Below are positions 1-60,204 of a DNA stretch of 60,204 nucleotides, one piece after another. The notes under the pieces were generated by a model. It searched no databases. It was not told where the DNA came from and saw nothing but the letters and a program-made list of their open reading frames with translations. A program made the translations under genes and the position numbers. Numbering within the stretch: the first letter of the stretch is position 1; every line of letters starts with the position of its first letter. Source of the DNA: Candidatus Peribacteria bacterium RIFCSPHIGHO2_01_FULL_55_13 (lineage in GTDB: Bacteria; Patescibacteriota; Gracilibacteria; Peribacterales; Peribacteraceae); contig MFXS01000040.1 in the NCBI GenBank assembly GCA_001788925.1, positions 5,511 to 65,714 on the forward strand, written 5' to 3'.

Positions 1-1134
1 GCCGCTCCCCCGCGGCACCATCTGCCGGGCCTGCTCCAGAAGCTTCTGGATAGTGCGGGCGTAGCCCTCGAGCCGCGGGCGCTTGAGATAGAGCGGCGAC
101 GAAGCCGCCGCCCGGATCTCGGCGATGCGCTTCATGCATTCGGTAAAATGCTCATCGAGCGTCGCGTCTCCCTTCGTTACGATGCTCGATTGGAAGATCC
201 GTTCGACCTCTGCCTGAGCGGCTTCCGCGGATTGCTGAAGCTGCTGCCGCATCGCCTGGAGAGCCGTGCGGGTCTGCAGCGCGCGCAACCGTTGGGCCTG
301 CGCTGCTTCCGGCGTCACGCGCTGCACCTGCGCGATGAGTCCGATCCGTTCGCAGAAACGGATGAAGAGACCGGAAAGATCGATCTGCCACCAGTGCATG
401 CCGTGAAAGGCGTTACGGGGAAACGCATGGTGATTGTTGTGCCACCCTTCGCCGTAAGCAAGAAGACCGATCAGCCAGTGATTGCGGCTGGCATCGGTTG
501 TCTCGAATTCACGCTGGCCGAACGTATGGCAGACTGAATTCACGCTCCACGTGATATGGGTGGTACAGAACACTCGAACAAGACCAGCCCAGAGAAATCC
601 GGTCCATCCACCGAGAAGATAGGGGATAAAAAGCGAAAGACCCATCCACAAAAACGTCGTGCGGCTTACCCATACGACGACGGGATCCTGAAGGAGATGC
701 GGCGCGTACGTCCGGACTTCAGGAAAGTTCGTCCGGGAGAAAAGCCAGCCGAGATGCGCGTGCCAGAAGCCTTCTAGGGGACTATGGGGATCCCCTTCTT
801 CATCCGAATGTGCATGATGTTTGATGTGCGTCGCCGTCCACACCGCCGGTGAGCCTTCGAATGCCATCGCGCCGCAGATCAAAAGGATAGCGCGAAGCCA
901 TGCAGGAGCCGTAAATCCCTGATGCGTGAGCATCCGGTGGTAGCCGACGGTGATGCCCATCGATGCGAGCGTATGAATGATGAGAAGGAGTGCGAGATCG
1001 CGGGGAAAGAACACCTTCTGCCAGGCAAACATCATCGCCGCAAAAAGTCCGCAGAGAGGTAGCGTCACGAGCACCGTGATGGACAGCTTGTGCAGGGCCT
1101 CGCGCGCGCGCTCGGGGAGATGCATCGGTGCCAT
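1..1134 (-). CDS. Acyl-CoA/fatty-acid delta-9 desaturase family protein, C-terminus cut by window edge
   Basis: Reading the complement gives an open frame of 378 codons with no stop before base 1. The three histidine boxes of membrane di-iron desaturases are visible: HRMLTH near residue 66, HIKHHAH near residue 104 and HNNHH near residue 233. They are spaced by hydrophobic segments as in the delta-9 family. It should introduce a double bond into membrane acyl chains, using oxygen and an electron donor that is not seen here. A Q/A/E-rich helical tail follows the last box and is longer than usual for the family. The first ATG is at 1134. A TAGGAT box at 1138-1133 would instead suit the ATG at 1125. 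The gene is divergent from the ROK kinase with only 28 bases between them. Confidence 0.92.
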   Translation of the reverse strand, partial: MAPMHLPERAREALHKLSITVLVTLPLCGLFAAMMFAWQKVFFPRDLALLLIIHTLASMGITVGYHRMLTHQGFTAPAWLRAILLICGAMAFEGSPAVWTATHIKHHAHSDEEGDPHSPLEGFWHAHLGWLFSRTNFPEVRTYAPHLLQDPVVVWVSRTTFLWMGLSLFIPYLLGGWTGFLWAGLVRVFCTTHITWSVNSVCHTFGQREFETTDASRNHWLIGLLAYGEGWHNNHHAFPRNAFHGMHWWQIDLSGLFIRFCERIGLIAQVQRVTPEAAQAQRLRALQTRTALQAMRQQLQQSAEAAQAEVERIFQSSIVTKGDATLDEHFTECMKRIAEIRAAASSPLYLKRPRLEGYARTIQKLLEQARQMVPRGSG

Positions 1135-1150
1135 CCTACACTACCCAAGG

Positions 1151-1162
1151 TACAATCCCCTC
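1151..1162 (+). promoter_or_regulatory. Leaderless-type -10 box for the ROK kinase
   Basis: TACAAT at 1151-1156 is followed by six bases and then the ATG at 1163. This spacing would place the transcription start at or next to the start codon. No Shine-Dalgarno is present. Confidence 0.55.
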
Positions 1163-2023
1163 ATGGTTCGCACAGTTATTGGCATCGACCTCGGCGGCAC
1201 AAAAATCGCCGCCGGCCGGTATGACACGAAGACATGGCAGTGCGAAGCGGAAGCCTCGGCATCGACACATGCGAAAAAGGGATTCCCGTATGTTCTGGAG
1301 ACGATGAGCGGACTCATAAAGAGACTCAAAACGCCAACGACAACCTCTATCGGCATAGGCGTTCCGGGGCTTGTTACCCGGCCCAAGGGGACGATTTTGA
1401 AGCTGCCCAATGTTCCGGGGGCGGAGGGGATGACACCCGCGCATGCCACAGTGGCATTGGGACTCCCCGTCACATTCGAGAATGATGCCAACTGCTTCAC
1501 GCTTGCAGAAAGCGTCGTTGGAGCGGGCAAAGGGCAATCCGTTGTCGTGGGCATTACGCTTGGCACGGGAGTCGGCGGCGGCATCGTGATCGACGGCAAG
1601 ATCTTCACCGGCGCGCATGGCTACGCCGCCGAAATCGGCCATATGCTTTTGCGCCCGGGCGAGACGCCGTATCCCATGGAGCATCCCCGCGGGGACGCGG
1701 AAGAATTTCTTTCAGGCACAGCGATGGGAAAGCGCTGCGAGGCTGCGAAAAAACCGGAGGAGTATCTCGAAGGTGCCGTCTGCTCGTTTCTTCAGCCGCA
1801 AGTGTTTGAAGAAGTGGCATGGCTGTGCACGAGTCTCACGCACCTGCTTGACCCGTCGATCATCATCTTTGGCGGAAGCGCGGGCAGAGCACTCGGGCCA
1901 CATCTGACGACGATCGAAAAAGAATTGCAGAAGTGGATGCTTCCGGGGGTTCCGCTTCCCGCACTGGCGATAGCAGCGCGAGAGGATGCAGGGATATTGG
2001 GGGCGGCGATGATCGCGCACTGA
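1163..2023 (+). CDS. ROK-family sugar kinase (glucokinase-like)
   Basis: The 286-residue protein opens with the actin-like ATPase phosphate motif GIDLGGTK. It also carries FENDANC with the catalytic aspartate region, and GITLGTGVGGG. These define an ROK kinase, which probably phosphorylates glucose or a related hexose or N-acetylhexosamine in the cytoplasm. The usual ROK zinc motif (CxCGxxGCxE) is absent: after AEIGHMLL the chain runs RPGETPYPMEHPRGDAEEF without cysteines. The substrate is therefore uncertain. The frame is open further upstream (from 977), but 1163 is chosen because homology starts there and a TACAAT box sits six bases before it. Confidence 0.88.
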   Translation: MVRTVIGIDLGGTKIAAGRYDTKTWQCEAEASASTHAKKGFPYVLETMSGLIKRLKTPTTTSIGIGVPGLVTRPKGTILKLPNVPGAEGMTPAHATVALGLPVTFENDANCFTLAESVVGAGKGQSVVVGITLGTGVGGGIVIDGKIFTGAHGYAAEIGHMLLRPGETPYPMEHPRGDAEEFLSGTAMGKRCEAAKKPEEYLEGAVCSFLQPQVFEEVAWLCTSLTHLLDPSIIIFGGSAGRALGPHLTTIEKELQKWMLPGVPLPALAIAAREDAGILGAAMIAH

Positions 2024-2131
2024 AATTAGCAATTAAGAATTAGCAATTAGCAATGATGTGGGAAGAAACGACCATCAAAAATTCCTTTCGCTTGCGTAAT
2101 TGCTTATTCCTAATTTCTCATTGCTAATTTT
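2024..2131. repeat. Near-repeat hairpin between convergent genes (AATTAGCAATT words)
   Basis: The left part repeats AATTAGCAATT-like words and the right part repeats their complement (ATTGCTAATT). The gap can therefore fold back and may terminate transcription from both sides. The same words recur at 11540-11576 and 27681-27718. Confidence 0.7.
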
Positions 2132-3529
2132 TTATTTCCACTCCCCATGAAACACCCCTTCTTTATCCGTGCGTTCAAACCCGTGCGCCCCGAAGAAATC
2201 CCGCTGCGCAACGACAAGGCTTTGCGGAAGCCACTCGCGATGCAGTGCGTCCATATACATCAATGATCCTGCCAATGCCGGCACAGGAAGCGCCCTGCTT
2301 ACTCCTATATTCACAATGCGTCGAAGATCCAGCTGCCGTTCGCCTCCTAGGCGATGAAGGAATGCATCACGGCCCGATGCCGATTTCTCTCCATAGAGGT
2401 CCTGGAAAGTCCCGAGTGCGTGGGAACGAATAATGCAGCCTCCGCGCCAGATGCGCGCGGTCTCCGCAAGATCGATCTTCCACCCCTCCGCGTCGCTTGC
2501 GGCTTTGATGAGCGCGAATCCCTGATGATACGCGAGAAGAACACCGAGCTCGAGCGTGGCGGCGCACAGTGACCGCAGCTTCATCGGGCGCGGCAGAGGA
2601 TCATGGATATCGATCACGTGGGGGAATTTCTTTCCTTCCGCACGAAGCATCGTGCTGCTGGAAAGAATCCGTGCTTCCACCGCAGCGGTAATCGCCGGGA
2701 CAGGCACTCCGTATTCCATCGCCGCGGCAACCGTCCATTTGCCCGTCCCCTTCTGTCCTCCTTTATCACGGATCATATCCACAAGTGCCTTCCCTGATGC
2801 TTGATCTTTTGCCTGGAAAATCTTTCCCGTGATTTCGACGAGGAACGACTGCAGTTCGGGAAGCGTATTCCACGCTTCAAACGTCTCCGAAAGCTGCTGA
2901 TCGGTATAGCCGCCGATCGTTTTGAGCACGTCGTAGATCTCCGCGATCAGTTGCATCACAGCGTACTCGATGCCGTTATGGACCATCTTTACAAAGTGCC
3001 CGGCCCCGGCAGGCCCCACGTGCGTCACGCACTTGCCGCCCAGCCCATCATCCGCAGCCATGGACTGCAGCATCGGGAGGACTTCGCGCAGCGCTTTTTG
3101 CTCTCCTCCCGGCATCATGCTCGGTCCTTTCAATGCGCCTTCTTCGCCACCACTCACGCCCATGCCGATGAAGCGTATGCCCTTCTCTTCCATTTCTGTG
3201 ATTCGCCGCTCCGTATCGCGGTAGAGGCTGTTCCCTCCGTCGATAATGATATCTCCGTCATCAAGGTGCTCTGTCAGTTCTTTGAGCACCGCATCCACCG
3301 CACTTCCCGCCTGGACCATCAAAAGAACGACGCGCGTGCGCTTCAGGCTTTTCACGAATTCCGCGATGGTGATCGATGGCGTGAATTTCCCTTCTCCCGC
3401 GTGCGATGCGATGAAGGCATCGGTCTTTTCGCGCGTCCGGTTAAAGACAGAGACCGCGATGCCGCGGGAAGCCGCATTACGAGCAAGGTTTGCGCCCATG
3501 GTACCGAGGCCGATGACACCGAGTTGCAT
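2132..3529 (-). CDS. gnd: 6-phosphogluconate dehydrogenase, decarboxylating
   Basis: The 465-residue protein starts with a Rossmann motif GLGTMG (residues 7-12). It contains the family signature GVSGGEEGA near residue 128 and the KMVHNGIEY catalytic segment. It should oxidise 6-phosphogluconate to ribulose 5-phosphate and CO2, producing NADPH. Length matches the long form of the enzyme. With the transaldolase-like gene at 4763 and transketolase at 6814 it forms a local pentose-phosphate group. No glucose-6-phosphate dehydrogenase is seen in the window. The start is supported by TATACT, complement of 3536-3541, six bases before the ATG. Confidence 0.96.
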   Translation of the reverse strand: MQLGVIGLGTMGANLARNAASRGIAVSVFNRTREKTDAFIASHAGEGKFTPSITIAEFVKSLKRTRVVLLMVQAGSAVDAVLKELTEHLDDGDIIIDGGNSLYRDTERRITEMEEKGIRFIGMGVSGGEEGALKGPSMMPGGEQKALREVLPMLQSMAADDGLGGKCVTHVGPAGAGHFVKMVHNGIEYAVMQLIAEIYDVLKTIGGYTDQQLSETFEAWNTLPELQSFLVEITGKIFQAKDQASGKALVDMIRDKGGQKGTGKWTVAAAMEYGVPVPAITAAVEARILSSSTMLRAEGKKFPHVIDIHDPLPRPMKLRSLCAATLELGVLLAYHQGFALIKAASDAEGWKIDLAETARIWRGGCIIRSHALGTFQDLYGEKSASGRDAFLHRLGGERQLDLRRIVNIGVSRALPVPALAGSLMYMDALHREWLPQSLVVAQRDFFGAHGFERTDKEGVFHGEWK

Positions 3530-3541
3530 GGCAGGAGTATA
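3530..3541 (-). promoter_or_regulatory. Leaderless-type -10 box for gnd
   Basis: On the minus strand TATACT (3541-3536) is followed by six bases and the ATG at 3529. No Shine-Dalgarno is visible. Confidence 0.55.
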
Positions 3542-3630
3542 ACAATCAATTGCAAAAAAGCCCGCCGTTCCGAAGTCGGTACGGCGGACAGTGTTCAGCT
3601 AGGCTGAACTGCTTTGTTGCAAGCGGCTGA

Positions 3631-4635
3631 TCATGCGACATCGCTTAGAATTTGAAGAGCAGTGAGCGCCATGGTCGGGCAGAGAAAGGAGGGGTGAGCC
3701 CTTTGACCACGGAAATACTCAGCGGCAATTTGAAGCTCGTTGCCGAAGATTTCTCCAACCGTTCGAGGAGCAATCTCATGCTCGCATCCTGTCACCTTCT
3801 CTCCATCGAATGCGAGAAAGGTGCCGTCCCTGAAGCGAACATCATAACTATGGTGGAACCCCGAATAAGCTCGACTCGCTCCACCTTCCACTTCAAATTT
3901 GCCTGCGGCCCCATCGAGGCTGACTTTCAGTTTCAGACCTTGCGGAAGGCCGTAACGCAGGTCAATGCCCAATAGCTCGACAGCGAGATACTTTCCGACA
4001 CTGGCGATGAGATGCAGATCATGCACCAGCAGATCTGGGGCAGCACCACCCTTAACTCTGTTGGTTGCTTCGTCATCCGTTTCGTTCCATGGAACAAAAC
4101 GTTTCATCTTCAGGCTCTCGACTTGGTCGATACCCTGACTCAGGATCGTAGCGCGTAGCAACTCAAATTCAGGAAAACTGGGGAGGACTTGTCCGACGAC
4201 TAGCTTGCCTTTGCTTTTTCCAAAGTCGTCGATCATTTCTTGTCCTTCCGCAACCGATCCTGCAATAGGCTTTTCCACGAAACAATGCATGTCGGCGGCG
4301 GCGGCAGCTTTTGCCAAGCGAAGATGCTCGTCGGTAAGAGCAGCAATGATTATGCCGTCAGCCGTATTCTGCACTTCCCGGATCAGATTATAGGGATCTT
4401 TCTTAACCACCATGCCGGTAACATCCAGCAAGCGGCCTGGGGTGGGCCCGATATTGAATGTGATCCCGGTAGCGTTTCCTTCCCGCACTTGCCTGTGGCT
4501 AGAAGAAAAACCGACAAGATCCATCCTGTTGGTAATAATTGCTTCCGTATGGGCGACGGCTACTTTTCCATACCGTGCGATTGCCCATCGGAAAGCTCCC
4601 TGCGAAGCCGCACTTCTGATGCTGAACTTACTCAT
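3631..4635 (-). CDS. Gfo/Idh/MocA-family oxidoreductase-like protein
   Basis: The 334-residue protein has the EKPIAGS motif (EKP is the family hallmark), a VHDLHLIASVG helix, and a beta-rich C-terminal half typical of this NAD(P)-dependent sugar/inositol dehydrogenase family. The N-terminal nucleotide-binding loop is odd: the expected GxGxxG is replaced by IARYGKVAVAH, so cofactor binding may be altered. The ATG at 4635 is preferred over the upstream in-frame start at 4704 because GGAG lies about eight bases before it. That is a true Shine-Dalgarno, unlike most neighbours. Substrate is unknown. Confidence 0.78.
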   Translation of the reverse strand: MSKFSIRSAASQGAFRWAIARYGKVAVAHTEAIITNRMDLVGFSSSHRQVREGNATGITFNIGPTPGRLLDVTGMVVKKDPYNLIREVQNTADGIIIAALTDEHLRLAKAAAAADMHCFVEKPIAGSVAEGQEMIDDFGKSKGKLVVGQVLPSFPEFELLRATILSQGIDQVESLKMKRFVPWNETDDEATNRVKGGAAPDLLVHDLHLIASVGKYLAVELLGIDLRYGLPQGLKLKVSLDGAAGKFEVEGGASRAYSGFHHSYDVRFRDGTFLAFDGEKVTGCEHEIAPRTVGEIFGNELQIAAEYFRGQRAHPSFLCPTMALTALQILSDVA

Positions 4636-4762
4636 GACAAACTCCAGTTCTTTTGCGAAAGAAAAACACTTACAACCGCTGCTTACAAAGAGCGATCCTT
4701 CCACAGCATGTGAAAGTGCGTTAGTTTAAAACATTCAAGAAAAAAGTAAATGCTCCGCGCCT

Positions 4763-5407
4763 CTAATTCTTGGTTATTTTCTTCCAATCACTCAAAAACT
4801 TCTCCAGCCCCGCATCCGTCAACGGGTGCATCGGCAACTTTTTGAAGACCTCGTAGGGAATGGTACAGATGTGCGCACCGAGCTTCGCGGCATCCACGAT
4901 ATGTTCCGGATGACGCGTTGAGGCGACCAGCACCTCAGTTTTAAACGCATTGTGTTTCCAGACTTCCATAATATCGGCAATGAGCAGGATTCCTTTTTCG
5001 CCGATGTCGTCGAGCCGGCCTATGAAGGGACTGATCATCGTGGCGCCCGCCTTTGCCGCCAGAATCGCCTGCGGCACGGAGAATACGAGTGTCGTATTGG
5101 TCTTGATGTTGTGCTGCGAAAAATGATGAATGGCTTTGAGGCCTTCGGTCGTCATCGGGACTTTGACGACGACGTGCTTATGCCACGATGCGTACTCCTT
5201 GCCTTGCATGACCATGTCATCGAACTGGGTTGCGGTGACCTGCGCGGAGACACAAGGAACCAGTTTGCACATGGCCATGACGGTCTTTTCGAAGTCGTTC
5301 CCCTCTTTCGCCACAAGTGAAGGATTCGTTGTCACGCCGTCAAGAACGCCCCAAGCGGCAATTTCCTTCACCTGTTCAACATTCGCAGTATCTAAAAATA
5401 GTTTCAT
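4763..5407 (-). CDS. fsa: Transaldolase / fructose-6-phosphate aldolase (FSA/TalC type)
   Basis: At 214 residues this is the short single-domain TIM barrel of the FSA/TalC subfamily. It begins MKLFLDTANVEQVKEIAAWG and carries GVTTNPSL. The Schiff-base lysine is K82 in VVVKVPMT. The enzyme either interconverts sugar phosphates in the non-oxidative pentose-phosphate pathway or cleaves fructose 6-phosphate; sequence alone does not separate the two. It lies near gnd and tkt, consistent with the first role. The promoter region is shared with the divergent lipoprotein gene at 5467. Confidence 0.92.
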   Translation of the reverse strand: MKLFLDTANVEQVKEIAAWGVLDGVTTNPSLVAKEGNDFEKTVMAMCKLVPCVSAQVTATQFDDMVMQGKEYASWHKHVVVKVPMTTEGLKAIHHFSQHNIKTNTTLVFSVPQAILAAKAGATMISPFIGRLDDIGEKGILLIADIMEVWKHNAFKTEVLVASTRHPEHIVDAAKLGAHICTIPYEVFKKLPMHPLTDAGLEKFLSDWKKITKN

Positions 5408-5450
5408 GGGGAGATAACCTGGAAAGGGATAACCGTGCTATTCGTCTTCT

Positions 5451-5466
5451 ATTATACTAGAAACAC
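5451..5466. promoter_or_regulatory. Overlapping divergent -10 boxes
   Basis: The near-palindrome CTATTATACTAG holds TATACT on the plus strand (5453-5458), eight bases before the ATG at 5467. It holds TATAAT on the minus strand (5456-5451) facing the aldolase gene. Confidence 0.4.
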
Positions 5467-6246
5467 ATGCGCTCAACCATGCTCCCTATCGCGCTCTTGC
5501 TCACGCTCCTCGCCGGTTGCTCGCGTGTGCAGCAGAGCGGCAATCTGCCCCGCTGGGAACAGTTGAGTTCGGAATCCGAAAGCTCAGCATCTTCTCTGGC
5601 CTCGGTGGGCATCCAAAATCCCCCCTCGAGCATCGCACTTCCGCGCCCGCAGGATTCCTCGAAGTCCCCGCTCCCGAGCACGTTTGAGATCGAAGTTCCC
5701 TTCACGCCTCAGGCTCCGCACGCCAACTGGGACGATCCGTATCAGGAAGCCTGCGAGGAAGCTTCTCTCTTGATGGTGCATTGGTACCTTCAGGGGGAAA
5801 AGCGCGCAGTCGTTCCTCCGGATGACGCCGACCGTGATCTTCTCGCGCTCATTCGGTGGGAGACCAATAACGGCTACGGCCAAGACGTGACAATCACGCA
5901 GCTCGGTGAAGTCGCGGAACAGTACTACGGCTATACGCCGGTGATCGAAGAAACAGTCACGGTCGAGCGCATCAAAGAACTCCTCGTTGCGGGTTACCCC
6001 GTTATCGTCCCGATCGCCGGACGCGATCTGGGCAATCCCTACTTTTCGGGAGGAGGCCCCTGGTACCACATGCTCGTGATCGTCGGCTACGACCGTAACG
6101 AGTTCATCACCAATGAACCGGGAACCCGCCGCGGCGAAGGATACAAGTACTCCTATGACGTCCTCATCGCGGCGATCCACGATTGGACGGGAGTGAAAGA
6201 GGAAATCCGGACGGGAGCGAAAAGGATGATGATTTTGAAGAGGTAG
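5467..6246 (+). CDS. Lipoprotein with C39-like (papain-fold) peptidase domain
   Basis: The 259-residue protein has a signal peptide ending in a lipobox LLAGC (C18) and a Ser-rich linker. It then has a C39_2-type domain: VPFTPQAPHANW, then YQEACEEASLLM with the candidate nucleophile C96, and WYHMLVIVGY with the candidate histidine H201. It should be a membrane-anchored cysteine peptidase outside the cell membrane. Peptidase activity is inferred from the fold, and substrates are unknown. Lgt, which would lipidate it, is encoded at 15148. Confidence 0.85.
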   Translation: MRSTMLPIALLLTLLAGCSRVQQSGNLPRWEQLSSESESSASSLASVGIQNPPSSIALPRPQDSSKSPLPSTFEIEVPFTPQAPHANWDDPYQEACEEASLLMVHWYLQGEKRAVVPPDDADRDLLALIRWETNNGYGQDVTITQLGEVAEQYYGYTPVIEETVTVERIKELLVAGYPVIVPIAGRDLGNPYFSGGGPWYHMLVIVGYDRNEFITNEPGTRRGEGYKYSYDVLIAAIHDWTGVKEEIRTGAKRMMILKR

Positions 6247-6353
6247 CATCCTGCAGAACCAGAAGTCCTCCTGCTGCTCCGTTCTCGTTTTTCTCATCAA
6301 TGAAGAACGATGTTCATTCTTTCTCTGGAGCATCCCATTAAAAAAGAGCGCGA

Positions 6354-6427
6354 AGGCAAGCTCTGCTTGCCTGGAGCGCAACTTTGCCGGAAAGAGAGCC
6401 CGTGAGAGGAAACCCGGAGGGTTTCCT
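6354..6427 (+). repeat. Two consecutive strong hairpins downstream of the C39 lipoprotein gene
   Basis: AGGCAAG (6354-6360) pairs with CTTGCCT (6366-6372), and AGGAAACCC (6407-6415) pairs with GGGTTTCCT (6419-6427). No long U-tract follows. They may terminate or stabilise the upstream transcript. The rest of 6247-6644 shows no convincing gene. Confidence 0.5.
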
Positions 6428-6435
6428 TTCACGAA

Positions 6436-6543
6436 TTACTGTGTAACCAGCATCATCAGTGACAACAGGACAATCGCAGAGATATTGATACCGATGAGCG
6501 AGAACCCAGGGAAACGAAACCGTGAAGAACGCGGAGCATGCAT
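6436..6543 (-). CDS. Possible 35-residue single-span membrane peptide
   Basis: This is a short minus-strand frame ATG...TAA. It encodes an Arg-rich N-terminus followed by a continuous hydrophobic helix (FSLIGINISAIVLLSLMMLV) and ends at once. The pattern resembles the small membrane proteins at 18559 and 26146. There is no Shine-Dalgarno and no good -10 box, so it may be a chance frame. Confidence 0.3.
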   Translation of the reverse strand: MHAPRSSRFRFPGFSLIGINISAIVLLSLMMLVTQ

Positions 6544-6644
6544 AGGGTGCCGGGGGAACGCGGGGAACCTTAGGAACGTGGGCCCGAGCGGTCAACGCAG
6601 ATGGACTGACATCCTGAATACAAATTTGATTCGAGGTTCCACGC

Positions 6645-6673
6645 TTGACAGCAATGGGAAGCCAAAATATATC
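6645..6673 (+). promoter_or_regulatory. Sigma70-type promoter upstream of tkt
   Basis: A perfect TTGACA (6645-6650), a 17-base spacer and TATATC (6668-6673) lie about 140 bases before the tkt ATG. This gives a leader of roughly 130 bases that contains a near-repeat (6713-6770). A second box, TAGACT, lies nine bases before the ATG. Confidence 0.45.
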
Positions 6674-6712
6674 GATTGGGACTGCGCTCGACAAAGCACA
6701 ATCGGATGGTCC

Positions 6713-6770
6713 AAATTGCAGATTTCAAAACACTTATCTGCAATGTGCAATTTCCATCTGCACTATTTCC
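6713..6770 (+). repeat. Near-repeat in the tkt leader (AAATTGCAGAT / ATCTGCAAT words)
   Basis: ATTGCAGAT (6715-6723) can pair with ATCTGCAAT downstream, and TGTGCAATTT plus CATCTGCAC continue the word pattern. It is related to the words at 12258-12290 and 15946-16010. Confidence 0.5.
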
Positions 6771-6813
6771 GACTCTTCCCACTCTCCTGACCTGTCCCTA
6801 GACTGCGCAGGAC

Positions 6814-9183
6814 ATGACGAGTCGCCCGGACCCAAAGACCCTCCTCGGCAAACCCGTAACCGAAGTGCCGATGTCCGTGCAGCGGATTTTGGGCCAGTTG
6901 CCGGCTCCGAAAAGCATCTGGATCGGGCCCAAGGACGTCGCCAAGCTTTCCAAGGAAGATACGCAGGCCTACGAATCCGCGCAGACGATCATGCGGCATC
7001 TCTGCGTTCGTGCTCCCACTGCCCACGCTTCCGGACATCCGGGCGGTCCTCTCTCTGCATTCACATTCGCCTACTTCTTAAGCAAGCGTCGCGATCCGGG
7101 CGCGGATGAAGCATTGCGGTACAGCGCCGGCCATCTTTCACTTCTTGCCTACGGCCTTCAGTGGATGTTTGGACGCGAAGGAAAAGATAAAAGACTGCAA
7201 ACCCCCCAAAGCATCATCGATACGTTCCGAACGCCTTCAGGCCTCCCAGGCCACGTGGAAGCCGGCATCGGCGATATCCCGTTCGGCACCGGACCTCTCG
7301 GAAAGGGGGTCAGCAATGCTTTAGGAGTTGCCTATGGGCACCAATATTCGCGCAAATCGCAAATCGCAAATGGCAAATGGCCAATCCCGAAGGTCGACGT
7401 TCTCCTCGCTGACGGCGATTCTCAGGAAGGCCAGGTCATGGAAGCGTTCCGCCTTGCGGCGCATCTGAAGGTGGATAACCTCGTTGTCCACGGCGACTGG
7501 AATGACATCCAATTGAGCGGGCTTCCGAGCAAAACCGTCGCCGCAGACTTTGCAAGGATCGCGGAGGCTGCCGGCTGGCAAGTCATCGAAGTCCAGAACG
7601 GAAATGATCCCGCGCAGGTGATTGCGGCGCTCGATGCAGCGGACCAATGCATTGGCAAAGGCGCGCCGATTTTCATCTGCTACTACACGACCATGGGCCA
7701 CGGCATCACGATGATGGAGGAAGGGAGCAACACGGGAAAAAAGAACTTCCATGGCTCCCCTCTTTCGAAAGACGATGCGGCGGCAGTACTGAAGACACTT
7801 CCGGATTTTGAGGAAGCGATCAGCACCTATGAAAAATATCGGAAGGAAGAGAAGAAGAGGTACGAAATGCGGAATTCGGAATTCGGAATTCGGAATTCTG
7901 CCTTGGAATGGAATGTGAAGGCATTGGAGAAAAAGGGATATGCGCGTGCTATCACTTCCGAAAAAGGCGCAGCCCGGAAAGATTTCGGCGCGACGCATCT
8001 TCTGAACCTGATGAAAGCTGATCCGCGGATTGTCGTCCTCCATGCCGACCTCGCGGCATCCGGAGGATTTGATACAGTGGAGAAGTCTTTTCCGGACCGT
8101 GTGATCAATGTGGGGGTCGCCGAAGGCAACATGGCGATGATGGCGGCCGGGATGCGCCAAGCCGGATTACTTCCGGTCACCTATACCTTCGCAGCCTTCG
8201 GCACCAACGAAGCGCGCGCATCCGCGAGGCTCATCGATGTGAACTGCGGCCACACACGCTGCAGCGTGCTCCATGACTGCACCCATTCGGGCTTGAGCGT
8301 CGGCGAAGATGGCGAGACGCATCAGGAGCGCCACTACCTCAATATTCCATTTGATAACACGCAGGTCTGGAGCCTGGCCGACAGTAACCAGGCTGCTGCT
8401 GCTGCGGAAAAAGCAATGGAGCTGATCGCTGAAGGACACACGAACGTCTACGCCTTTTCGCCGCGCAGCAACCATCCGCAGATCCTCAAGCCAGACGGCT
8501 CCCCGTTCTACGGACCCGATTACATTTTTGACGGGAAGGCCGACATCGTTGCGGGCCACGGCGACCTGCGCGATACCGTCACTGTCATTGCCACGGGCAT
8601 CACGATCCATGCCGCCATTGCAGCTGCGGATCAATTGCAAATCGCAAATACAGAAATCGCCAATCATTCCATCCGCGTGCTGCATGTTGCCTCTGTCCGC
8701 CCGCTCGATGCCTCGGCAATTATCCAATCGGCGCTGGAAACCCGTCATTTGATCGTCGTTGAAGATCATTCCTCCGAAGGAGGGCTCGCGACCCAGGTGG
8801 CGGACGTGATCGCGGATTTCGCGCTTCCCTGCACGCTGCGGCGCCTGGGAGTAAACCGATACTACCCTTCCGCGACCGATACCGCACTCTTTCTCATGGC
8901 AGGACTGGACACGGACAGCATCATCGATGCGATCGAGGATGAAGTCCGCACTGAAATCGCCGGCGGCGAAGATGCGTTTGTCAGCGCCATCTACGAAATG
9001 ACCCATCATCTGAAAACCACGCGCTTTGCTGCAACAGCGCGCGCCTACGTGGAGCGACTTGCTGCGGATACCGGCTATCTGGATACCGTACGCGATGACT
9101 GGAAGAAGCGGTCCGTGAGTGGCGAAAAGCTTCCGGAAAATGAGCAACTCATTGAACGGTTGCAGGAAGCAGTACGTGAATAA
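6814..9183 (+). CDS. tkt: Transketolase with three repeat-derived insertions
   Basis: The 789-residue protein has the thiamine-diphosphate module with SGHPGG, the metal/TPP motif LADGDSQEG and its downstream Asn region. A pyrimidine module follows (HADLAASGG, VGVAEGNMAMMAAGM) and then the C-terminal domain. It transfers two-carbon units between sugar phosphates. It is long for a transketolase (about 620-670 is usual). Three segments are encoded by tandem near-repeats: residues 180-191 (7351-7385), 352-363 (7869-7902) and 607-617 (8632-8664). All keep the frame and lie between conserved blocks. The start is the first ATG upstream of a normal N-terminus. Confidence 0.94.
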   Translation: MTSRPDPKTLLGKPVTEVPMSVQRILGQLPAPKSIWIGPKDVAKLSKEDTQAYESAQTIMRHLCVRAPTAHASGHPGGPLSAFTFAYFLSKRRDPGADEALRYSAGHLSLLAYGLQWMFGREGKDKRLQTPQSIIDTFRTPSGLPGHVEAGIGDIPFGTGPLGKGVSNALGVAYGHQYSRKSQIANGKWPIPKVDVLLADGDSQEGQVMEAFRLAAHLKVDNLVVHGDWNDIQLSGLPSKTVAADFARIAEAAGWQVIEVQNGNDPAQVIAALDAADQCIGKGAPIFICYYTTMGHGITMMEEGSNTGKKNFHGSPLSKDDAAAVLKTLPDFEEAISTYEKYRKEEKKRYEMRNSEFGIRNSALEWNVKALEKKGYARAITSEKGAARKDFGATHLLNLMKADPRIVVLHADLAASGGFDTVEKSFPDRVINVGVAEGNMAMMAAGMRQAGLLPVTYTFAAFGTNEARASARLIDVNCGHTRCSVLHDCTHSGLSVGEDGETHQERHYLNIPFDNTQVWSLADSNQAAAAAEKAMELIAEGHTNVYAFSPRSNHPQILKPDGSPFYGPDYIFDGKADIVAGHGDLRDTVTVIATGITIHAAIAAADQLQIANTEIANHSIRVLHVASVRPLDASAIIQSALETRHLIVVEDHSSEGGLATQVADVIADFALPCTLRRLGVNRYYPSATDTALFLMAGLDTDSIIDAIEDEVRTEIAGGEDAFVSAIYEMTHHLKTTRFAATARAYVERLAADTGYLDTVRDDWKKRSVSGEKLPENEQLIERLQEAVRE
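7351..7385 (+). repeat. In-frame CGCAAAT near-repeat inside tkt
   Basis: CGCAAAT words repeat and end in AAATGGCCAAT. The same words form the 18-bp hairpin at 21699-21749. The segment sits just before the conserved VDVLLADGDSQEG motif. Confidence 0.75.
7869..7902 (+). repeat. In-frame GGAATTC tandem repeat inside tkt
   Basis: Four tandem GGAATTC units encode a short Asn/Ser/Phe-containing loop after a Lys/Glu-rich helix. The unit is self-complementary and differs from the other repeats of this gene. Confidence 0.8.
8632..8664 (+). repeat. In-frame CAAATCG near-repeat inside tkt
   Basis: CAATTGCAAATCGCAAATACAGAAATCGCCAAT is a degenerate version of the 7351 and 21685 words. It encodes residues 607-617. 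Confidence 0.6.
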
Positions 9184-9227
9184 TCATCACAAAAGCCGTA
9201 CGCCGCTCAATGGAATACAATAACCAG

Positions 9228-9249
9228 CAGCACCCCTCCGTGGGTGCTG
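9228..9249 (+). terminator. Hairpin after tkt
   Basis: CAGCACCC (9228-9235) pairs with GGGTGCTG (9242-9249) around a six-base loop. A U-tract is lacking, so termination strength is uncertain. Confidence 0.45.
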
Positions 9250-9278
9250 TGCCCCGGGCGCGGCGATATCATTTTTGC

Positions 9279-9290
9279 TATGATTGTTCT
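9279..9290 (+). promoter_or_regulatory. -10 box of tRNA-Ser
   Basis: TATGAT (9279-9284) is followed by six bases and then the mature tRNA 5' end at 9291. The spacing predicts a transcript with little or no 5' leader. Confidence 0.45.
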
Positions 9291-9380
9291 GGAAGCGTGC
9301 CAGAGTGGTCGATCGGGCCTGACTTGAAATCAGGTAGACCCGCAAGGGTCTCAGAGGTTCGAATCCTCTCGCTTCCGCCA
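9291..9380 (+). tRNA. tRNA-Ser (anticodon TGA)
   Basis: The acceptor stem GGAAGCG pairs with CGCTTCC (9370-9376). Discriminator G and an encoded CCA end the gene. The anticodon arm CCTGA-CTTGAAA-TCAGG places TGA at 9325-9327. A long variable arm (class II) and GGTTCGAATCC in the T arm are visible. Confidence 0.97.
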
Positions 9381-9400
9381 TACACCAAAGCGGCATTCGC

Positions 9401-9412
9401 TATACTGCAGCA
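9401..9412 (+). promoter_or_regulatory. Leaderless-type -10 box for the methyltransferase gene
   Basis: TATACT (9401-9406), six bases, then ATG at 9413. The box lies between the tRNA end and the gene, so the gene need not depend on tRNA transcription. Confidence 0.55.
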
Positions 9413-9961
9413 ATGCTTGAAGCTGTACTCATAGCGCTGTCCCTTTCTGTTATCCAATGGTGGTCTTCACCGTGGTCCTACGCTATCGCAGGCATCTTGC
9501 TGCTGCTCTGCCTTCCGGGAGTGCTGGTGATGCGGGGGGCCGCGCCCTTTGTCACGACTCCCAAAAAAACCGTACGTGCCATGATCGCTCTCGCGGCGAT
9601 ACGCCCCGGAGAAATCGTCATGGATCTCGGCTGCGGTGATGGAAGACTCGTCTTCGCAGCTGCGAAGAAGGGAGCCATTGCAACAGGCTTTGAAATGTCC
9701 GTACCGGCATATCTGATCGCAAAGATCCGCTCCTTTTTCCATCCGCAGTGCAGCATCCGTTTCGGGAATCTCTGGCATCAGCAGTACAGTCATGCCGATG
9801 TGCTTTTCTGTTATTTTCTGAAAGATACCATGCAGGATTTCAAAACACACATCTGGTCGACACTGAAGCCCGGCTGCAGGGTGGTGTCGCATGCATTCAC
9901 CATGAACGATGTGCAACCACAGCAGCGAACCGAATCTGCAGTGATGTATGTGAAACCGTAA
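9413..9961 (+). CDS. Membrane-anchored SAM-dependent methyltransferase
   Basis: The 182-residue protein has an N-terminal hydrophobic region (two helices within residues 1-45). A class I methyltransferase core follows, with the SAM motif MDLGCGDGRL near residue 70. FEMSVPAYLIAK is consistent with the acidic end of strand 2, and CYFLKDTM matches a later strand. It resembles small membrane-linked lysine methyltransferases of the FAM173 type, but the substrate cannot be named. It lies directly after tRNA-Ser. Confidence 0.82.
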   Translation: MLEAVLIALSLSVIQWWSSPWSYAIAGILLLLCLPGVLVMRGAAPFVTTPKKTVRAMIALAAIRPGEIVMDLGCGDGRLVFAAAKKGAIATGFEMSVPAYLIAKIRSFFHPQCSIRFGNLWHQQYSHADVLFCYFLKDTMQDFKTHIWSTLKPGCRVVSHAFTMNDVQPQQRTESAVMYVKP

Positions 9962-10058
9962 CACTCTGTTCTTTCCCCCTGCTTCGGGAATATGTTACGC
10001 AAATAGAATAGCGCAATTTGTGCATTCATCGGGCATTTGATAGGATTCCGTACTGTTC

Positions 10059-11096
10059 ATGCTGCGAGGGCACAAGACATCGGCGATGACGGTAGGGTTC
10101 TTCACTCTGGGGACGCTCTTCACGCTTCCGGGTCTTGCATACGCGCAATCATTTACAGACGTACCGGCGGACCACCCGGTGTACGCCGCTGCAGAGTTCT
10201 TGAAAGCAAAAGGCATCATTGCGGGATACGCGGACGGCACCTTCAAGCCCGATAAGGGCGTCATCCGCGCCGAGGCAATCAAGATCATCATCGCGCCGCT
10301 CACGGATCCCGTAGAGGTCGCGAAGGTGCTTTCGTCGCCGTACTCCGACGTGAAACCTGCCGACTGGTTCATCGGGTACGTGGAGGTCGCGCGGCAAAAT
10401 GCGATTATCGACGGACCTCCGAATAAAACCGCGTTCAACGGAGGCAGCCCCGTCCTCAAGGCCGAATTCATCAAGATGCTCGAGGTCGCCAACGGCGCAA
10501 ATCCGCTCGAGACCTTAAGTGAAATCCGCCTCCCCCTTTCTCCCGACGTCGCAGACCCCGAGCAGTGGTTCTATCCCTATATGCGCTACGCCATCGCTTC
10601 GTCGATGACGATGATCGGCGGCGACGGAATGCTCCACCCCGACCGCCAGCTCACGCGCGGCGACTGTGCGCTCATTCTCCACCGCTACCTTATGTACAAG
10701 GAGGGCCGCCGCACACAGGCACTGCTTTCGGAAGCCGAAAACGAGATCATCATCATTCTCGGAGCACTGGAGGGAAATGACATCGTCAACGCAGAACTCG
10801 CATCCGCCCGCGGTCTCCTTGCAGCCCGTGGTGCTCACCTGAGCAAGCCCGACGAACCCATCGTCCAGGGCGCCCTCAAGATCTCCGAAGCGTTCCGCGC
10901 GCTGGTCCGCGCCTACCGCAGCGGCCTTTCGCAGGATTACGAGTCGGTCGCCAAGCTCGCCGGAGACGCCTGGAACCTCTCCGCCAGAGCCAAAGAACTC
11001 GCCCCGAACCTCGCCGGCATCGCCGATCAGGTCCAGAAGATTGCCAAGGGAATGGCGGATAGCGCCCGGCAATTGATGGAGCAGCCGGCGCAATAA
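10059..11096 (+). CDS. S-layer homology (SLH) domain surface protein
   Basis: The 345-residue protein has a signal peptide ending near AYAQ (residue 29). Three SLH-type units follow, recognisable by FTDVPADHPVYAAAEFLKAKGII, GYADGTFKPDKGVIRAEAIKII and a third unit ending in HPDRQLTRGDCALILHRYL. The rest is helical. SLH units bind cell-wall-linked polymer, so this is probably a cell-envelope protein. A second SLH protein lies at 37388. A TAGGAT box lies 12 bases before the ATG. Confidence 0.88.
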   Translation: MLRGHKTSAMTVGFFTLGTLFTLPGLAYAQSFTDVPADHPVYAAAEFLKAKGIIAGYADGTFKPDKGVIRAEAIKIIIAPLTDPVEVAKVLSSPYSDVKPADWFIGYVEVARQNAIIDGPPNKTAFNGGSPVLKAEFIKMLEVANGANPLETLSEIRLPLSPDVADPEQWFYPYMRYAIASSMTMIGGDGMLHPDRQLTRGDCALILHRYLMYKEGRRTQALLSEAENEIIIILGALEGNDIVNAELASARGLLAARGAHLSKPDEPIVQGALKISEAFRALVRAYRSGLSQDYESVAKLAGDAWNLSARAKELAPNLAGIADQVQKIAKGMADSARQLMEQPAQ

Positions 11097-11165
11097 GTGC
11101 AAAGCGCATACAGCAAAAAGGATAAACCGAGTGCTCTTTCTCCTTTTTGCTTTATGCTTTATGCA
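11097..11165 (+). repeat. Near-repeat hairpin (AGCAAAAAGGA / TCCTTTTTGCT), family of 40041 and 34639
   Basis: AGCAAAAAGGA (11112-11122) pairs perfectly with TCCTTTTTGCT (11141-11151). The flank TTTATGCTTTATGCATTC is shared with the elements at 34639-34703 and 40041-40100. It may act as the terminator of the SLH gene. Its right arm overlaps the predicted start of the riboflavin kinase gene. Confidence 0.75.
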
Positions 11166-11548
11166 TTCTCTTCCAGGCACATGTCATCCCCGGCTCCGGC
11201 CTTGCCAAAAAGCAGCGCGTCCCTACGCTGAATCTTTCCCTTGGTGATGTTCCCACTGATCTCGCAGAAGGCATCTACGCATGTCGTGTTTCATTCGAGC
11301 AACCCAGCCAACCAGCCAACCAGCAAACCCATAACGCCGTCATGCACTTCGGTCCTCGCCCCGTTCATGATCTCCCCCGTTCGTGCGAAGTACATCTCCT
11401 GGATCAGACAGTGGATGCTCCTCCAATATCCATCGACGTAGAGATTATTGAGCGCATTCGAGATGTTCGAAGTTTTGAGAATGCCGAGGCGCTAAAGGCC
11501 GCAATTGAGAGCGATATCGCACAGGCCCGTGCTATCCTGAATTGCTAA
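11147..11548 (+). CDS. Riboflavin kinase domain protein (stand-alone RibF C-terminal domain)
   Basis: The residues GSGLAKKQRVPTLNLSLG, then GIYACRV, VMHFGPRPVHD and CEVHLLD, match the flavokinase domain of RibF, with the PTxN motif as PTLN. It should phosphorylate riboflavin to FMN. The FAD-synthetase half of a bifunctional RibF is absent. No ATG exists in frame. The frame opens with TTG at 11147 inside a hairpin arm, so the true start may be this TTG or another near-cognate codon before HVIPGSG. Residues 52-62 are encoded by a CCAGCCAA near-repeat. Confidence 0.75.
   Translation: MLYALCILFQAHVIPGSGLAKKQRVPTLNLSLGDVPTDLAEGIYACRVSFEQPSQPANQQTHNAVMHFGPRPVHDLPRSCEVHLLDQTVDAPPISIDVEIIERIRDVRSFENAEALKAAIESDIAQARAILNC
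11300..11332 (+). repeat. In-frame CCAGCCAA near-repeat inside the riboflavin kinase gene
   Basis: CAACCCAGCCAACCAGCCAACCAGCAAACCC encodes a Gln/Pro/Asn-rich loop between two conserved strands. Confidence 0.65.
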
Positions 11549-11576
11549 TTGCTCATTCCTCATTGCTAATTTTTCT
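11540..11576 (+). repeat. ATTGCTAATTGCTCATT near-repeat between the riboflavin kinase and MurE-like genes
   Basis: These are the same words as at 2024-2131 and 27681-27718. The repeat spans the end of the riboflavin kinase frame, including its stop, and runs up to the next gene. Confidence 0.65.
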
Positions 11577-11582
11577 CTCGAC

Positions 11583-12893
11583 ATGATCGGCACGCTGAAA
11601 TCTCTCATCGGCCAGCGCAGCTCAATTCGTCTTGGCTACCACGCCCTCAAAGCTTTCGTCGCAGCCCTGCGCTACGGGTTTCCCGCACGATCCTTGAAAG
11701 TGATCGGTATCACGGGGACAGACGGAAAAACGACAACTGCCTCGATGGTCGCGCACATTCTCAGTAAAAGTGGTCGTAAAACAGGCATTGCCTCCACGGC
11801 ATTTTTTGATGATGGCACGGGAGCGAAAGAAAATCCCTCACACCTCACATCCATCAGCCCATTCGTGCTTCAGAAACTTCTCCGGACGATGATCCGAAAC
11901 GGCTGCACCCATGCAGTGCTCGAGGCCTCCAGCCACGGACTCGTCCAACACCGTCTCGACTGGACGTTCCCGGATGTTGCTGCGGTCACAAATACCGCCC
12001 TCGAACACCTCGACTACCACGGCACGATGGAGCAGTACCGCAGGGACAAAGGAAAGTTATTTGAAATGCTTCACGGAAAGGGGACGAAAGTTCTCAATGC
12101 GAACGATGAAACCTACGCTCTGTATTCCGCAATTCCCTCCAGCAACACTCTTGTATGGAGTCCAACCCACCAAACCCAAAAAACCCACCCAACCCAAGAA
12201 ACCCATCTCTGGCTTTCTGATATTCATTCCACCGCAACTTCCAGTGAAGCAGCCGTCCATCTGCAATCTGCAATCTGCAATCTGCAACTTTGCATTCCGG
12301 GAACATACAACTTGGAAAACGCCCTCTGCGCCACCAGCATCTGCCTTGCTCTGGGCATTCCCGTGGAGAAATCCGTCAATGCATTGAAGAACTTCTCCGG
12401 CATCCCCGGCCGCCTCGAGAGAATCGACTGCGGTCAGCCGTTCTCCGCATACGTCGATTTCTCCGTCTCTCCGCAATCGTATGAGAAGGCACTGGAAACA
12501 TTACGAAGCATTGTCGGTGATAGCGGCCGCGTAATGGTGATGTGTAGCAGCTGTGGCAACCGCATGCGGGAGAAACGGCCGCAGATCGGCGCAATCTGTT
12601 CAAAACTTGCGGATGTCGTCATCGCGACAGAGGATGAAACATACGGCGAAGATCCGCATGCCGTCCTCGATGAAGTCTGGGCGGGTATCGATCAGAAAGC
12701 CTGTGAAGCTCACAAAATCTTCGACCGCCGCGACGCTATCCGCTTCGCGCTTACAGAAGCCAAGCCCGGTGATGCCGTTGTCTTCTGCGGCATGGGGCCA
12801 TTCACGACGATGACAAAGCTCGAGGGACGCATCCCGTGGGATGAGAGGAAGATTGTGCGGGAGGAATTGAGGAAATTGGGGTACCACAAATAA
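11583..12893 (+). CDS. MurE-like Mur ligase lacking the N-terminal substrate domain
   Basis: The 436-residue protein carries the Mur ligase P-loop GITGTDGKTTT (K49), EASSHGL, VTNTALEHLDYHG, GTYNLENALCA and GIPGRLERI. It ends with IPWDERKIVREEL, as MurE does. The family adds an amino acid to UDP-MurNAc peptides using ATP. It starts only about 40 residues before the P-loop, so the usual MurE N-terminal domain is missing. The motif usually seen as GCGGDRD is SSCGNR here, so the substrate may differ. Residues 194-208 and 226-236 come from near-repeats. Confidence 0.82.
   Translation: MIGTLKSLIGQRSSIRLGYHALKAFVAALRYGFPARSLKVIGITGTDGKTTTASMVAHILSKSGRKTGIASTAFFDDGTGAKENPSHLTSISPFVLQKLLRTMIRNGCTHAVLEASSHGLVQHRLDWTFPDVAAVTNTALEHLDYHGTMEQYRRDKGKLFEMLHGKGTKVLNANDETYALYSAIPSSNTLVWSPTHQTQKTHPTQETHLWLSDIHSTATSSEAAVHLQSAICNLQLCIPGTYNLENALCATSICLALGIPVEKSVNALKNFSGIPGRLERIDCGQPFSAYVDFSVSPQSYEKALETLRSIVGDSGRVMVMCSSCGNRMREKRPQIGAICSKLADVVIATEDETYGEDPHAVLDEVWAGIDQKACEAHKIFDRRDAIRFALTEAKPGDAVVFCGMGPFTTMTKLEGRIPWDERKIVREELRKLGYHK
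12162..12206 (+). repeat. In-frame AACCCA near-repeat inside the MurE-like gene
   Basis: Repeated CCAACCCA/AAACCCA words encode a Thr/Gln/His-rich stretch (residues 194-208) between conserved ligase blocks. Confidence 0.7.
12258..12290 (+). repeat. In-frame ATCTGCA near-repeat inside the MurE-like gene
   Basis: ATCTGCA is repeated four times in tandem and encodes residues 226-236, just before the conserved PGTYNLENAL motif. Confidence 0.75.
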
Positions 12894-12925
12894 ACAGGCG
12901 CTTCGTCAGAGACAAAGCGCCTGTT
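12893..12925. terminator. Bidirectional terminator hairpin
   Basis: AACAGGCGCTT (12893-12903) pairs with AAGCGCCTGTT (12915-12925), an 11-bp perfect stem between convergent genes. Confidence 0.8.
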
Positions 12926-12931
12926 CGTCTT

Positions 12932-13126
12932 TCATTCCTCTCGTAGCCAGCGGCGACAGTTTCGATCCTGCCGCCAGAGGAATAGTCCGAACAGTGCGAT
13001 GATCAGAATGTAGATGACAATGATCACCGGCGGGAAGCCGGTACTATCAAGCATCCACTCAATCCAATCACCGTCTGCAGGGCGATGTGTCAATGTGTCC
13101 CACCAAGAACGCAATGACATTTCCAT
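12932..13126 (-). CDS. Small single-span membrane protein, 64 aa
   Basis: The protein has an N-terminal region rich in Trp and Asp, one hydrophobic helix (residues 31-50) and an Arg-rich tail (WRQDRNCRRWLREE). This charge pattern places the C-terminus in the cytoplasm. A GGAGG Shine-Dalgarno lies about seven bases before the ATG, which supports a real gene. No family is recognised. Confidence 0.7.
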   Translation of the reverse strand: MEMSLRSWWDTLTHRPADGDWIEWMLDSTGFPPVIIVIYILIIALFGLFLWRQDRNCRRWLREE

Positions 13127-13291
13127 AGTCTCTCCTCCATGAAAGACAACGAAGTCCCCAGACCAACGGCCCCGCCGTCGAATGTCTGAAGACAGTCATT
13201 GCCTCGCTTCCTGTACAGTTAAGAAAGGATCAATCGGGTTATGTGATAATGACACTATTATTTTTTATTGTCAATCTCTAAGGACAGCTCT

Positions 13292-13849
13292 ATGGAGCCA
13301 AAATCTGTCACCGCAGGCATAGATGAAGCAGGCCGCGGCCCCTTGGCCGGCCCCGTGGTTGCAGCAGCCTGCATTCTTCCTACGCTCAAGCGTTTTCCGC
13401 GCTTCATCTGCGACAGCAAAGCCCTCGATGAAGACGCCCGGGAAGAAGCCTACGGATGGATCACGAAGCACTGCATCATCGGTGTGGGACTTTCGGGTTC
13501 ACGCTACGTCGATGAACGCGGAATCCTCGCCGCCACCGAACGCGCGATGCAGCAGGCCGTTGCGATGCTCGCACACACGGTGAAGCCCACGCACCTGCTT
13601 GTGGATGGCCGCGACAAGTTCTGGTTCGATTACCCGCACACCTCGATCATCGATGGCGACGCATTGGAGAAATGCATCTCAGCCGCTTCCATCGTCGCAA
13701 AAGTCAGCCGTGACCACATGATGCGACAGATGGACCTGCAATTCCCCGGCTACGGTTTTGCGCAGCACAAGGGATATGGGACGGAAATGCATTACGCGAT
13801 GATCAGGAAATTAGGGATGTGTGGGATACATCGGAGGAGTTATTTATAG
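13292..13849 (+). CDS. rnhB: Ribonuclease HII
   Basis: From this ATG the protein has 185 residues. It begins with the RNase HII signature GIDEAGRGPLAGPVVAA, which holds the catalytic Asp-Glu pair, and continues with LLVDGRD and AKVSRDHMM carrying the further acidic residues. It removes RNA from RNA-DNA hybrids and misincorporated ribonucleotides. An in-frame TTG at 13268 exists, but AAGGA about seven bases before 13292 decides for the ATG. Upstream, TGTGATAAT near 13240 looks like an extended -10. Confidence 0.95.
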   Translation: MEPKSVTAGIDEAGRGPLAGPVVAAACILPTLKRFPRFICDSKALDEDAREEAYGWITKHCIIGVGLSGSRYVDERGILAATERAMQQAVAMLAHTVKPTHLLVDGRDKFWFDYPHTSIIDGDALEKCISAASIVAKVSRDHMMRQMDLQFPGYGFAQHKGYGTEMHYAMIRKLGMCGIHRRSYL

Positions 13850-13884
13850 GTACGAAGTTTGAGATAGATCTTTAAAAAATAAAT

Positions 13885-15126
13885 TTAGCTGCGGTGCTTT
13901 TCACGATTATGATTACCAATCCAAAAAGCAAAACTTGCCCACTGTAATCGATACTGACCTTTTACTCCATCACGAGGAATTATTATTCCCTTATCAATTA
14001 ACGCACGTATTCCGTTATTCAATGAATATTCTTTTCCAGTAAATTTTTTTTTGATCTGTTCACGTGATACCCAGTTATTCCATTTTTCTGACATTATCGT
14101 CAAAATTTCTCTTTGTAGGTCTGTAGCAATGTCCGTATAGAAGGATCTAACATAGTATCTTTGCCCAATTTGCTCAAGAGCACCATGTTTCCCAAAAAAC
14201 CCAGTATCAACATCTGTCTCATTAATGAGTTGATCATCATTTACTTCAAAGGCAGAGAAGCCAATTTGTTGGACAAAATGTGGATACCCTTCTGAGTACA
14301 GGAAGAATAACTTTTTTGCTTGTTCATCAACAAGAATCTTAATACCGGATTCCTTTTCTGATTTATCAAGTCCCCTTTGAATGACGTTTACCGTATCTTC
14401 TTGTGAAAGTGGTTTTAAATTTAATTCCTGAAATAATCTCAGTGAAGACTCGTGGCTCTCAATTAAAACATTCCTCACATTGGGCAGACCTGAAAGAATA
14501 AAAAGAATATTATTTTGATTTTCGGATATAAGTGCTTCCGAAAGATTTTTTAAGAATGTTCCAAGATTCAAATTTTTTGAAGCTTTGTCGGCTTCATCAA
14601 TTAGGATTACTAGTCCATCTTTCTTCTGGCCAACAAAAGTAGGATCTTTTAGAGATTTTATAGTATCAATTAGTGAATATATAAACTCCTGAATTAACTG
14701 TGAACTGTTATTTGCAGATTCCTCTTTCCTGTACGCAACTCCGGCCGCTTCAAATCTTGATAAAAATTCCCATGATTTTTTCAGCCATGCGATTTCCGGA
14801 TTTTCCTTTGATATTTCCCTTTCAATTGCTCTTCGTAAATTTAGAGCAAGATCTGCGATGCATATGTTTTCATCAAGTGAAATGCGAACTGTCAAAAAGT
14901 TATGCTTTTCATCCTTCCAAGGAAATTCTCCGCATGCGAACATTTGGGCTAAATTGAGTAATGACGTCTTTCCAATCCCCCTCTCCCCCAAAATTAATAA
15001 ATGAGTCGGATTAGAATTCTTAGCTTGGATTAAAGATTTATCTAATGCCTCAATTTCAAAATATCTACCAACAAACATCCCTGTATGAACAGGACTATGC
15101 GGAGTGAATGGATTTGCTTTAGACAT
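13885..15126 (-). CDS. AT-rich AAA/STAND-like ATPase with winged-helix tail
   Basis: The 413-residue protein has a P-loop GERGIGKTS (K53), a Walker B strand VILIDEAD (D177-E178) and a sensor-like FILSGLP. A winged-helix-like C-terminus starts near LQREILTIMSEKWNNW. It resembles archaeal-type/Orc-like AAA_16 ATPases that act as solitary switches, sometimes in defence. Its base composition is clearly AT-rich and its codon use differs from all neighbours, which suggests recent transfer. No partner gene or mobile element lies beside it. Function is unknown. Confidence 0.8.
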   Translation of the reverse strand: MSKANPFTPHSPVHTGMFVGRYFEIEALDKSLIQAKNSNPTHLLILGERGIGKTSLLNLAQMFACGEFPWKDEKHNFLTVRISLDENICIADLALNLRRAIEREISKENPEIAWLKKSWEFLSRFEAAGVAYRKEESANNSSQLIQEFIYSLIDTIKSLKDPTFVGQKKDGLVILIDEADKASKNLNLGTFLKNLSEALISENQNNILFILSGLPNVRNVLIESHESSLRLFQELNLKPLSQEDTVNVIQRGLDKSEKESGIKILVDEQAKKLFFLYSEGYPHFVQQIGFSAFEVNDDQLINETDVDTGFFGKHGALEQIGQRYYVRSFYTDIATDLQREILTIMSEKWNNWVSREQIKKKFTGKEYSLNNGIRALIDKGIIIPRDGVKGQYRLQWASFAFWIGNHNREKHRS

Positions 15127-15147
15127 TTCATTTGAAGTAGAAATTTA

Positions 15148-15942
15148 TCAATAGATTCGGATCTTATCATTTTGCCTTCCTGCTAACATCAAAATTGCAA
15201 TTCCCCCAACAACAATCGGCAACGAATACCACTGCCCTCTTGAAAGCTCTAGGCCGACAATATCCACCATGCTGTGCGTATTTTCCCGAACGAATTCCAG
15301 AAGAAACCGCAGCACCCCGTAGAGCATCAGAAAGATTCCCGCGGTCTGGCCGAGCGGCAGCTTCACATTCCGCAGATGCCAGAGGCATACACCGGTGATG
15401 AAGAGATCCTTGGCGACCGCATAGAGCTGCGTGGGGTGCCGTAATCCTTCTGCACCGGGAAATGCCATGCCCCACGGAAGCGTAGTGACCGTTCCGTAGA
15501 GTTCCTGATTGATGAAGTTCCCGAAGCGCCCAAGCGCCAAACCTATCGCGACGGGGATCACAGCGATGTCGGCCAGCACGAGAAGGGAAATTTTGTGTTT
15601 TCGTGACATGTAAAGAAGCGCGAGCATCACGCCGAGGAATCCGCCGTGGCTGGCCATCCCCCCTTGCCACACAGCAAAGATCTCCAGCGGGTGGCTCAGG
15701 AAGTACCGTGGATCGTAGAGAAGCACATAGCCGAGACGCCCACCAACGAGGACGCCGATGACAGACCAGGTAAGGATGTCACCCCATTGGTCTTTCGTAA
15801 GCGATAGGCCCCGGTACTTCTGCAATCGAGGAACAAGAAAATATGCGAGAACGAAGGAGATGAGGTAGAGAATGCCGTACCAGTGCACGTCGAAGCCCAG
15901 TACAGAGATCGCGATGGCGCGGGAGGGAAAAAGGGAAAACAT
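15148..15942 (-). CDS. lgt: Prolipoprotein diacylglyceryl transferase
   Basis: The 264-residue polytopic membrane protein has the Lgt motifs HGGFLGV, GRFGNFINQELYG and RHPTQLYA. It transfers diacylglycerol to the lipobox cysteine of prelipoproteins, and would serve the lipoproteins at 5467, 20690, 27096 and 30503. The ATG at 15942 is chosen because the upstream part of the open frame (to 16068) runs through a near-repeat and lacks homology. Confidence 0.95.
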   Translation of the reverse strand: MFSLFPSRAIAISVLGFDVHWYGILYLISFVLAYFLVPRLQKYRGLSLTKDQWGDILTWSVIGVLVGGRLGYVLLYDPRYFLSHPLEIFAVWQGGMASHGGFLGVMLALLYMSRKHKISLLVLADIAVIPVAIGLALGRFGNFINQELYGTVTTLPWGMAFPGAEGLRHPTQLYAVAKDLFITGVCLWHLRNVKLPLGQTAGIFLMLYGVLRFLLEFVRENTHSMVDIVGLELSRGQWYSLPIVVGGIAILMLAGRQNDKIRIY

Positions 15943-15945
15943 GAC

Positions 15946-16010
15946 GATTGCAAATTGCAGATTACATTGTACAGAATTTCTGCTGTGCAAATTGCAATTT
16001 GCAATTTTCC
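15946..16010. repeat. Near-repeat hairpin (GCAAATTGCA words) upstream of lgt
   Basis: The words GATTGCAAATTGCAGATTACATTGTAC and TGCAAATTGCAATTTGCAATT are mutually complementary. It fills the gap between lgt and the preceding membrane protein gene. Confidence 0.7.
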
Positions 16011-16012
16011 GT

Positions 16013-17446
16013 CTATTTCCCGCACACCGACTCCAACACCCACTCCCCTTTCTTCGTAAAGCACACATCCGCCAGGAAGCTCTTTACATGCTCGCCGTAG
16101 TATTCCTCAAAGAGCGGCGTAAGGACAAAAAGCGTGCCCTGGGGAAGCTGCTCCAGATACGGCAGGCGTTCTGCATCGGTTCCATACAAAAACTTCGCCC
16201 ACTCCTCTTCCTTCCACCCGGGAAGATCAAAAATGCCGGGGCCGCCAACCTCGCGATCGGGCAAGGCGCCAAGCAGCCACGGCGAGGCGGCGTTATCGAG
16301 TGCAATGACGGGCGTATTACCCGCAGGAGCTTTCAGTGCCGCCGATTGAACGGCCCGATAGGAATCCATATCGATCGTCGGAACGCGTTCCCAGGCCACC
16401 CATAGCGAGATCGCAGCCTGCGCAGCGATGATCACGATGAGAGCAGTCTGGAGTGGCACCGAGCGCACACGCGTCCAGAGATCTCGAATAGCGAGTGCGG
16501 CAAACGGCAGCAGGAAGAAATCACACTGCAGGAAGAAGCGGCGGTAGAAGACGAGGCGGAGAATGATGAAGGGAAGCGTCCAGAGTACCGCAAGCTGCCA
16601 CAGCGACCCACGTTCTTTTTTGAAGGAAAGGATCAGCCCCCAAGCGCCGAGCGCCAGCAGGATGCCGGAGGTCCGAAGGTAGAAGCTGGGATCGGGGAAT
16701 GATCCACCGGGCGCCAGATCGCCGCGAAGCTTGTAGATACTCGTAAAGGGATCGCGGACGGCTGCGGTCCAGTGCGGAAGGTAGAAGAGAAGGCTCAGAA
16801 GCGCGACGGCAGCGAGCATCCCGCCCGTCATCCATACGCGCTTGTCATGGAGCCTGCCTTTCAGGGAAAGCGCCCACCATGTGGCGATGGTGAGGCCGAG
16901 GAGAAGGCCGGTCTGGTGGTGAATGATCAGTGCAAGGAACGCGAAGAGCGCAGCACTGTAGGATTTCTTTTCAAGCGCCCTGAATGTGAACACCGTGAAG
17001 AGGAGCGCCGCATAGGTCTTCCAGTACATGCCCACGAATCCGTCGTAGTACGCCACCGAAAGCAGAGCGGTCAGCAAGACGAGAATGCCAACAGCCTTGC
17101 CTTCCTTGCCGCGCCAGCTGAGCGCAAGAGCAATGGCGAGAAAGACCGGAAACAGATTCCAGATCCACCCGAGAAGCCACTCGACGGGCATCCCAACGCG
17201 CAAAAATGGCGCAGTGAGGAGAAGGAGCCCCGGAGGATGCTCCCCCGCCCAACGCGGCAAATCCGGAAGGAGCGGAAAGCTCGCCGCGTACTTGAGGAAA
17301 AGAAAACGATAGATCCCGGGGTCGTACCCGAGCGGGATCGGGAAACGGAAGAGTGGCAGGAAAAATTTAAGAAGCAGCAATGCAACAAGCACCGCCGTGA
17401 CGCCAATGATGTATTGCTTCGTTTTCGGAAGAACCATGCCTTTCAT
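16013..17446 (-). CDS. Polytopic glycosyltransferase-like membrane protein
   Basis: The 477-residue protein has about ten hydrophobic helices. An early luminal-type loop reads PLGYDPGIYRF, and GEHPPGLLL follows; the layout resembles GT-C mannosyl/arabinosyl transferases. A soluble C-terminal part of about 110 residues ends in Cys-containing ESVCGK. It probably transfers a lipid-linked sugar on the outer face of the membrane, but the catalytic acid pair cannot be fixed with confidence. ATGs at 17446 and 17437 are both possible. The gene is divergent from tsaD. Confidence 0.65.
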   Translation of the reverse strand: MKGMVLPKTKQYIIGVTAVLVALLLLKFFLPLFRFPIPLGYDPGIYRFLFLKYAASFPLLPDLPRWAGEHPPGLLLLTAPFLRVGMPVEWLLGWIWNLFPVFLAIALALSWRGKEGKAVGILVLLTALLSVAYYDGFVGMYWKTYAALLFTVFTFRALEKKSYSAALFAFLALIIHHQTGLLLGLTIATWWALSLKGRLHDKRVWMTGGMLAAVALLSLLFYLPHWTAAVRDPFTSIYKLRGDLAPGGSFPDPSFYLRTSGILLALGAWGLILSFKKERGSLWQLAVLWTLPFIILRLVFYRRFFLQCDFFLLPFAALAIRDLWTRVRSVPLQTALIVIIAAQAAISLWVAWERVPTIDMDSYRAVQSAALKAPAGNTPVIALDNAASPWLLGALPDREVGGPGIFDLPGWKEEEWAKFLYGTDAERLPYLEQLPQGTLFVLTPLFEEYYGEHVKSFLADVCFTKKGEWVLESVCGK

Positions 17447-17510
17447 TGGGCATAAGAATACGTCGAGAGAGGTCCAAATGCACGATCTTCCCCCTCTCCC
17501 CGAAGGCCAG

Positions 17511-17522
17511 TAGGATCGCCCT
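17511..17522 (+). promoter_or_regulatory. Leaderless-type -10 box for tsaD
   Basis: TAGGAT (17511-17516), six bases, then ATG at 17523. No Shine-Dalgarno. Confidence 0.55.
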
Positions 17523-18566
17523 ATGCTCATTCTCGGAATCGAAACCTCCTGTGACGAGACTGCGGTAGCGGTTGTCCGGGACGGCACACATGTGCTTTCG
17601 TGCGTGATCTCCTCCCAACGGGCCCGCTTCGAAAACACCGGCGGCGTGATTCCGGAAGACGCTGCTCGGCAGCAGGTCCTCTGCATGCTTCCCGTTCTTC
17701 ATGCATGTCTCAAAGAAGCAAAGATCGATCCCCGCGAACTCGATGCAATTGCGGTGACGAAAGGCCCGGGGCTTTTAGGATCGCTTCTTGTGGGAACGAC
17801 GACCGCCCGTACGCTTGCAACACTTTGGAAAAAACCTCTCATCGGCGTTCATCACACGCTCGGACATCTCAGTTCCACATGGCTCGACCCAATTCAAGAC
17901 TCACCATCCACCATTCACCATCCACCATTTCCTGTCCTCACCCTCTCCGCCTCCGGCGGCCACACCGATCTCTGGCTGCGGACGAGCCACACGAAAGGAA
18001 AGCTGCTCGGATCCACCCGGGACGATGCAGCAGGCGAAGCATTCGACAAAGGCGCTGCACAGCTCGGTCTTCCCTACCCCGGCGGTCCATCGATCGCGAA
18101 AGCTGCAGAAACCGGCGACCCCCATGCATACAAGTTCCCGCTTCCATTGCATGATGACCCCTCGCTCGACTTCAGCTTCTCGGGGCTCAAGACATCACTA
18201 CGCTATCTGCTGCGCGATCTCACGGCTCACGATTCACCATCCACCATCCACGATATTGCCGCCTCCTATCAGCACGCCCTCTGCGCCCACCTCATGGACC
18301 GCATCATGCGCGCAGTTCATCGTCATCCTGAGATCAAAGAGATCCACCTTGTCGGCGGTGTCTCCGCCAATACCTCTCTCCGCGAGATGCTTCAAAAAAG
18401 TGTGCACGGAAAAACGATCCGCTGGCCAACGAAACTCATCTACTGCACCGACAACGCAGCGATGATCGCCGCAGCGGGAGAATTCCTGGTGCGGGAACAT
18501 GGAGGACGAGCGTACGAGCAGTTCGAAACCACGGCGTCGCTTCCGCTGGCAATGGCCGTTAGCTGA
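17523..18566 (+). CDS. tsaD: tRNA N6-threonylcarbamoyladenosine transferase subunit TsaD
   Basis: The 347-residue protein begins LILGIETSCDETAVAVV and has the metal-binding HHTLGH (H111, H115), SASGGHTDLWL, GAAQLGLPYPGG and FSFSGLKTSLRYLL. With TsaB/TsaE-type partners, not in this window, it installs t6A37 on ANN-decoding tRNAs. Two near-identical CACCATCCACCAT segments encode DSPSTIH-type loops at residues 126-136 and 236-244. The stop overlaps by eight bases the end of the small convergent gene at 18559. Confidence 0.96.
   Translation: MLILGIETSCDETAVAVVRDGTHVLSCVISSQRARFENTGGVIPEDAARQQVLCMLPVLHACLKEAKIDPRELDAIAVTKGPGLLGSLLVGTTTARTLATLWKKPLIGVHHTLGHLSSTWLDPIQDSPSTIHHPPFPVLTLSASGGHTDLWLRTSHTKGKLLGSTRDDAAGEAFDKGAAQLGLPYPGGPSIAKAAETGDPHAYKFPLPLHDDPSLDFSFSGLKTSLRYLLRDLTAHDSPSTIHDIAASYQHALCAHLMDRIMRAVHRHPEIKEIHLVGGVSANTSLREMLQKSVHGKTIRWPTKLIYCTDNAAMIAAAGEFLVREHGGRAYEQFETTASLPLAMAVS
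17899..17930 (+). repeat. In-frame CACCATCCACCAT near-repeat inside tsaD (copy 1)
   Basis: ACTCACCATCCACCATTCACCATCCACCATTT encodes DSPSTIHHPPF-like residues after the metal motif. Confidence 0.75.
18230..18252 (+). repeat. In-frame CACCATCCACCAT near-repeat inside tsaD (copy 2)
   Basis: GATTCACCATCCACCATCCACGA encodes DSPSTIHD. It is almost the same word as copy 1, about 330 bases upstream in the same gene. Confidence 0.75.
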
Positions 18567-18645
18567 ACGCCGGCAGCATCGCCCCAAGAACAATCGCGAT
18601 GAGGCCGAAGACGGCGAGGATGCGAACGGGGGTGGATTTCTTCAT
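18559..18645 (-). CDS. 28-residue single-span membrane protein
   Basis: The frame ATG...TAA encodes MKKSTPVRILAVFGLIAIVL and an Ala/Pro-rich end. This is a positively charged N-terminus followed by one hydrophobic helix. It lies 11 bases after the stop of the PKD protein gene on the same strand, so it could be the last gene of that operon. No Shine-Dalgarno is visible. The alternative is a leftover signal-peptide-like frame without function. Confidence 0.5.
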   Translation of the reverse strand: MKKSTPVRILAVFGLIAIVLGAMLPAFS

Positions 18646-18656
18646 AGAAAGAAAGG

Positions 18657-20693
18657 TTAGGGGTCAATGGAAATCTGATGCGTCGTCGTACTCTTTGTCC
18701 CCGTAGAATCCTCCACCGTGAGTGAGACATCGTAGAGTCCTGGTTCTTCAAAGACGTGGACGACCTTCAGCGCGTCATCGTCACTCTCGGAGCCGTCATC
18801 GAAGTTCCACCGGATCTTTTCGATGATCCCCGTGGTGCAGGTGCGGTCGAAGGAGACGCCGAAGGGCTTGCCATCCATGCGGCCCGACGTACGGCTCGGA
18901 AGGAAGCAGGCATCCAGGCGTGGCGGAAGGACCACGATCGTGCTCGTGGCCTCGTACGTGTCGCTCGCTGTAGTGTAGACCACCAGGCGCACGGGATACT
19001 TTCCCGGCTTTTCGAACGTGTGCTCCTCAATAGCGATGCCCTGCTTGCGTATGACCCCCGTGCTCTCGTCGCCGAAGATCCACTCGAATCCGGAGATCGT
19101 CTTTCCGGGAATCACCGTCTGCGATGCGTCGAAGCGGACCCTGAGGGGTGCGACCCCGCTCTTCTTATCCATCTGGAATGAGACCACGGAAGACGGCGGC
19201 TTCACCTCCACGGTGATCAGCTGCCGCATCGCCTTTCCTTCCGGGTCGCTCGCCAAAAGCGTCAGCTTGTAGGTACCGGGATGGCGGTAGCTGGCCTGCA
19301 GCATGGTTTCCGTGGAACCCACGCTCGTCGCATCCGGTGCTTCCCAGGAGAACTCGATGAGCGGCAGATTGGTCTTCGGAGTCATGGTAATCGAGAGCGG
19401 TGCCTCGCCCGTGATGCGGTTGCTCATCACCTGCGGGCTTCCCTCGAAAAGGAGATCGGGAATCCGGAGGACCTCGACCACCTGCACCAGCGTGATCACC
19501 TCGGCAATCTCGCCCGTCTTCGAGCGTGCCTCAGCGACAACCCGGAAATTCCCCTTGCGCTCGAACGTGTGGCCCACGCGGTGTTGGTCGAGGGTTTTTA
19601 CCTTTTCGGACCCATCACCGAAGTCCCATTCCACTTCCCGGAGCTCTTCATCGGTGACAAGCGTGAAGATCGTGCCAAAGGGCGGCGGGCTCAGAAGCTT
19701 CTTCGGTTCTGTCGTGACGTTGACGTTGAAGGGCTGTGGCGCCGGTTCGCGCACTTCGATCTGGCGCGTGAAGGTCTGCTGCGTCTGGTTCTGCAGGAGA
19801 ATCACCGCCGTGATGGTGTGCACACCGAGACGGACGAACACGTGCGGGACGGTGGGCTCGGTGCGGGTCTCGTCGGCTTTGCCGTCACCGTCAAAATCCC
19901 ACTGCACTTCGCGAATCTGGCCGCGGTCAGCCACGAGCTGTTCCACACTGAAGGTTACCGGCACGTCGATGATGGCCTCCGGAGGAGTCATGGTAAAGAC
20001 GGCCTTCGTGATGACCATGCGGCGACCGACGCGCCGCACCGTACCGTCCGAAAGCTGCATATGGAGGACGACGTTATAAGCGCCCGTGCGCTCGTAGACA
20101 GCCGTCACCTGCGGCACCACGGTCTCCTCATTTATTTCACCGTTGCCGTCGAAATCCCAGCGGAAGGTGACAGGGCGAAGGTTCCTGCGCGCGAGAATCT
20201 CGATGGCGCTGTCGGCGCTGAAGGTGACCGCAACCGGAGCCACGAGCTCCGTACCGGGCTCCGGCGAAACAAGATCGAGCGGGAGCGCAGGCTCGCGGAT
20301 GATCATCAGCGGCATGGCGATGCTTGCGACGATGCCCGGAAGAACGAAGGCAAAGATGCGTGTCCCGGCATTGAACTTGCCGCGTCCGGTGACTCCTTTC
20401 TCTTTGAACGTGTGATGCAATGCGATACCGGCGATGAGCAGAAGAGCCACCGCAGCGACGCCGGCCGAAAGCGTGGCGACGGGAATCAAGGACTCAAACG
20501 CCCCGATGGTATTGGGAAGTACGGTGGTAAGGAACATGCACCACCCGAGATAGACGAGATACGGAATAGTGATCAGTACGAGGATCGTGCGCCGTGCGCG
20601 CGCCCGTAGCTGGGGCGCGATAGCCTGGGGTGCGGGTCCTGTGGCCGGAGCCGTCGAGCTGATGCCGTCGACATTGGGTGGTGCGTCGCTCAT
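18657..20693 (-). CDS. Membrane protein with six PKD domains
   Basis: The 678-residue protein has three hydrophobic helices in residues 30-150. Six PKD/beta-sandwich repeats follow, marked by WDFDGNGE, WDFDGDGK, WDFGDGSE, a degenerate fourth, WIFGDEST and WNFDDGSE, each followed by a YxVxL strand. PKD units are extracellular adhesion or spacer modules, so most of the protein should face outward. The start ATG overlaps the stop of the upstream lipoprotein gene (ATGA), so the two are translationally coupled. Confidence 0.88.
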   Translation of the reverse strand: MSDAPPNVDGISSTAPATGPAPQAIAPQLRARARRTILVLITIPYLVYLGWCMFLTTVLPNTIGAFESLIPVATLSAGVAAVALLLIAGIALHHTFKEKGVTGRGKFNAGTRIFAFVLPGIVASIAMPLMIIREPALPLDLVSPEPGTELVAPVAVTFSADSAIEILARRNLRPVTFRWDFDGNGEINEETVVPQVTAVYERTGAYNVVLHMQLSDGTVRRVGRRMVITKAVFTMTPPEAIIDVPVTFSVEQLVADRGQIREVQWDFDGDGKADETRTEPTVPHVFVRLGVHTITAVILLQNQTQQTFTRQIEVREPAPQPFNVNVTTEPKKLLSPPPFGTIFTLVTDEELREVEWDFGDGSEKVKTLDQHRVGHTFERKGNFRVVAEARSKTGEIAEVITLVQVVEVLRIPDLLFEGSPQVMSNRITGEAPLSITMTPKTNLPLIEFSWEAPDATSVGSTETMLQASYRHPGTYKLTLLASDPEGKAMRQLITVEVKPPSSVVSFQMDKKSGVAPLRVRFDASQTVIPGKTISGFEWIFGDESTGVIRKQGIAIEEHTFEKPGKYPVRLVVYTTASDTYEATSTIVVLPPRLDACFLPSRTSGRMDGKPFGVSFDRTCTTGIIEKIRWNFDDGSESDDDALKVVHVFEEPGLYDVSLTVEDSTGTKSTTTHQISIDP

Positions 20694-21682
20694 TCCTGGG
20701 GAGGGAGGATGACGGTATCGGAATACTCTTCAATCGCATTGCGGAGCTCCCCTTCCGGAATACCGGGAACGGGCGCAGCGGCCTCCAGGGCGGCATCCGA
20801 GGGCAGGAGCTGCATGGCACTGAAGGGCTGAACGTTTTCGGGAATCACGATGGGCGTCTGTCCGTCATGATCCTTCCAGAGGAGGGTAAAGTTGAGGCGG
20901 AGATCGGAGCCGTCGGGCATCGGCAGCGCCGGGATCTCCCACGCGATCTTGCGGACGGTGAAGTCCGAGGCGCGGATCCAGAGTTCACCCGTGGCCTGTA
21001 AAGCGTTTACGGCTTCCCGTGCTTCTTCGGGGTTGAACTCCTCGCCGGACTCCCGCGCCGCCTCTTCGGCGTACGCAAGGAACTTCTCGGGATCAATCGC
21101 CACGGCGTAGTGGTAGACGGTTTCGCCGTCGAGCCGTGCCGTGCCGAGATCGCGGGTGACCAGCACCACGCTCGCTTGGGACTTGAGCAGATTCGCACTG
21201 GGCGTCACGGACGCCGAAGAATGCTCCTCCGGCGCATCGAACGTCCACCAGGTGCCGATGAGCTTTCCTACAAGCGTTTCATCGAGGATGCCGAGGTTTC
21301 CCGGAGCTTCGAGGGCGTGGACCTTCAGAAAGAGCCGCTGCCCCTGCACAAGGATGATATCGAACACCGAAACGACCCGCTGGTTTTCGCCTTCGATGCC
21401 CGAAAGCACCGCCGAGAGATCCACGGTACTAGCGACCGTCTGGCCGCCGTTTTCAAACGCGCCGTCGAGACGCACCGTCGCCTTGCCGCTGCCAAACGCC
21501 CCTCCCGCAAAGGTCATCGTGCCGTCCACTGTAAAAGATGCGCTGGACATCGACTGCGCTGCCACCGTCGCGCGCCGCAGCACTTCCTCCGCCGGAAGAT
21601 CCGGCGCTTTGGGAGCGCAGGCGGCAAGCAGAAGGATAAACGGAAGCGAGATCGCCCGGGGACGGACCATGGATCTAAGCAT
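20690..21682 (-). CDS. Lipoprotein, possible LppX/LolA-like lipid-binding fold
   Basis: The 330-residue product has a signal peptide and lipobox LLAAC. Alternating strands follow (ASFTVDGTMTFAGG, GQTVASTVDLSAVL, GELWIRASDFTVRKIAW). The pattern suggests the half-barrel of LolA/LppX-type lipoproteins, but this is fold-level resemblance only. It sits in the middle of a three-gene surface operon. ATGs at 21682 and 21670 are both plausible. The frame upstream of them runs into the 18-bp hairpin repeat. Confidence 0.68.
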   Translation of the reverse strand: MLRSMVRPRAISLPFILLLAACAPKAPDLPAEEVLRRATVAAQSMSSASFTVDGTMTFAGGAFGSGKATVRLDGAFENGGQTVASTVDLSAVLSGIEGENQRVVSVFDIILVQGQRLFLKVHALEAPGNLGILDETLVGKLIGTWWTFDAPEEHSSASVTPSANLLKSQASVVLVTRDLGTARLDGETVYHYAVAIDPEKFLAYAEEAARESGEEFNPEEAREAVNALQATGELWIRASDFTVRKIAWEIPALPMPDGSDLRLNFTLLWKDHDGQTPIVIPENVQPFSAMQLLPSDAALEAAAPVPGIPEGELRNAIEEYSDTVILPPQE

Positions 21683-21684
21683 AG

Positions 21685-21759
21685 CAAACGTATTTGCCAT
21701 TGGCCATTTGCGATTTGTCATTTGAAATGGAAAATCGCAAATGGCCAATCGACAATCGT
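21685..21759. repeat. Near-repeat element with an 18-bp perfect hairpin
   Basis: ATTGGCCATTTGCGATTT (21699-21716) pairs perfectly with AAATCGCAAATGGCCAAT (21732-21749). The same words occur in frame inside tkt at 7351-7385. It lies between two genes of one operon and could modulate expression. Confidence 0.85.
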
Positions 21760-21769
21760 CCTGCCCGAT

Positions 21770-22642
21770 CTATCTTCTCCCTCTCACTTCCTTTGTGATG
21801 ATATCTCCTGGTTCATCGATGAGGAATCGCAGCGTCTTGCGCACACTTGCCATCACGTCCGCCGTGAGTTCCACGGTCCTGGTTCCCCCGCGTTCGATAC
21901 GCAGCGGCGGGTCGAGAAGAATCGCAACGCGGTCGCCCTGAAGGTGATCGACGGTCGTCGAGAGCCGCTGCCCTCGCGAATCGCGCAGGGAAATGTTCCG
22001 GAGATCCATGTTCTTGGCGGATCCCGCGTTGGTGAACACGATGCGGCAGACTTCCTGCGCGCGGTTTCCGGAGACGCTCAGTTTCAAGCGCACAACCACC
22101 CGTTGCGTTCCGTAGCGCACGGGCTTCAAAAGCCGGAGATACTCGACAGAAACACTGCCCGTGGTATCGCCCGCCGTGCGCACGTTCCTTGCAGATGCAG
22201 GCACCGACATAAGCTTCACCGCTACCCCCGGCGCGGTGACCGCGTCCTGGCCCCGCAGCTCAATGCGGTGCTCGGAAGCGACATTGGCTTCTGCAGAAAG
22301 ATCCATGAAGACCGTGAGATCCATGCTTCCGCAGGCATCGACCACGACATCCGAAAGGCGCAAGTCGATCGACCCATCGCGCGCAACCGTGGCCGAGTTA
22401 CTCACCCGAAGTCCGTGCATTTCCGCATAGACCGCGGCGATGTCCGTCGCAAATCCGAGTCCTCTCCTCCGCAGACGTAGTTCTTCCACTGCGATGTCCC
22501 CCGTGCAGTCGGCCTTCAGGGAAAGACTCAGCATTTCCACGTGCTGCGCCCCGCGCGGAGCCGAAAGCATCATGCTCGGTTCTACCACTACAGAAAGCGT
22601 TGAAACGGCAGCAAGCAGCGATGCAAAAGCAGATCCGATCAT
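21770..22642 (-). CDS. Secreted beta-rich protein of unknown family
   Basis: The 290-residue protein starts with an uncleaved or cleaved signal helix (MIGSAFASLLAAVSTLSVVV). It is then almost entirely predicted beta strands with repeated phrases ending in RLS, KLM, RLKLSV and VELTADV. This is similar to extracellular Ig-like or S-layer-associated proteins. No named family is recognised. It is the first gene of the operon with the lipoprotein and the PKD protein. TACAAT (complement of 22652-22657) lies nine bases before the ATG. Confidence 0.65.
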   Translation of the reverse strand: MIGSAFASLLAAVSTLSVVVEPSMMLSAPRGAQHVEMLSLSLKADCTGDIAVEELRLRRRGLGFATDIAAVYAEMHGLRVSNSATVARDGSIDLRLSDVVVDACGSMDLTVFMDLSAEANVASEHRIELRGQDAVTAPGVAVKLMSVPASARNVRTAGDTTGSVSVEYLRLLKPVRYGTQRVVVRLKLSVSGNRAQEVCRIVFTNAGSAKNMDLRNISLRDSRGQRLSTTVDHLQGDRVAILLDPPLRIERGGTRTVELTADVMASVRKTLRFLIDEPGDIITKEVRGRR

Positions 22643-22737
22643 CAGATAGTTATTGTAACGCACGACGCCTTGCACAGACGAAAACCGGTCAGAAAATTCT
22701 TCGAAAATCTGGTATAATAATTGGAACACAAACATCT

Positions 22738-22944
22738 ATGCCCCCTCATGAAGTCTTCGGCACTGCACACGAAGCTCTGGCTCCCGGCTTCAATGTCGGT
22801 GAAGCAGTGAACAGCCGCATCGCGATGATGAACAATGCCGTCCTGGGCACCGCGATCAACCTGCTCCCGGCTGCAGTGGGAATAGGAGTGCTGATCTACG
22901 GATTTCGGAAGGTGTATGAGAAGACGCTCGGGAACATCATCTGA
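22738..22944 (+). CDS. Small single-span membrane protein, 68 aa
   Basis: Begins MPPHEVFGTAHEALAPGFNV, then one hydrophobic helix (LGTAINLLPAAVGIGVLIYGF) and a short basic tail. TATAAT at 22713-22718 gives a short leader. Family unknown. It is divergent from the surface operon. Confidence 0.65.
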   Translation: MPPHEVFGTAHEALAPGFNVGEAVNSRIAMMNNAVLGTAINLLPAAVGIGVLIYGFRKVYEKTLGNII

Positions 22945-23066
22945 TAAAGCACCAAGCACCAATGACCAAACAATGAACAATTCAAAATGACCATTGGTTA
23001 TTGCCTGGTCATCGGTGCTTGGTCATTCCCATTGTCTGGTCATTGGTGCTTGGTTATTGGCTCAAC
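22945..23066. repeat. Near-repeat element with a 17-bp perfect hairpin between convergent genes
   Basis: CCAAGCACCAATGACCA (22952-22968) pairs perfectly with TGGTCATTGGTGCTTGG (23037-23053). Several degenerate ACCAAT/ATTGGT words lie between them. It probably acts as a terminator for both genes. Confidence 0.85.
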
Positions 23067-23068
23067 TT

Positions 23069-23917
23069 TCACCACTTGCCACCACCGCCCCCACCCCCAA
23101 ACGACCCTCCACTGAATCCTCCAAATCCTCCACCTCCCCCCTGTCCTCCCGGTCCTCCGAACCAGATACCACCGCGGCGTCCCTTCCGGGGCCCCATCTT
23201 GGAAACAATAAAATCAAACAATAAGCCGAGTCCTGCGAGCAGCGGAACACTCCACCACCAAACATACATTGCCCCAAGACCGATGCCGATGACCGCACCA
23301 ACGACTCCCCCGAGCCACCACGACTTGCTTCTGCCGAAAATCGCGACGAGGAAATCAAATCCGATGAAGACCAGGAAGAAGATGAACTGGCCGAAACCAA
23401 AATCACCACTCGATCCTGAGTTATAGCGCTCCGCGGTGTATTCCCCGCCGATGTGTTTCTGGAGCGCTTCGATTCCCGCGCGGATCCCTCCGTAGTAATC
23501 CCCTTCCCGAAACAGCGGCGCTATATCCGTCTCGACAATGCCGGCTGCAACGATATCGGGCACTGCTCCTTCAAGCCCGTACCCCGTGGCGATAAACATC
23601 CGACGGTCCTCGTAGCTAATGAGTATCAGGATGCCGTTATCGTTTTCCCCTGTTCCGATTTCCCACTTGCGCCCGACTTCGACGGCCACGTCCGCGATCT
23701 CTTCACCTTCGAGGCTCCGGACAACGAGGACGGCGATCTCGTTGCTCGTCTGTGATTGATACTCTTGAAGCATCTGCTCGAGACCCATGTCCTGCTGCGC
23801 ATCAAGAATCGGGATGGTATCGGTGATAAAGCCGTCATTCGGGGGGACTTCAAAGGCGAACGCGGCAACGGGCAGGAGCAACGCCAAACATCCCAAGCTG
23901 AGCGAACGAACTTTCAT
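23069..23917 (-). CDS. TPM-domain membrane protein (YgcG family)
   Basis: The 282-residue protein has a signal peptide, then a TPM domain (residues about 30-150, with VVRSLEGEEIADVAVEVGRKW and ATGYGLEGAVPD). Two hydrophobic helices follow and then a Gly-rich tail ending GGGGGGGKW. This is the standard YgcG architecture. It is usually encoded next to LemA, as here. The role of the pair is not settled; envelope function or photosystem-type assembly has been proposed for relatives. Confidence 0.9.
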   Translation of the reverse strand: MKVRSLSLGCLALLLPVAAFAFEVPPNDGFITDTIPILDAQQDMGLEQMLQEYQSQTSNEIAVLVVRSLEGEEIADVAVEVGRKWEIGTGENDNGILILISYEDRRMFIATGYGLEGAVPDIVAAGIVETDIAPLFREGDYYGGIRAGIEALQKHIGGEYTAERYNSGSSGDFGFGQFIFFLVFIGFDFLVAIFGRSKSWWLGGVVGAVIGIGLGAMYVWWWSVPLLAGLGLLFDFIVSKMGPRKGRRGGIWFGGPGGQGGGGGFGGFSGGSFGGGGGGGKW

Positions 23918-23926
23918 AGCTGCATA

Positions 23927-24487
23927 TTACTCGAAGTCCACCGTCGGCGCATTCTCTGCACCCTCGGTCGCTTCGAAGAACTCTTCAGCGTCAAAACCGA
24001 AAGCTCCGGCGAGCAGGTTGCCCGGGAAGCGCTTCACGCGGACGTTATAGGCGCGGACTTCTTCGTTGTAGTCGCGGCGTGCCGTGCCGATGCGGTTTTC
24101 CGTGCCTTCCAGCTGGGTCATCAGGTCGCGAAATGCTTGGGTCGCCTGGAGTTGCGGGTAATTTTCCACGGAAACGAGGAGCCGCGAGAGCGCGGATTCC
24201 ATCTGTCCCGCCGCGGCGATCTGATCGCTGCGTGTGGGAGCAGTCTGCCAGCGGCTGCGAGCTTCGGTGATAGCGGTGAAGGTCTCCTGCTCAAAGTCCG
24301 CGGCACCTTTCACGGTGTTCACAAGATTCGGAACGAGGTCGACCCTGCGCTGATACTGTGTCTCCACCTGCGCCCACGAGGCAACCACCGATTCCTGCGC
24401 GGTTACAAGTCCGTTGTAACCCGACCAGAGCCAGAGTCCGAAAACGGCAACGACGCCGAGGACAATCCAGAGTGTTTTGTTCTTCAT
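23927..24487 (-). CDS. lemA: LemA family protein
   Basis: The 186-residue protein has one N-terminal helix. The LemA coiled-coil core follows, with YNGLVTAQESVVASWAQVETQYQRR, LVPNLVNTVKG and a C-terminal AYNVRVKRFPGNL. The protein is membrane-anchored with a long helical exposed domain. It lies nine bases upstream of the TPM gene. The ATG at 24487 is preferred over 24508 because TATAGT lies six bases before it. Confidence 0.93.
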   Translation of the reverse strand: MKNKTLWIVLGVVAVFGLWLWSGYNGLVTAQESVVASWAQVETQYQRRVDLVPNLVNTVKGAADFEQETFTAITEARSRWQTAPTRSDQIAAAGQMESALSRLLVSVENYPQLQATQAFRDLMTQLEGTENRIGTARRDYNEEVRAYNVRVKRFPGNLLAGAFGFDAEEFFEATEGAENAPTVDFE

Positions 24488-24499
24488 GGGACAACTATA
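24488..24499 (-). promoter_or_regulatory. Leaderless-type -10 box for lemA
   Basis: On the minus strand TATAGT (24499-24494), six bases, then ATG at 24487. Confidence 0.55.
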
Positions 24500-24547
24500 G
24501 GAGTGCATTGCAGCGCGATCAAGAAAGATATGGTACGCTTTTCATTA

Positions 24548-24976
24548 ATGATCGATGCAACTGCTGAAGCAGTAGAAACTCGCACCGTAGAAAGAGCGGA
24601 TGATTGTATCATCACCGTGGAAGACGTACGAGCACGAGCCACTGAGGGTATCGACTTCCATTTACATCTTATCTATGAATTGATGGGGCGCGTTCAGGGG
24701 GGTTTGCAGCAAGGGAAACCGTTTTCTGCTGCCGATCTCGACGGTATTGACGAGCACCTGATCATCCTCGAAGGAAGCCATCAGGAACAGAAAAGACATA
24801 TGCCGAAGCCTCCCGAAAACGCATGGACTCTAGAGCAACGCGCGCGTCAGAGAGCTGCCGCACAATTTACCAACGTTCTTCGCACGCGATATCGAGGTTG
24901 CTATCAAGTAAAAATCGATGGGGTTTCTTCGCCCAGCTCCCCGCATACTCCACCCCCACGCGCGAAGTCTGCTTGA
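24548..24976 (+). CDS. Hypothetical protein, 142 aa
   Basis: The protein is acidic and mainly helical: MIDATAEAVETRTVERADDC, then a middle helix with FHLHLIYELMGRVQGG and a basic, Pro-rich C-terminus. No family is recognised. ATG at 24548 follows TACGCT by eight bases; an earlier in-frame ATG at 24530 is possible. It stands alone between lemA and tRNA-Pro. Confidence 0.5.
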   Translation: MIDATAEAVETRTVERADDCIITVEDVRARATEGIDFHLHLIYELMGRVQGGLQQGKPFSAADLDGIDEHLIILEGSHQEQKRHMPKPPENAWTLEQRARQRAAAQFTNVLRTRYRGCYQVKIDGVSSPSSPHTPPPRAKSA

Positions 24977-25026
24977 TGCGCAAAGGAACGTGGCTTGCCA
25001 TGAGGAGGCCCCGCAGGGCCGACGAA

Positions 25027-25103
25027 TGGTCGGGACGAGAGGACTTGAACCTCCGGCCTCACGGTCCCGAACCGTGCGCTCTAGCCAACTGAGCTACGTC
25101 CCG
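25027..25103 (-). tRNA. tRNA-Pro (anticodon CGG)
   Basis: On the minus strand the acceptor CGGGACG pairs with CGTCCCG, followed by A and an encoded CCA. The D arm is AGCTCAGTTGGCTAGAGC. The anticodon arm CACGG-TTCGGGA-CCGTG gives CGG, and the T arm GGAGGTTCAAGTCCTCT is normal. Confidence 0.97.
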
Positions 25104-25174
25104 ATCGGGGGGATGGTACTCATCTTTCAGCGGGATCGCCAGATAAGAACAATGGGAGATATGGAACGAGATTC

Positions 25175-25202
25175 TTGACACAGCGCCAAAGCGGATTACG
25201 AT
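25175..25202 (+). promoter_or_regulatory. Sigma70-type promoter
   Basis: TTGACA (25175-25180), a 16-base spacer and TACGAT (25197-25202). It points to the short transcript that ends at the terminator 25300-25323. Confidence 0.4.
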
Positions 25203-25208
25203 CGGCCC

Positions 25209-25323
25209 AGATGCGCACTCTGCGCTCCATGATCAGCATCATTATTATTCCGACGCCAGGCGCCCGGAGATGATCTGAACCATGAACTTTTCATCCCGTC
25301 CGCGCCAAGAAGGCGCGGTTTTT
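25209..25323 (+). ncRNA. Candidate small RNA or leader RNA of about 115 nt
   Basis: This segment lies between a good promoter and a rho-independent terminator and has no convincing frame. It ends only 21 bases before the ATG at 25344. It could therefore be an independent small RNA or an attenuated leader of that gene. No known RNA family is recognised. Confidence 0.35.
25300..25323 (+). terminator. Rho-independent terminator just upstream of a gene start
   Basis: CCGCGCC (25300-25306) pairs with GGCGCGG (25312-25318), followed by five T. Then comes GTATCTATTCCCC and the ATG at 25344. Confidence 0.75.
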
Positions 25324-25343
25324 GTATCTATTCCCCGCTCTCT

Positions 25344-25895
25344 ATGCGTATGCAAAGTGCACACCGCGGATCCCGAAATCAGGCTTCTATCCCTTCTCTG
25401 AACAAGCAAGAGTCCGATCCCCCCCATCTACGCTTTGGAAATGACAGCCAAGCGCATTACGGCGTCCCCGTCGGGGATCGAGAAGCATATGTGCTCCTCG
25501 GGTGCCCGAAGGAATTGCGTCCCGAAGACCATGAAGCATTCGCAAGCGCCTTAGAGCAGCTGCGGGGAAAATTGCAGAGAACAATAGAAATGCTTCCAGG
25601 GTACGAAGACCAGCCGCACGTTAAGCCCGATCTACGCGTGTATCAGCCCGGAACCTATGCGGACTATGGAAGCGGCAACATGCTTTCTCATGGCCCGGCA
25701 CCGAAGGACTACTATCAGTTATATTTTCATTACGGCTCGCACAGCGTGGAAATGCAATTCCCCAGTGATGTTCGCAATACGAGAACCACGCAAAGAGCCA
25801 TAAACCGATTACTGGAAGCTATGCAAGCCAAAGCCCAAGGAGTACTAAAGGGGAACTTCTCTATGACCGTCTCCTCTGCGGGAGAGGGCAAATGA
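25344..25895 (+). CDS. Hypothetical protein, 183 aa
   Basis: Soluble-looking protein with a disordered N-terminus. The middle part reads YVLLGCPKELRPEDHEAFAS and a Tyr/His-rich strand region reads DYYQLYFHYGSHSVEMQF; a C-terminal helix follows. No family is recognised. Its leader shares the T-tract plus TATTCCCC motif with the genes at 26699 and 31220. The region 25896-26145 after it is AT-rich and shows no gene. Confidence 0.6.
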   Translation: MRMQSAHRGSRNQASIPSLNKQESDPPHLRFGNDSQAHYGVPVGDREAYVLLGCPKELRPEDHEAFASALEQLRGKLQRTIEMLPGYEDQPHVKPDLRVYQPGTYADYGSGNMLSHGPAPKDYYQLYFHYGSHSVEMQFPSDVRNTRTTQRAINRLLEAMQAKAQGVLKGNFSMTVSSAGEGK

Positions 25896-26063
25896 GTATC
25901 TGCAGAATACTTTTAAATTTTCGCAACATCTCTTGATCAAATTATGTATTCAATAATCACCGTCCCTCGCAGGTAAAAAGTCGGGCATTTCATATAGAGG
26001 AGAAAATCCCTATACACCATAAATAGCTTCATAAAGGGCTAAACCTGTATTCGCTATGCCATA

Positions 26064-26091
26064 TTGAACACAAATTGTAGTCAAGTATTAC
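26064..26091 (+). promoter_or_regulatory. Possible promoter
   Basis: TTGAAC (26064-26069), a 16-base spacer and TATTAC (26086-26091) lie about 55 bases before the small gene at 26146. Confidence 0.3.
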
Positions 26092-26145
26092 TGGACACCA
26101 AAACGCCCATCCGTACACTGCCGCACTCCCTACGGGGAGTCTATT

Positions 26146-26262
26146 ATGAAGATAGTGGAGCACATGCTTCGCAGCGCTTCACTCCAGCCCGTGGCGACCC
26201 ACGTGCTGCTCATCACCTTCCTGACTGTTGTGATGGTGGTGACTCTCCCGGTCCATCCGTAA
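26146..26262 (+). CDS. 38-residue single-span membrane protein
   Basis: The ATG is preceded by GGGGAG with good Shine-Dalgarno spacing. The peptide has a charged N-terminus (MKIVEHMLRS), then one hydrophobic helix (HVLLITFLTVVMVVTL) and ends VHP. Directly upstream the sequence ACTCCC-TAC-GGGGAGT can hide the ribosome site in a hairpin. Downstream, 26263-26698 holds two short GC hairpins (CTCCGC-TGGA-GCGGAG and CTCCGCC-TC-GGCGGAG) but no further clear gene. Confidence 0.5.
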   Translation: MKIVEHMLRSASLQPVATHVLLITFLTVVMVVTLPVHP

Positions 26263-26650
26263 GGGAGACGAGTGCGGCTAACGGCAAAGACCTCCGCTGG
26301 AGCGGAGAAACCATCTCTCTTCCTTCCTCCGCCTCGGCGGAGACCCCAAAGGACAGCAGGGACTTTGAACGTTGCGTTTGGTATAGGACCTCTTAAACAG
26401 GCAAAAGGGGTGGTAGAGATAGTATCCAACAATGATTTTTTTAGGATGCAATGATCAGAAAAATTGCAGTATGAAGAGACATTTGCGGAATGCATCTGAT
26501 CTATAAAACGAAAATGGACATCGTCCCCCTGCTGTCGTAGTCTCTCCACGTGATCGGCGCCTACGTCCTTTCCTGCTCTCCCTCCTCTTCCTGCTCCTCC
26601 TGGAGCCAGCGGGTGGGATTGTGCTGATCCATTAGAGAATGAAAGCACTC

Positions 26651-26675
26651 CACCCGCAACGAAGCGGGTGTTTTT
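26651..26675 (+). terminator. Rho-independent terminator just upstream of a gene start
   Basis: CACCCGC (26651-26657) pairs with GCGGGTG (26664-26670), followed by five T. Then ATATGTATTCCCC leads to the ATG at 26699. The layout copies that at 25300. Confidence 0.75.
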
Positions 26676-26698
26676 ATATGTATTCCCCATCCACCACA

Positions 26699-27118
26699 AT
26701 GACTACTCCCTTTGAAATCATCGATCAGCGAACGATCGGCAACAATGTCTTCACTCTTCAGGGCATTGCGGGGGTCTACGAACAAGCTGGGAGTCCGCAA
26801 ACATTTTTCTACATTGAAGTTCTTCGCAATGAAACACGGATAGATGCTTCGAAAAACAGCATAAATACCTTGGGTGAAGGAGCAGCTGCAGCAATACGTA
26901 AAGGCATAGACGGGGGTAGAAGCAGACTCGAACGATGTATTGCACGCTCACGGCAAGACGTTTCATCCCAAGAGGTATCAGAATTCTCTGATCTGCCGAT
27001 GCTTGTTGGGCTAGCAAGACAAAGTGGCAGAGAGCGGGTTCGCACACTCATGGGCTTACCATCGCTTACGGCTGATCCTGAAGAAACTTCTGAACCTACC
27101 GCCGCTTCGTCGGCTTGA
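26699..27118 (+). CDS. Hypothetical protein, 139 aa
   Basis: An N-terminal beta part (MTTPFEIIDQRTIGNNVFTL, then TFFYIEVLRNETRI) is followed by helices and a Thr/Ala/Glu-rich tail. No family is recognised. ATG 26699 is chosen because it follows the shared TATTCCCC leader. The upstream open frame begins inside the terminator. Its last 23 bases overlap the end of the convergent lipoprotein gene. Confidence 0.6.
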   Translation: MTTPFEIIDQRTIGNNVFTLQGIAGVYEQAGSPQTFFYIEVLRNETRIDASKNSINTLGEGAAAAIRKGIDGGRSRLERCIARSRQDVSSQEVSEFSDLPMLVGLARQSGRERVRTLMGLPSLTADPEETSEPTAASSA

Positions 27119-27647
27119 GCGTTCCCGTCGCAATGACCGTCGTTGATGCCCCGGCGTTGCCATCATCCTGCTCGAGCGTGACCCACACCTCCGTATACGC
27201 CCGTTGATCCTCCGGGGATTCGTACCGCAGCCCGTGGCGCGCATCGCCCTGGCCGTTGATGAGCTGCCCCATGGAGATGCTGTGTCCCGTCTTGGGATTT
27301 TTGATCCACGCTTCGTAGTAGGTGCCGTCTTTCGCAGGCGCGACGTTGAACTGCATGGTGATGACCGTCGTGTCATCGGTAAAGACGTGCCCTGTCACCA
27401 CTCCATTAGCCGGAGTCCATTCATTCCCCGTCATCGCCCCATACGCAAACCATTCCTCTTTACCGTGCCCCGGAAGTTCCACTTTTCCGTTGATTGGCAT
27501 CGGCTGCTGCAGGACCTGTATGCCGATGTTCTGCTCGACGGTTATTCCCGTTCCGGTTTCCGTATCGGTCTCGGTAGGAGAATCCTTGCCGCAGGCGGGA
27601 AGGAGGGTGAGGGCAAGAAGAGCCAAGAATCGCAGGCGGGAAGTCAT
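27096..27647 (-). CDS. Lipoprotein with RskA-like C-terminal domain
   Basis: The 183-residue protein has a signal peptide with lipobox LLPAC and a Thr/Glu-rich linker (DSPTETDTETGTG). A beta domain with YYEAWIKNPKTGHSISMGQ and AYTEVWVTLEQDDG follows, ending in STTVIATGTL. The strand pattern resembles the outer domain of anti-sigma-K (RskA) proteins, but no transmembrane sigma-binding part is present. Role unknown. ATG 27647 is chosen for the signal peptide. Confidence 0.68.
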   Translation of the reverse strand: MTSRLRFLALLALTLLPACGKDSPTETDTETGTGITVEQNIGIQVLQQPMPINGKVELPGHGKEEWFAYGAMTGNEWTPANGVVTGHVFTDDTTVITMQFNVAPAKDGTYYEAWIKNPKTGHSISMGQLINGQGDARHGLRYESPEDQRAYTEVWVTLEQDDGNAGASTTVIATGTLKPTKRR

Positions 27648-27680
27648 AGAGATATGGAAAAGGGGTGGAAGTGTAGCAGA

Positions 27681-27718
27681 GCAATTGCTCATTGCTAACT
27701 TCTCACTGCTCATTTTTC
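27681..27718. repeat. GCAATTGCTCATTGCTAAC near-repeat
   Basis: It has the same word family as 2024-2131 and 11540-11576. It fills the gap between the O-antigen ligase and lipoprotein genes. Confidence 0.65.
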
Positions 27719-27726
27719 TTTATCCT

Positions 27727-29742
<2,016 letters not shown>

Positions 29743-29836
29743 TGAACACAGTATGCACGATCTTTACGCGGCCGACACCCGGCGATGGATATCGATCTTC
29801 ATTTCAGAGCGCTTTTCTGCTAGAATGTAAGGAAAT

Positions 29837-30259
29837 ATGCACACCTATTTCGACCACAAAACCGACACACACTGCGTCTTTGAACTCAAGATGCTCTTTC
29901 TTGGGCTCTGCGTCCTTCTTGGGATGCTGCTTGTGATCCGCTTTAGCTCCCCCAGTCGCCGCATGAACGCAGAAGGAATCTACTCCCCAGCGCCGATGTA
30001 CGGCGTGCAGCGCTACCCGCGCCCGATCACGGAATTCCTCCACAGCAGCGCTGCATCAGCGGGAGGCCGATCATCCTCGAAGTCTCTGAGCTCCGAAGCC
30101 CGAAGTTCCGTTCGCGCACGGTCCTCTTCCTCGCGTCAGACCGAAAACCGCGTTCAGCGCAGGTTCGAGCGTTCGCGCCAGGAAAGACGCGCCTCCGTAC
30201 AAACGCAATCTTCAGAGAGGAGGGACAACCGCTTCGCGCCGGGCTGGTTCTGGCGCTAG
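29837..30259 (+). CDS. Single-span membrane protein with Ser/Arg-rich tail, 140 aa
   Basis: A short N-terminus (MHTYFDHKTDTHCVFELK) is followed by one helix (MLFLGLCVLLGMLLVI). A low-complexity tail rich in Ser, Arg and Glu (about residues 70-130) ends APGWFWR. The basic tail could bind nucleic acid or wall polymer, but nothing proves this. TAGAAT lies ten bases before the ATG and AAGGAA five bases before it. Confidence 0.65.
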   Translation: MHTYFDHKTDTHCVFELKMLFLGLCVLLGMLLVIRFSSPSRRMNAEGIYSPAPMYGVQRYPRPITEFLHSSAASAGGRSSSKSLSSEARSSVRARSSSSRQTENRVQRRFERSRQERRASVQTQSSERRDNRFAPGWFWR

Positions 30260-30299
30260 AAAAGACGGGAAAGCATGAGCGCTGATAGGGAGCGGGTGA

Positions 30300-30461
30300 T
30301 TACAGAGATGCGCTATACAGATAGATCGCGCCTACGGAGAGAATCACGATGCTGAGTCCTAATAGAAGATACAATGTGGCAGCATCCTCTTGGGAATGCT
30401 CGATAGGACCGATGTTTGGAGGGGAGAAATGCCAGTGGGGAAGATGAAGTGTGAGTCGCAT
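30300..30461 (-). CDS. Small single-span membrane protein, 53-61 aa
   Basis: A His/Pro-rich N-terminus is followed by one hydrophobic helix near the C-terminus (LYLLLGLSIVILSVGAIYLY). The ATG at 30461 gives 53 residues; an in-frame GTG at 30485 gives 61. It lies downstream of the M23 lipoprotein gene on the same strand. Family unknown. Confidence 0.55.
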   Translation of the reverse strand: MRLTLHLPHWHFSPPNIGPIEHSQEDAATLYLLLGLSIVILSVGAIYLYSASL

Positions 30462-30502
30462 GATACTTATGGAGACGAAGTGCACTCCGGTTTCTTACCA
30501 AG

Positions 30503-31129
30503 TTATTGATCTTCGGGAACGCGGTAGGAAGCCACCGGTCTTCCGCGGGCGCCGCGGGAAAGGACGACGCGGGGGTCCATGAACTGTTCGAGCTCCATGG
30601 GTTCCTGGACGTAGCCGCGCAGGTCGGGCACCTCTCCTTTATGAATGCCGAGGTGGAGATGCTTGCGGTTCTCGCCGCTCCAGAAGCTACGGGCCGGCGC
30701 GAGTTTGCCGAGCTGCTCTCCCGCGGAGAGGATCGCCCCTTCCGGCGTGAGCCCTTCGCCGTCGAGGTGTCCGTAGATCACCGTGACCTGCTCGCCGTTG
30801 ATTTCACAGCGCTGCGTAAGCACGCCGCCGTAGCCTTCTGCGAATCCGCTGTAGAGCACGCTCCCTCCACAGATGGCGGAGATGGGGATCCCTTCGTTGA
30901 GCTCGGAAGCGAACACTTCGTAATCCATGCCGACGTGGTATCCCTCGAAGCGTTCGGGTGGAACGATGGGGTTACTATCAGCATCTGGAGTGACATGCAT
31001 GCCAAATGCGAGCGCCACCGGGCGGTTACGGCTTCCGGAAATCGGTGCGGGGGCGCGTTCAATAAGGCACCCGGAGAGAAAGACCGATAGGCCGAACATG
31101 AGAGCAAAGAAGCGGAGAGAGTACGACAT
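30503..31129 (-). CDS. M23-family peptidase lipoprotein
   Basis: The 208-residue product has a signal peptide with lipobox LSGC. The LytM/M23 zinc motifs are HVGMD (HxxxD) and HLHLGIH (HxH), with YGHLDGEGL between them. It should be a membrane-anchored endopeptidase acting on peptidoglycan cross-bridges. The open frame extends to 31528, but that part is antisense to tRNA-Leu, so the start is placed at the ATG before the signal peptide. Confidence 0.88.
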   Translation of the reverse strand: MSYSLRFFALMFGLSVFLSGCLIERAPAPISGSRNRPVALAFGMHVTPDADSNPIVPPERFEGYHVGMDYEVFASELNEGIPISAICGGSVLYSGFAEGYGGVLTQRCEINGEQVTVIYGHLDGEGLTPEGAILSAGEQLGKLAPARSFWSGENRKHLHLGIHKGEVPDLRGYVQEPMELEQFMDPRVVLSRGARGRPVASYRVPEDQ

Positions 31130-31219
31130 ATAGCTCAAAGACGGTCGAATCGTGGGATCCTTACGTCCCGTCATACGTGCCGTGCTGTTTCGTCTGTATG
31201 TGTATTCCCCCCCCGTCCC

Positions 31220-31402
31220 ATGGCAGACAACACCATCGTCCAACAGAGGAAAGAAGCTCAGGAACACCTCAGAGCAGTCGATGAGACCGCACGCCGACAA
31301 AGGGAAATCCTGCGCAGGCAGCTGACAGATCTGGATAAGCAGCTCGCCGACCTGCGCCGCATGCGCGACCAGGCGCAGAGCGATCTCTCGAAGCTGGGAT
31401 AA
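31220..31402 (+). CDS. Small coiled-coil protein, 60 aa
   Basis: Almost the whole chain is a heptad-patterned charged helix (EHLRAVDETARRQREILRRQ, then LTDLDKQLADLRRMRDQAQS). It should form a coiled coil; no family is recognised. The leader carries TGTATTCCCC as do the genes at 25344 and 26699. It lies between the M23 lipoprotein gene and tRNA-Leu. Confidence 0.65.
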   Translation: MADNTIVQQRKEAQEHLRAVDETARRQREILRRQLTDLDKQLADLRRMRDQAQSDLSKLG

Positions 31403-31447
31403 GAACGAGGCTTGCCATGAGCGAGTCCGTCTCAGCGACGAGTCGAA

Positions 31448-31534
31448 TGGTGCCGATGGAGAGACTCGAACTCTCACAGGATTGCTCCTACACGCTCCTG
31501 AAGCGTGCGCGTCTACCAATTCCGCCACATCGGC
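31448..31534 (-). tRNA. tRNA-Leu (anticodon CAG)
   Basis: On the minus strand GCCGATG pairs with CATCGGC, then A and an encoded CCA. The anticodon arm CACGC-TTCAGGA-GCGTG gives CAG. A long variable arm (TAGGAGCAATCCTGT region) and GAGTTCGAGTCTC in the T arm are present. TAGGAT lies about 15 bases upstream. Confidence 0.97.
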
Positions 31535-31589
31535 AAGATGTGTGGAGAAATCCTATCAGAGCGAGAACATTCGTACACGTGAGAAATCT

Positions 31590-31979
31590 CTACTTCTTCG
31601 CATCCTCCCACAACCCGATCACGTTACCCTCAGTGTCTTTCACATACGCGTAAAACCCCATCCCCATCATGTCCATCTTGGGCTTCACGACGTTGCCCCC
31701 CGCTTTTTCGATCTGCTTCACCCGCTCGTCGATCGATGCAACATTGATCGCGAACACCGGAGCCTTCACATCCTTGTTCCTCTTCATCATGCCTCCGTTG
31801 ATCGCGCCCGGCTTCAGCGGCTGCCGCGTCTTCTCATCGATCGGTGTCGTGTGCACGCCAATGTACGTGGACCCGTCCGGCATCGGCCAGTCCTGAAGAT
31901 TCCAGCCGAAAATACTATAAAACCCCCGGGCGCGGTCGAGGTCATCGACCGGGATTTCGAAGTGCACGATGCCGTCCAT
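31590..31979 (-). CDS. VOC/glyoxalase-family protein
   Basis: The 129-residue protein has two beta-alpha-beta-beta-beta halves: VHFEIPVDDLDRARGFYSIFGW and PVFAINVASIDERVKQIEKAGG, ending VKDTEGNVIGLWED. This is the vicinal-oxygen-chelate fold. Candidate metal ligands are H6 and the Glu near the C-terminus. Substrate is unknown. The upstream open part to 32048 lacks homology, so ATG 31979 is used. Confidence 0.85.
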   Translation of the reverse strand: MDGIVHFEIPVDDLDRARGFYSIFGWNLQDWPMPDGSTYIGVHTTPIDEKTRQPLKPGAINGGMMKRNKDVKAPVFAINVASIDERVKQIEKAGGNVVKPKMDMMGMGFYAYVKDTEGNVIGLWEDAKK

Positions 31980-32053
31980 AGAATTGAGGGGAAAGAGACC
32001 AAAATGTACCGCACAGGGGACGATAGGACACCGGAACAATGAGCGCAAATTCG

Positions 32054-32082
32054 TTGACAGTTAGCCAAAATTAAGCAGAATG
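32054..32082 (+). promoter_or_regulatory. Possible sigma70-type promoter with long leader
   Basis: TTGACA (32054-32059), about 17 bases, then AGAATG/CAGAAT near 32076-32082. The leader up to 32326 is about 240 bases. It contains the hairpin TCTGCGA-GCGT-TCGCAGA and several short upstream frames, but no clear gene. Confidence 0.4.
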
Positions 32083-32326
32083 CTTTGGTCAAGATTTCTG
32101 CTTTCAGGAATGAGAGTGGAGCTTGGCAATGTTCTTTCAGAGCATCGCGGTTAAGGTTCTTTCGGCTCGCCGATGGCTGTGTGTGCAGATGCTTTCTGCC
32201 TACTCTGCCGTTGGTTGAGACCGAGAGAAAAATTTTCCATGCATGGTTCTGCGAGCGTTCGCAGACCTCTCTTTGGCTTCGATTCAAGCCGCTCAGCTCC
32301 TGCGTTAAGGAGGAAAGGTTGTTTAT

Positions 32327-32992
32327 ATGTCCGAGAATCCTAGTGAAACCACTATTGTGGATCCTCCCAAGTACGTGTGGCAGAGGCATGTGCCCGATTG
32401 GGCAGCACACGTCAAACGTGTCTTAGAGTTCCGCGCTATTCATGGTGCGGACTGGGACAATGTCTGGGTGGCAGATGCTGGTTGTGGCAGTCTCGATGAC
32501 TTGCCACACTTCATGCATCCGACATTCACCATCGCCCGGCGGGACTCCTTTGTTGGTGGCAATCTTCTGGCGTCGTTGCACAACAACAACGCCGGCCACA
32601 CCAAGCTCTTGATTGTCCACAACCCTGGATGCGCTACGGCCATTCCTGCGGTGATGGACAACGAAGTCACCATCGAGAAGAGGAAGCAAATTGCTCCCGT
32701 ATTTGGTGCCTGCCAGAAAGGCTGTGCCACGGCGATTGACTTCGCGATTCACTTAGGAATCCTCCCTCGTGACTTCGCGACGCGCAAAAAGCTCGTGTGT
32801 GGCGTGGAAGTGTATGTCGATGCCACAGCGACCGTGTTGGAAAGGGTGTATGACAATAGCGTCGCCGCAGTTGCCCAAGCAATTGTCTTAGCGGTCACGG
32901 GAGGAACTTCTCCCGAAGCCGCCCTCGAAGGCAGTCAAGCGAAACACGTCTTCAGCGATGTCGTTTCGCAAAGCATCCCCAGGTTGGGCTAA
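32327..32992 (+). CDS. Hypothetical protein, 221 aa, with strong Shine-Dalgarno
   Basis: A perfect AAGGAGG lies just before the ATG, in contrast to most genes here. The protein is soluble and alpha/beta: HTKLLIVHNPGCATAIPAVM with a Cys, FGACQKGCATAIDFAIH with two Cys, and CGVEVYVDATATVLERVYD. The Cys/His spacing recalls metal or deaminase-like sites, but no family is recognised. A 10-bp terminator hairpin follows at 33029. Long leader and strong Shine-Dalgarno suggest a different expression mode or transfer. Confidence 0.65.
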   Translation: MSENPSETTIVDPPKYVWQRHVPDWAAHVKRVLEFRAIHGADWDNVWVADAGCGSLDDLPHFMHPTFTIARRDSFVGGNLLASLHNNNAGHTKLLIVHNPGCATAIPAVMDNEVTIEKRKQIAPVFGACQKGCATAIDFAIHLGILPRDFATRKKLVCGVEVYVDATATVLERVYDNSVAAVAQAIVLAVTGGTSPEAALEGSQAKHVFSDVVSQSIPRLG

Positions 32993-33028
32993 GGTCAACC
33001 ATCTTGCAATCCGCAGCTCTGAAAGAAG

Positions 33029-33055
33029 TCCGGCCAGTTACCCATACTGGCCGGA
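33029..33055 (+). terminator. Terminator hairpin
   Basis: TCCGGCCAGT (33029-33038) pairs with ACTGGCCGGA (33046-33055), a 10-bp perfect stem with a 7-base loop, followed by TTTCG. Confidence 0.7.
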
Positions 33056-33110
33056 TTTCGCTGTGCCCAGATTTGCCTGATTGCATTTCCGTCCTACCAT
33101 ATCCCCCGTC

Positions 33111-33533
33111 ATGCACGTGAAACATCTCCGCCGCAAACTCACTATCTTAGGCATTGTCGCCGCCGTGATGCTTGGTGTAGGCATCGGCATGGGCATGCGT
33201 GGAAAGTCTGCCGATACGCCGCGCATTGAATATTTTGATGTGGACAAGAAAAATTTCGTCGCAGAAAGCTACAAGATCAAACGCATGGAAGTATGGACCG
33301 TGCCCGAAGGCGCAAAGAGCGAGAATCAATGGAACTCACTGGGCCTCATGAAGCGCAGTTCGCACTGGTTCTCCTGGGCGGCATGGGAGCTTCCGATCCC
33401 GGAGAAACCGGTTGCTGTGTATCAGATCATGGTACGGGGATACGATGAAAGCGGCACCGAAATGGATCGCGTCACACTCCCATGGATCGGGGAAGCGACA
33501 CTAAAAAAGGAAGTCTGGAAACTTGAGAATTAA
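33111..33533 (+). CDS. Membrane-anchored hypothetical protein, 140 aa
   Basis: A basic N-terminus (MHVKHLRRKL), one helix (TILGIVAAVMLGVGIGMGM), then an exposed beta domain (YKIKRMEVWTVPEGAKSENQ, VAVYQIMVRGYDESG). No family is recognised. TACCAT lies ten bases before the ATG. The stop overlaps the convergent glycosyltransferase gene by four bases. Confidence 0.62.
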   Translation: MHVKHLRRKLTILGIVAAVMLGVGIGMGMRGKSADTPRIEYFDVDKKNFVAESYKIKRMEVWTVPEGAKSENQWNSLGLMKRSSHWFSWAAWELPIPEKPVAVYQIMVRGYDESGTEMDRVTLPWIGEATLKKEVWKLEN

Positions 33534-35020
33534 TTTTTTGAGTTTCTTAGTTCTTCCAGCGCACGCTTCGCATCTATTTCCAGCGAGCTGCTTTCCACTG
33601 CTTTCTCATAGGCGCGGATCGCCAGATCAATCTTTCCTTGCGCCCGCAGAATCTGACCAACGTTATACCAAGTAGTGGCATCATTGCGGATCGCAAGCGC
33701 TTTGCCATAGGCCTGCAGCCCCTCATTCAATTTTCCCTGATGCACGTACTCTGTACCGATATTGTTCCATGCTACGTACGCATTCGGCTGAACCTCGCTT
33801 ACATGGGTAAAGAGCGTCAGTGTATTTTTCCAAACCAAGGATTGACGATAGGAGAGGACGGAAAAGACCAAGAGCACGAAAAGGACTCCTGAAGAAACCA
33901 CCTTCGGATATCGCTGGATTCCTTTAGCAACAAGGAACGAGCAAACGAGTAAACCAGCAACCGATGGAAGGTATGCATACCGGTCCGACGTGACATAGAT
34001 ATCCAGCAGCTCATTATGTCCCTTGAGAATGTTCGTCATACTCGGCGCCAGAAAGAGAAGGAACCACATCCAGGCGAAGAGCGGGAGACGCATATTCTTT
34101 TTCCATGCAAGCCAGAGAACGAGGAGTGAAACGAAAATGACAAACAACACGGAAAGGCTGAGCTCGGGCGTTGTAATGCTGATCGGTTTTGTAAACGGAT
34201 ACAGAGCGGAGAGATGCGAAGGCCAGAAGAATTTCTGCAACAGCAATGTGATCGCCCGGCAGCCGATCAGCATTTTTTCGTACAGGAATCCGGTATTCGC
34301 AATTTTTCCGCCAAGCGCGATGATGCCGAAGAGGATGCTCAGGCCGAAGTACGGTGCCGCGCGCATAGCCGCGCCCCTCCGCGGGTGCGGCCCGGCGAGA
34401 TCACCGCGATACCAATCCAAAAGAGGGATCAACAGCGGCCATGTGATCACCGAAACCTTCGAAAGCAACGCCAGCGCAAAAACCGCTACAGAAAGCCAAT
34501 ATTTCTTGGTGCTGTTTTTTGATACGCAATACAGCCAAACGGTCATCAACATAAAGAATGTACTGAGAACATCCTTGCGTGCGGCGGCCCAGACGACGGC
34601 TTCGGTGTGGAGGGGATGCACTGCAAACAGCAGTGCAGCGCATAACGGATAAAGCATAAAGGAAAAATTATTTTTTGCTTTATCCTTTATGCTTTTTGCA
34701 TTCAGCAACTGCGCAACAATGGCACTGACCAGGATCGCATTCCCGATGTGCAGCAAGAGGTTGCTGAGATGATATCCAAACGGCTGCAACCCTCCGACCA
34801 GATAATTGATCTGATAACTCAGAAGCGTCAGCGGGATATACAGCTCCGGATCATAGGTGGTAAACGCAGCAAGGATATTCGCCCAACTGAGTCCGTGCAC
34901 GATCGGATTATCGACAATAAGGAGACGGTCGTCCCAGGTGACGAAATCATTACCAAGGGATTGGGCGTAGACAACACATATCAGGATGATCATGCCGATC
35001 CAGGGAATCACTCGACGCAT
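33530..35020 (-). CDS. TMTC-like membrane glycosyltransferase with TPR tail
   Basis: The 496-residue protein starts RRVIPWIGMIILICVVYAQS, followed by GNDFVTWDDRLLIVDNPIV, a short acidic loop with DD as in GT-C enzymes. About ten more helices and three TPR units at the C-terminus (VAWNNIGTEYVHQGKLNEGL, then TTWYNVGQILRAQGKIDLAI) follow. Similar proteins are protein O-mannosyltransferases or relatives. Residues 106-128 come from an in-frame near-repeat hairpin (34639-34703). Confidence 0.82.
   Translation of the reverse strand: MRRVIPWIGMIILICVVYAQSLGNDFVTWDDRLLIVDNPIVHGLSWANILAAFTTYDPELYIPLTLLSYQINYLVGGLQPFGYHLSNLLLHIGNAILVSAIVAQLLNAKSIKDKAKNNFSFMLYPLCAALLFAVHPLHTEAVVWAAARKDVLSTFFMLMTVWLYCVSKNSTKKYWLSVAVFALALLSKVSVITWPLLIPLLDWYRGDLAGPHPRRGAAMRAAPYFGLSILFGIIALGGKIANTGFLYEKMLIGCRAITLLLQKFFWPSHLSALYPFTKPISITTPELSLSVLFVIFVSLLVLWLAWKKNMRLPLFAWMWFLLFLAPSMTNILKGHNELLDIYVTSDRYAYLPSVAGLLVCSFLVAKGIQRYPKVVSSGVLFVLLVFSVLSYRQSLVWKNTLTLFTHVSEVQPNAYVAWNNIGTEYVHQGKLNEGLQAYGKALAIRNDATTWYNVGQILRAQGKIDLAIRAYEKAVESSSLEIDAKRALEELRNSKN
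34639..34703 (-). repeat. In-frame GGATAAAGCA hairpin inside the TMTC-like gene
   Basis: GGATAAAGCA (34647-34656) pairs with TGCTTTATCC (34676-34685). The flank TTTATGCTTTTTGCATTC matches the intergenic elements at 11097 and 40041. It encodes a Lys/Asn-rich loop between helices without breaking the frame. Confidence 0.85.
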
Positions 35021-35100
35021 ATAAGAATGATGAATGGATAATTTTCAATTGTCATCCTGAGCTTGTCGAATGACCAATTTCCATTTGGCTTCTTGACTAC

Positions 35101-35127
35101 TTAGCACTCGATAATGCAGACTGCTAA
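35101..35127 (+). promoter_or_regulatory. CIRCE operator (HrcA binding site) upstream of groES
   Basis: TTAGCACTC (35101-35109), nine bases, then GACTGCTAA (35119-35127). This is the CIRCE inverted repeat TTAGCACTC-N9-GAGTGCTAA with one mismatch in the right half. It predicts heat-shock repression of groES-groEL by HrcA. The upstream gap also contains GTCATCCTGAGCTTGTCGAATGAC, an imperfect palindrome. Confidence 0.9.
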
Positions 35128-35182
35128 CGAAGGATGCAGGAATCCCCTCCATCCCCTATTTCTTCTCTTCCCTTTTAGTTTT

Positions 35183-35515
35183 ATGGCAAAAGACGAAGTT
35201 CAACTCGCAATCCACCTCCAGCCGATCGGCGACCGCGTCGTCGTTCGTCCTTTGGAAAAAGAACAGGTGACGGCCTCCGGCATCCTTATTCCCGATACTG
35301 CCTCCGGTGAAAAGCCTCAGGAAGGTGTTGTCGTAGCGCTCGGCAAGGGCGGCATCGGCAAAGATACGGCCAATCCCACGGAGTTCCTCAAAGTCGGCGA
35401 CAAAGTTCTCTTCGGCAAGTACGCCGGTGATGATGTGAAGCTCAAGGACAAAGCCGGCAAAGACGTTGAAGTGAAGATACTTCACCTCGACTCTGTCCTC
35501 GCCATCGTTAAATAA
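35183..35515 (+). CDS. groES: Co-chaperonin GroES
   Basis: The 110-residue protein has the Cpn10 motifs LQPIGDRVVVRPLEKEQ, GILIPDTA, GVVVALGKG and VKVGDKVLFGKYAG, with a C-terminal VKILHLDSVLAIV strand. It caps GroEL. The ATG at 35183 gives the normal N-terminus with about nine extra residues; the upstream frame is a pyrimidine-rich leader. CIRCE lies about 55 bases upstream and groEL starts 42 bases downstream. Confidence 0.97.
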   Translation: MAKDEVQLAIHLQPIGDRVVVRPLEKEQVTASGILIPDTASGEKPQEGVVVALGKGGIGKDTANPTEFLKVGDKVLFGKYAGDDVKLKDKAGKDVEVKILHLDSVLAIVK

Positions 35516-35518
35516 AGC

Positions 35519-35553
35519 ACTTTCCATTTTCCTTTTTCCACTTTCCACTTATC
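35519..35553 (+). repeat. CTTTCCATTTTCC near-repeat between groES and groEL
   Basis: Repeated CTTTCCA/TTTTCC words occupy nearly the whole gap of the operon. They resemble the in-frame repeat at 29543-29580. Confidence 0.55.
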
Positions 35554-35557
35554 TCTC

Positions 35558-37192
<1,635 letters not shown>

Positions 37193-37204
37193 AGCAAAAT
37201 TCAG

Positions 37205-37240
37205 CATCGGGGCGGAAATTTGTAACCTTCCGCTCCGATG
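37205..37240 (+). terminator. groEL terminator hairpin
   Basis: CATCGGGGCGGAA (37205-37217) pairs with TTCCGCTCCGATG (37228-37240), a 13-bp stem with one G-T pair. Confidence 0.75.
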
Positions 37241-37251
37241 TTCGTACTACA

Positions 37252-37349
37252 GAGTGTCAGGGTGTAAGACTCCCCCCTCCCGCTCGTCATCTTCTGTATC
37301 AAGTCCCCCTGACACTACTCTTTTTATTAAGAGCAAGACGGGGGACTTG
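37252..37349 (+). promoter_or_regulatory. Pair of alternative long-range hairpins before the SLH/beta-propeller gene
   Basis: AGTGTCAGGG (about 37253) can pair with CCCTGACACT (about 37309). The overlapping CAAGTCCCCC (about 37301) can pair with GGGGGACTTG (about 37340). The two stems share bases and exclude each other. TACAAT at 37350-37355 may be the -10 of the following gene, in which case the stems would act as DNA operator sites and not as RNA. Confidence 0.4.
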
Positions 37350-37387
37350 TACAATATGTCCTGTGCTTAGTTTCTTCTCCTCTCTCT

Positions 37388-40039
37388 ATGGTTTCTGCTT
37401 CTCTCAAGTTTGCGGCCGTCACGGCATTGGGAATTGTGCTCAATGCGGTAGCGCCGGCATTCGCGGCGTTCACCGACGTTTCTCCCCAAACCTCCTATAG
37501 CAAGGCGATCAACGCTTTGCAGGAAGCAGGAGTCGTCGAGGGATACGCCGACGGATCCTTCAAAGCGACCGCCCGCATCAACCGCGCGGAATTTCTGAAG
37601 ATCATCCTCGAGAGCAGAGGTGACATCGCTGATCTGAAGAACTGTTTCCCGGACGTGGAGGATGAATGGTTTGCCAACTATGTCTGTACGGCAAAATCCG
37701 AGGGCATCGTCGCGGGATATCCGGATGGCTCGTTCAAACCTGAACAGGAAATCAACTTCGTCGAAGCGAGCAAGATCCTTGCGCTCGCCTACGGCCAGAA
37801 GATCGATCAGAACTCTCCCGATTGGTACGAACCCTACGCGAGAGCGATTGAAGCATCTTCGGCGATTCCCCCGTCGATCAACGGACTCGATCAGCGCCTC
37901 AGCCGCGGAGAAATGGCGGAGATGATGTGGAGACTCAGCGCCAATATCACTGATCAGCCAACGAAAGGCTACCTCAACGTGAAATACCCGGGGATGCAGG
38001 TGAATATGGCAAGCAATACACCGCAAGTCGCAAAGTCTTGCGTGGATCTGCAGGCGTTTACGCAAGAAGCCGGGCGCTCCTATGGGGGAGGATACGGGAT
38101 GGAGGGAGACGTCATGATGCGCGAGACGACGAACTCGATGGCGCCCCAAATGGGCGCGCCAGCATCGGGACTTGCAAAAGACAGTTCTGCGGATTATTCC
38201 GAAACCAATGTGCAAGTCGAAGGCGTGGATGAAGGAGACATCGTGAAGACCGACGGCGAATACCTCTTTGTCGTCCGCAATCAGGAAATCCGGATCGTCG
38301 ATGCGACGCCGGCAAGCAGTCTCCGCAATGTCGCGACGATTTCTGTGGATGACGCGTCCTTCTCCCCCACCGACCTCTACATCGACGGCGACCGCCTCGT
38401 CGTCATCGGTTCCACGTGGGAAAACGGCGGTGATCCTGTAAGGATTATGGACACGCAAAGCAAGATGGCCCCGATGATCTGGCCGGGCCCGTGGTACAAC
38501 CGTTCGTATACGACGGTGAAGATCTACGACGTGAGTGACGCAGCCAATCCGAAGCTTTCCCGCACAGTTTCCTTTGAGGGCTCCTCCGTAAGCACCCGCC
38601 GCATCGGCGACAAGCTCTACGTGGTCGTGAACCAAAATCCCCGCTACTGGGGCGGCCCGATTCCGCTCGGGGCAGCGGTAAAGGAGACAGATCTCGTTCC
38701 CACGATCAAAGATTCTCTAAAAGGAGAAACGGCAATGGCCGCAGTTCCGTGCAACGATGTCATGATTCTTCCCCGTGTCCCCTCTCCGAGTTACCTGATC
38801 GTAGGCGTTGTTCCTTTGAACAATGATTCTGACGTCCAGCGCACCGCGATCCTTGGCAACGGAGAGAACGTATACGCATCACTGGAGAATCTCTATGTCG
38901 CAGCAACGGACTGGCAGTACGCATGGAATAACGCAGCGGAGAACGTGTCGCAGCAGCGCACCCGCCTGTACCGGTTCGACTTCACGAATGACGGAGCGAC
39001 CTTCCAGGCGCAGGGAGAAGTCCCCGGCCGCATCCTCAACCAGTTCTCCATGGACGAGCACGAGAATAATTTCCGCATCGCGACGACCATCGACGAGCAA
39101 TGGATGGCCAATAATACGACGCGGGCCTCGAGCAACAACCTCTACATCCTGAACCGCAGTATGGAAACGGTGGGCTCGCTCACAGACCTTGCTCCCGGCG
39201 AGAAGATCTACTCCACGCGCTTCCTCGGCGACCGTGCGTACATGGTCACCTTCCGCCAGATCGATCCGCTGTTTGTGATCGACACATCCGACCCAAGGAA
39301 TCCCGAAATTCTCGGGAAGCTCAAAATCCCAGGCTATAGCGACTATCTCCATCCGTATGACGAAAACCACATCATCGGCTTCGGAAAAGACGCGGAAGTT
39401 TCGAAAGACGGAACCTTCGCATGGTACCAGGGCATGAAAGTCGCGCTGTTCGATGTCACCGACGTCGCAAATCCAAAGGAGCTCCACAAAATCGCCATCG
39501 GCGACCGCGGAACCGAAAGTCCCATCCTCCACAATCACAAAGCACTGCTCTTCGACCGCGAAAGAGATCTCCTCGCGTTCCCGGTGAATATCTACAAGAT
39601 CTCTGATGCCCAGAAGCAGACGAGCGAGCCGGGAATGGCGTACGGCGAACCTGTCTTCCAGGGTGCGCAGGTCTACAGCCTCACGTTGGATGACGGCTTC
39701 AAACTTCGCGGCCAGATCACGCATTACTCCGATACGGACTGGCAGAAGGCCGGCAGCTACGTCTACGGCAAGGACATCGAAAGGATCATCCGCATCGGTG
39801 ACTCGCTCTATACCACGTCCCAGTGGGGAGTCGTGAGTGCCACCGAAGACACCGTGAAAAAAGAAGGATCCGTCGCGTTCGATGTTCCTTCACCGATCAC
39901 GGGCGGCTCTTGCCCTGATGACTCAGATCCGGATGTGCACTACGTCAGCACTGATCCCGATGAATGCTCACGCGTGCGATTTTCGTGCGTGCCGGGAACG
40001 GAGGCGTTCAGTGATATGTGCGGATGCGGATGTAAGTAA
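37388..40039 (+). CDS. SLH-anchored beta-propeller surface protein
   Basis: The 883-residue protein has a signal peptide ending APAFAA and three SLH units (FTDVSPQTSYSKAINALQEA, GYADGSFKATARINRAEFLK, GYPDGSFKPEQEINFVEASK). Next is the signature of the secreted beta-propeller family (YSETNVQVEGVDEGDIVKTD) with repeated blades up to residue 840. A Cys-rich end reads CVPGTEAFSDMCGCGC. It should be a wall-attached surface protein, possibly binding ligands through the propeller. It partners in type with the SLH protein at 10059. Confidence 0.9.
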   Translation: MVSASLKFAAVTALGIVLNAVAPAFAAFTDVSPQTSYSKAINALQEAGVVEGYADGSFKATARINRAEFLKIILESRGDIADLKNCFPDVEDEWFANYVCTAKSEGIVAGYPDGSFKPEQEINFVEASKILALAYGQKIDQNSPDWYEPYARAIEASSAIPPSINGLDQRLSRGEMAEMMWRLSANITDQPTKGYLNVKYPGMQVNMASNTPQVAKSCVDLQAFTQEAGRSYGGGYGMEGDVMMRETTNSMAPQMGAPASGLAKDSSADYSETNVQVEGVDEGDIVKTDGEYLFVVRNQEIRIVDATPASSLRNVATISVDDASFSPTDLYIDGDRLVVIGSTWENGGDPVRIMDTQSKMAPMIWPGPWYNRSYTTVKIYDVSDAANPKLSRTVSFEGSSVSTRRIGDKLYVVVNQNPRYWGGPIPLGAAVKETDLVPTIKDSLKGETAMAAVPCNDVMILPRVPSPSYLIVGVVPLNNDSDVQRTAILGNGENVYASLENLYVAATDWQYAWNNAAENVSQQRTRLYRFDFTNDGATFQAQGEVPGRILNQFSMDEHENNFRIATTIDEQWMANNTTRASSNNLYILNRSMETVGSLTDLAPGEKIYSTRFLGDRAYMVTFRQIDPLFVIDTSDPRNPEILGKLKIPGYSDYLHPYDENHIIGFGKDAEVSKDGTFAWYQGMKVALFDVTDVANPKELHKIAIGDRGTESPILHNHKALLFDRERDLLAFPVNIYKISDAQKQTSEPGMAYGEPVFQGAQVYSLTLDDGFKLRGQITHYSDTDWQKAGSYVYGKDIERIIRIGDSLYTTSQWGVVSATEDTVKKEGSVAFDVPSPITGGSCPDDSDPDVHYVSTDPDECSRVRFSCVPGTEAFSDMCGCGCK

Positions 40040-40040
40040 T

Positions 40041-40100
40041 GCATAAAGCAAAAAGCATAAAGGATAAAGACGGGCTTTATCCTTTATGCTTTATGCATTC
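40041..40100. repeat. Near-repeat element with a 17-bp perfect hairpin between convergent genes
   Basis: AAGCATAAAGGATAAAG (40053-40069) pairs perfectly with CTTTATCCTTTATGCTT (40075-40091), with flanking GCATAAAGC/GCTTTATGC words. The same element type is at 11097 and, in frame, at 34639. It probably terminates both neighbours. Confidence 0.88.
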
Positions 40101-40108
40101 AACCGCAA

Positions 40109-42130
40109 TTAGATCTTCAAATCCGCTCGTGCAACCATTATGACCTCCCCCCGCTTCGGTGGTTGCCTGAGGAACCTGTCCGCGAGATATGACTCGAGGG
40201 TATCTTGGACAGCCCTGCGCATGGCACGTGCGCCGAATTCCGCGCTGTAACCTTTGGTGGCAATCGCTTCGAGCGCGTCCGGCGCAATCGTGAGCGTGAC
40301 GCCTTTGTCCCTCTGCATCGCTGAAACAATGGACGCAATCATCTGCGCGGCAACCTGAACAGCATCGGGAAGGGAAAGCGGACGATAGACGACGACTTCA
40401 TCGAAACGGTTGAGAAGCTCCGGCGTGTAGACGCCCGAAGCGACAATGCTTGCGAGAAGCTCCTTGCGGAAATCCGCTGCAGAGATCGATGGATTACTGC
40501 CGACGATCTTTTGGACCGCCACCGAACCGGCGTTGCTCGTCGCGAGAATGATGCTCGAGCGGAAGTCCGTCTTCACGCCGTCGCTGTCGATGAGATGGCC
40601 TTCGTCGAGGATCTGGAGGAAAAGGTTGAGGACGTGCGGGTGCGCTTTCTCGAGCTCATCAAGGAGAATGAGGGAAGACGGACGCTCCTGGATTCTTCGC
40701 GTGAGCACGCCTTTGTCCCCCGTGCCTCCCGTAATCTGAGCGACGGAAGACGGCTCAGAAAACTCGTTCATGTCGAGCCGAATCATGTGATCGGAAGCCC
40801 CGAAGACGATGGCCGCGATCGCCTTGGCGGTTTCTGTTTTTCCGACACCGGTAGGGCCCAGAAGCAAGAAAGTCCCGATCGGTCGGTTGCGCGATCCAAG
40901 CTGCACCTTTCCGCGCTTCAGGGCATCGGCAAGCGTATGGATTCCTTCGTCTTGTCCAATAATGCATTGCTTCAGGCGCTCTTCGAGATGCAGATACGCC
41001 TCACGCTCGCTTGCGCCGACCGCAGTAACATCCTGATGTGCGCGAACGGAAACGGCCTTCAAGACCATCACTTCCGAGACGACTGCGGGCTTCATGGAGC
41101 TTGCCTGCGCAACGACTTCACGAAGGACATCGATCGCCTTTCCAGGAAATGCTGCCGAGCCAAGATAACGGCTGGTGCCTTCGAGGATTGCTTTGAGCGC
41201 ACGGTAGGGAACGATGACCCGGGAGGAACGTTCCAGTGTGAAATATTCCTCCATCAGGACCTGCATCATTTTCTCTTCGGATGGCTCTTCCAGAAGAATT
41301 TTTTCCAGAAGCGTATCGACACCCGGATGCTTCTCAATCGCCTTGTGGAACTCCTCCGGTTCGGCGATCGCGATCACAGAGACATTCGGGCTTTCGAGAA
41401 GTTTCATGAGAACGCCGAGCAGCCTGCTGTCACCTCCGCCCAAAAGCAGGCCCAGGTCGCGAATGACCAAGACATAGCGCCCCTTATCCCTGCGCTCGAG
41501 CGCATTGAGGAAATCGCGGTCGGGATGCTCAGTCCCTGAAAGCAAGCGCTGGGTTTTCAGAAGCAGCAAGCGCGTGAGCGGAGATCCCGACTGGAGCTCA
41601 TGCTGGCGGAGCTTTGCCGCATAGGAAAGCACCGTGGTCCACCGTCCGCTTCCCTTGCGCCCGAGCAGGAGCGCGTTGTGATTCGCGGAACGCGTGAGCA
41701 CGGCACCGAGGGTTTCCGTCTCTTTCGCATGCACCAGAGTCCGGATTTCAGCGGTCGTTTCCGCCTGATGTGTGAGATCTTCCGTAAGTGAATCAAGTAC
41801 TTTGTTATAGCCCATCACCCAGCTTCGTCCCATGCCGCCGAAGGATTTCTTGAGCCCTTCAGGAGACATTCCCGAGAGCTTGTGAGAGGCATCGTGCAAG
41901 CTTCCCCAGCGCACGACATGCGCGAGATCCTCGGTAGAAAGATCGGCACGATTCAGCGTGTCGCGGAAAGGCCCTGCGTTTTGCGTGAGCAGAGCAGCAA
42001 GGATGTGCGCTCCTGTGATGCACGCATTGGACGTTGTTCTGCGTGCTTGTTCTCCTGCCGTTATGAGCTCGCGTGGCTCCGTGTTCGCAAGCGCACTGTG
42101 GCCGGTCTCAAGGATCGACTGCGGATCGAT
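40109..42130 (-). CDS. Membrane Clp/HSP100 ATPase, downstream part after a frameshift
   Basis: This frame encodes the second half of a Clp_N domain (NACITGAHILAALLTQN near 42020). A degenerate first AAA module follows, with Walker A reduced to GRKGSGRWT and Walker B lacking its glutamate. The second module is intact (GPTGVGKTETAKA, LILLDELEKAHPHVLN, a sensor and ClpB D2-small domain). The protein would unfold substrates using mainly the second ring. The frame has no good start. It continues the coding sense of 42061-42504, shifted by one base near 42130, so both are parts of one gene. The in-frame GTG at 41914 is a possible start if the two are expressed separately. Confidence 0.82.
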   Translation of the reverse strand: MDPQSILETGHSALANTEPRELITAGEQARRTTSNACITGAHILAALLTQNAGPFRDTLNRADLSTEDLAHVVRWGSLHDASHKLSGMSPEGLKKSFGGMGRSWVMGYNKVLDSLTEDLTHQAETTAEIRTLVHAKETETLGAVLTRSANHNALLLGRKGSGRWTTVLSYAAKLRQHELQSGSPLTRLLLLKTQRLLSGTEHPDRDFLNALERRDKGRYVLVIRDLGLLLGGGDSRLLGVLMKLLESPNVSVIAIAEPEEFHKAIEKHPGVDTLLEKILLEEPSEEKMMQVLMEEYFTLERSSRVIVPYRALKAILEGTSRYLGSAAFPGKAIDVLREVVAQASSMKPAVVSEVMVLKAVSVRAHQDVTAVGASEREAYLHLEERLKQCIIGQDEGIHTLADALKRGKVQLGSRNRPIGTFLLLGPTGVGKTETAKAIAAIVFGASDHMIRLDMNEFSEPSSVAQITGGTGDKGVLTRRIQERPSSLILLDELEKAHPHVLNLFLQILDEGHLIDSDGVKTDFRSSIILATSNAGSVAVQKIVGSNPSISAADFRKELLASIVASGVYTPELLNRFDEVVVYRPLSLPDAVQVAAQMIASIVSAMQRDKGVTLTIAPDALEAIATKGYSAEFGARAMRRAVQDTLESYLADRFLRQPPKRGEVIMVARADLKI

Positions 42131-42504
42131 ACGAGCTCGGCTAGAACAAATGCGCCGTGACGGGATCGCACTGCAGCCGTGAAAAGATCGAAGGCAGTTG
42201 CGGCAGCAGGCTTTCGCACGTGGCTCAGAAGATCGGCATCGAGCAGTTCGCGGAGATCGTCAGTTTTTGTAACAGGGTCCGAGAAAAGCACTTCATACAA
42301 GAATCGGTGCGCCACTCCAAGCGAAAAAATGTAGAGAAGGGCAGCTTCGACAAACGCGACTTCATGCTCCACGGAAATAATTCCCAGCACAAAGACGCCA
42401 AGGGCAGCGGCGTGGATCAGCATAGCAACGGGTCCGAAGAACGCCTTACGGTATGCCACCGCAATGTCGCTTCTGGTGCCGGAGAGTGAAACGGTCGAGG
42501 ACAT
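42061..42504 (-). CDS. Membrane Clp/HSP100 ATPase, upstream membrane part before the frameshift
   Basis: It starts at ATG 42504, overlapping the stop of the preceding gene (ATGA). Two hydrophobic helices (FGPVAMLIHAAALGVFVLGI and a second) are followed by LRELLDADLLSHVRKPAAAT and FDLFTAAVRSRHGAFVLAEL, the first half of a Clp_N-like repeat. Coding sense is lost after AELVS. The sense resumes in the next frame as IDPQSILETGHSAL, so about 25 C-terminal residues of this frame are out-of-frame. No slippery heptamer is seen, so a sequencing error or a true mutation is more likely than programmed frameshifting. Confidence 0.7.
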   Translation of the reverse strand: MSSTVSLSGTRSDIAVAYRKAFFGPVAMLIHAAALGVFVLGIISVEHEVAFVEAALLYIFSLGVAHRFLYEVLFSDPVTKTDDLRELLDADLLSHVRKPAAATAFDLFTAAVRSRHGAFVLAELVSIRSRSLRPATVRLRTRSHASS

Positions 42505-42914
42505 CAGGAGACGAGTGCGAAGATGACGTGGGCGATGACGAAGAGGAGAACGACGGGATACAGAATCCACAGCGCGAGGTAACACAGGGTGAATGCAACA
42601 AGCCCAACCTGGAGCGCAAGCGAAAGAATGATGGCTCCCGTACGGATCACGAGGCCTACGCCCCGTGACACCAATGCCATTGCGGCGACTTCCATGAACC
42701 GCGCAATCGGCGAACCCTTTCTTTCCTCCACAATGTTCTTCCATGGGGAAAGAAGTGTGCGAAGCAGGAACGGAATCGAGAGAATCGCATTGAATGCTTT
42801 CGCATACGCCGCAGCCTTTTTCAGGATCTGCACGGGCTCGCGGATGTACCAGGCAAAGAACCTTCCTATGAGGGGAATGGCGACCTCCGGCCGGAGCAGC
42901 GTCAGGGAACGCAT
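42504..42914 (-). CDS. Polytopic membrane protein, 136 aa
   Basis: An N-terminal amphipathic region (RFFAWYIREPVQILKKAAAY), a helix at AFNAILSIPFLLRTLLSPW, and two to three strong C-terminal hydrophobic helices. It overlaps the membrane Clp gene by four bases, so it is probably translated with it and may be its membrane partner. TATAAT lies nine bases before the ATG. No named family is recognised. Confidence 0.7.
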   Translation of the reverse strand: MRSLTLLRPEVAIPLIGRFFAWYIREPVQILKKAAAYAKAFNAILSIPFLLRTLLSPWKNIVEERKGSPIARFMEVAAMALVSRGVGLVIRTGAIILSLALQVGLVAFTLCYLALWILYPVVLLFVIAHVIFALVS

Positions 42915-42962
42915 AATCTCATGATTATAGCATAAAATGGCCCTTTTTAGGAGATGGTTTAA

Positions 42963-43058
42963 TGATGACGATTCAGACGATTCAGAAGATTCAAAGGATT
43001 CAAAAGAGTTGTCCTCTGAATCTTTTCAATCCTTTAAATCTTTTCGATATTCCGCCGC
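42963..43058 (+). repeat. GATTCAGAAGATTCAAAGG near-repeat hairpin upstream of tmk
   Basis: The left part repeats GATTCAGA/GATTCAAAG words. The right part (CTCTGAATCTTTTCAATCCTTTAAATCTTTTC) is their imperfect complement, so a long interrupted stem can form just before the tmk promoter box. Confidence 0.7.
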
Positions 43059-43072
43059 AAACATCTCCCCGC

Positions 43073-43084
43073 TATCCTCCTGCC
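43073..43084 (+). promoter_or_regulatory. Leaderless-type -10 box for tmk
   Basis: TATCCT (43073-43078), six bases, then ATG at 43085. Confidence 0.5.
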
Positions 43085-43660
43085 ATGCCATTAATTGTCC
43101 TCGAAGGCCCCGACGGCGCCGGCACCACCAAGCACAGCAAGCTCCTTGCGGAACGGCTTTCCAGGGAAGGCCACGACGTTGTTCTCACGGCTGAGCCTAC
43201 GGACGGGCCGATCGGTTTGCAGATCCGCTCGATGCTCAAGGGAGACCATCTTCCTGATGCGGCAACCGTGCAGCTTCTCTTCTGCGCCGACCGCGCCGAC
43301 CACGTTGCGCGCGTCATAGCGCCCGCGCTCGCAGCAGGAAAGACGGTGATTACCGACCGTTACGCGCTTTCGACGATTGTCTACGGAGCGGCGCAGGGCT
43401 TGGATCGTGATTGGCTGCAATCGATCAATGATGCGTTCCCGAAACCCGATGTGATATTCCTGCTGCTGCCTCCGTACGAAGTCTGCGCCGAGCGTGTGGG
43501 AAGACGCGCGACCAAGGACCAGTTCGAAGTGGATGCGTTCCAGAGGAAGGTGTATGCGGAATATGAAAAGGCGCGGTCGAAGGGAATGATTATGGTGGAT
43601 ACGTCGGGAGATATGGAAGAAGTTTCCGAAGGAATCTGGAAACAAAGCAAAAATCGATGA
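43085..43660 (+). CDS. tmk: Thymidylate kinase
   Basis: The 191-residue protein has PLIVLEGPDGAGTTKHSKLL, the DR motif in TDRYALSTIVYG and a lid-like RRATKDQFE. It phosphorylates dTMP to dTDP. The P-loop is unusual: the canonical GK[ST] lysine position reads Thr (GAGTTK), with a lysine one step later. The frame is open upstream to 42962 through the near-repeat, but homology begins at 43085 and a -10 box lies six bases before it. It ends one base before the convergent 212-residue gene. Confidence 0.93.
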   Translation: MPLIVLEGPDGAGTTKHSKLLAERLSREGHDVVLTAEPTDGPIGLQIRSMLKGDHLPDAATVQLLFCADRADHVARVIAPALAAGKTVITDRYALSTIVYGAAQGLDRDWLQSINDAFPKPDVIFLLLPPYEVCAERVGRRATKDQFEVDAFQRKVYAEYEKARSKGMIMVDTSGDMEEVSEGIWKQSKNR

Positions 43661-44299
43661 TCAGCTCAGAGCACCCTTAATATGAAGGCGGATCTCGTCG
43701 CTTCCTCCCGTAATATCAGAATCACGAGCGTCTTCTTTCGGCTTCCAATTGAGGATTTCTTTGATATCAGGCGGCATCAGCTGATGCCTGCGCATCACCT
43801 GGAACCACGCCGGAAGCTCCTCATCGGGAGGGGCGCAATCTTCAAGGATAGCATGTAAAGCAGCAACATCTTTTCCAGCAGAATTTTGCGCCAATCTTTC
43901 TTGTGCGAATTCAATGCCAAGTGTTCCGATCCGATCAGTGCGTGTCTCGTACTGGATCCCAAGACGCTCTGATTCGCTGATCAATCTCTCAATAAATTTT
44001 ACAGGGTCGCACTTTGCCTCTGCCTGCCACCGCTCTACAAACAGGAAAAGCTCTTCACGCCCGGTATCCGAGTGCACAAGGGATGCAAGCGGCGCCTCCG
44101 GTAAAAGAACGTGCCTCGGGACATCATATCCCACTTTAGGAGAATCGGACGACCGCTCAAAGAATCCAAGCGCACCGCCGACTGCGACAAACCTTCGAAC
44201 CTGTTCCGAGGACTCTTGAAGGCATCTCACATCGCTTGCAGACATCCTTGTCTCAAGCATTGTGAGGCGTTCAGCCGACGATGACAGGGTTTCTTTCAT
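43661..44299 (-). CDS. Hypothetical protein, 212 aa, third gene of the giant-protein operon
   Basis: Soluble, mainly helical, acidic protein. Segments include SASDVRCLQESSEQVRRFVA, EELFLFVERWQAEAKCDPVK and PAWFQVMRRHQLMPPDIKEI. No family is recognised. Its ATG overlaps the stop of the 2512-residue gene by four bases, so the two are translationally coupled and probably work together. Confidence 0.65.
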   Translation of the reverse strand: MKETLSSSAERLTMLETRMSASDVRCLQESSEQVRRFVAVGGALGFFERSSDSPKVGYDVPRHVLLPEAPLASLVHSDTGREELFLFVERWQAEAKCDPVKFIERLISESERLGIQYETRTDRIGTLGIEFAQERLAQNSAGKDVAALHAILEDCAPPDEELPAWFQVMRRHQLMPPDIKEILNWKPKEDARDSDITGGSDEIRLHIKGALS

Positions 44300-47200
44300 G
44301 CTGCTGCGCGACGGGAAGGTGTTCTCGCTGCCGGGGACACAGGGGCATCGCTTCCGGCGCTTCTATATATTCTATCACAGAACTCGGCCCATTTCTTGGC
44401 GATTTCGGCTGCGGGTCGGTCTTGCTGCTGCATGGCTTCCGTCTCCCGAAGCATCTGCAAATGCGCAAGTTTCGCAGGCACATACGACCCGTCGGACTGC
44501 TCGATGACGTAGTTGGTCGGCAATTCCGTGATGAGGGAACGTACGGCATCCTTCGCATGCGCCGTGTAGTTCACCGCATCCGTAATCTCATGTTCCGTCC
44601 CCTGCAGGGTAAGCGGCTCTCCTTTCATAATCTTATCGAGATTCTGCCTGGAAAAATCGCGGATCGCGTTAATGCGTAGGTTGGTTTCGACGACATTCGC
44701 CACCTTCTCGTACTGGTCATCTTGACCGACATCGAATTCCATAACGAGACCCTTGGACGTTCGAAGAGGAGGAAGAACACCGGGGTCCTGACCACTCCGG
44801 ACTTTGGCAACAAAATCTTTCAGCGCTGCTTCGTCATCTTTGCTTAAACCGCCGAAATCCTCTGCGGCTTTCAGGAGGGGTTCCACGCCTAATTTCGCAG
44901 CTTTTTCCGGACCCAGAACTTTTTCGATCAGTTGCTGACCGCGCGGGTCAATAGTATATTGCACATGCACCATTCCCTCGCTATCAACGCGAAGTTGCGG
45001 CGAGACACTCGCACACAGCATCGACACGTTCAGATTAATGGCAAAATCCCCTTGTACTTTGGATTCCCATTCCATGGTGCTATTCAAGGCATCGTGATAT
45101 GCCTTCGCCGTTTTCGAATCTATTTCTTCACGTGCTGCCATGCCGTCGATGCGCTGGATAAGAGAAGCCCGTAGATTCCCCACTTCCTTGAGCAACGGAT
45201 CCGCCTGGTCTATGCGGTCATCTTTTGACAATGCTGTGTCAGCTCGGATTGTATTGATTTGCTGGTAAATCTCACCGCACCGCGAGAGCGATGCAAAAAT
45301 TTCCGGATTATCTCTGAAAAGCGGCGATGTTTTGAGGTTATTGACGGTTGCCAGACAGTCCACCAGGGCAACGGCAGCCCCTACGCGCTCAAAAGGATTG
45401 ATCTTCTGATCCGTCAGACGGTCGATCTTGGATCTGCCATCAGCAAACTGCCCGTTTCCAACCGCATCCGAATGGTCGAGGACGGCGTTGCGAAGAGCTG
45501 TATAGCCGTCATTTCCGAATACCGACCGATAGAATTTCCTCCGGGATTCCACGTAGAGAGTGCTCTCCAGCGGATGATCCTTCGAGGCATCAAATACGCC
45601 TTCCTTCGGTGTACTACCGACAAGAGTGCGCTTCGTGTAGCCCATGTCATGGTCGAAGGTTGCCTGCAGTGCCAAAATTCTCTGTTCAGGCGTGAAACCC
45701 AGCTGATCAAACAGATTGACGAGCATTTGGGAATTGCCCCGAAGCACATGGAGTGCTCCGTGACTTGAGCCCACGAGGGTCATGTAATCCATCGTATCCT
45801 GGTGCGCAAGATTCACGGCGTTATCGGTCACCAGCTTCAACAGCTGCTCGGGTGTCGCCGTGAAATTCTGTGCAGCACGGAACTCTTGCAGATAGCGTGC
45901 AGAGAATTCCAGAATCACCCAGCGGTCGGCGTCCTTGAGGGTTTCGGCACCCGCTGTCGGAACGATGGCTTCCAAAATTCTTGCTGTTTCCGTGAGTATT
46001 GCCCGATCAATGGGATCGGGTAATGCGTCCACAATTTCTGCTGCATGTTTCGCGGTATAGGCGATTCCGTCACGCTCCTGACCGCACTTCGCAAGCGCAT
46101 CGATGGCGGTGGTCAGTCGCTTTCCGACATCAGAATCCTGCGGGAACATCTGTCCCCCTTCCGCGATATTGATCGGACGTACTGCCGGACGTCCTCCTTC
46201 AATCGTCGTATCCGGGCTCAGCAACCATTCCACATACTGATCAACATTGCGCGGATCGATAGATTTGTTCTCCGCATAAGTGCGCCATGCGGGATTCTTC
46301 TCCGCAGCGGCAGTATGTAATCTGCGTGCGAGCGCCTGCTTCACTTCCATATCCATGCCTGGAGCAAACTTTTGTAAATCACGGATGGATTTACCGATGT
46401 AATTCTGCCCCGTCCCCAAACCGATCCTGCCCGCATCGATATTTTCCAAAACCGAAAGAAACTTCGGAACAAGCTTCTGTGAAACAAAATCTTCGACGGA
46501 AGCGAATTCCTTCTTTCCTTCTTCTCGCAGTTCCTGATTTTCCTTGGCGCGGGCTTTCTCCAGCCCGCCTCGTCCCATCTGCTCGATGTATGTCGCAAGG
46601 GCCTGCGGATCACCACCTTTAACCTCCTTCGCAAGTTGCTCCACTTCATGAGACACCTTTTCCGCCAGAACTTGCGTCACTTCTACGCCTGCTCCAGAGC
46701 GATTTCGAGCGGCAAGAACGCCGAGAGAGCGGGCATCGGGAAGGAGCGCATCCGCGACCTTGTCATGAATGATCTTCATGGAATTGGGATTGCTCTGAAT
46801 CGACTTCAGCGTTCCAAGGAGATAACCGCATGCATCACGACGTACATCATCGGGTTGCATCTTTCTGTACGCGCCTTCAACGATAGAGATATCTGCATCA
46901 ATGTTGTTGAGGTGTCCGGAGAACCCTTCAATCGAAGCAGAAAATTCCAATGCTGCGCTTTGTATGTCTGCAGTCCGTGCTATTTCAACACTCGATCGAG
47001 ACTGAATAATCGCATCGAGACCCTGTACCCCCATCGTCCGCGCCGTTTCCACAGCGGCATCTTCTTCGCGCTGCACATTGACGATGGTGTCGCCGTAAAT
47101 CTTCGCCAAGGTAAAATCCCCTGTTGATTTTTGGTTCGTGACGATCAACGGATACTTTTTCGAAGTTTCTCCACCTGTCCAGCTGTAACTTCCGTCATCG

Positions 47201-50200
47201 TTCAGGGTAAATGTTTCCATGCGTCTCGCCGGTGTGATTCGATCGAGCGCGTATCCGACTGCAGCAATTTTTTTTGCTTCTTCAGGACTGATCCCCAGAA
47301 GCTCACCGCCGCGCTCCGCGATCTTTGCACGCAGCCCGTCGGGGTCTCCTCCTTCTTTTGTATCGATGAGAAGAATAGGCCGCAACTCCGCGGGAATCTG
47401 GTCTTTCAGCACGAAGGACTGCACCATGGAGATCGGGTATCCGGGATGGTGCGCGGCAAAGAGCATGGCAAATCCCTGGGCTTGTTCTGCCGTCATCCCT
47501 GCTTCCTGCAATCTCCGTGCCGTCGGGACAACGCTTCCGGAGCCATGGAGAATCACTTTCCGGATGAGATAGTTCTTCTGGTTATCGGGCTGAGAAACAA
47601 ATTCCAGTGCTTGCTCCGCAAGTCGGGCGGCTGCAGAGTCCGTCATGTTCGGATCGGAGGCCAATGCATTTTCCTTAAACGCGGAAAGCAGCTGAGTGCG
47701 ATGCTCAGCATTACCAAGATCGAGTTCCGCATCACTGTATGCAAGATCGTGATGTTCCACGAAAGCATGGGCAATCACTCCTATTTCCGGCGAAAGTTCG
47801 CCGCTTTTTACGAGAGATTCGACAAGCGCATGATGGGAATCGAGGTGCAGATCCACTCCTTGCGGATAATCCTTCGGTCGTTCAACGGAAGATCCCACGG
47901 ATTCCAATGCAGCTACCACTGTTCTCGGAAGCGCAGGGGCTTCGAGAGCGGTAGTGGATGCACTGTCGGAAACATTGTCTATGAGGACATCGCTTTCTGG
48001 AGCCAGTGGCGGCTTTGGTGGCTGTCTGTTTACATTTCGCGATGCAGGATTGTTCTGAGGAGTGCCACGGGGTGACACCGGAGGTCTGGATAGTGTTGCG
48101 GCTCCGCAAATACCAGCTTCAATGAGCAGCCGCTGCTCGGCGGGATCGGTAATGCCCTTGCTCAGTTCCTCTGTTTTGGCGCGGAGCTCTGCCGAGGAAA
48201 GCTCGTCGATATTGCCGGGTAAATTATGAGCGTTAAGAATTGCTTCGCGTTCATTTTTTTCTAATGTTCTCAAAAGCAGTGTCTCTGCAATCTGAATGCG
48301 AGCATCCGAATCGACATTGTTTGTTTTCATGAATTCTTTTAGAGCATGCCTTGTTTGCTGTTCGCCTATCCCCTGAGCTGTAGCAGCGAAGAATGCCAAA
48401 GTTTTTGCTTGATCCATTGGTAGCTCAACTTCCTGCACATTCGTTGCATTCTCAGTAATCTCCGGCTCCATCTGCACCGTCTCCCACGTCACATTGCCGT
48501 CCGCTCCGGATACCGGATGCCGGATCGTAAGGACACCCTGCCCAAGGTCCGTAACAATCGCACCGTTCCCCTCCGCTTCGGCACGAATCGCTTGCGTACG
48601 TGCCGCGAGCGCTTCCGGGCTCCTGCCGCGGACATGATAATTGATCGTCGTCCTGCCGATTTTGACGTTCTTGGCAATTGCCAGCAGGACTCCCGTGAGT
48701 GTTCCGAGTCCCAGCTTCCCATCGACGGCATCTGCCGCGGCAAGGCTGACATCAAGCTGGTTCAAAAAAGTCTCCAGCACGTGCTCCTGTGCTTCATCAC
48801 CGAATTCTTCCCCGATTTCTTTCGGCAAAGACTTCAACGCGCGCGCAACGGCCTCTTTGAGATTCGCCGCTTTTCCCAAGGCCTCTTTGCTGCCATTGAG
48901 CTGGGATAGCCTTCGTACAACGGATTGCATTACATCGCTACGCGCCGCAAGCCGTTCGACGATTTTAGAGTTCTGGAGAAGCTTGCTCAGCTGTCCGCCG
49001 ACGACATTGCCGATGCCCATCGTGCCGAGCGTGACGATGAATGCCTGCGAAAATTCTTGTGCAAGAGGATTGAGGACATCACCGAATAATTCTCTGTCCC
49101 TGTAGGTTCCGGTCTTCTCGTCAATTTCTTTTTGTCCTTCGGCATATTTTCCGAAACGCGATCGCTCGGTGAACGTGGCTTCACCGGATCGCACACGACT
49201 GTCGAGGTATTTGTGTCCTGCATGTACCGCTTCTTTGCCGAGTTCCGCTCCAGCTACGGTTCCCAAGGCCGTCGCTCCGGCACTCGTCAAAAAGAACGTG
49301 CTTGCCGAAACGGCGATCAGCGGAGTTGCTCCGCCCATCGTCAATACCACCGCTGCGGCCAGGAGGCACGCCACCGTGATGGAAGCGACGATGACCGGAA
49401 GTTCGTTCATACAGAAATTCGCCCATGTATCCGCGGAAAATCTGGATTCGTCCGTGATCGTCTTGAAAAGATCTATCGTCCCTGCATCGTTTAGCATCGC
49501 CGTAAATCCGTCGAGTGCTTTGAGCTGCTCATCGATCTTCTGTTCCAGTCCTCCGAGTGCAACGCCGTTCACGCCCTTCAGAGCGCGCAGTGCGACTTTG
49601 GCTTCCTCCACATCCCGCTTGAGTCGCGGGTCTTGCAGCATCTCCAGCGTCGGCCTCGCTTCCTCGCGGGCAAACTTCACGAAGGAATCGCGCGCGGATC
49701 CGATCTGACCCGCTTCAAGGAATTTCTGCAAATGTCCCACCGTCTGCTGGATCGTGGAGGCGGAACGCTTCACGCCGAGGATGGCAGGGTTCCGATCGAG
49801 CACGCGCTCGATGTCGCGTGTCTTCTCTTCCTGCTCTTTCTCAATCTCTGCAACGGGCTTTCTCACTTCCGTGCTCTCTTCTTTTGGTGGAGAAACAGAT
49901 ACATCGGTTTCCTTTTTCGGCAGATCGCGAGTGACAAGGCTGTCTCCATCGATCTTCGCGTACGCGAGATCTTCTTTAGAGACGATGTCCGTTTGCAACA
50001 CGCGCTGATAGAGCCGCGACCCCCTGCCATACTGCTCGCTGTCGGGGGCGCGAAGAACAATCGGGCGGGGAATGCGCTTGAGAACGAGCATCTGGCCCTC
50101 TGGAGGCTCGGCATTCACAAAATCAATCGCATGTCTGTCTACGGTAACGCCTTCGACGGAAAGTCCTGACTGCGTTTTGATCGTATAAAGCCCATTGGGA

Positions 50201-51834
50201 TACGACTTGTTCTCCGCTGTGCGCAGGGGCAACTTCGGCTGATATCTTTCCAAGTGAAATCCTTTTTGATTCTGTATCTGGGCTTCGATCATTGCGCGGT
50301 TCTCGCTGTTGCCGAGATCCACGGGCGTTACGCCATCATCCCGGACGATATTTCCCTTTCCATCCACGAAACCGATATCCGTATGGGCAATGATACATTC
50401 GCTAGGGGGACAACGCAGAACGGACTGCATGCCGCGTCCAACACCCTGCGTACCGATCACCATGGAAGTCACGGGACGCAGTAAGACGGGCTCCCTGTCT
50501 CCAGGAATAGATTCTAAAACCTTCTGTGCCTGTGGAGTCGCGATGACCGTCATGGAGCGTCCATTGGAATAGGTAAGGATTGTCTTTGATCCGATACCAA
50601 GCGCTCCGCTCACATCCTTCCCGTCGAAATAAATACCTTTCTTGTCGAACGGTTCAAATGTTCCTGCCCGGAACGTCTGCTTTGCGCGCACCTGATCAAG
50701 AACGTCCGCTGCCGTGGATTCGGAAAGTTTCTGCTCAATCGCTTTCTTCAAAGTCTGAGGTGACCGCGGGTCATCGAAGAGCATTGCTTCCTCGATGGGG
50801 GATAATTTCTTCTGATCGCGCAGCCGCATCGCAGACTGCATTGCACGCGTAGCATCCGTGCCCCTGAGGCCTGTGCCGTACTTCTCCAGAAGCTGCGTCA
50901 TACGCCGGTCCGATTCCTCTGTGCGGCCTGCAAGCCGGGCACCATCCGCAGCCCCCACGGCAAGCGTGATATCGAGGGCCGCAGCGATGCCGTCGATCAC
51001 CTGCTGCTGCTCCGAAAGTGTTTGTATCTCCGGACGTACGCGTTTGATCTCGTCGACGAGCGCCTGAATCCCTTTGTCGGCAACCGAGAATCTGTCGGGA
51101 AGAACATTGTCGATTGCTCCGGAAGCGATTCCCACTGTCTGCATGTTCGCACTGAGACGTAGCAGATCCTTGAGGTTATCCCTCCATCCGTACTGCAGTC
51201 CTTTCGTTTCATCCACAATGCGCTGCATGAGCGTGATCACGTTGCCGTTCAGCGCATCGATCTGCGTTTGCACCCGCCCGCTCCTGTCTCTGACGGATTC
51301 CCGTACGGCGCGGATCCCGCCTTCTTCGCCGTACTGCGCAATCGCCTCATCCAGCATTGCGTTCTGTGCTTCCGAGGGAAGTCCCAGCGTGGTAAGCAAC
51401 GTGCGTGCATGCTCCGCCATGCCCACCGACGTCTGTTCCTTCTGCTCAGGATGCACGGTGGAAAATTTCTCCAGCAACTGTGCAACATCTGCATCAAAGG
51501 CATTCACTGTTTCATGCATTGTCTTTGGATCGACCGTCGCCAACTTCTCCAGAAGGCCTGTCTCCGCTTCCGTACACGCACGCTCCAGCTCCTGCCAGTG
51601 CGGAGACTGCGCATTCTTCCCGATCTCCACCGTGCGCTTGGCATCAGCTATCCGTCCCTGCATGTCATTCACCTTGCCGATGTAGATCGCCGTGAGCTTC
51701 TCACGGTCAGCATCGCTTTGCGGAGCGCCGTGATCGATTTTCCCATCGGCATTTCCGTCATGGGCATCGAGCTCGCGCTGCGCGGCATCAATCGCGCGCT
51801 GCGGATCGGCCTGCTCTGGAATATCAGGACTCAT
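44296..51834 (-). CDS. Giant 2512-residue protein with HD phosphohydrolase-type centre and hydrophobic hairpin
   Basis: Order seen: a helical charged region (1-370), a beta-rich domain (about 380-650), and an acidic linker (about 660-690). A hydrophobic hairpin follows at about 830-890 (LPVIVASITVACLLAAAVVL, then TPLIAVSASTFFLTSAGATA), then helices and a Pro-rich linker near 1270-1300. A degenerate HD-like region has H1334/H1335 and H1362-D1363, a beta patch lies near 1550, and long helices follow. A complete HD constellation comes next: H2025, H2029, H2062-D2063 (FDHDMGYTKR), H2087 and H2121 with D2123. The C-terminus is helical and ends in Ala/Arg. It could hydrolyse a nucleotide or phosphoester at the membrane. 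No signal peptide is present. Start and stop overlap both neighbours by four bases. Confidence 0.85.
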   Translation of the reverse strand: MSPDIPEQADPQRAIDAAQRELDAHDGNADGKIDHGAPQSDADREKLTAIYIGKVNDMQGRIADAKRTVEIGKNAQSPHWQELERACTEAETGLLEKLATVDPKTMHETVNAFDADVAQLLEKFSTVHPEQKEQTSVGMAEHARTLLTTLGLPSEAQNAMLDEAIAQYGEEGGIRAVRESVRDRSGRVQTQIDALNGNVITLMQRIVDETKGLQYGWRDNLKDLLRLSANMQTVGIASGAIDNVLPDRFSVADKGIQALVDEIKRVRPEIQTLSEQQQVIDGIAAALDITLAVGAADGARLAGRTEESDRRMTQLLEKYGTGLRGTDATRAMQSAMRLRDQKKLSPIEEAMLFDDPRSPQTLKKAIEQKLSESTAADVLDQVRAKQTFRAGTFEPFDKKGIYFDGKDVSGALGIGSKTILTYSNGRSMTVIATPQAQKVLESIPGDREPVLLRPVTSMVIGTQGVGRGMQSVLRCPPSECIIAHTDIGFVDGKGNIVRDDGVTPVDLGNSENRAMIEAQIQNQKGFHLERYQPKLPLRTAENKSYPNGLYTIKTQSGLSVEGVTVDRHAIDFVNAEPPEGQMLVLKRIPRPIVLRAPDSEQYGRGSRLYQRVLQTDIVSKEDLAYAKIDGDSLVTRDLPKKETDVSVSPPKEESTEVRKPVAEIEKEQEEKTRDIERVLDRNPAILGVKRSASTIQQTVGHLQKFLEAGQIGSARDSFVKFAREEARPTLEMLQDPRLKRDVEEAKVALRALKGVNGVALGGLEQKIDEQLKALDGFTAMLNDAGTIDLFKTITDESRFSADTWANFCMNELPVIVASITVACLLAAAVVLTMGGATPLIAVSASTFFLTSAGATALGTVAGAELGKEAVHAGHKYLDSRVRSGEATFTERSRFGKYAEGQKEIDEKTGTYRDRELFGDVLNPLAQEFSQAFIVTLGTMGIGNVVGGQLSKLLQNSKIVERLAARSDVMQSVVRRLSQLNGSKEALGKAANLKEAVARALKSLPKEIGEEFGDEAQEHVLETFLNQLDVSLAAADAVDGKLGLGTLTGVLLAIAKNVKIGRTTINYHVRGRSPEALAARTQAIRAEAEGNGAIVTDLGQGVLTIRHPVSGADGNVTWETVQMEPEITENATNVQEVELPMDQAKTLAFFAATAQGIGEQQTRHALKEFMKTNNVDSDARIQIAETLLLRTLEKNEREAILNAHNLPGNIDELSSAELRAKTEELSKGITDPAEQRLLIEAGICGAATLSRPPVSPRGTPQNNPASRNVNRQPPKPPLAPESDVLIDNVSDSASTTALEAPALPRTVVAALESVGSSVERPKDYPQGVDLHLDSHHALVESLVKSGELSPEIGVIAHAFVEHHDLAYSDAELDLGNAEHRTQLLSAFKENALASDPNMTDSAAARLAEQALEFVSQPDNQKNYLIRKVILHGSGSVVPTARRLQEAGMTAEQAQGFAMLFAAHHPGYPISMVQSFVLKDQIPAELRPILLIDTKEGGDPDGLRAKIAERGGELLGISPEEAKKIAAVGYALDRITPARRMETFTLNDDGSYSWTGGETSKKYPLIVTNQKSTGDFTLAKIYGDTIVNVQREEDAAVETARTMGVQGLDAIIQSRSSVEIARTADIQSAALEFSASIEGFSGHLNNIDADISIVEGAYRKMQPDDVRRDACGYLLGTLKSIQSNPNSMKIIHDKVADALLPDARSLGVLAARNRSGAGVEVTQVLAEKVSHEVEQLAKEVKGGDPQALATYIEQMGRGGLEKARAKENQELREEGKKEFASVEDFVSQKLVPKFLSVLENIDAGRIGLGTGQNYIGKSIRDLQKFAPGMDMEVKQALARRLHTAAAEKNPAWRTYAENKSIDPRNVDQYVEWLLSPDTTIEGGRPAVRPINIAEGGQMFPQDSDVGKRLTTAIDALAKCGQERDGIAYTAKHAAEIVDALPDPIDRAILTETARILEAIVPTAGAETLKDADRWVILEFSARYLQEFRAAQNFTATPEQLLKLVTDNAVNLAHQDTMDYMTLVGSSHGALHVLRGNSQMLVNLFDQLGFTPEQRILALQATFDHDMGYTKRTLVGSTPKEGVFDASKDHPLESTLYVESRRKFYRSVFGNDGYTALRNAVLDHSDAVGNGQFADGRSKIDRLTDQKINPFERVGAAVALVDCLATVNNLKTSPLFRDNPEIFASLSRCGEIYQQINTIRADTALSKDDRIDQADPLLKEVGNLRASLIQRIDGMAAREEIDSKTAKAYHDALNSTMEWESKVQGDFAINLNVSMLCASVSPQLRVDSEGMVHVQYTIDPRGQQLIEKVLGPEKAAKLGVEPLLKAAEDFGGLSKDDEAALKDFVAKVRSGQDPGVLPPLRTSKGLVMEFDVGQDDQYEKVANVVETNLRINAIRDFSRQNLDKIMKGEPLTLQGTEHEITDAVNYTAHAKDAVRSLITELPTNYVIEQSDGSYVPAKLAHLQMLRETEAMQQQDRPAAEIAKKWAEFCDRIYRSAGSDAPVSPAARTPSRRAAA

Positions 51835-52163
51835 GCGGCGGCATCAAAGAAGTGATCGAGTTGATTCGCTTCGTCGTTGTCCGTCGCACCCTCGCTTGCG
51901 CGCCGCAGAGAACGTGCCGCATCACGCAGATACCCCTCCAGATTTTTCAGCCATTCCGTATTCCCGTCGGCAATCGCATGACCAACCACTCTCTCCATGG
52001 CAGCGGCGATGCGCGTGGGCTCTTGGAGGAGAAGATTTCCAAGCGCCGTCAGTCCTTCCGGAGTCAGATCCGCGAGCAGTGCTCTCAGGGACTTTTTGCG
52101 CTCAGGACTGAGCAGCAGAGACTCTTCGATGCCCTTTTTGACGGTATCGATGTTTGTGTGCAT
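51831..52163 (-). CDS. Small helical protein, 110 aa, first gene of the giant-protein operon
   Basis: Mostly helical: IDTVKKGIEESLLLSPERKK, LRALLADLTPEGLTALGNLL, then an acidic end NQLDHFFDAAA. No family is recognised. The LTPEGLTALGNLL stretch looks like a packing or oligomerisation helix. ATG 52163 is chosen because TATACT lies ten bases before it. Its stop overlaps the start of the giant gene by four bases. Confidence 0.68.
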   Translation of the reverse strand: MHTNIDTVKKGIEESLLLSPERKKSLRALLADLTPEGLTALGNLLLQEPTRIAAAMERVVGHAIADGNTEWLKNLEGYLRDAARSLRRASEGATDNDEANQLDHFFDAAA

Positions 52164-52200
52164 AAATCCTAATAGTATAGCGTATTTGAGCCTCTTTCGG

Positions 52201-52212
52201 TAGTCTCTTCGC
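52201..52212 (+). promoter_or_regulatory. Leaderless-type -10 box for folD
   Basis: TAGTCT (52201-52206), six bases, then ATG at 52213. The 49-base gap also holds the divergent TATACT of the giant-protein operon. Confidence 0.5.
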
Positions 52213-53064
52213 ATGTCCGCCCTCCTCCTCTCCGGCCGTGACGCAGCAGCGAAGATTCTTGGCGAATTGAAGCCAAAAATCACGAAAATCGACCCGAAGC
52301 TTGTGGTGGTGCAGGTGGGCGATGACCCGGGAAGCGCCAGTTACATCAAGCAGAAGATCAAAAGCTGCGGTGAAGTGGGGATGCGAAGCGAGCACCGGCA
52401 TCTGAAGGCTGATACCACGCTTTCGGAGCTTTTGAAGACCGTGGCCGAACTCAATAGCGACACTGATGTCACCGGGTTCATCGTCCAACTTCCTCTCCCT
52501 GACCATCTCCAAGATCATGTCCCCGAAGTGATCCGCGCGATCGACCCGAAAAAAGATGTCGACGGCTTCGGCGCCTATAACCTCGGTAAAGTATTTCTCA
52601 GTAAAGAATTTGAGCACCTTCCACCGGCGACTCCCGCAGGCATCATCATGCTTCTCGAACACTACAAGATTTCTGTCGCGGGCAAGCACGCGGTCATCGT
52701 GGGCAGGAGCAACATCGTGGGAAAACCCCTCTCAGTGATGCTCCTCAACCGCGATGCGACGGTGACCGTGTGCCACAGCAAAACAAAAGATCTTCCCGCA
52801 ATCACGAAGCAGGCCGATATCCTGATCGCCGCCGTCGGCAAACCAAAGATGATCACGGCAGACATGGTAAAGAAAGGCGCGGTCGTGATTGATGTCGGCA
52901 CGAGCCGCGTCGACGGAAAACTGACGGGCGATGTGGACTTCGATGCCGTCTCAACAATCGCCTCGGCCATCACGCCTGTTCCGGGAGGTGTCGGTCCGAT
53001 GACGGTCTGCTCGCTTATCAGAAATTGTGTGCGGGCCAAGGAGCGACAGACGGAGAAAAGTTAA
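52213..53064 (+). CDS. folD: Bifunctional methylenetetrahydrofolate dehydrogenase / cyclohydrolase
   Basis: The 283-residue protein has GDDPGSASYIKQKIKSCGEVG with the catalytic Tyr-xxx-Lys, VQLPLPDHL, PKKDVDGFGAYNLGK, PPATPAGI, and the NADP loop VIVGRSNIVGKPLSVMLL. The C-terminal PVPGGVGPMTVCSLIRN is also present. It interconverts 5,10-methylene-, methenyl- and 10-formyl-THF, feeding purine synthesis. purF and purD follow. Confidence 0.97.
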   Translation: MSALLLSGRDAAAKILGELKPKITKIDPKLVVVQVGDDPGSASYIKQKIKSCGEVGMRSEHRHLKADTTLSELLKTVAELNSDTDVTGFIVQLPLPDHLQDHVPEVIRAIDPKKDVDGFGAYNLGKVFLSKEFEHLPPATPAGIIMLLEHYKISVAGKHAVIVGRSNIVGKPLSVMLLNRDATVTVCHSKTKDLPAITKQADILIAAVGKPKMITADMVKKGAVVIDVGTSRVDGKLTGDVDFDAVSTIASAITPVPGGVGPMTVCSLIRNCVRAKERQTEKS

Positions 53065-53098
53065 GGACGGTTACCCTTGCGACATCCCTGAATTTCCG

Positions 53099-53110
53099 TA
53101 GAATTTACCC
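53099..53110 (+). promoter_or_regulatory. Leaderless-type -10 box for the purF leader peptide
   Basis: TAGAAT (53099-53104), six bases, then ATG at 53111. Confidence 0.5.
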
Positions 53111-53203
53111 ATGGGAGACAGTTTCATGACTCTTCCGGCACTGCGCATCCGTTTTCGCAGGGCCTTCTTGACCGATCCCTACCCCCTACCCCCTACGCCC
53201 TAA
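53111..53203 (+). CDS. 30-residue leader peptide frame directly before purF
   Basis: The frame starts MGDSFMTLPALRIRFRRAFL and ends in a Pro-rich DPYPLPPTP. TAA lies one base before the purF GTG. The -10 box is spaced six bases from this ATG. The stop-to-start closeness suggests that ribosomes ending here restart on purF. The Pro-rich end could stall ribosomes; this is inference. The C-terminal part is encoded by a CCCCTA near-repeat. Confidence 0.5.
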   Translation: MGDSFMTLPALRIRFRRAFLTDPYPLPPTP

Positions 53204-53204
53204 C

Positions 53205-54713
53205 GTGTGTGGCATCATCGCCGTCTCCGGCTTCCGTAACGTCATCGAGGATCTCTATGACGGTCTCATTGTGCTCCAGCACCGCGGGCAGGACGCCGCA
53301 GGGATCGTCACCTATAACGATCAGTTCCACCTGAAAAAGAGCAACGGAATGGTCCGCGACGTTTTCCACAACAAATCGCTCGAGCGCCTGCAGGGCCCCA
53401 TGGGCATCGGCCATGTTCGTTACCCGACGGCAGGATGCAGCAGTGAATTCGAAGCGCAACCGTTTTTTATCTCGACGCCGTTCGGGATCGCGCTGGCACA
53501 TAACGGCAACCTCACCAACTCCAATGAACTTCGCAAGAAACTCATGGAGAAGGAGTATCACCACCTCAATACCAATTCCGATTCCGAAGTTCTCCTCAAT
53601 GTCTTCGCCGTCGCGCTTCGGCATCAGCACCCCAAAAAGCTCACACCCGAGCACGTCTTCGGAGCGGTAAAAACCGTCATGGGAAAGTGCAAAGGGGCCT
53701 ACTCGGCAGTCGCACTCATCGGTGGCCAGGGAATCCTGGGATTCCGGGACCCGCACGGTATCCGCCCCTTGCAGCTGGGGAAGCGCCGCTTCGGGATGAA
53801 GGAGGAATATATGATCGCTTCGGAAAACACCGTCTTCCATGCGCTCGAATTCGAATTCGTCCGCGATATCCGCCCGGGTGAAGCGGTCTTCATCGACCGC
53901 AAGAACCGCCTCCACTCCCGCCAGGTCGTAAAAGGCCAACTCAACCCGTGCCTCTTTGAATGGGTCTACTTAGCGGCTCCAGATTCCACCATCGACGGCG
54001 TGAACGTCTATAAGGCACGCGTCCGCATGGGCGAGTCACTCGCTAAGCAGATCAAGAAGGCAGGCATCAAGATCGATTCGGTCATTCCCGTGCCGGACAC
54101 CGGCCGCCCTGCTGCCGCAGGTCTCGCAGACAAGCTGAAAGTGCGTTACCGCGAAGCCTTCGTAAAGAACCGCTACATCGGCCGCACGTTCATCATGCCG
54201 GGTCAGGGCATGCGCAAGCGCTCGCTCAAATTCAAGCTGCATCCTATCGAACTGGAATTTAAAAATCGCAACGTGCTGATCGTGGACGACTCCATCGTCC
54301 GCGGCAATACGAGCAAGAAAATCGTCGAGATCGCACGCGAGGCCGGAGCCAAAAAAGTCTACTTTGCATCGGCCTCTCCTCCGATCATCAGTCCCGATCC
54401 GTACGGTATCGACTTACCGACGACGAACGAACTTATCGCGGCCGACATGAGCATCGAACAGATCCGCAAATTTATAGGCGCGGATGGTCTTTTCTATAAC
54501 ACCATCGAAGACCTTCGCTCCACCATCAAGTACGGCAACCGCAATATCGAGAAGTTCTCGGAAGGCTGCTTCACGGGAAAATATCCCACGCCGGAGGTGA
54601 CGCCGAAGTTACTCAAGGAGATGGGATCAGGCCGCAATGAAACGCGCGATGCGTTTGAGGAAGAACAGGCGGGAGATGACGCAAACGAAAATAAGATGAT
54701 GGCCCTGGTATAA
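53205..54713 (+). CDS. purF: Amidophosphoribosyltransferase
   Basis: The 502-residue protein starts MCGIIAVSG, so removal of the initiator exposes the catalytic Cys. It has LQHRGQDAAGI, GIGHVRYPTAG, AHNGNLTNS, and the PRPP loop VLIVDDSIVRGNTS. It makes phosphoribosylamine from PRPP and glutamine. The start is GTG and is fixed by the Cys, which must be residue 2. The [4Fe-4S] cysteine of Bacillus-type enzymes near SPPI is missing (SPPIISPDPYGID), pointing to the cluster-free type. Confidence 0.96.
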   Translation: MCGIIAVSGFRNVIEDLYDGLIVLQHRGQDAAGIVTYNDQFHLKKSNGMVRDVFHNKSLERLQGPMGIGHVRYPTAGCSSEFEAQPFFISTPFGIALAHNGNLTNSNELRKKLMEKEYHHLNTNSDSEVLLNVFAVALRHQHPKKLTPEHVFGAVKTVMGKCKGAYSAVALIGGQGILGFRDPHGIRPLQLGKRRFGMKEEYMIASENTVFHALEFEFVRDIRPGEAVFIDRKNRLHSRQVVKGQLNPCLFEWVYLAAPDSTIDGVNVYKARVRMGESLAKQIKKAGIKIDSVIPVPDTGRPAAAGLADKLKVRYREAFVKNRYIGRTFIMPGQGMRKRSLKFKLHPIELEFKNRNVLIVDDSIVRGNTSKKIVEIAREAGAKKVYFASASPPIISPDPYGIDLPTTNELIAADMSIEQIRKFIGADGLFYNTIEDLRSTIKYGNRNIEKFSEGCFTGKYPTPEVTPKLLKEMGSGRNETRDAFEEEQAGDDANENKMMALV

Positions 54714-54741
54714 ATGCATCCTGTTATATTCCCTATCCGAT

Positions 54742-54757
54742 GCATCCGTACGGATGC
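54742..54757. promoter_or_regulatory. Palindrome in the purD promoter
   Basis: GCATCCGTACGGATGC is a perfect 16-base palindrome. It lies just upstream of the TACAAT box at 54761, in the place of the -35 element. It may be an operator, or a short terminator for purF. Confidence 0.4.
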
Positions 54758-54760
54758 TGT

Positions 54761-54772
54761 TACAATAGAATC
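54761..54772 (+). promoter_or_regulatory. Leaderless-type -10 box for purD
   Basis: TACAAT (54761-54766), six bases, then ATG at 54773. Confidence 0.55.
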
Positions 54773-56098
54773 ATGAAGATTCTCCTTGTTTCCTCTTCCG
54801 CACGCGGCCACGCAATCGCCGAGGCTCTTTCCAGAAGCCATCACAATCCGCAACTGATTTGCTTAAGCCCGAATAAAAATCCGGGATTGATCGCTCTAGC
54901 ACACCGCCACGAGGCGATGGATATCATGAACTTCGACGCGGTGCTCAAGATCGCAAAAGAGGAGCAGCCGGAATTCGCCTTCATCGGTCCGGATGATCCG
55001 ATTGCCGGAGGACTGGCTGATCTTCTGGAAGAGCAGGGAATCCCGTGCATTGCGCCGCGAAAATCGCTCGCAAGGATAGAAAGTTCCAAGGCCTTCGCGC
55101 GCGAGCTGATGCAGAAGCATGGCATCAACTCCTACCCGAAGTTTATGGCTTACCAAAGGGCTGATGCCAAATCGATGGATCGATTCATCCGGGGCGATTG
55201 TGGTGGAGAATTCGTCGTAAAATACGACGCGCTCAAAGGAGGAAAGGGCGTGAAGGTCAGCGGCGAGCACATCCACTCTGTGGAGGAAGGAATACGCTAC
55301 GCGGAAGAATGCATCGCGGAATGCGGCAAGGTGGTGATTGAAGAAAAACTTATCGGCGTGGAGTTCAGCTTGATGAGCTTCGCCTCTGGTACGGAGGTCG
55401 CTGATATGCCTGCGGTTCAGGATCACAAGCGCGCCTACGAGGGCGACACCGGTCCGAATACCGGAGGCATGGGAACATATTCCTGCCCCGACCACTCGCT
55501 CCCGTTTCTGACCCCGTCCGATCTGGAGGAAGCAAAGAAGATAAACCGGCAGATCGCAGCCGCACTCCTGAAAGAATGCGGCCATCCCTATCGCGGCATC
55601 CTCTACGGTGGTTTCATCGCGGTCCGTGACGGCGTACGCGTGATCGAATACAACGCACGCTTCGGCGATCCGGAGGCCCTGAATGTGTTGCCCATTCTCT
55701 CATCCGATTTTGTGGAACTCTGTCAGTCGATGATCGAAGGAACGTTTAACGAAAACTTTGTGCGCTTCGCGCATCAGGCCACGGTCTGTAAATACATCAC
55801 GCCGAAGAGTTACCCGGACGGAAAGATGGAGAAAGGGCAGGAGGTAATATTTCCGAAATCCACGGAAACAGGACGGATCTACTACGGCGACATTTCACAA
55901 GAAGGTTCGGGAAAATTACTCTTAGGTGGCTCCCGGTCTTCCGGAATCGTTGGTATGGGATCTTCTCTAGAAGAAGCTGAAAAAATTGCACAAAAAATGT
56001 GTTCAGAAGTGAAAGGGCCGGTGCGGTTCCGTGCCGACATTGGAACAGAGGAATTAGTGCAGCAACGTGTAGAGATGATGAAGAAATTAAGAAGTTAA
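54773..56098 (+). CDS. purD: Phosphoribosylamine-glycine ligase
   Basis: The 441-residue ATP-grasp enzyme has KILLVSSSARGHAIAEAL, GPDDPIAGGLAD, KYDALKGGKGVKV, GDTGPNTGGMGTYS and the metal site VIEYNARFGDPEALNVLP. It attaches glycine to phosphoribosylamine, the step after PurF. The ATG at 54773 gives the normal N-terminus and fits the -10 spacing. The upstream frame start at 54740 does not. The stop lies inside a near-repeat hairpin. Confidence 0.96.
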   Translation: MKILLVSSSARGHAIAEALSRSHHNPQLICLSPNKNPGLIALAHRHEAMDIMNFDAVLKIAKEEQPEFAFIGPDDPIAGGLADLLEEQGIPCIAPRKSLARIESSKAFARELMQKHGINSYPKFMAYQRADAKSMDRFIRGDCGGEFVVKYDALKGGKGVKVSGEHIHSVEEGIRYAEECIAECGKVVIEEKLIGVEFSLMSFASGTEVADMPAVQDHKRAYEGDTGPNTGGMGTYSCPDHSLPFLTPSDLEEAKKINRQIAAALLKECGHPYRGILYGGFIAVRDGVRVIEYNARFGDPEALNVLPILSSDFVELCQSMIEGTFNENFVRFAHQATVCKYITPKSYPDGKMEKGQEVIFPKSTETGRIYYGDISQEGSGKLLLGGSRSSGIVGMGSSLEEAEKIAQKMCSEVKGPVRFRADIGTEELVQQRVEMMKKLRS

Positions 56099-56170
56099 AT
56101 GGCTAAATGGTTAAATGGCTAGGATTATCCCTTCGCTTGCGAAGCATTTAGCCATTTAACCATTCAACAA
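56094..56170. repeat. Near-repeat element with a 16-bp perfect hairpin after purD
   Basis: GTTAAATGGCTAAATG (56094-56109) pairs perfectly with CATTTAGCCATTTAAC (56145-56160). An inner hairpin CTTCGC-TT-GCGAAG lies between them. The left arm covers the purD stop codon. Confidence 0.85.
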
Positions 56171-56177
56171 TCGGCTC

Positions 56178-56190
56178 TAGGATAGCCCTC
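56178..56190 (+). promoter_or_regulatory. -10 box for the BT1-type transporter
   Basis: TAGGAT (56178-56183), seven bases, then ATG at 56191. Confidence 0.45.
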
Positions 56191-57507
56191 ATGAAGCGTC
56201 CCGATCTGACAACTCTCCTGATCCCCTTCGTCTACTTCATCGCGGGTGCCTCGAGCCTCGCTGGAGTCGCAACGACATTTTTCTATAAAGACGAACTCCA
56301 TCTCACACTGGAACAGCTGGGAATTCTCGGATCGGTCGCGATCATTCCGTGGAGCATCAAACCGATCTACGGAATCATCTCGGACCGCGTACCGCTCAAG
56401 GGGCTTCGCAGGAAACCCTATTTGATCCTCAGCGGATTCCTCGGAAGCTTCGGTTACCTCCTGCTTGCGACCTGGGTCCAGGGCTTCTGGGGAGTTTTGA
56501 TAGCCGAACTGATCTCCGCTCTCGGATTTGCGATGGCCGACGTGATCGTCGACGGCGTCGTTGCAGAACGAAGTTCCTCACACAAAGCAGCAGGGAAACT
56601 TCAAAGTATCTGCCGGGCCGCCATCATGACCGGCGCGCTGGTCGTCGCGTATTCCTCGGGAATACTGACGGAATCCATCGGTGCGCGACGCGTCTTCCTG
56701 CTCACGGCGACGCTCCCCCTCTTCACCTCCTTGATTGCTATCTTCCTAAAAGAACTCCCAATGGAAGTCGCCGCATGGGACTGGCGGCAGACATGGGCAA
56801 ACTTTAAGAAAGCACTGCAGCCTGCGATTCTTTGGTCAGCCCTCTTCCTCTTTATCTGGCGAAGCACTCCCACAAGCGGCGGCGCATTTTCGTACTATCT
56901 GATTGATGAACTCCATTTCGATCCGGAGTTCTTTGGCACACTCGCCGTCATCAGCCGCTTCATGGGAATCGCTGGCGTGCTGATCTTCCGCAAGTGGCTC
57001 ATTATGATTCCGCTCAAGCGCCTACTCTTCGGCGTCGTCATTGCGAGTATCGTCTTGAGCCTCCCCTCACTCGGACTCGTCTACGGCTGGTATGCGGTCC
57101 TTGGTGTGAGCCCTAAGTTCTTCGCTATGGCCGATACCCTCATCTCCGCGCCGCTCTCGGAGATCGGTTTCCTGCCGCTCCTTGTTCTTGTCGCCCGCAT
57201 CTGTCCGAAAGGCATCGAGGCGACCGTGTTTGCCGTGCTCGCGAGCATCATGAATATCGGACTGGCGATCAGTGATATGGGCGGCGCGATGCTCGTACAC
57301 TTGTTTGATGTGCACCAAGCAACAGAGACGCTTGCTGCGAACTATACGAATCTCGATAAAGTCCTCTGGATCGCGATCTTGAGCAGTGTACTTCCGTTGC
57401 CGCTGCTTCCGTTCCTTCCGGAAACGCGGGCGATCGAAGAGAAGAATCCGACCGAGGTGATTCCATCGCAAGAAGGATCCCAGCTACAACCCGCTCCTGT
57501 AGCATAA
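56191..57507 (+). CDS. BT1/folate-biopterin-type MFS transporter
   Basis: The 438-residue protein has twelve hydrophobic helices. The loop IIPWSIKPIYGIISDRVPL and LRRKPYLILSGFLGSFGYL is the typical folate-biopterin transporter pattern, followed by ADVIVDGVVAERS. It probably imports a pterin, folate or similar metabolite. Its place after folD-purF-purD fits folate use, but substrate is inferred. The C-terminal tail is hydrophilic. Confidence 0.82.
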   Translation: MKRPDLTTLLIPFVYFIAGASSLAGVATTFFYKDELHLTLEQLGILGSVAIIPWSIKPIYGIISDRVPLKGLRRKPYLILSGFLGSFGYLLLATWVQGFWGVLIAELISALGFAMADVIVDGVVAERSSSHKAAGKLQSICRAAIMTGALVVAYSSGILTESIGARRVFLLTATLPLFTSLIAIFLKELPMEVAAWDWRQTWANFKKALQPAILWSALFLFIWRSTPTSGGAFSYYLIDELHFDPEFFGTLAVISRFMGIAGVLIFRKWLIMIPLKRLLFGVVIASIVLSLPSLGLVYGWYAVLGVSPKFFAMADTLISAPLSEIGFLPLLVLVARICPKGIEATVFAVLASIMNIGLAISDMGGAMLVHLFDVHQATETLAANYTNLDKVLWIAILSSVLPLPLLPFLPETRAIEEKNPTEVIPSQEGSQLQPAPVA

Positions 57508-57514
57508 CTTGTGG

Positions 57515-57526
57515 TACGCTGGTGCC
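57515..57526 (+). promoter_or_regulatory. Leaderless-type -10 box for the membrane protein at 57527
   Basis: TACGCT (57515-57520), six bases, then ATG at 57527. Confidence 0.45.
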
Positions 57527-57847
57527 ATGATTGCAGATCCAGAGGACATGGTGATGCTTCTCATCGCTTGCGCGCCATTTGTTGCGCTCTTGTACTGGTT
57601 GCTTAAACCAAAAAGCAAAAAACGCATTGCGTTTGTTGTGATCTCCCTGGCCCTATTTGTTATTCTGCTTCCGTATACTACCCTCTACATCGGAGCACCG
57701 GTTGCTGAATCGATGCCATGGATTGCCACTTCTCCTCTTGCAGGAAAAACAGCTCAGATAATTCTTCCGATTGCATTTGTGGCAAGCATCATCCTTATTG
57801 GCTTTCTATGCTTTAAAGCACTGAAAAACGCGAGGAACCACTTATGA
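57527..57847 (+). CDS. Small three-span membrane protein, 106 aa
   Basis: Three hydrophobic helices: [39 protein letters not shown] and [19 protein letters not shown]. Basic residues lie between the first two (KPKSKKR) and at the end. No family is recognised. An in-frame upstream start at 57509 exists but lies before the -10 box. The end overlaps the convergent prfA by six bases. Confidence 0.68.
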
Positions 57848-58900
57848 GCGTAGTCCCAATTTTGCCTTACGTTCCTCTTCCTTCATCGCCTTCACAATAT
57901 CTTCCATATCCCCTTCCATTACCGCCGGGATATTGCTGAAGTTCTGATTGATGCGATGATCGGTGATGCGGTCTTGGGGGAAATTGTATGTACGGATTTT
58001 CTCGCTGCGGTCTCCCGAGCCGATCTGGGTGCTACGCATGTCTGTGCGCTCCCTGTTCTTGCGTTCCTGTTCCGCGGCATAGAGGCGGCTTCTGAGCATC
58101 GCCATGGCGTTCTGGCGATTCTGGAGCTGCGAACGCTCCGTCTGGCAGGCAACGACGACACCTGAAGGAAGATGTGTAATGCGGATCGCCGATTCCACTT
58201 TGTTCACGTTCTGTCCTCCCGCGCCGCCGCTGCGGAACGTATCGATTTTGAGATCCTCCGTGCGGATGACAATATCCACTTCCTCCACTTCGGGAAGGAT
58301 AGCCACAGTGCAGGTAGATGTGTGGACGCGCCCCTTTGCCTCGGTCTCGGGAATGCGTTGCACGCGATGGACTCCCGATTCGAATTTCAGTTCTCCGTAC
58401 GCGCCGTCTCCTTCAATGCGCGCAGTCGCCTGCTTGATGCCGCCGGCATCTCCATGGGAGATATCGAGCAATTCCGGTTTCCAATGCTTCGCTTCAGCGT
58501 AGCGCAGATACATCTTCAGAAGCTCTGCCGCAAAAAGCGCAGCCTCCTCTCCTCCCGCGCCGGCGCGCACTTCCATAATCACGGATCGGTCGTCATCAGG
58601 ATCCTTCGGGAGCATCTTCTCCTCCATCTCTGCTTCGATATTGGGAAGACGCTCTTTGGCTTCCGCCGCTTCGGCAAGCGCGATCTCTTTGAGTTCCGCG
58701 TCACCCTCAAAATCCTCCGCTGAAGCGATGGCCCGCAGTGCCGCATCACGCTCGTCTGCAAGCTTCAGGATTGGATCAAGCTGCTTGCGACGCCTGCTCA
58801 GAGTCTTCACCTTTGCAATATCGCCGAACACGGAAGGATCCTCCAGAGAGCGGCTGATCTCGGAGAATTCTTTGCGGAGAGCGGAGATACGGTCGTTCAT
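57842..58900 (-). CDS. prfA: Peptide chain release factor 1
   Basis: The 352-residue protein has the GGQ motif ([15 protein letters not shown]) that triggers peptide release. The codon-recognition PxT motif is PET in [16 protein letters not shown], which identifies RF1 (UAA and UAG). RF2 motifs are absent, and RF2 must lie elsewhere because TGA is used as a stop here. ATG 58900 is chosen: homology begins there and TACCAT (58912-58907) lies six bases before it. Confidence 0.97.
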
Positions 58901-58912
58901 AGAGCCATGGTA
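58901..58912 (-). promoter_or_regulatory. Leaderless-type -10 box for prfA
   Basis: On the minus strand TACCAT (58912-58907), six bases, then ATG at 58900. Confidence 0.5.
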
Positions 58913-58914
58913 AG

Positions 58915-58986
58915 GGCACAAGAGCCAAGGGCCAAGAGACAAAAAGGGCGCAATGGAGTTTGCGCCCTTGGCCCTTGCGCCCTTTA
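58915..58986. repeat. GGGCCAAGGGCGCAA near-repeat hairpin between prfA and the 363-residue gene
   Basis: AAGGGCGCAA (58944-58953) pairs with TTGCGCCCTT (58960-58969), with further AAGGGC/GCCCTT words outside. It may terminate the upstream gene before prfA. Confidence 0.75.
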
Positions 58987-58988
58987 CC

Positions 58989-60080
58989 TTAAGGCAAGTT
59001 CATCTCCGCCGTATCAAACGTATAGCAGTGGCTTCCCGCCGGATGGTTCCAGAACGGCGCGTACTGCTCCATATCTTCGTAGTTGAATGTCGTGCAGACG
59101 GAGAAGTGTGTGCGGTCATCCACAATGTACTCATAGGGAATACCTTCGGGATCCGTCGTCGGCACGCGCTGATTTACCGTTTCCTTGGCGATGACACCCA
59201 AGCTTGCAGGCAGCGGCTGCATGGAATCCGGTGTCGGCGGAATCGGGCGCGACCAGCGGTCCTGGCCGTAGACGATATTCAGGGTGGCATCGGCAATCAC
59301 GCGGATGTCCGAAAGACGCTGCCCGTCGATGCGGCGGTCGCGCTCCGTTCCGGGAGACCCGGCCATGAAGAGTCCGTAGACAATCGTAAGGGCGACGACA
59401 ATGATCGAACCCAGAGCGTACGCGCGATGCATATTGCCCTGTTCGAGCACGGGCTTACGAAGGGCGTAGAAGTAATAGGTGAAGACGCCGCCGGCAACGA
59501 GGAACACGACAACCACCTTGAGCAAGAAGCGCACGGTAATGTCTCCGCTGAGAAGCGAGAAGACGAGTGTGATGAGATCGCCCATAAGAACGGACGCGGC
59601 GACAAAGAGCGTGAGATAGGTGAGCCACCGCCGCACGCCGCTACTCTGCTTTTCACTGTGCATGCGCATTTCCTTCAGAAGCAGCCGCGACATCCAGAGG
59701 AAAATCGGGAAGGAGACGATGAGGGCGGCCAGCGGCCAACGGATGCCGGCGCGGAAACTTTCGTCGGTCACGTAGCGCTCAAGCGCGGCATCCGGAAACC
59801 AGCGGTTGACGTAGGCAAACGCCAGGATGGTAAAACTGATGACGGACGTATAGAGCCCGGCGAACGCCAGGAGATGAAAGAATGCATCGCGCGCTCCACC
59901 GGCGTCCGGCGGAACCGGCACGGCCACATCGAGCCCTTCGGCACCGATGGCGATCGCGACGTCGTGTTCTTTCCAACCCGCGCTGAGCAGGAGCATACGG
60001 ATCGTCTGGTGATCCATGTCTTTGCTTCTCGCATGGGCGATGAAGGATTCTAACGAGGACTGTGGGGTGGATTTGGGCAT
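58989..60080 (-). CDS. DUF5671-like polytopic membrane protein
   Basis: The 363-residue protein begins with a short helical motif ([20 protein letters not shown]). Six hydrophobic helices and an outer C-terminal domain with paired Cys ([30 protein letters not shown]) follow. The helices and the N-terminal motif resemble DUF5671 proteins common in Patescibacteria. Function is unknown. ATG 60080 is chosen because TATACT (60092-60087) lies six bases before it and the upstream frame lacks homology. Confidence 0.78.
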
Positions 60081-60092
60081 AGGGGGAGTATA
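60081..60092 (-). promoter_or_regulatory. Leaderless-type -10 box for the DUF5671-like gene
   Basis: On the minus strand TATACT (60092-60087), six bases, then ATG at 60080. Confidence 0.55.
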
Positions 60093-60149
60093 ACAGTGGT
60101 AGGGAGTACAAGGTATAGAACGTATGAGAGGCCGCCATGTAACAAAAAC

Positions 60150-60189
60150 GTCCGAGAGAGTTTTCATGTGCGGCTCGCACCTCTCGGAC
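60150..60189. other. Nested hairpin at window end
   Basis: GTCCGAGAG (60150-60158) pairs with CTCTCGGAC (60181-60189), and inside it GTGCG (60168-60172) pairs with CGCAC (60176-60180). It may be a terminator or part of an RNA gene that continues outside the window. Confidence 0.4.
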
Positions 60190-60204
60190 TAAGCTGACCT
60201 GTAA

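Follow-up and report, generated by a model that had tools for sequence, protein, structure and literature searches.

A modular arrangement, in which a small adaptor is matched to a protein with a swappable enzyme end, very probably underlies the three-gene locus described here. The locus encodes (i) a small helical protein of 110 residues (the N partner), (ii) a protein of 2512 residues (the giant) and (iii) a protein of 212 residues (the C partner), and it resides in a stretch of 60,204 nucleotides that was analysed as a whole (the window) and derives from a 1.17-Mb genome. The named relatives with the same module are Candidatus Peribacteria/Peregrinibacteria; Peregrinibacteria are tiny bacteria thought to dwell on hosts. 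Across this class, a gene for a small helical protein followed by a gene for a very large swappable-enzyme protein forms a gene-pair family that is apparently undescribed. Pairing, modularity, swapping, island behaviour and an HD-type enzyme are all well supported by sequence comparison. The locus may in addition be one allele of an adaptor plus polymorphic-effector system, equipped with two HD phosphohydrolases and delivered to a partner cell, a reading that falls a little short of an even chance.

The three ORFs are all on the minus strand, and the overlaps of four bases that a sequence-only reading of this DNA had described between neighbouring genes are confirmed (52163..51831, 51834..44296 and 44299..43661). 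The genes and their flanks are:

42962..43660, plus strand: tmk, one flank of the island, which adjoins folD where the trio is missing (G003, G004)
43661..44299, minus strand: C partner, 212 aa, present only with the C-terminal HD module and overlapping the giant by four bases in all six trios
44296..51834, minus strand: giant, 2512 aa, from the ORF and its relatives
51831..52163, minus strand: N partner, 110 aa, from the ORF, its homologues and a structure model
52213..53064, plus strand: folD, the other flank of the island, from flank comparison with relatives

The conserved start of tmk is probably internal to the ORF listed. An alternative GTG start at 52283 would lengthen the N partner to 150 aa; the more likely start is the ATG at 52163, since the homologues begin there. 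None of the three proteins had been assigned to a nameable family, and Pfam, NCBIfam and PHROGs indeed hold no significant match to any of them. Weak matches to GrpE, CGLAU_01105 and phrog_13588 were dismissed, their scores being at chance level.

In both the window and G002, which represent two species of one genus, the trio is flanked by tmk and folD. Where the trio is missing, tmk and folD are 25 bp apart in two genomes of the same genus (G003 and G004) and about 50-80 bp apart in G006 and G011, while G001 has a different ORF at this site. Flank identity between the window and G002 is 76-90%, compared to 34% for the N partner, 29% for the scaffold of the giant, 46% for the HD module and 53% for the C partner. 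The tmk-folD pattern reads as that of an accessory, fast-diverging and recombining island.

The giant is shared piecewise, not whole, by its relatives, as seen in a search of 59 genomes (including the window's own) followed by pairwise comparison of the giants. A 2108-aa protein from a species of the same genus (G001p) has the scaffold at 59% identity to the window giant (29-33% for G002 and G021) and a different end, composed of a metallophosphoesterase-like stretch (weak Pfam match) and two cNMP-binding domains (PF00027, E 1.7e-28). The parts of the giant, all on the minus strand, are:

51430..51834, minus strand: N-module (residues 1-135), common to giants with a similar N partner and replaced jointly with the N partner in G001p
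48457..51315, minus strand: scaffold including the hydrophobic hairpin (residues 174-1126), common to giants with different C-terminal enzymes
49165..49410, minus strand: central hydrophobic hairpin (residues about 809-890), from a hydropathy scan
48058..48384, minus strand: small helical stretch (residues 1151-1259), with matches in G017, G020, G021, G025 and G044
46765..47982, minus strand: middle module (residues 1285-1690) with a full HD-type residue set and HHxGYP, from alignment
44320..46743, minus strand: C-terminal HD module (residues 1698-2505), with ligands invariant in six homologues, from a model and fold search

The hydropathy scan places the hairpin, formerly put near 830-890, at about residues 809-890, and detects no N-terminal hydrophobic segment, in line with the signal peptide having been reported missing. 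In another genus (G005), the middle module (about 1285-1690) is a protein of its own. The helical stretch of about 100 residues at 48058-48384, roughly RxxIAExLLxxxLxxxQxxAILxAHN, is also observed in dissimilar large proteins of four loci (L025, L026, L027 and L028), and an HExxH-like region is similar among L026, L027 and the paired protein in L074.

The C-terminal module likely adopts an HD-superfamily fold, with motif and predicted fold taken together. The metal-site pattern proposed from the sequence (H2025, H2062-D2063, H2087 and H2121) is found intact at exactly these residues, and the wider ligand set (with H2029, D2123 and D2159) is fully conserved across six diverged homologues. A model of residues 1880-2330, built from a six-row alignment (pLDDT 78, pTM 0.78), was compared by VIA-align and returned 50 rows of HD-superfamily enzymes; the best are cyclic-nucleotide phosphodiesterases (Z 10.6, rmsd 5.0 over 236 residues), followed by exopolyphosphatases/GppA (Z 9.4-10.1, rmsd 3.4-4.0 over about 150-165 residues), with YhaM also listed, although for helical folds a Z near 10 does not settle the matter. 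Foldseek alone gave no significant match with this model. The resemblance to the phosphodiesterases is by fold only, with no Pfam match to PDEase_I in the giant, nor do any HD or PDEase Pfam models match it. Neither the HD module nor the middle module had a credible match when searched by sequence against the PDB, and no viral relatives of the HD module were found.

The middle module had been taken for a degenerate HD-like segment near residue 1362, and this view is revised as the full residue set is kept relative to its one homologue: H1334-H1335, H1362-D1363, H1430, H1462-H1463 followed by G-Y-P at 1465-1467, and D1531. Measured against the HD-GYP signature (HD...H...HHExxDGxGYP), the ligands and HHxGYP are present, while the spacing differs, there is no Pfam match and the comparison involves a single homologue.

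The HD domain is one among many interchangeable C-terminal enzymes. The recognised ends of the large proteins include: (i) HD, in the window, G002, G011, G021, G126 and L039, (ii) cNMP-binding, combined with a metallophosphoesterase-like stretch in G001p or with a zeta-toxin-like P-loop in G137 (weak), (iii) other Pfam-type ends, namely calpain (two, one of them below the curated cut-off), PP2C and GGDEF, and (iv) caspase-like (two) and HExxH-like ends, which were called by eye from sequence motifs. In the hydropathy scan, nearly all giants of at least 1200 aa show a hydrophobic segment in mid-protein, at 0.31-0.56 of the chain, and lack one at the N-terminus. A constant N-terminal region joined to interchangeable C-terminal domains, a trait of polymorphic toxins, is thus present.

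Giants of this size could alternatively be cell-envelope proteins for host contact, with secondary enzyme ends. Few bacteria are as rich in huge proteins as Peregrinibacteria, according to a survey that gave these proteins no functional category (PMC11573180), the giant membrane proteins of the related Vampirococcus are proposed to serve in attachment (PMC8080830), and a few partner proteins weakly match peptidoglycan-binding or transglycosylase-like models. By contrast, the window giant lacks a signal peptide and any Pfam adhesin or anchor domain, and HD, GGDEF, PP2C and cNMP-binding domains have cytosolic substrates; a surface role is held to be very unlikely.

The N partner is predicted to consist of a helical domain (residues 1-92), a disordered linker and a short C-terminal helix (99-108; model pLDDT 76). 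The model by itself resembles generic three-helix bundles (Z up to 6.3), a likeness that was set aside. A profile built from four trio-type members finds the family in 35 of 192 genomes and 33 of 134 genera of the class Peregrinibacteria; beyond this class it is essentially absent, with one genome among those sampled from other classes. This profile also matches designed helical proteins in the PDB, where composition can inflate scores; thus, weak family members are given little weight. A broader profile reaches near-universal paralog groups in each genome, for which homology is less certain at such weak scores. These 'YW' paralogs (mostly 125-160 aa) were rejected as pair members, with 0 of 16 having an ORF of at least 400 aa within 40 bp.

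Many N partners, though not all, are paired with a large gene. In the clearest pairs outside the trio, the spacing to the next ORF is -4 to +16 bp, and that ORF encodes 520 to 2542 aa. For 51 of the 61 short members in all fetched loci, a same-strand ORF starts between -60 and +40 bp, and these downstream ORFs reach at least 400 aa in 30 of the 51 cases and at least 1000 aa in 18; 31 of the 61 are without a close downstream ORF of at least 400 aa. For comparison, an ORF of at least 1000 aa follows 3 of 72 other small genes in these loci (Fisher p 1e-5). Outside the seed genomes, 9 of 23 members precede an ORF of this size (p 1e-4). An LLxxL-like motif occurs in the C-terminal tail of 27 of the 61 members, compared to 5.6 expected from shuffled tails; the motif is loose and also found in the near-universal paralogs.

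Other arrangements are noted among the matches. In three genomes (L086, L091 and L152), the gene after the N partner encodes a strongly basic protein (1160-1300 aa, pI 9.3-10), and beyond it lie large ORFs of ~660-740 aa, apparently a separate, longer operon type. In the window's own genome, a weak N-partner-like ORF (E 1.6e-4) is followed by ORFs of 399 and 1283 aa with hydrophobic stretches (L178 4344-10142, G000:C19), possibly a second system. The same genome encodes, outside the window, two near-universal paralog-like proteins with the helical motif of the N partner: near carB- and holA-like genes lies one of about 135 aa (G000:C40:77057-77365, plus strand), and close to a recG-like gene lies one of about 219 aa whose start is rich in proline (G000:C17:24491-24694, minus strand). 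Both might be core components, with the N partners mimicking them or competing with them.

The N partner follows the N-module of the giant rather than the enzyme end. In a comparison of 34 systems, N-partner similarity has a median z of 11.3 where the giant N-termini are similar and 4.2 otherwise, and it correlates with similarity of the first 150 residues of the giants (Spearman 0.20, p 1e-6, for pairs that are not independent) and hardly with that of the last 350 (Spearman 0.03). Window and G137 illustrate the pattern with z scores of 39 for the N partner, 54 for the giant N-terminus and 0.1 for the C-terminus, while the two calpain-ended and two caspase-like-ended giants, which differ in their N-termini, are less similar in their N partners. 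G001 provides the cleanest natural experiment: its G001p has a scaffold 59% identical to that of the window giant, has a replaced N-terminus and is accompanied by an N partner of only 21% identity, whereas another pair of the same genome is 52% identical to the window in the N-terminus and 40% in the N partner. A second N-terminal type is observed within the first 45 residues, where a basic residue is followed by a short beta-like stretch (KRFVFVG, SKLVFFEG, RLAYFAG). This start is seen in 12 of the 34 systems (L087, L089, L101, L103, L107, L151, L154, L155, L157, L162, L172 and L173), compared to 1.7 in shuffles, for a pattern picked after inspection, and is a possible targeting signature.

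The C partner is tied to the other end of the giant. It is directly 3' of all full-length HD modules (6 of 6), with the same four-base overlap each time, and a class-wide search finds it in exactly four sampled genomes, those with the full HD module; no C partner was found with giants of other ends. Both partners do co-occur with giants elsewhere; however, the trio is not the unit it was taken to be, as the N partner goes with the N-termini of many different large proteins and the C partner with the HD module alone. The C partner may be a regulator or an immunity protein of the HD enzyme. The 3' position of an immunity gene is occupied by the C partner after the HD module (6 of 6), while G001p and most other giants are without such a gene.

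An intragenomic or anti-phage defence role would make the giant a sensor-effector, with an enzyme end switched on by infection and the N partner as inhibitor or activator. The accessory island fits such a role, caspase-like, calpain, HD, zeta-like and cNMP-binding types are known in defence, and two relatives have cNMP-binding parts that match models of Pycsar effectors. Yet these matches are confined to the cNMP-binding domain, PADLOC finds nothing significant for the trio, no known defence genes cluster in the loci read, and the N partner tracks the N-module, not the enzyme. Defence is held to be unlikely, somewhat less so than a surface role.

Delivery of the giant into another cell, as read from these arrangements, is nearly as probable as the contrary. 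The N partner would bind the N-module of the nascent giant, and its C-terminal LLxxL-like helix would dock the giant to a common export machinery, with a T4SS-like locus as candidate route. The hydrophobic hairpin might then aid the C-terminal part in crossing the membrane, and in the partner cell the HD domains would act as hydrolases of a phosphate ester, perhaps a nucleotide second messenger, while the 212-aa protein would restrain or regulate the HD enzyme in the producer. The window's own genome does have T4SS-like genes, a TraG/VirB4-like ATPase (PF19044, E 9.2e-28) and T4SS_pilin on the same contig, and VirB4 is present in 18 of 20 Patescibacteria classes (PMC12102498). T4SS_pilin (PF18895) has 8 to 19 matches per genome in 20 of 20 relatives, far above the need of one secretion system. 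No known secretion signal is detected in the giant. Extended to the whole class, the proposal is of contact-dependent delivery in which small adaptors with a common C-terminal docking motif feed giant enzyme-tipped effectors (HD, GGDEF, PP2C, calpain, caspase-like and zeta-kinase-like) into hosts; this wider form is tentative and leans towards the doubtful.

Several observations weigh against the delivery reading: the HD, GGDEF, cNMP-binding and PP2C set equally suits intracellular signalling, and many giants are without a third gene able to give immunity. The short N-partner relatives that lack a large downstream ORF, the looseness of the tail motif and the moderate strength of the HD fold assignment count against it too. 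The main rival, a substantial if rather doubtful possibility, is a membrane-anchored intracellular signalling hub. The hairpin would anchor the giant in the cytoplasmic membrane, the N-terminal part would sense or scaffold, the N partner would be a regulatory or assembly subunit, and the enzyme ends would act in the producer, where the 212-aa protein regulates HD. A hub of this type fits the predominance of signalling-type enzymes among the recognised ends, the single hydrophobic hairpin, which keeps both termini on one side and suits an anchor, the near-universal N-partner paralogs, which suggest a housekeeping interaction, and the missing of an obvious immunity gene for most giants. Patchy distribution, near-empty sites and fast divergence are, however, unusual in core signalling, and calpain-, caspase- and zeta-kinase-like ends are better suited to conflict systems.

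Delivered or not, the recurrent two-gene logic of an adaptor family and swappable ends offers a handle on many huge genes and predicts binding partners and substrates. How the presumed host-dependent Peregrinibacteria act on their hosts would become testable with single purified modules. The suggestion of an undescribed protein system stands in that neither a family nor a literature match was found, with no description of the pair of small partner and giant found in the open-access literature searched; it gives way in that the unit is wider than the trio, with a class-wide adaptor family and many large proteins.

Several known systems share features with the locus. HD-superfamily phosphohydrolases (class I cyclic-nucleotide phosphodiesterases, PPX/GppA, YhaM and HD-GYP) resemble the C-terminal module in metal-ligand pattern and predicted fold, and HD-GYP shares HHxGYP with the middle module; the window HD differs in having ~10% identity in structural alignments and in sitting within a giant. 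The giants of Vampirococcus and other Patescibacteria (PMC8080830, PMC11573180) are likewise very large proteins from small genomes of presumed host dependence, but those described have interaction domains such as WD40 or PKD and inferred surface roles, with no adaptor gene or swappable enzyme end described in the available parts of these accounts. The T6SS prePAAR effectors and their Eag chaperones (PMC7773334) similarly combine a cognate small chaperone gene, a transmembrane stretch in the effector and a variable C-terminal toxin, whereas the giant has no PAAR/prePAAR match, its hydrophobic part is mid-protein, and the N partner is unrelated in sequence to known families. Polymorphic toxin systems (PMC3482391) share the constant N-terminal part, the interchangeable C-terminal enzymes and rapid divergence; unlike these, the present system has no general immunity gene, lacks known trafficking and pre-toxin domains, includes several signalling-enzyme ends and has a partner that tracks the N-terminus.

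The LXG effectors of type VIIb secretion, for which the Lap proteins (Lap1/Lap2) act as adaptors (PMC9600955), differ from the window system in having an LXG domain and two partners rather than one; the giants here are several times longer and have a central hydrophobic hairpin. No LXG domain is matched by Pfam in the giant, and WXG100 (PF06013) is found in 0 of 20 relatives (B. subtilis control positive); thus, Lap/LXG is an analogy and not a case of membership. The analogy is that small helical partners are encoded with large polymorphic proteins, the partner is specific to a conserved N-terminal domain and has a short conserved motif, and the C-terminal enzyme is variable.
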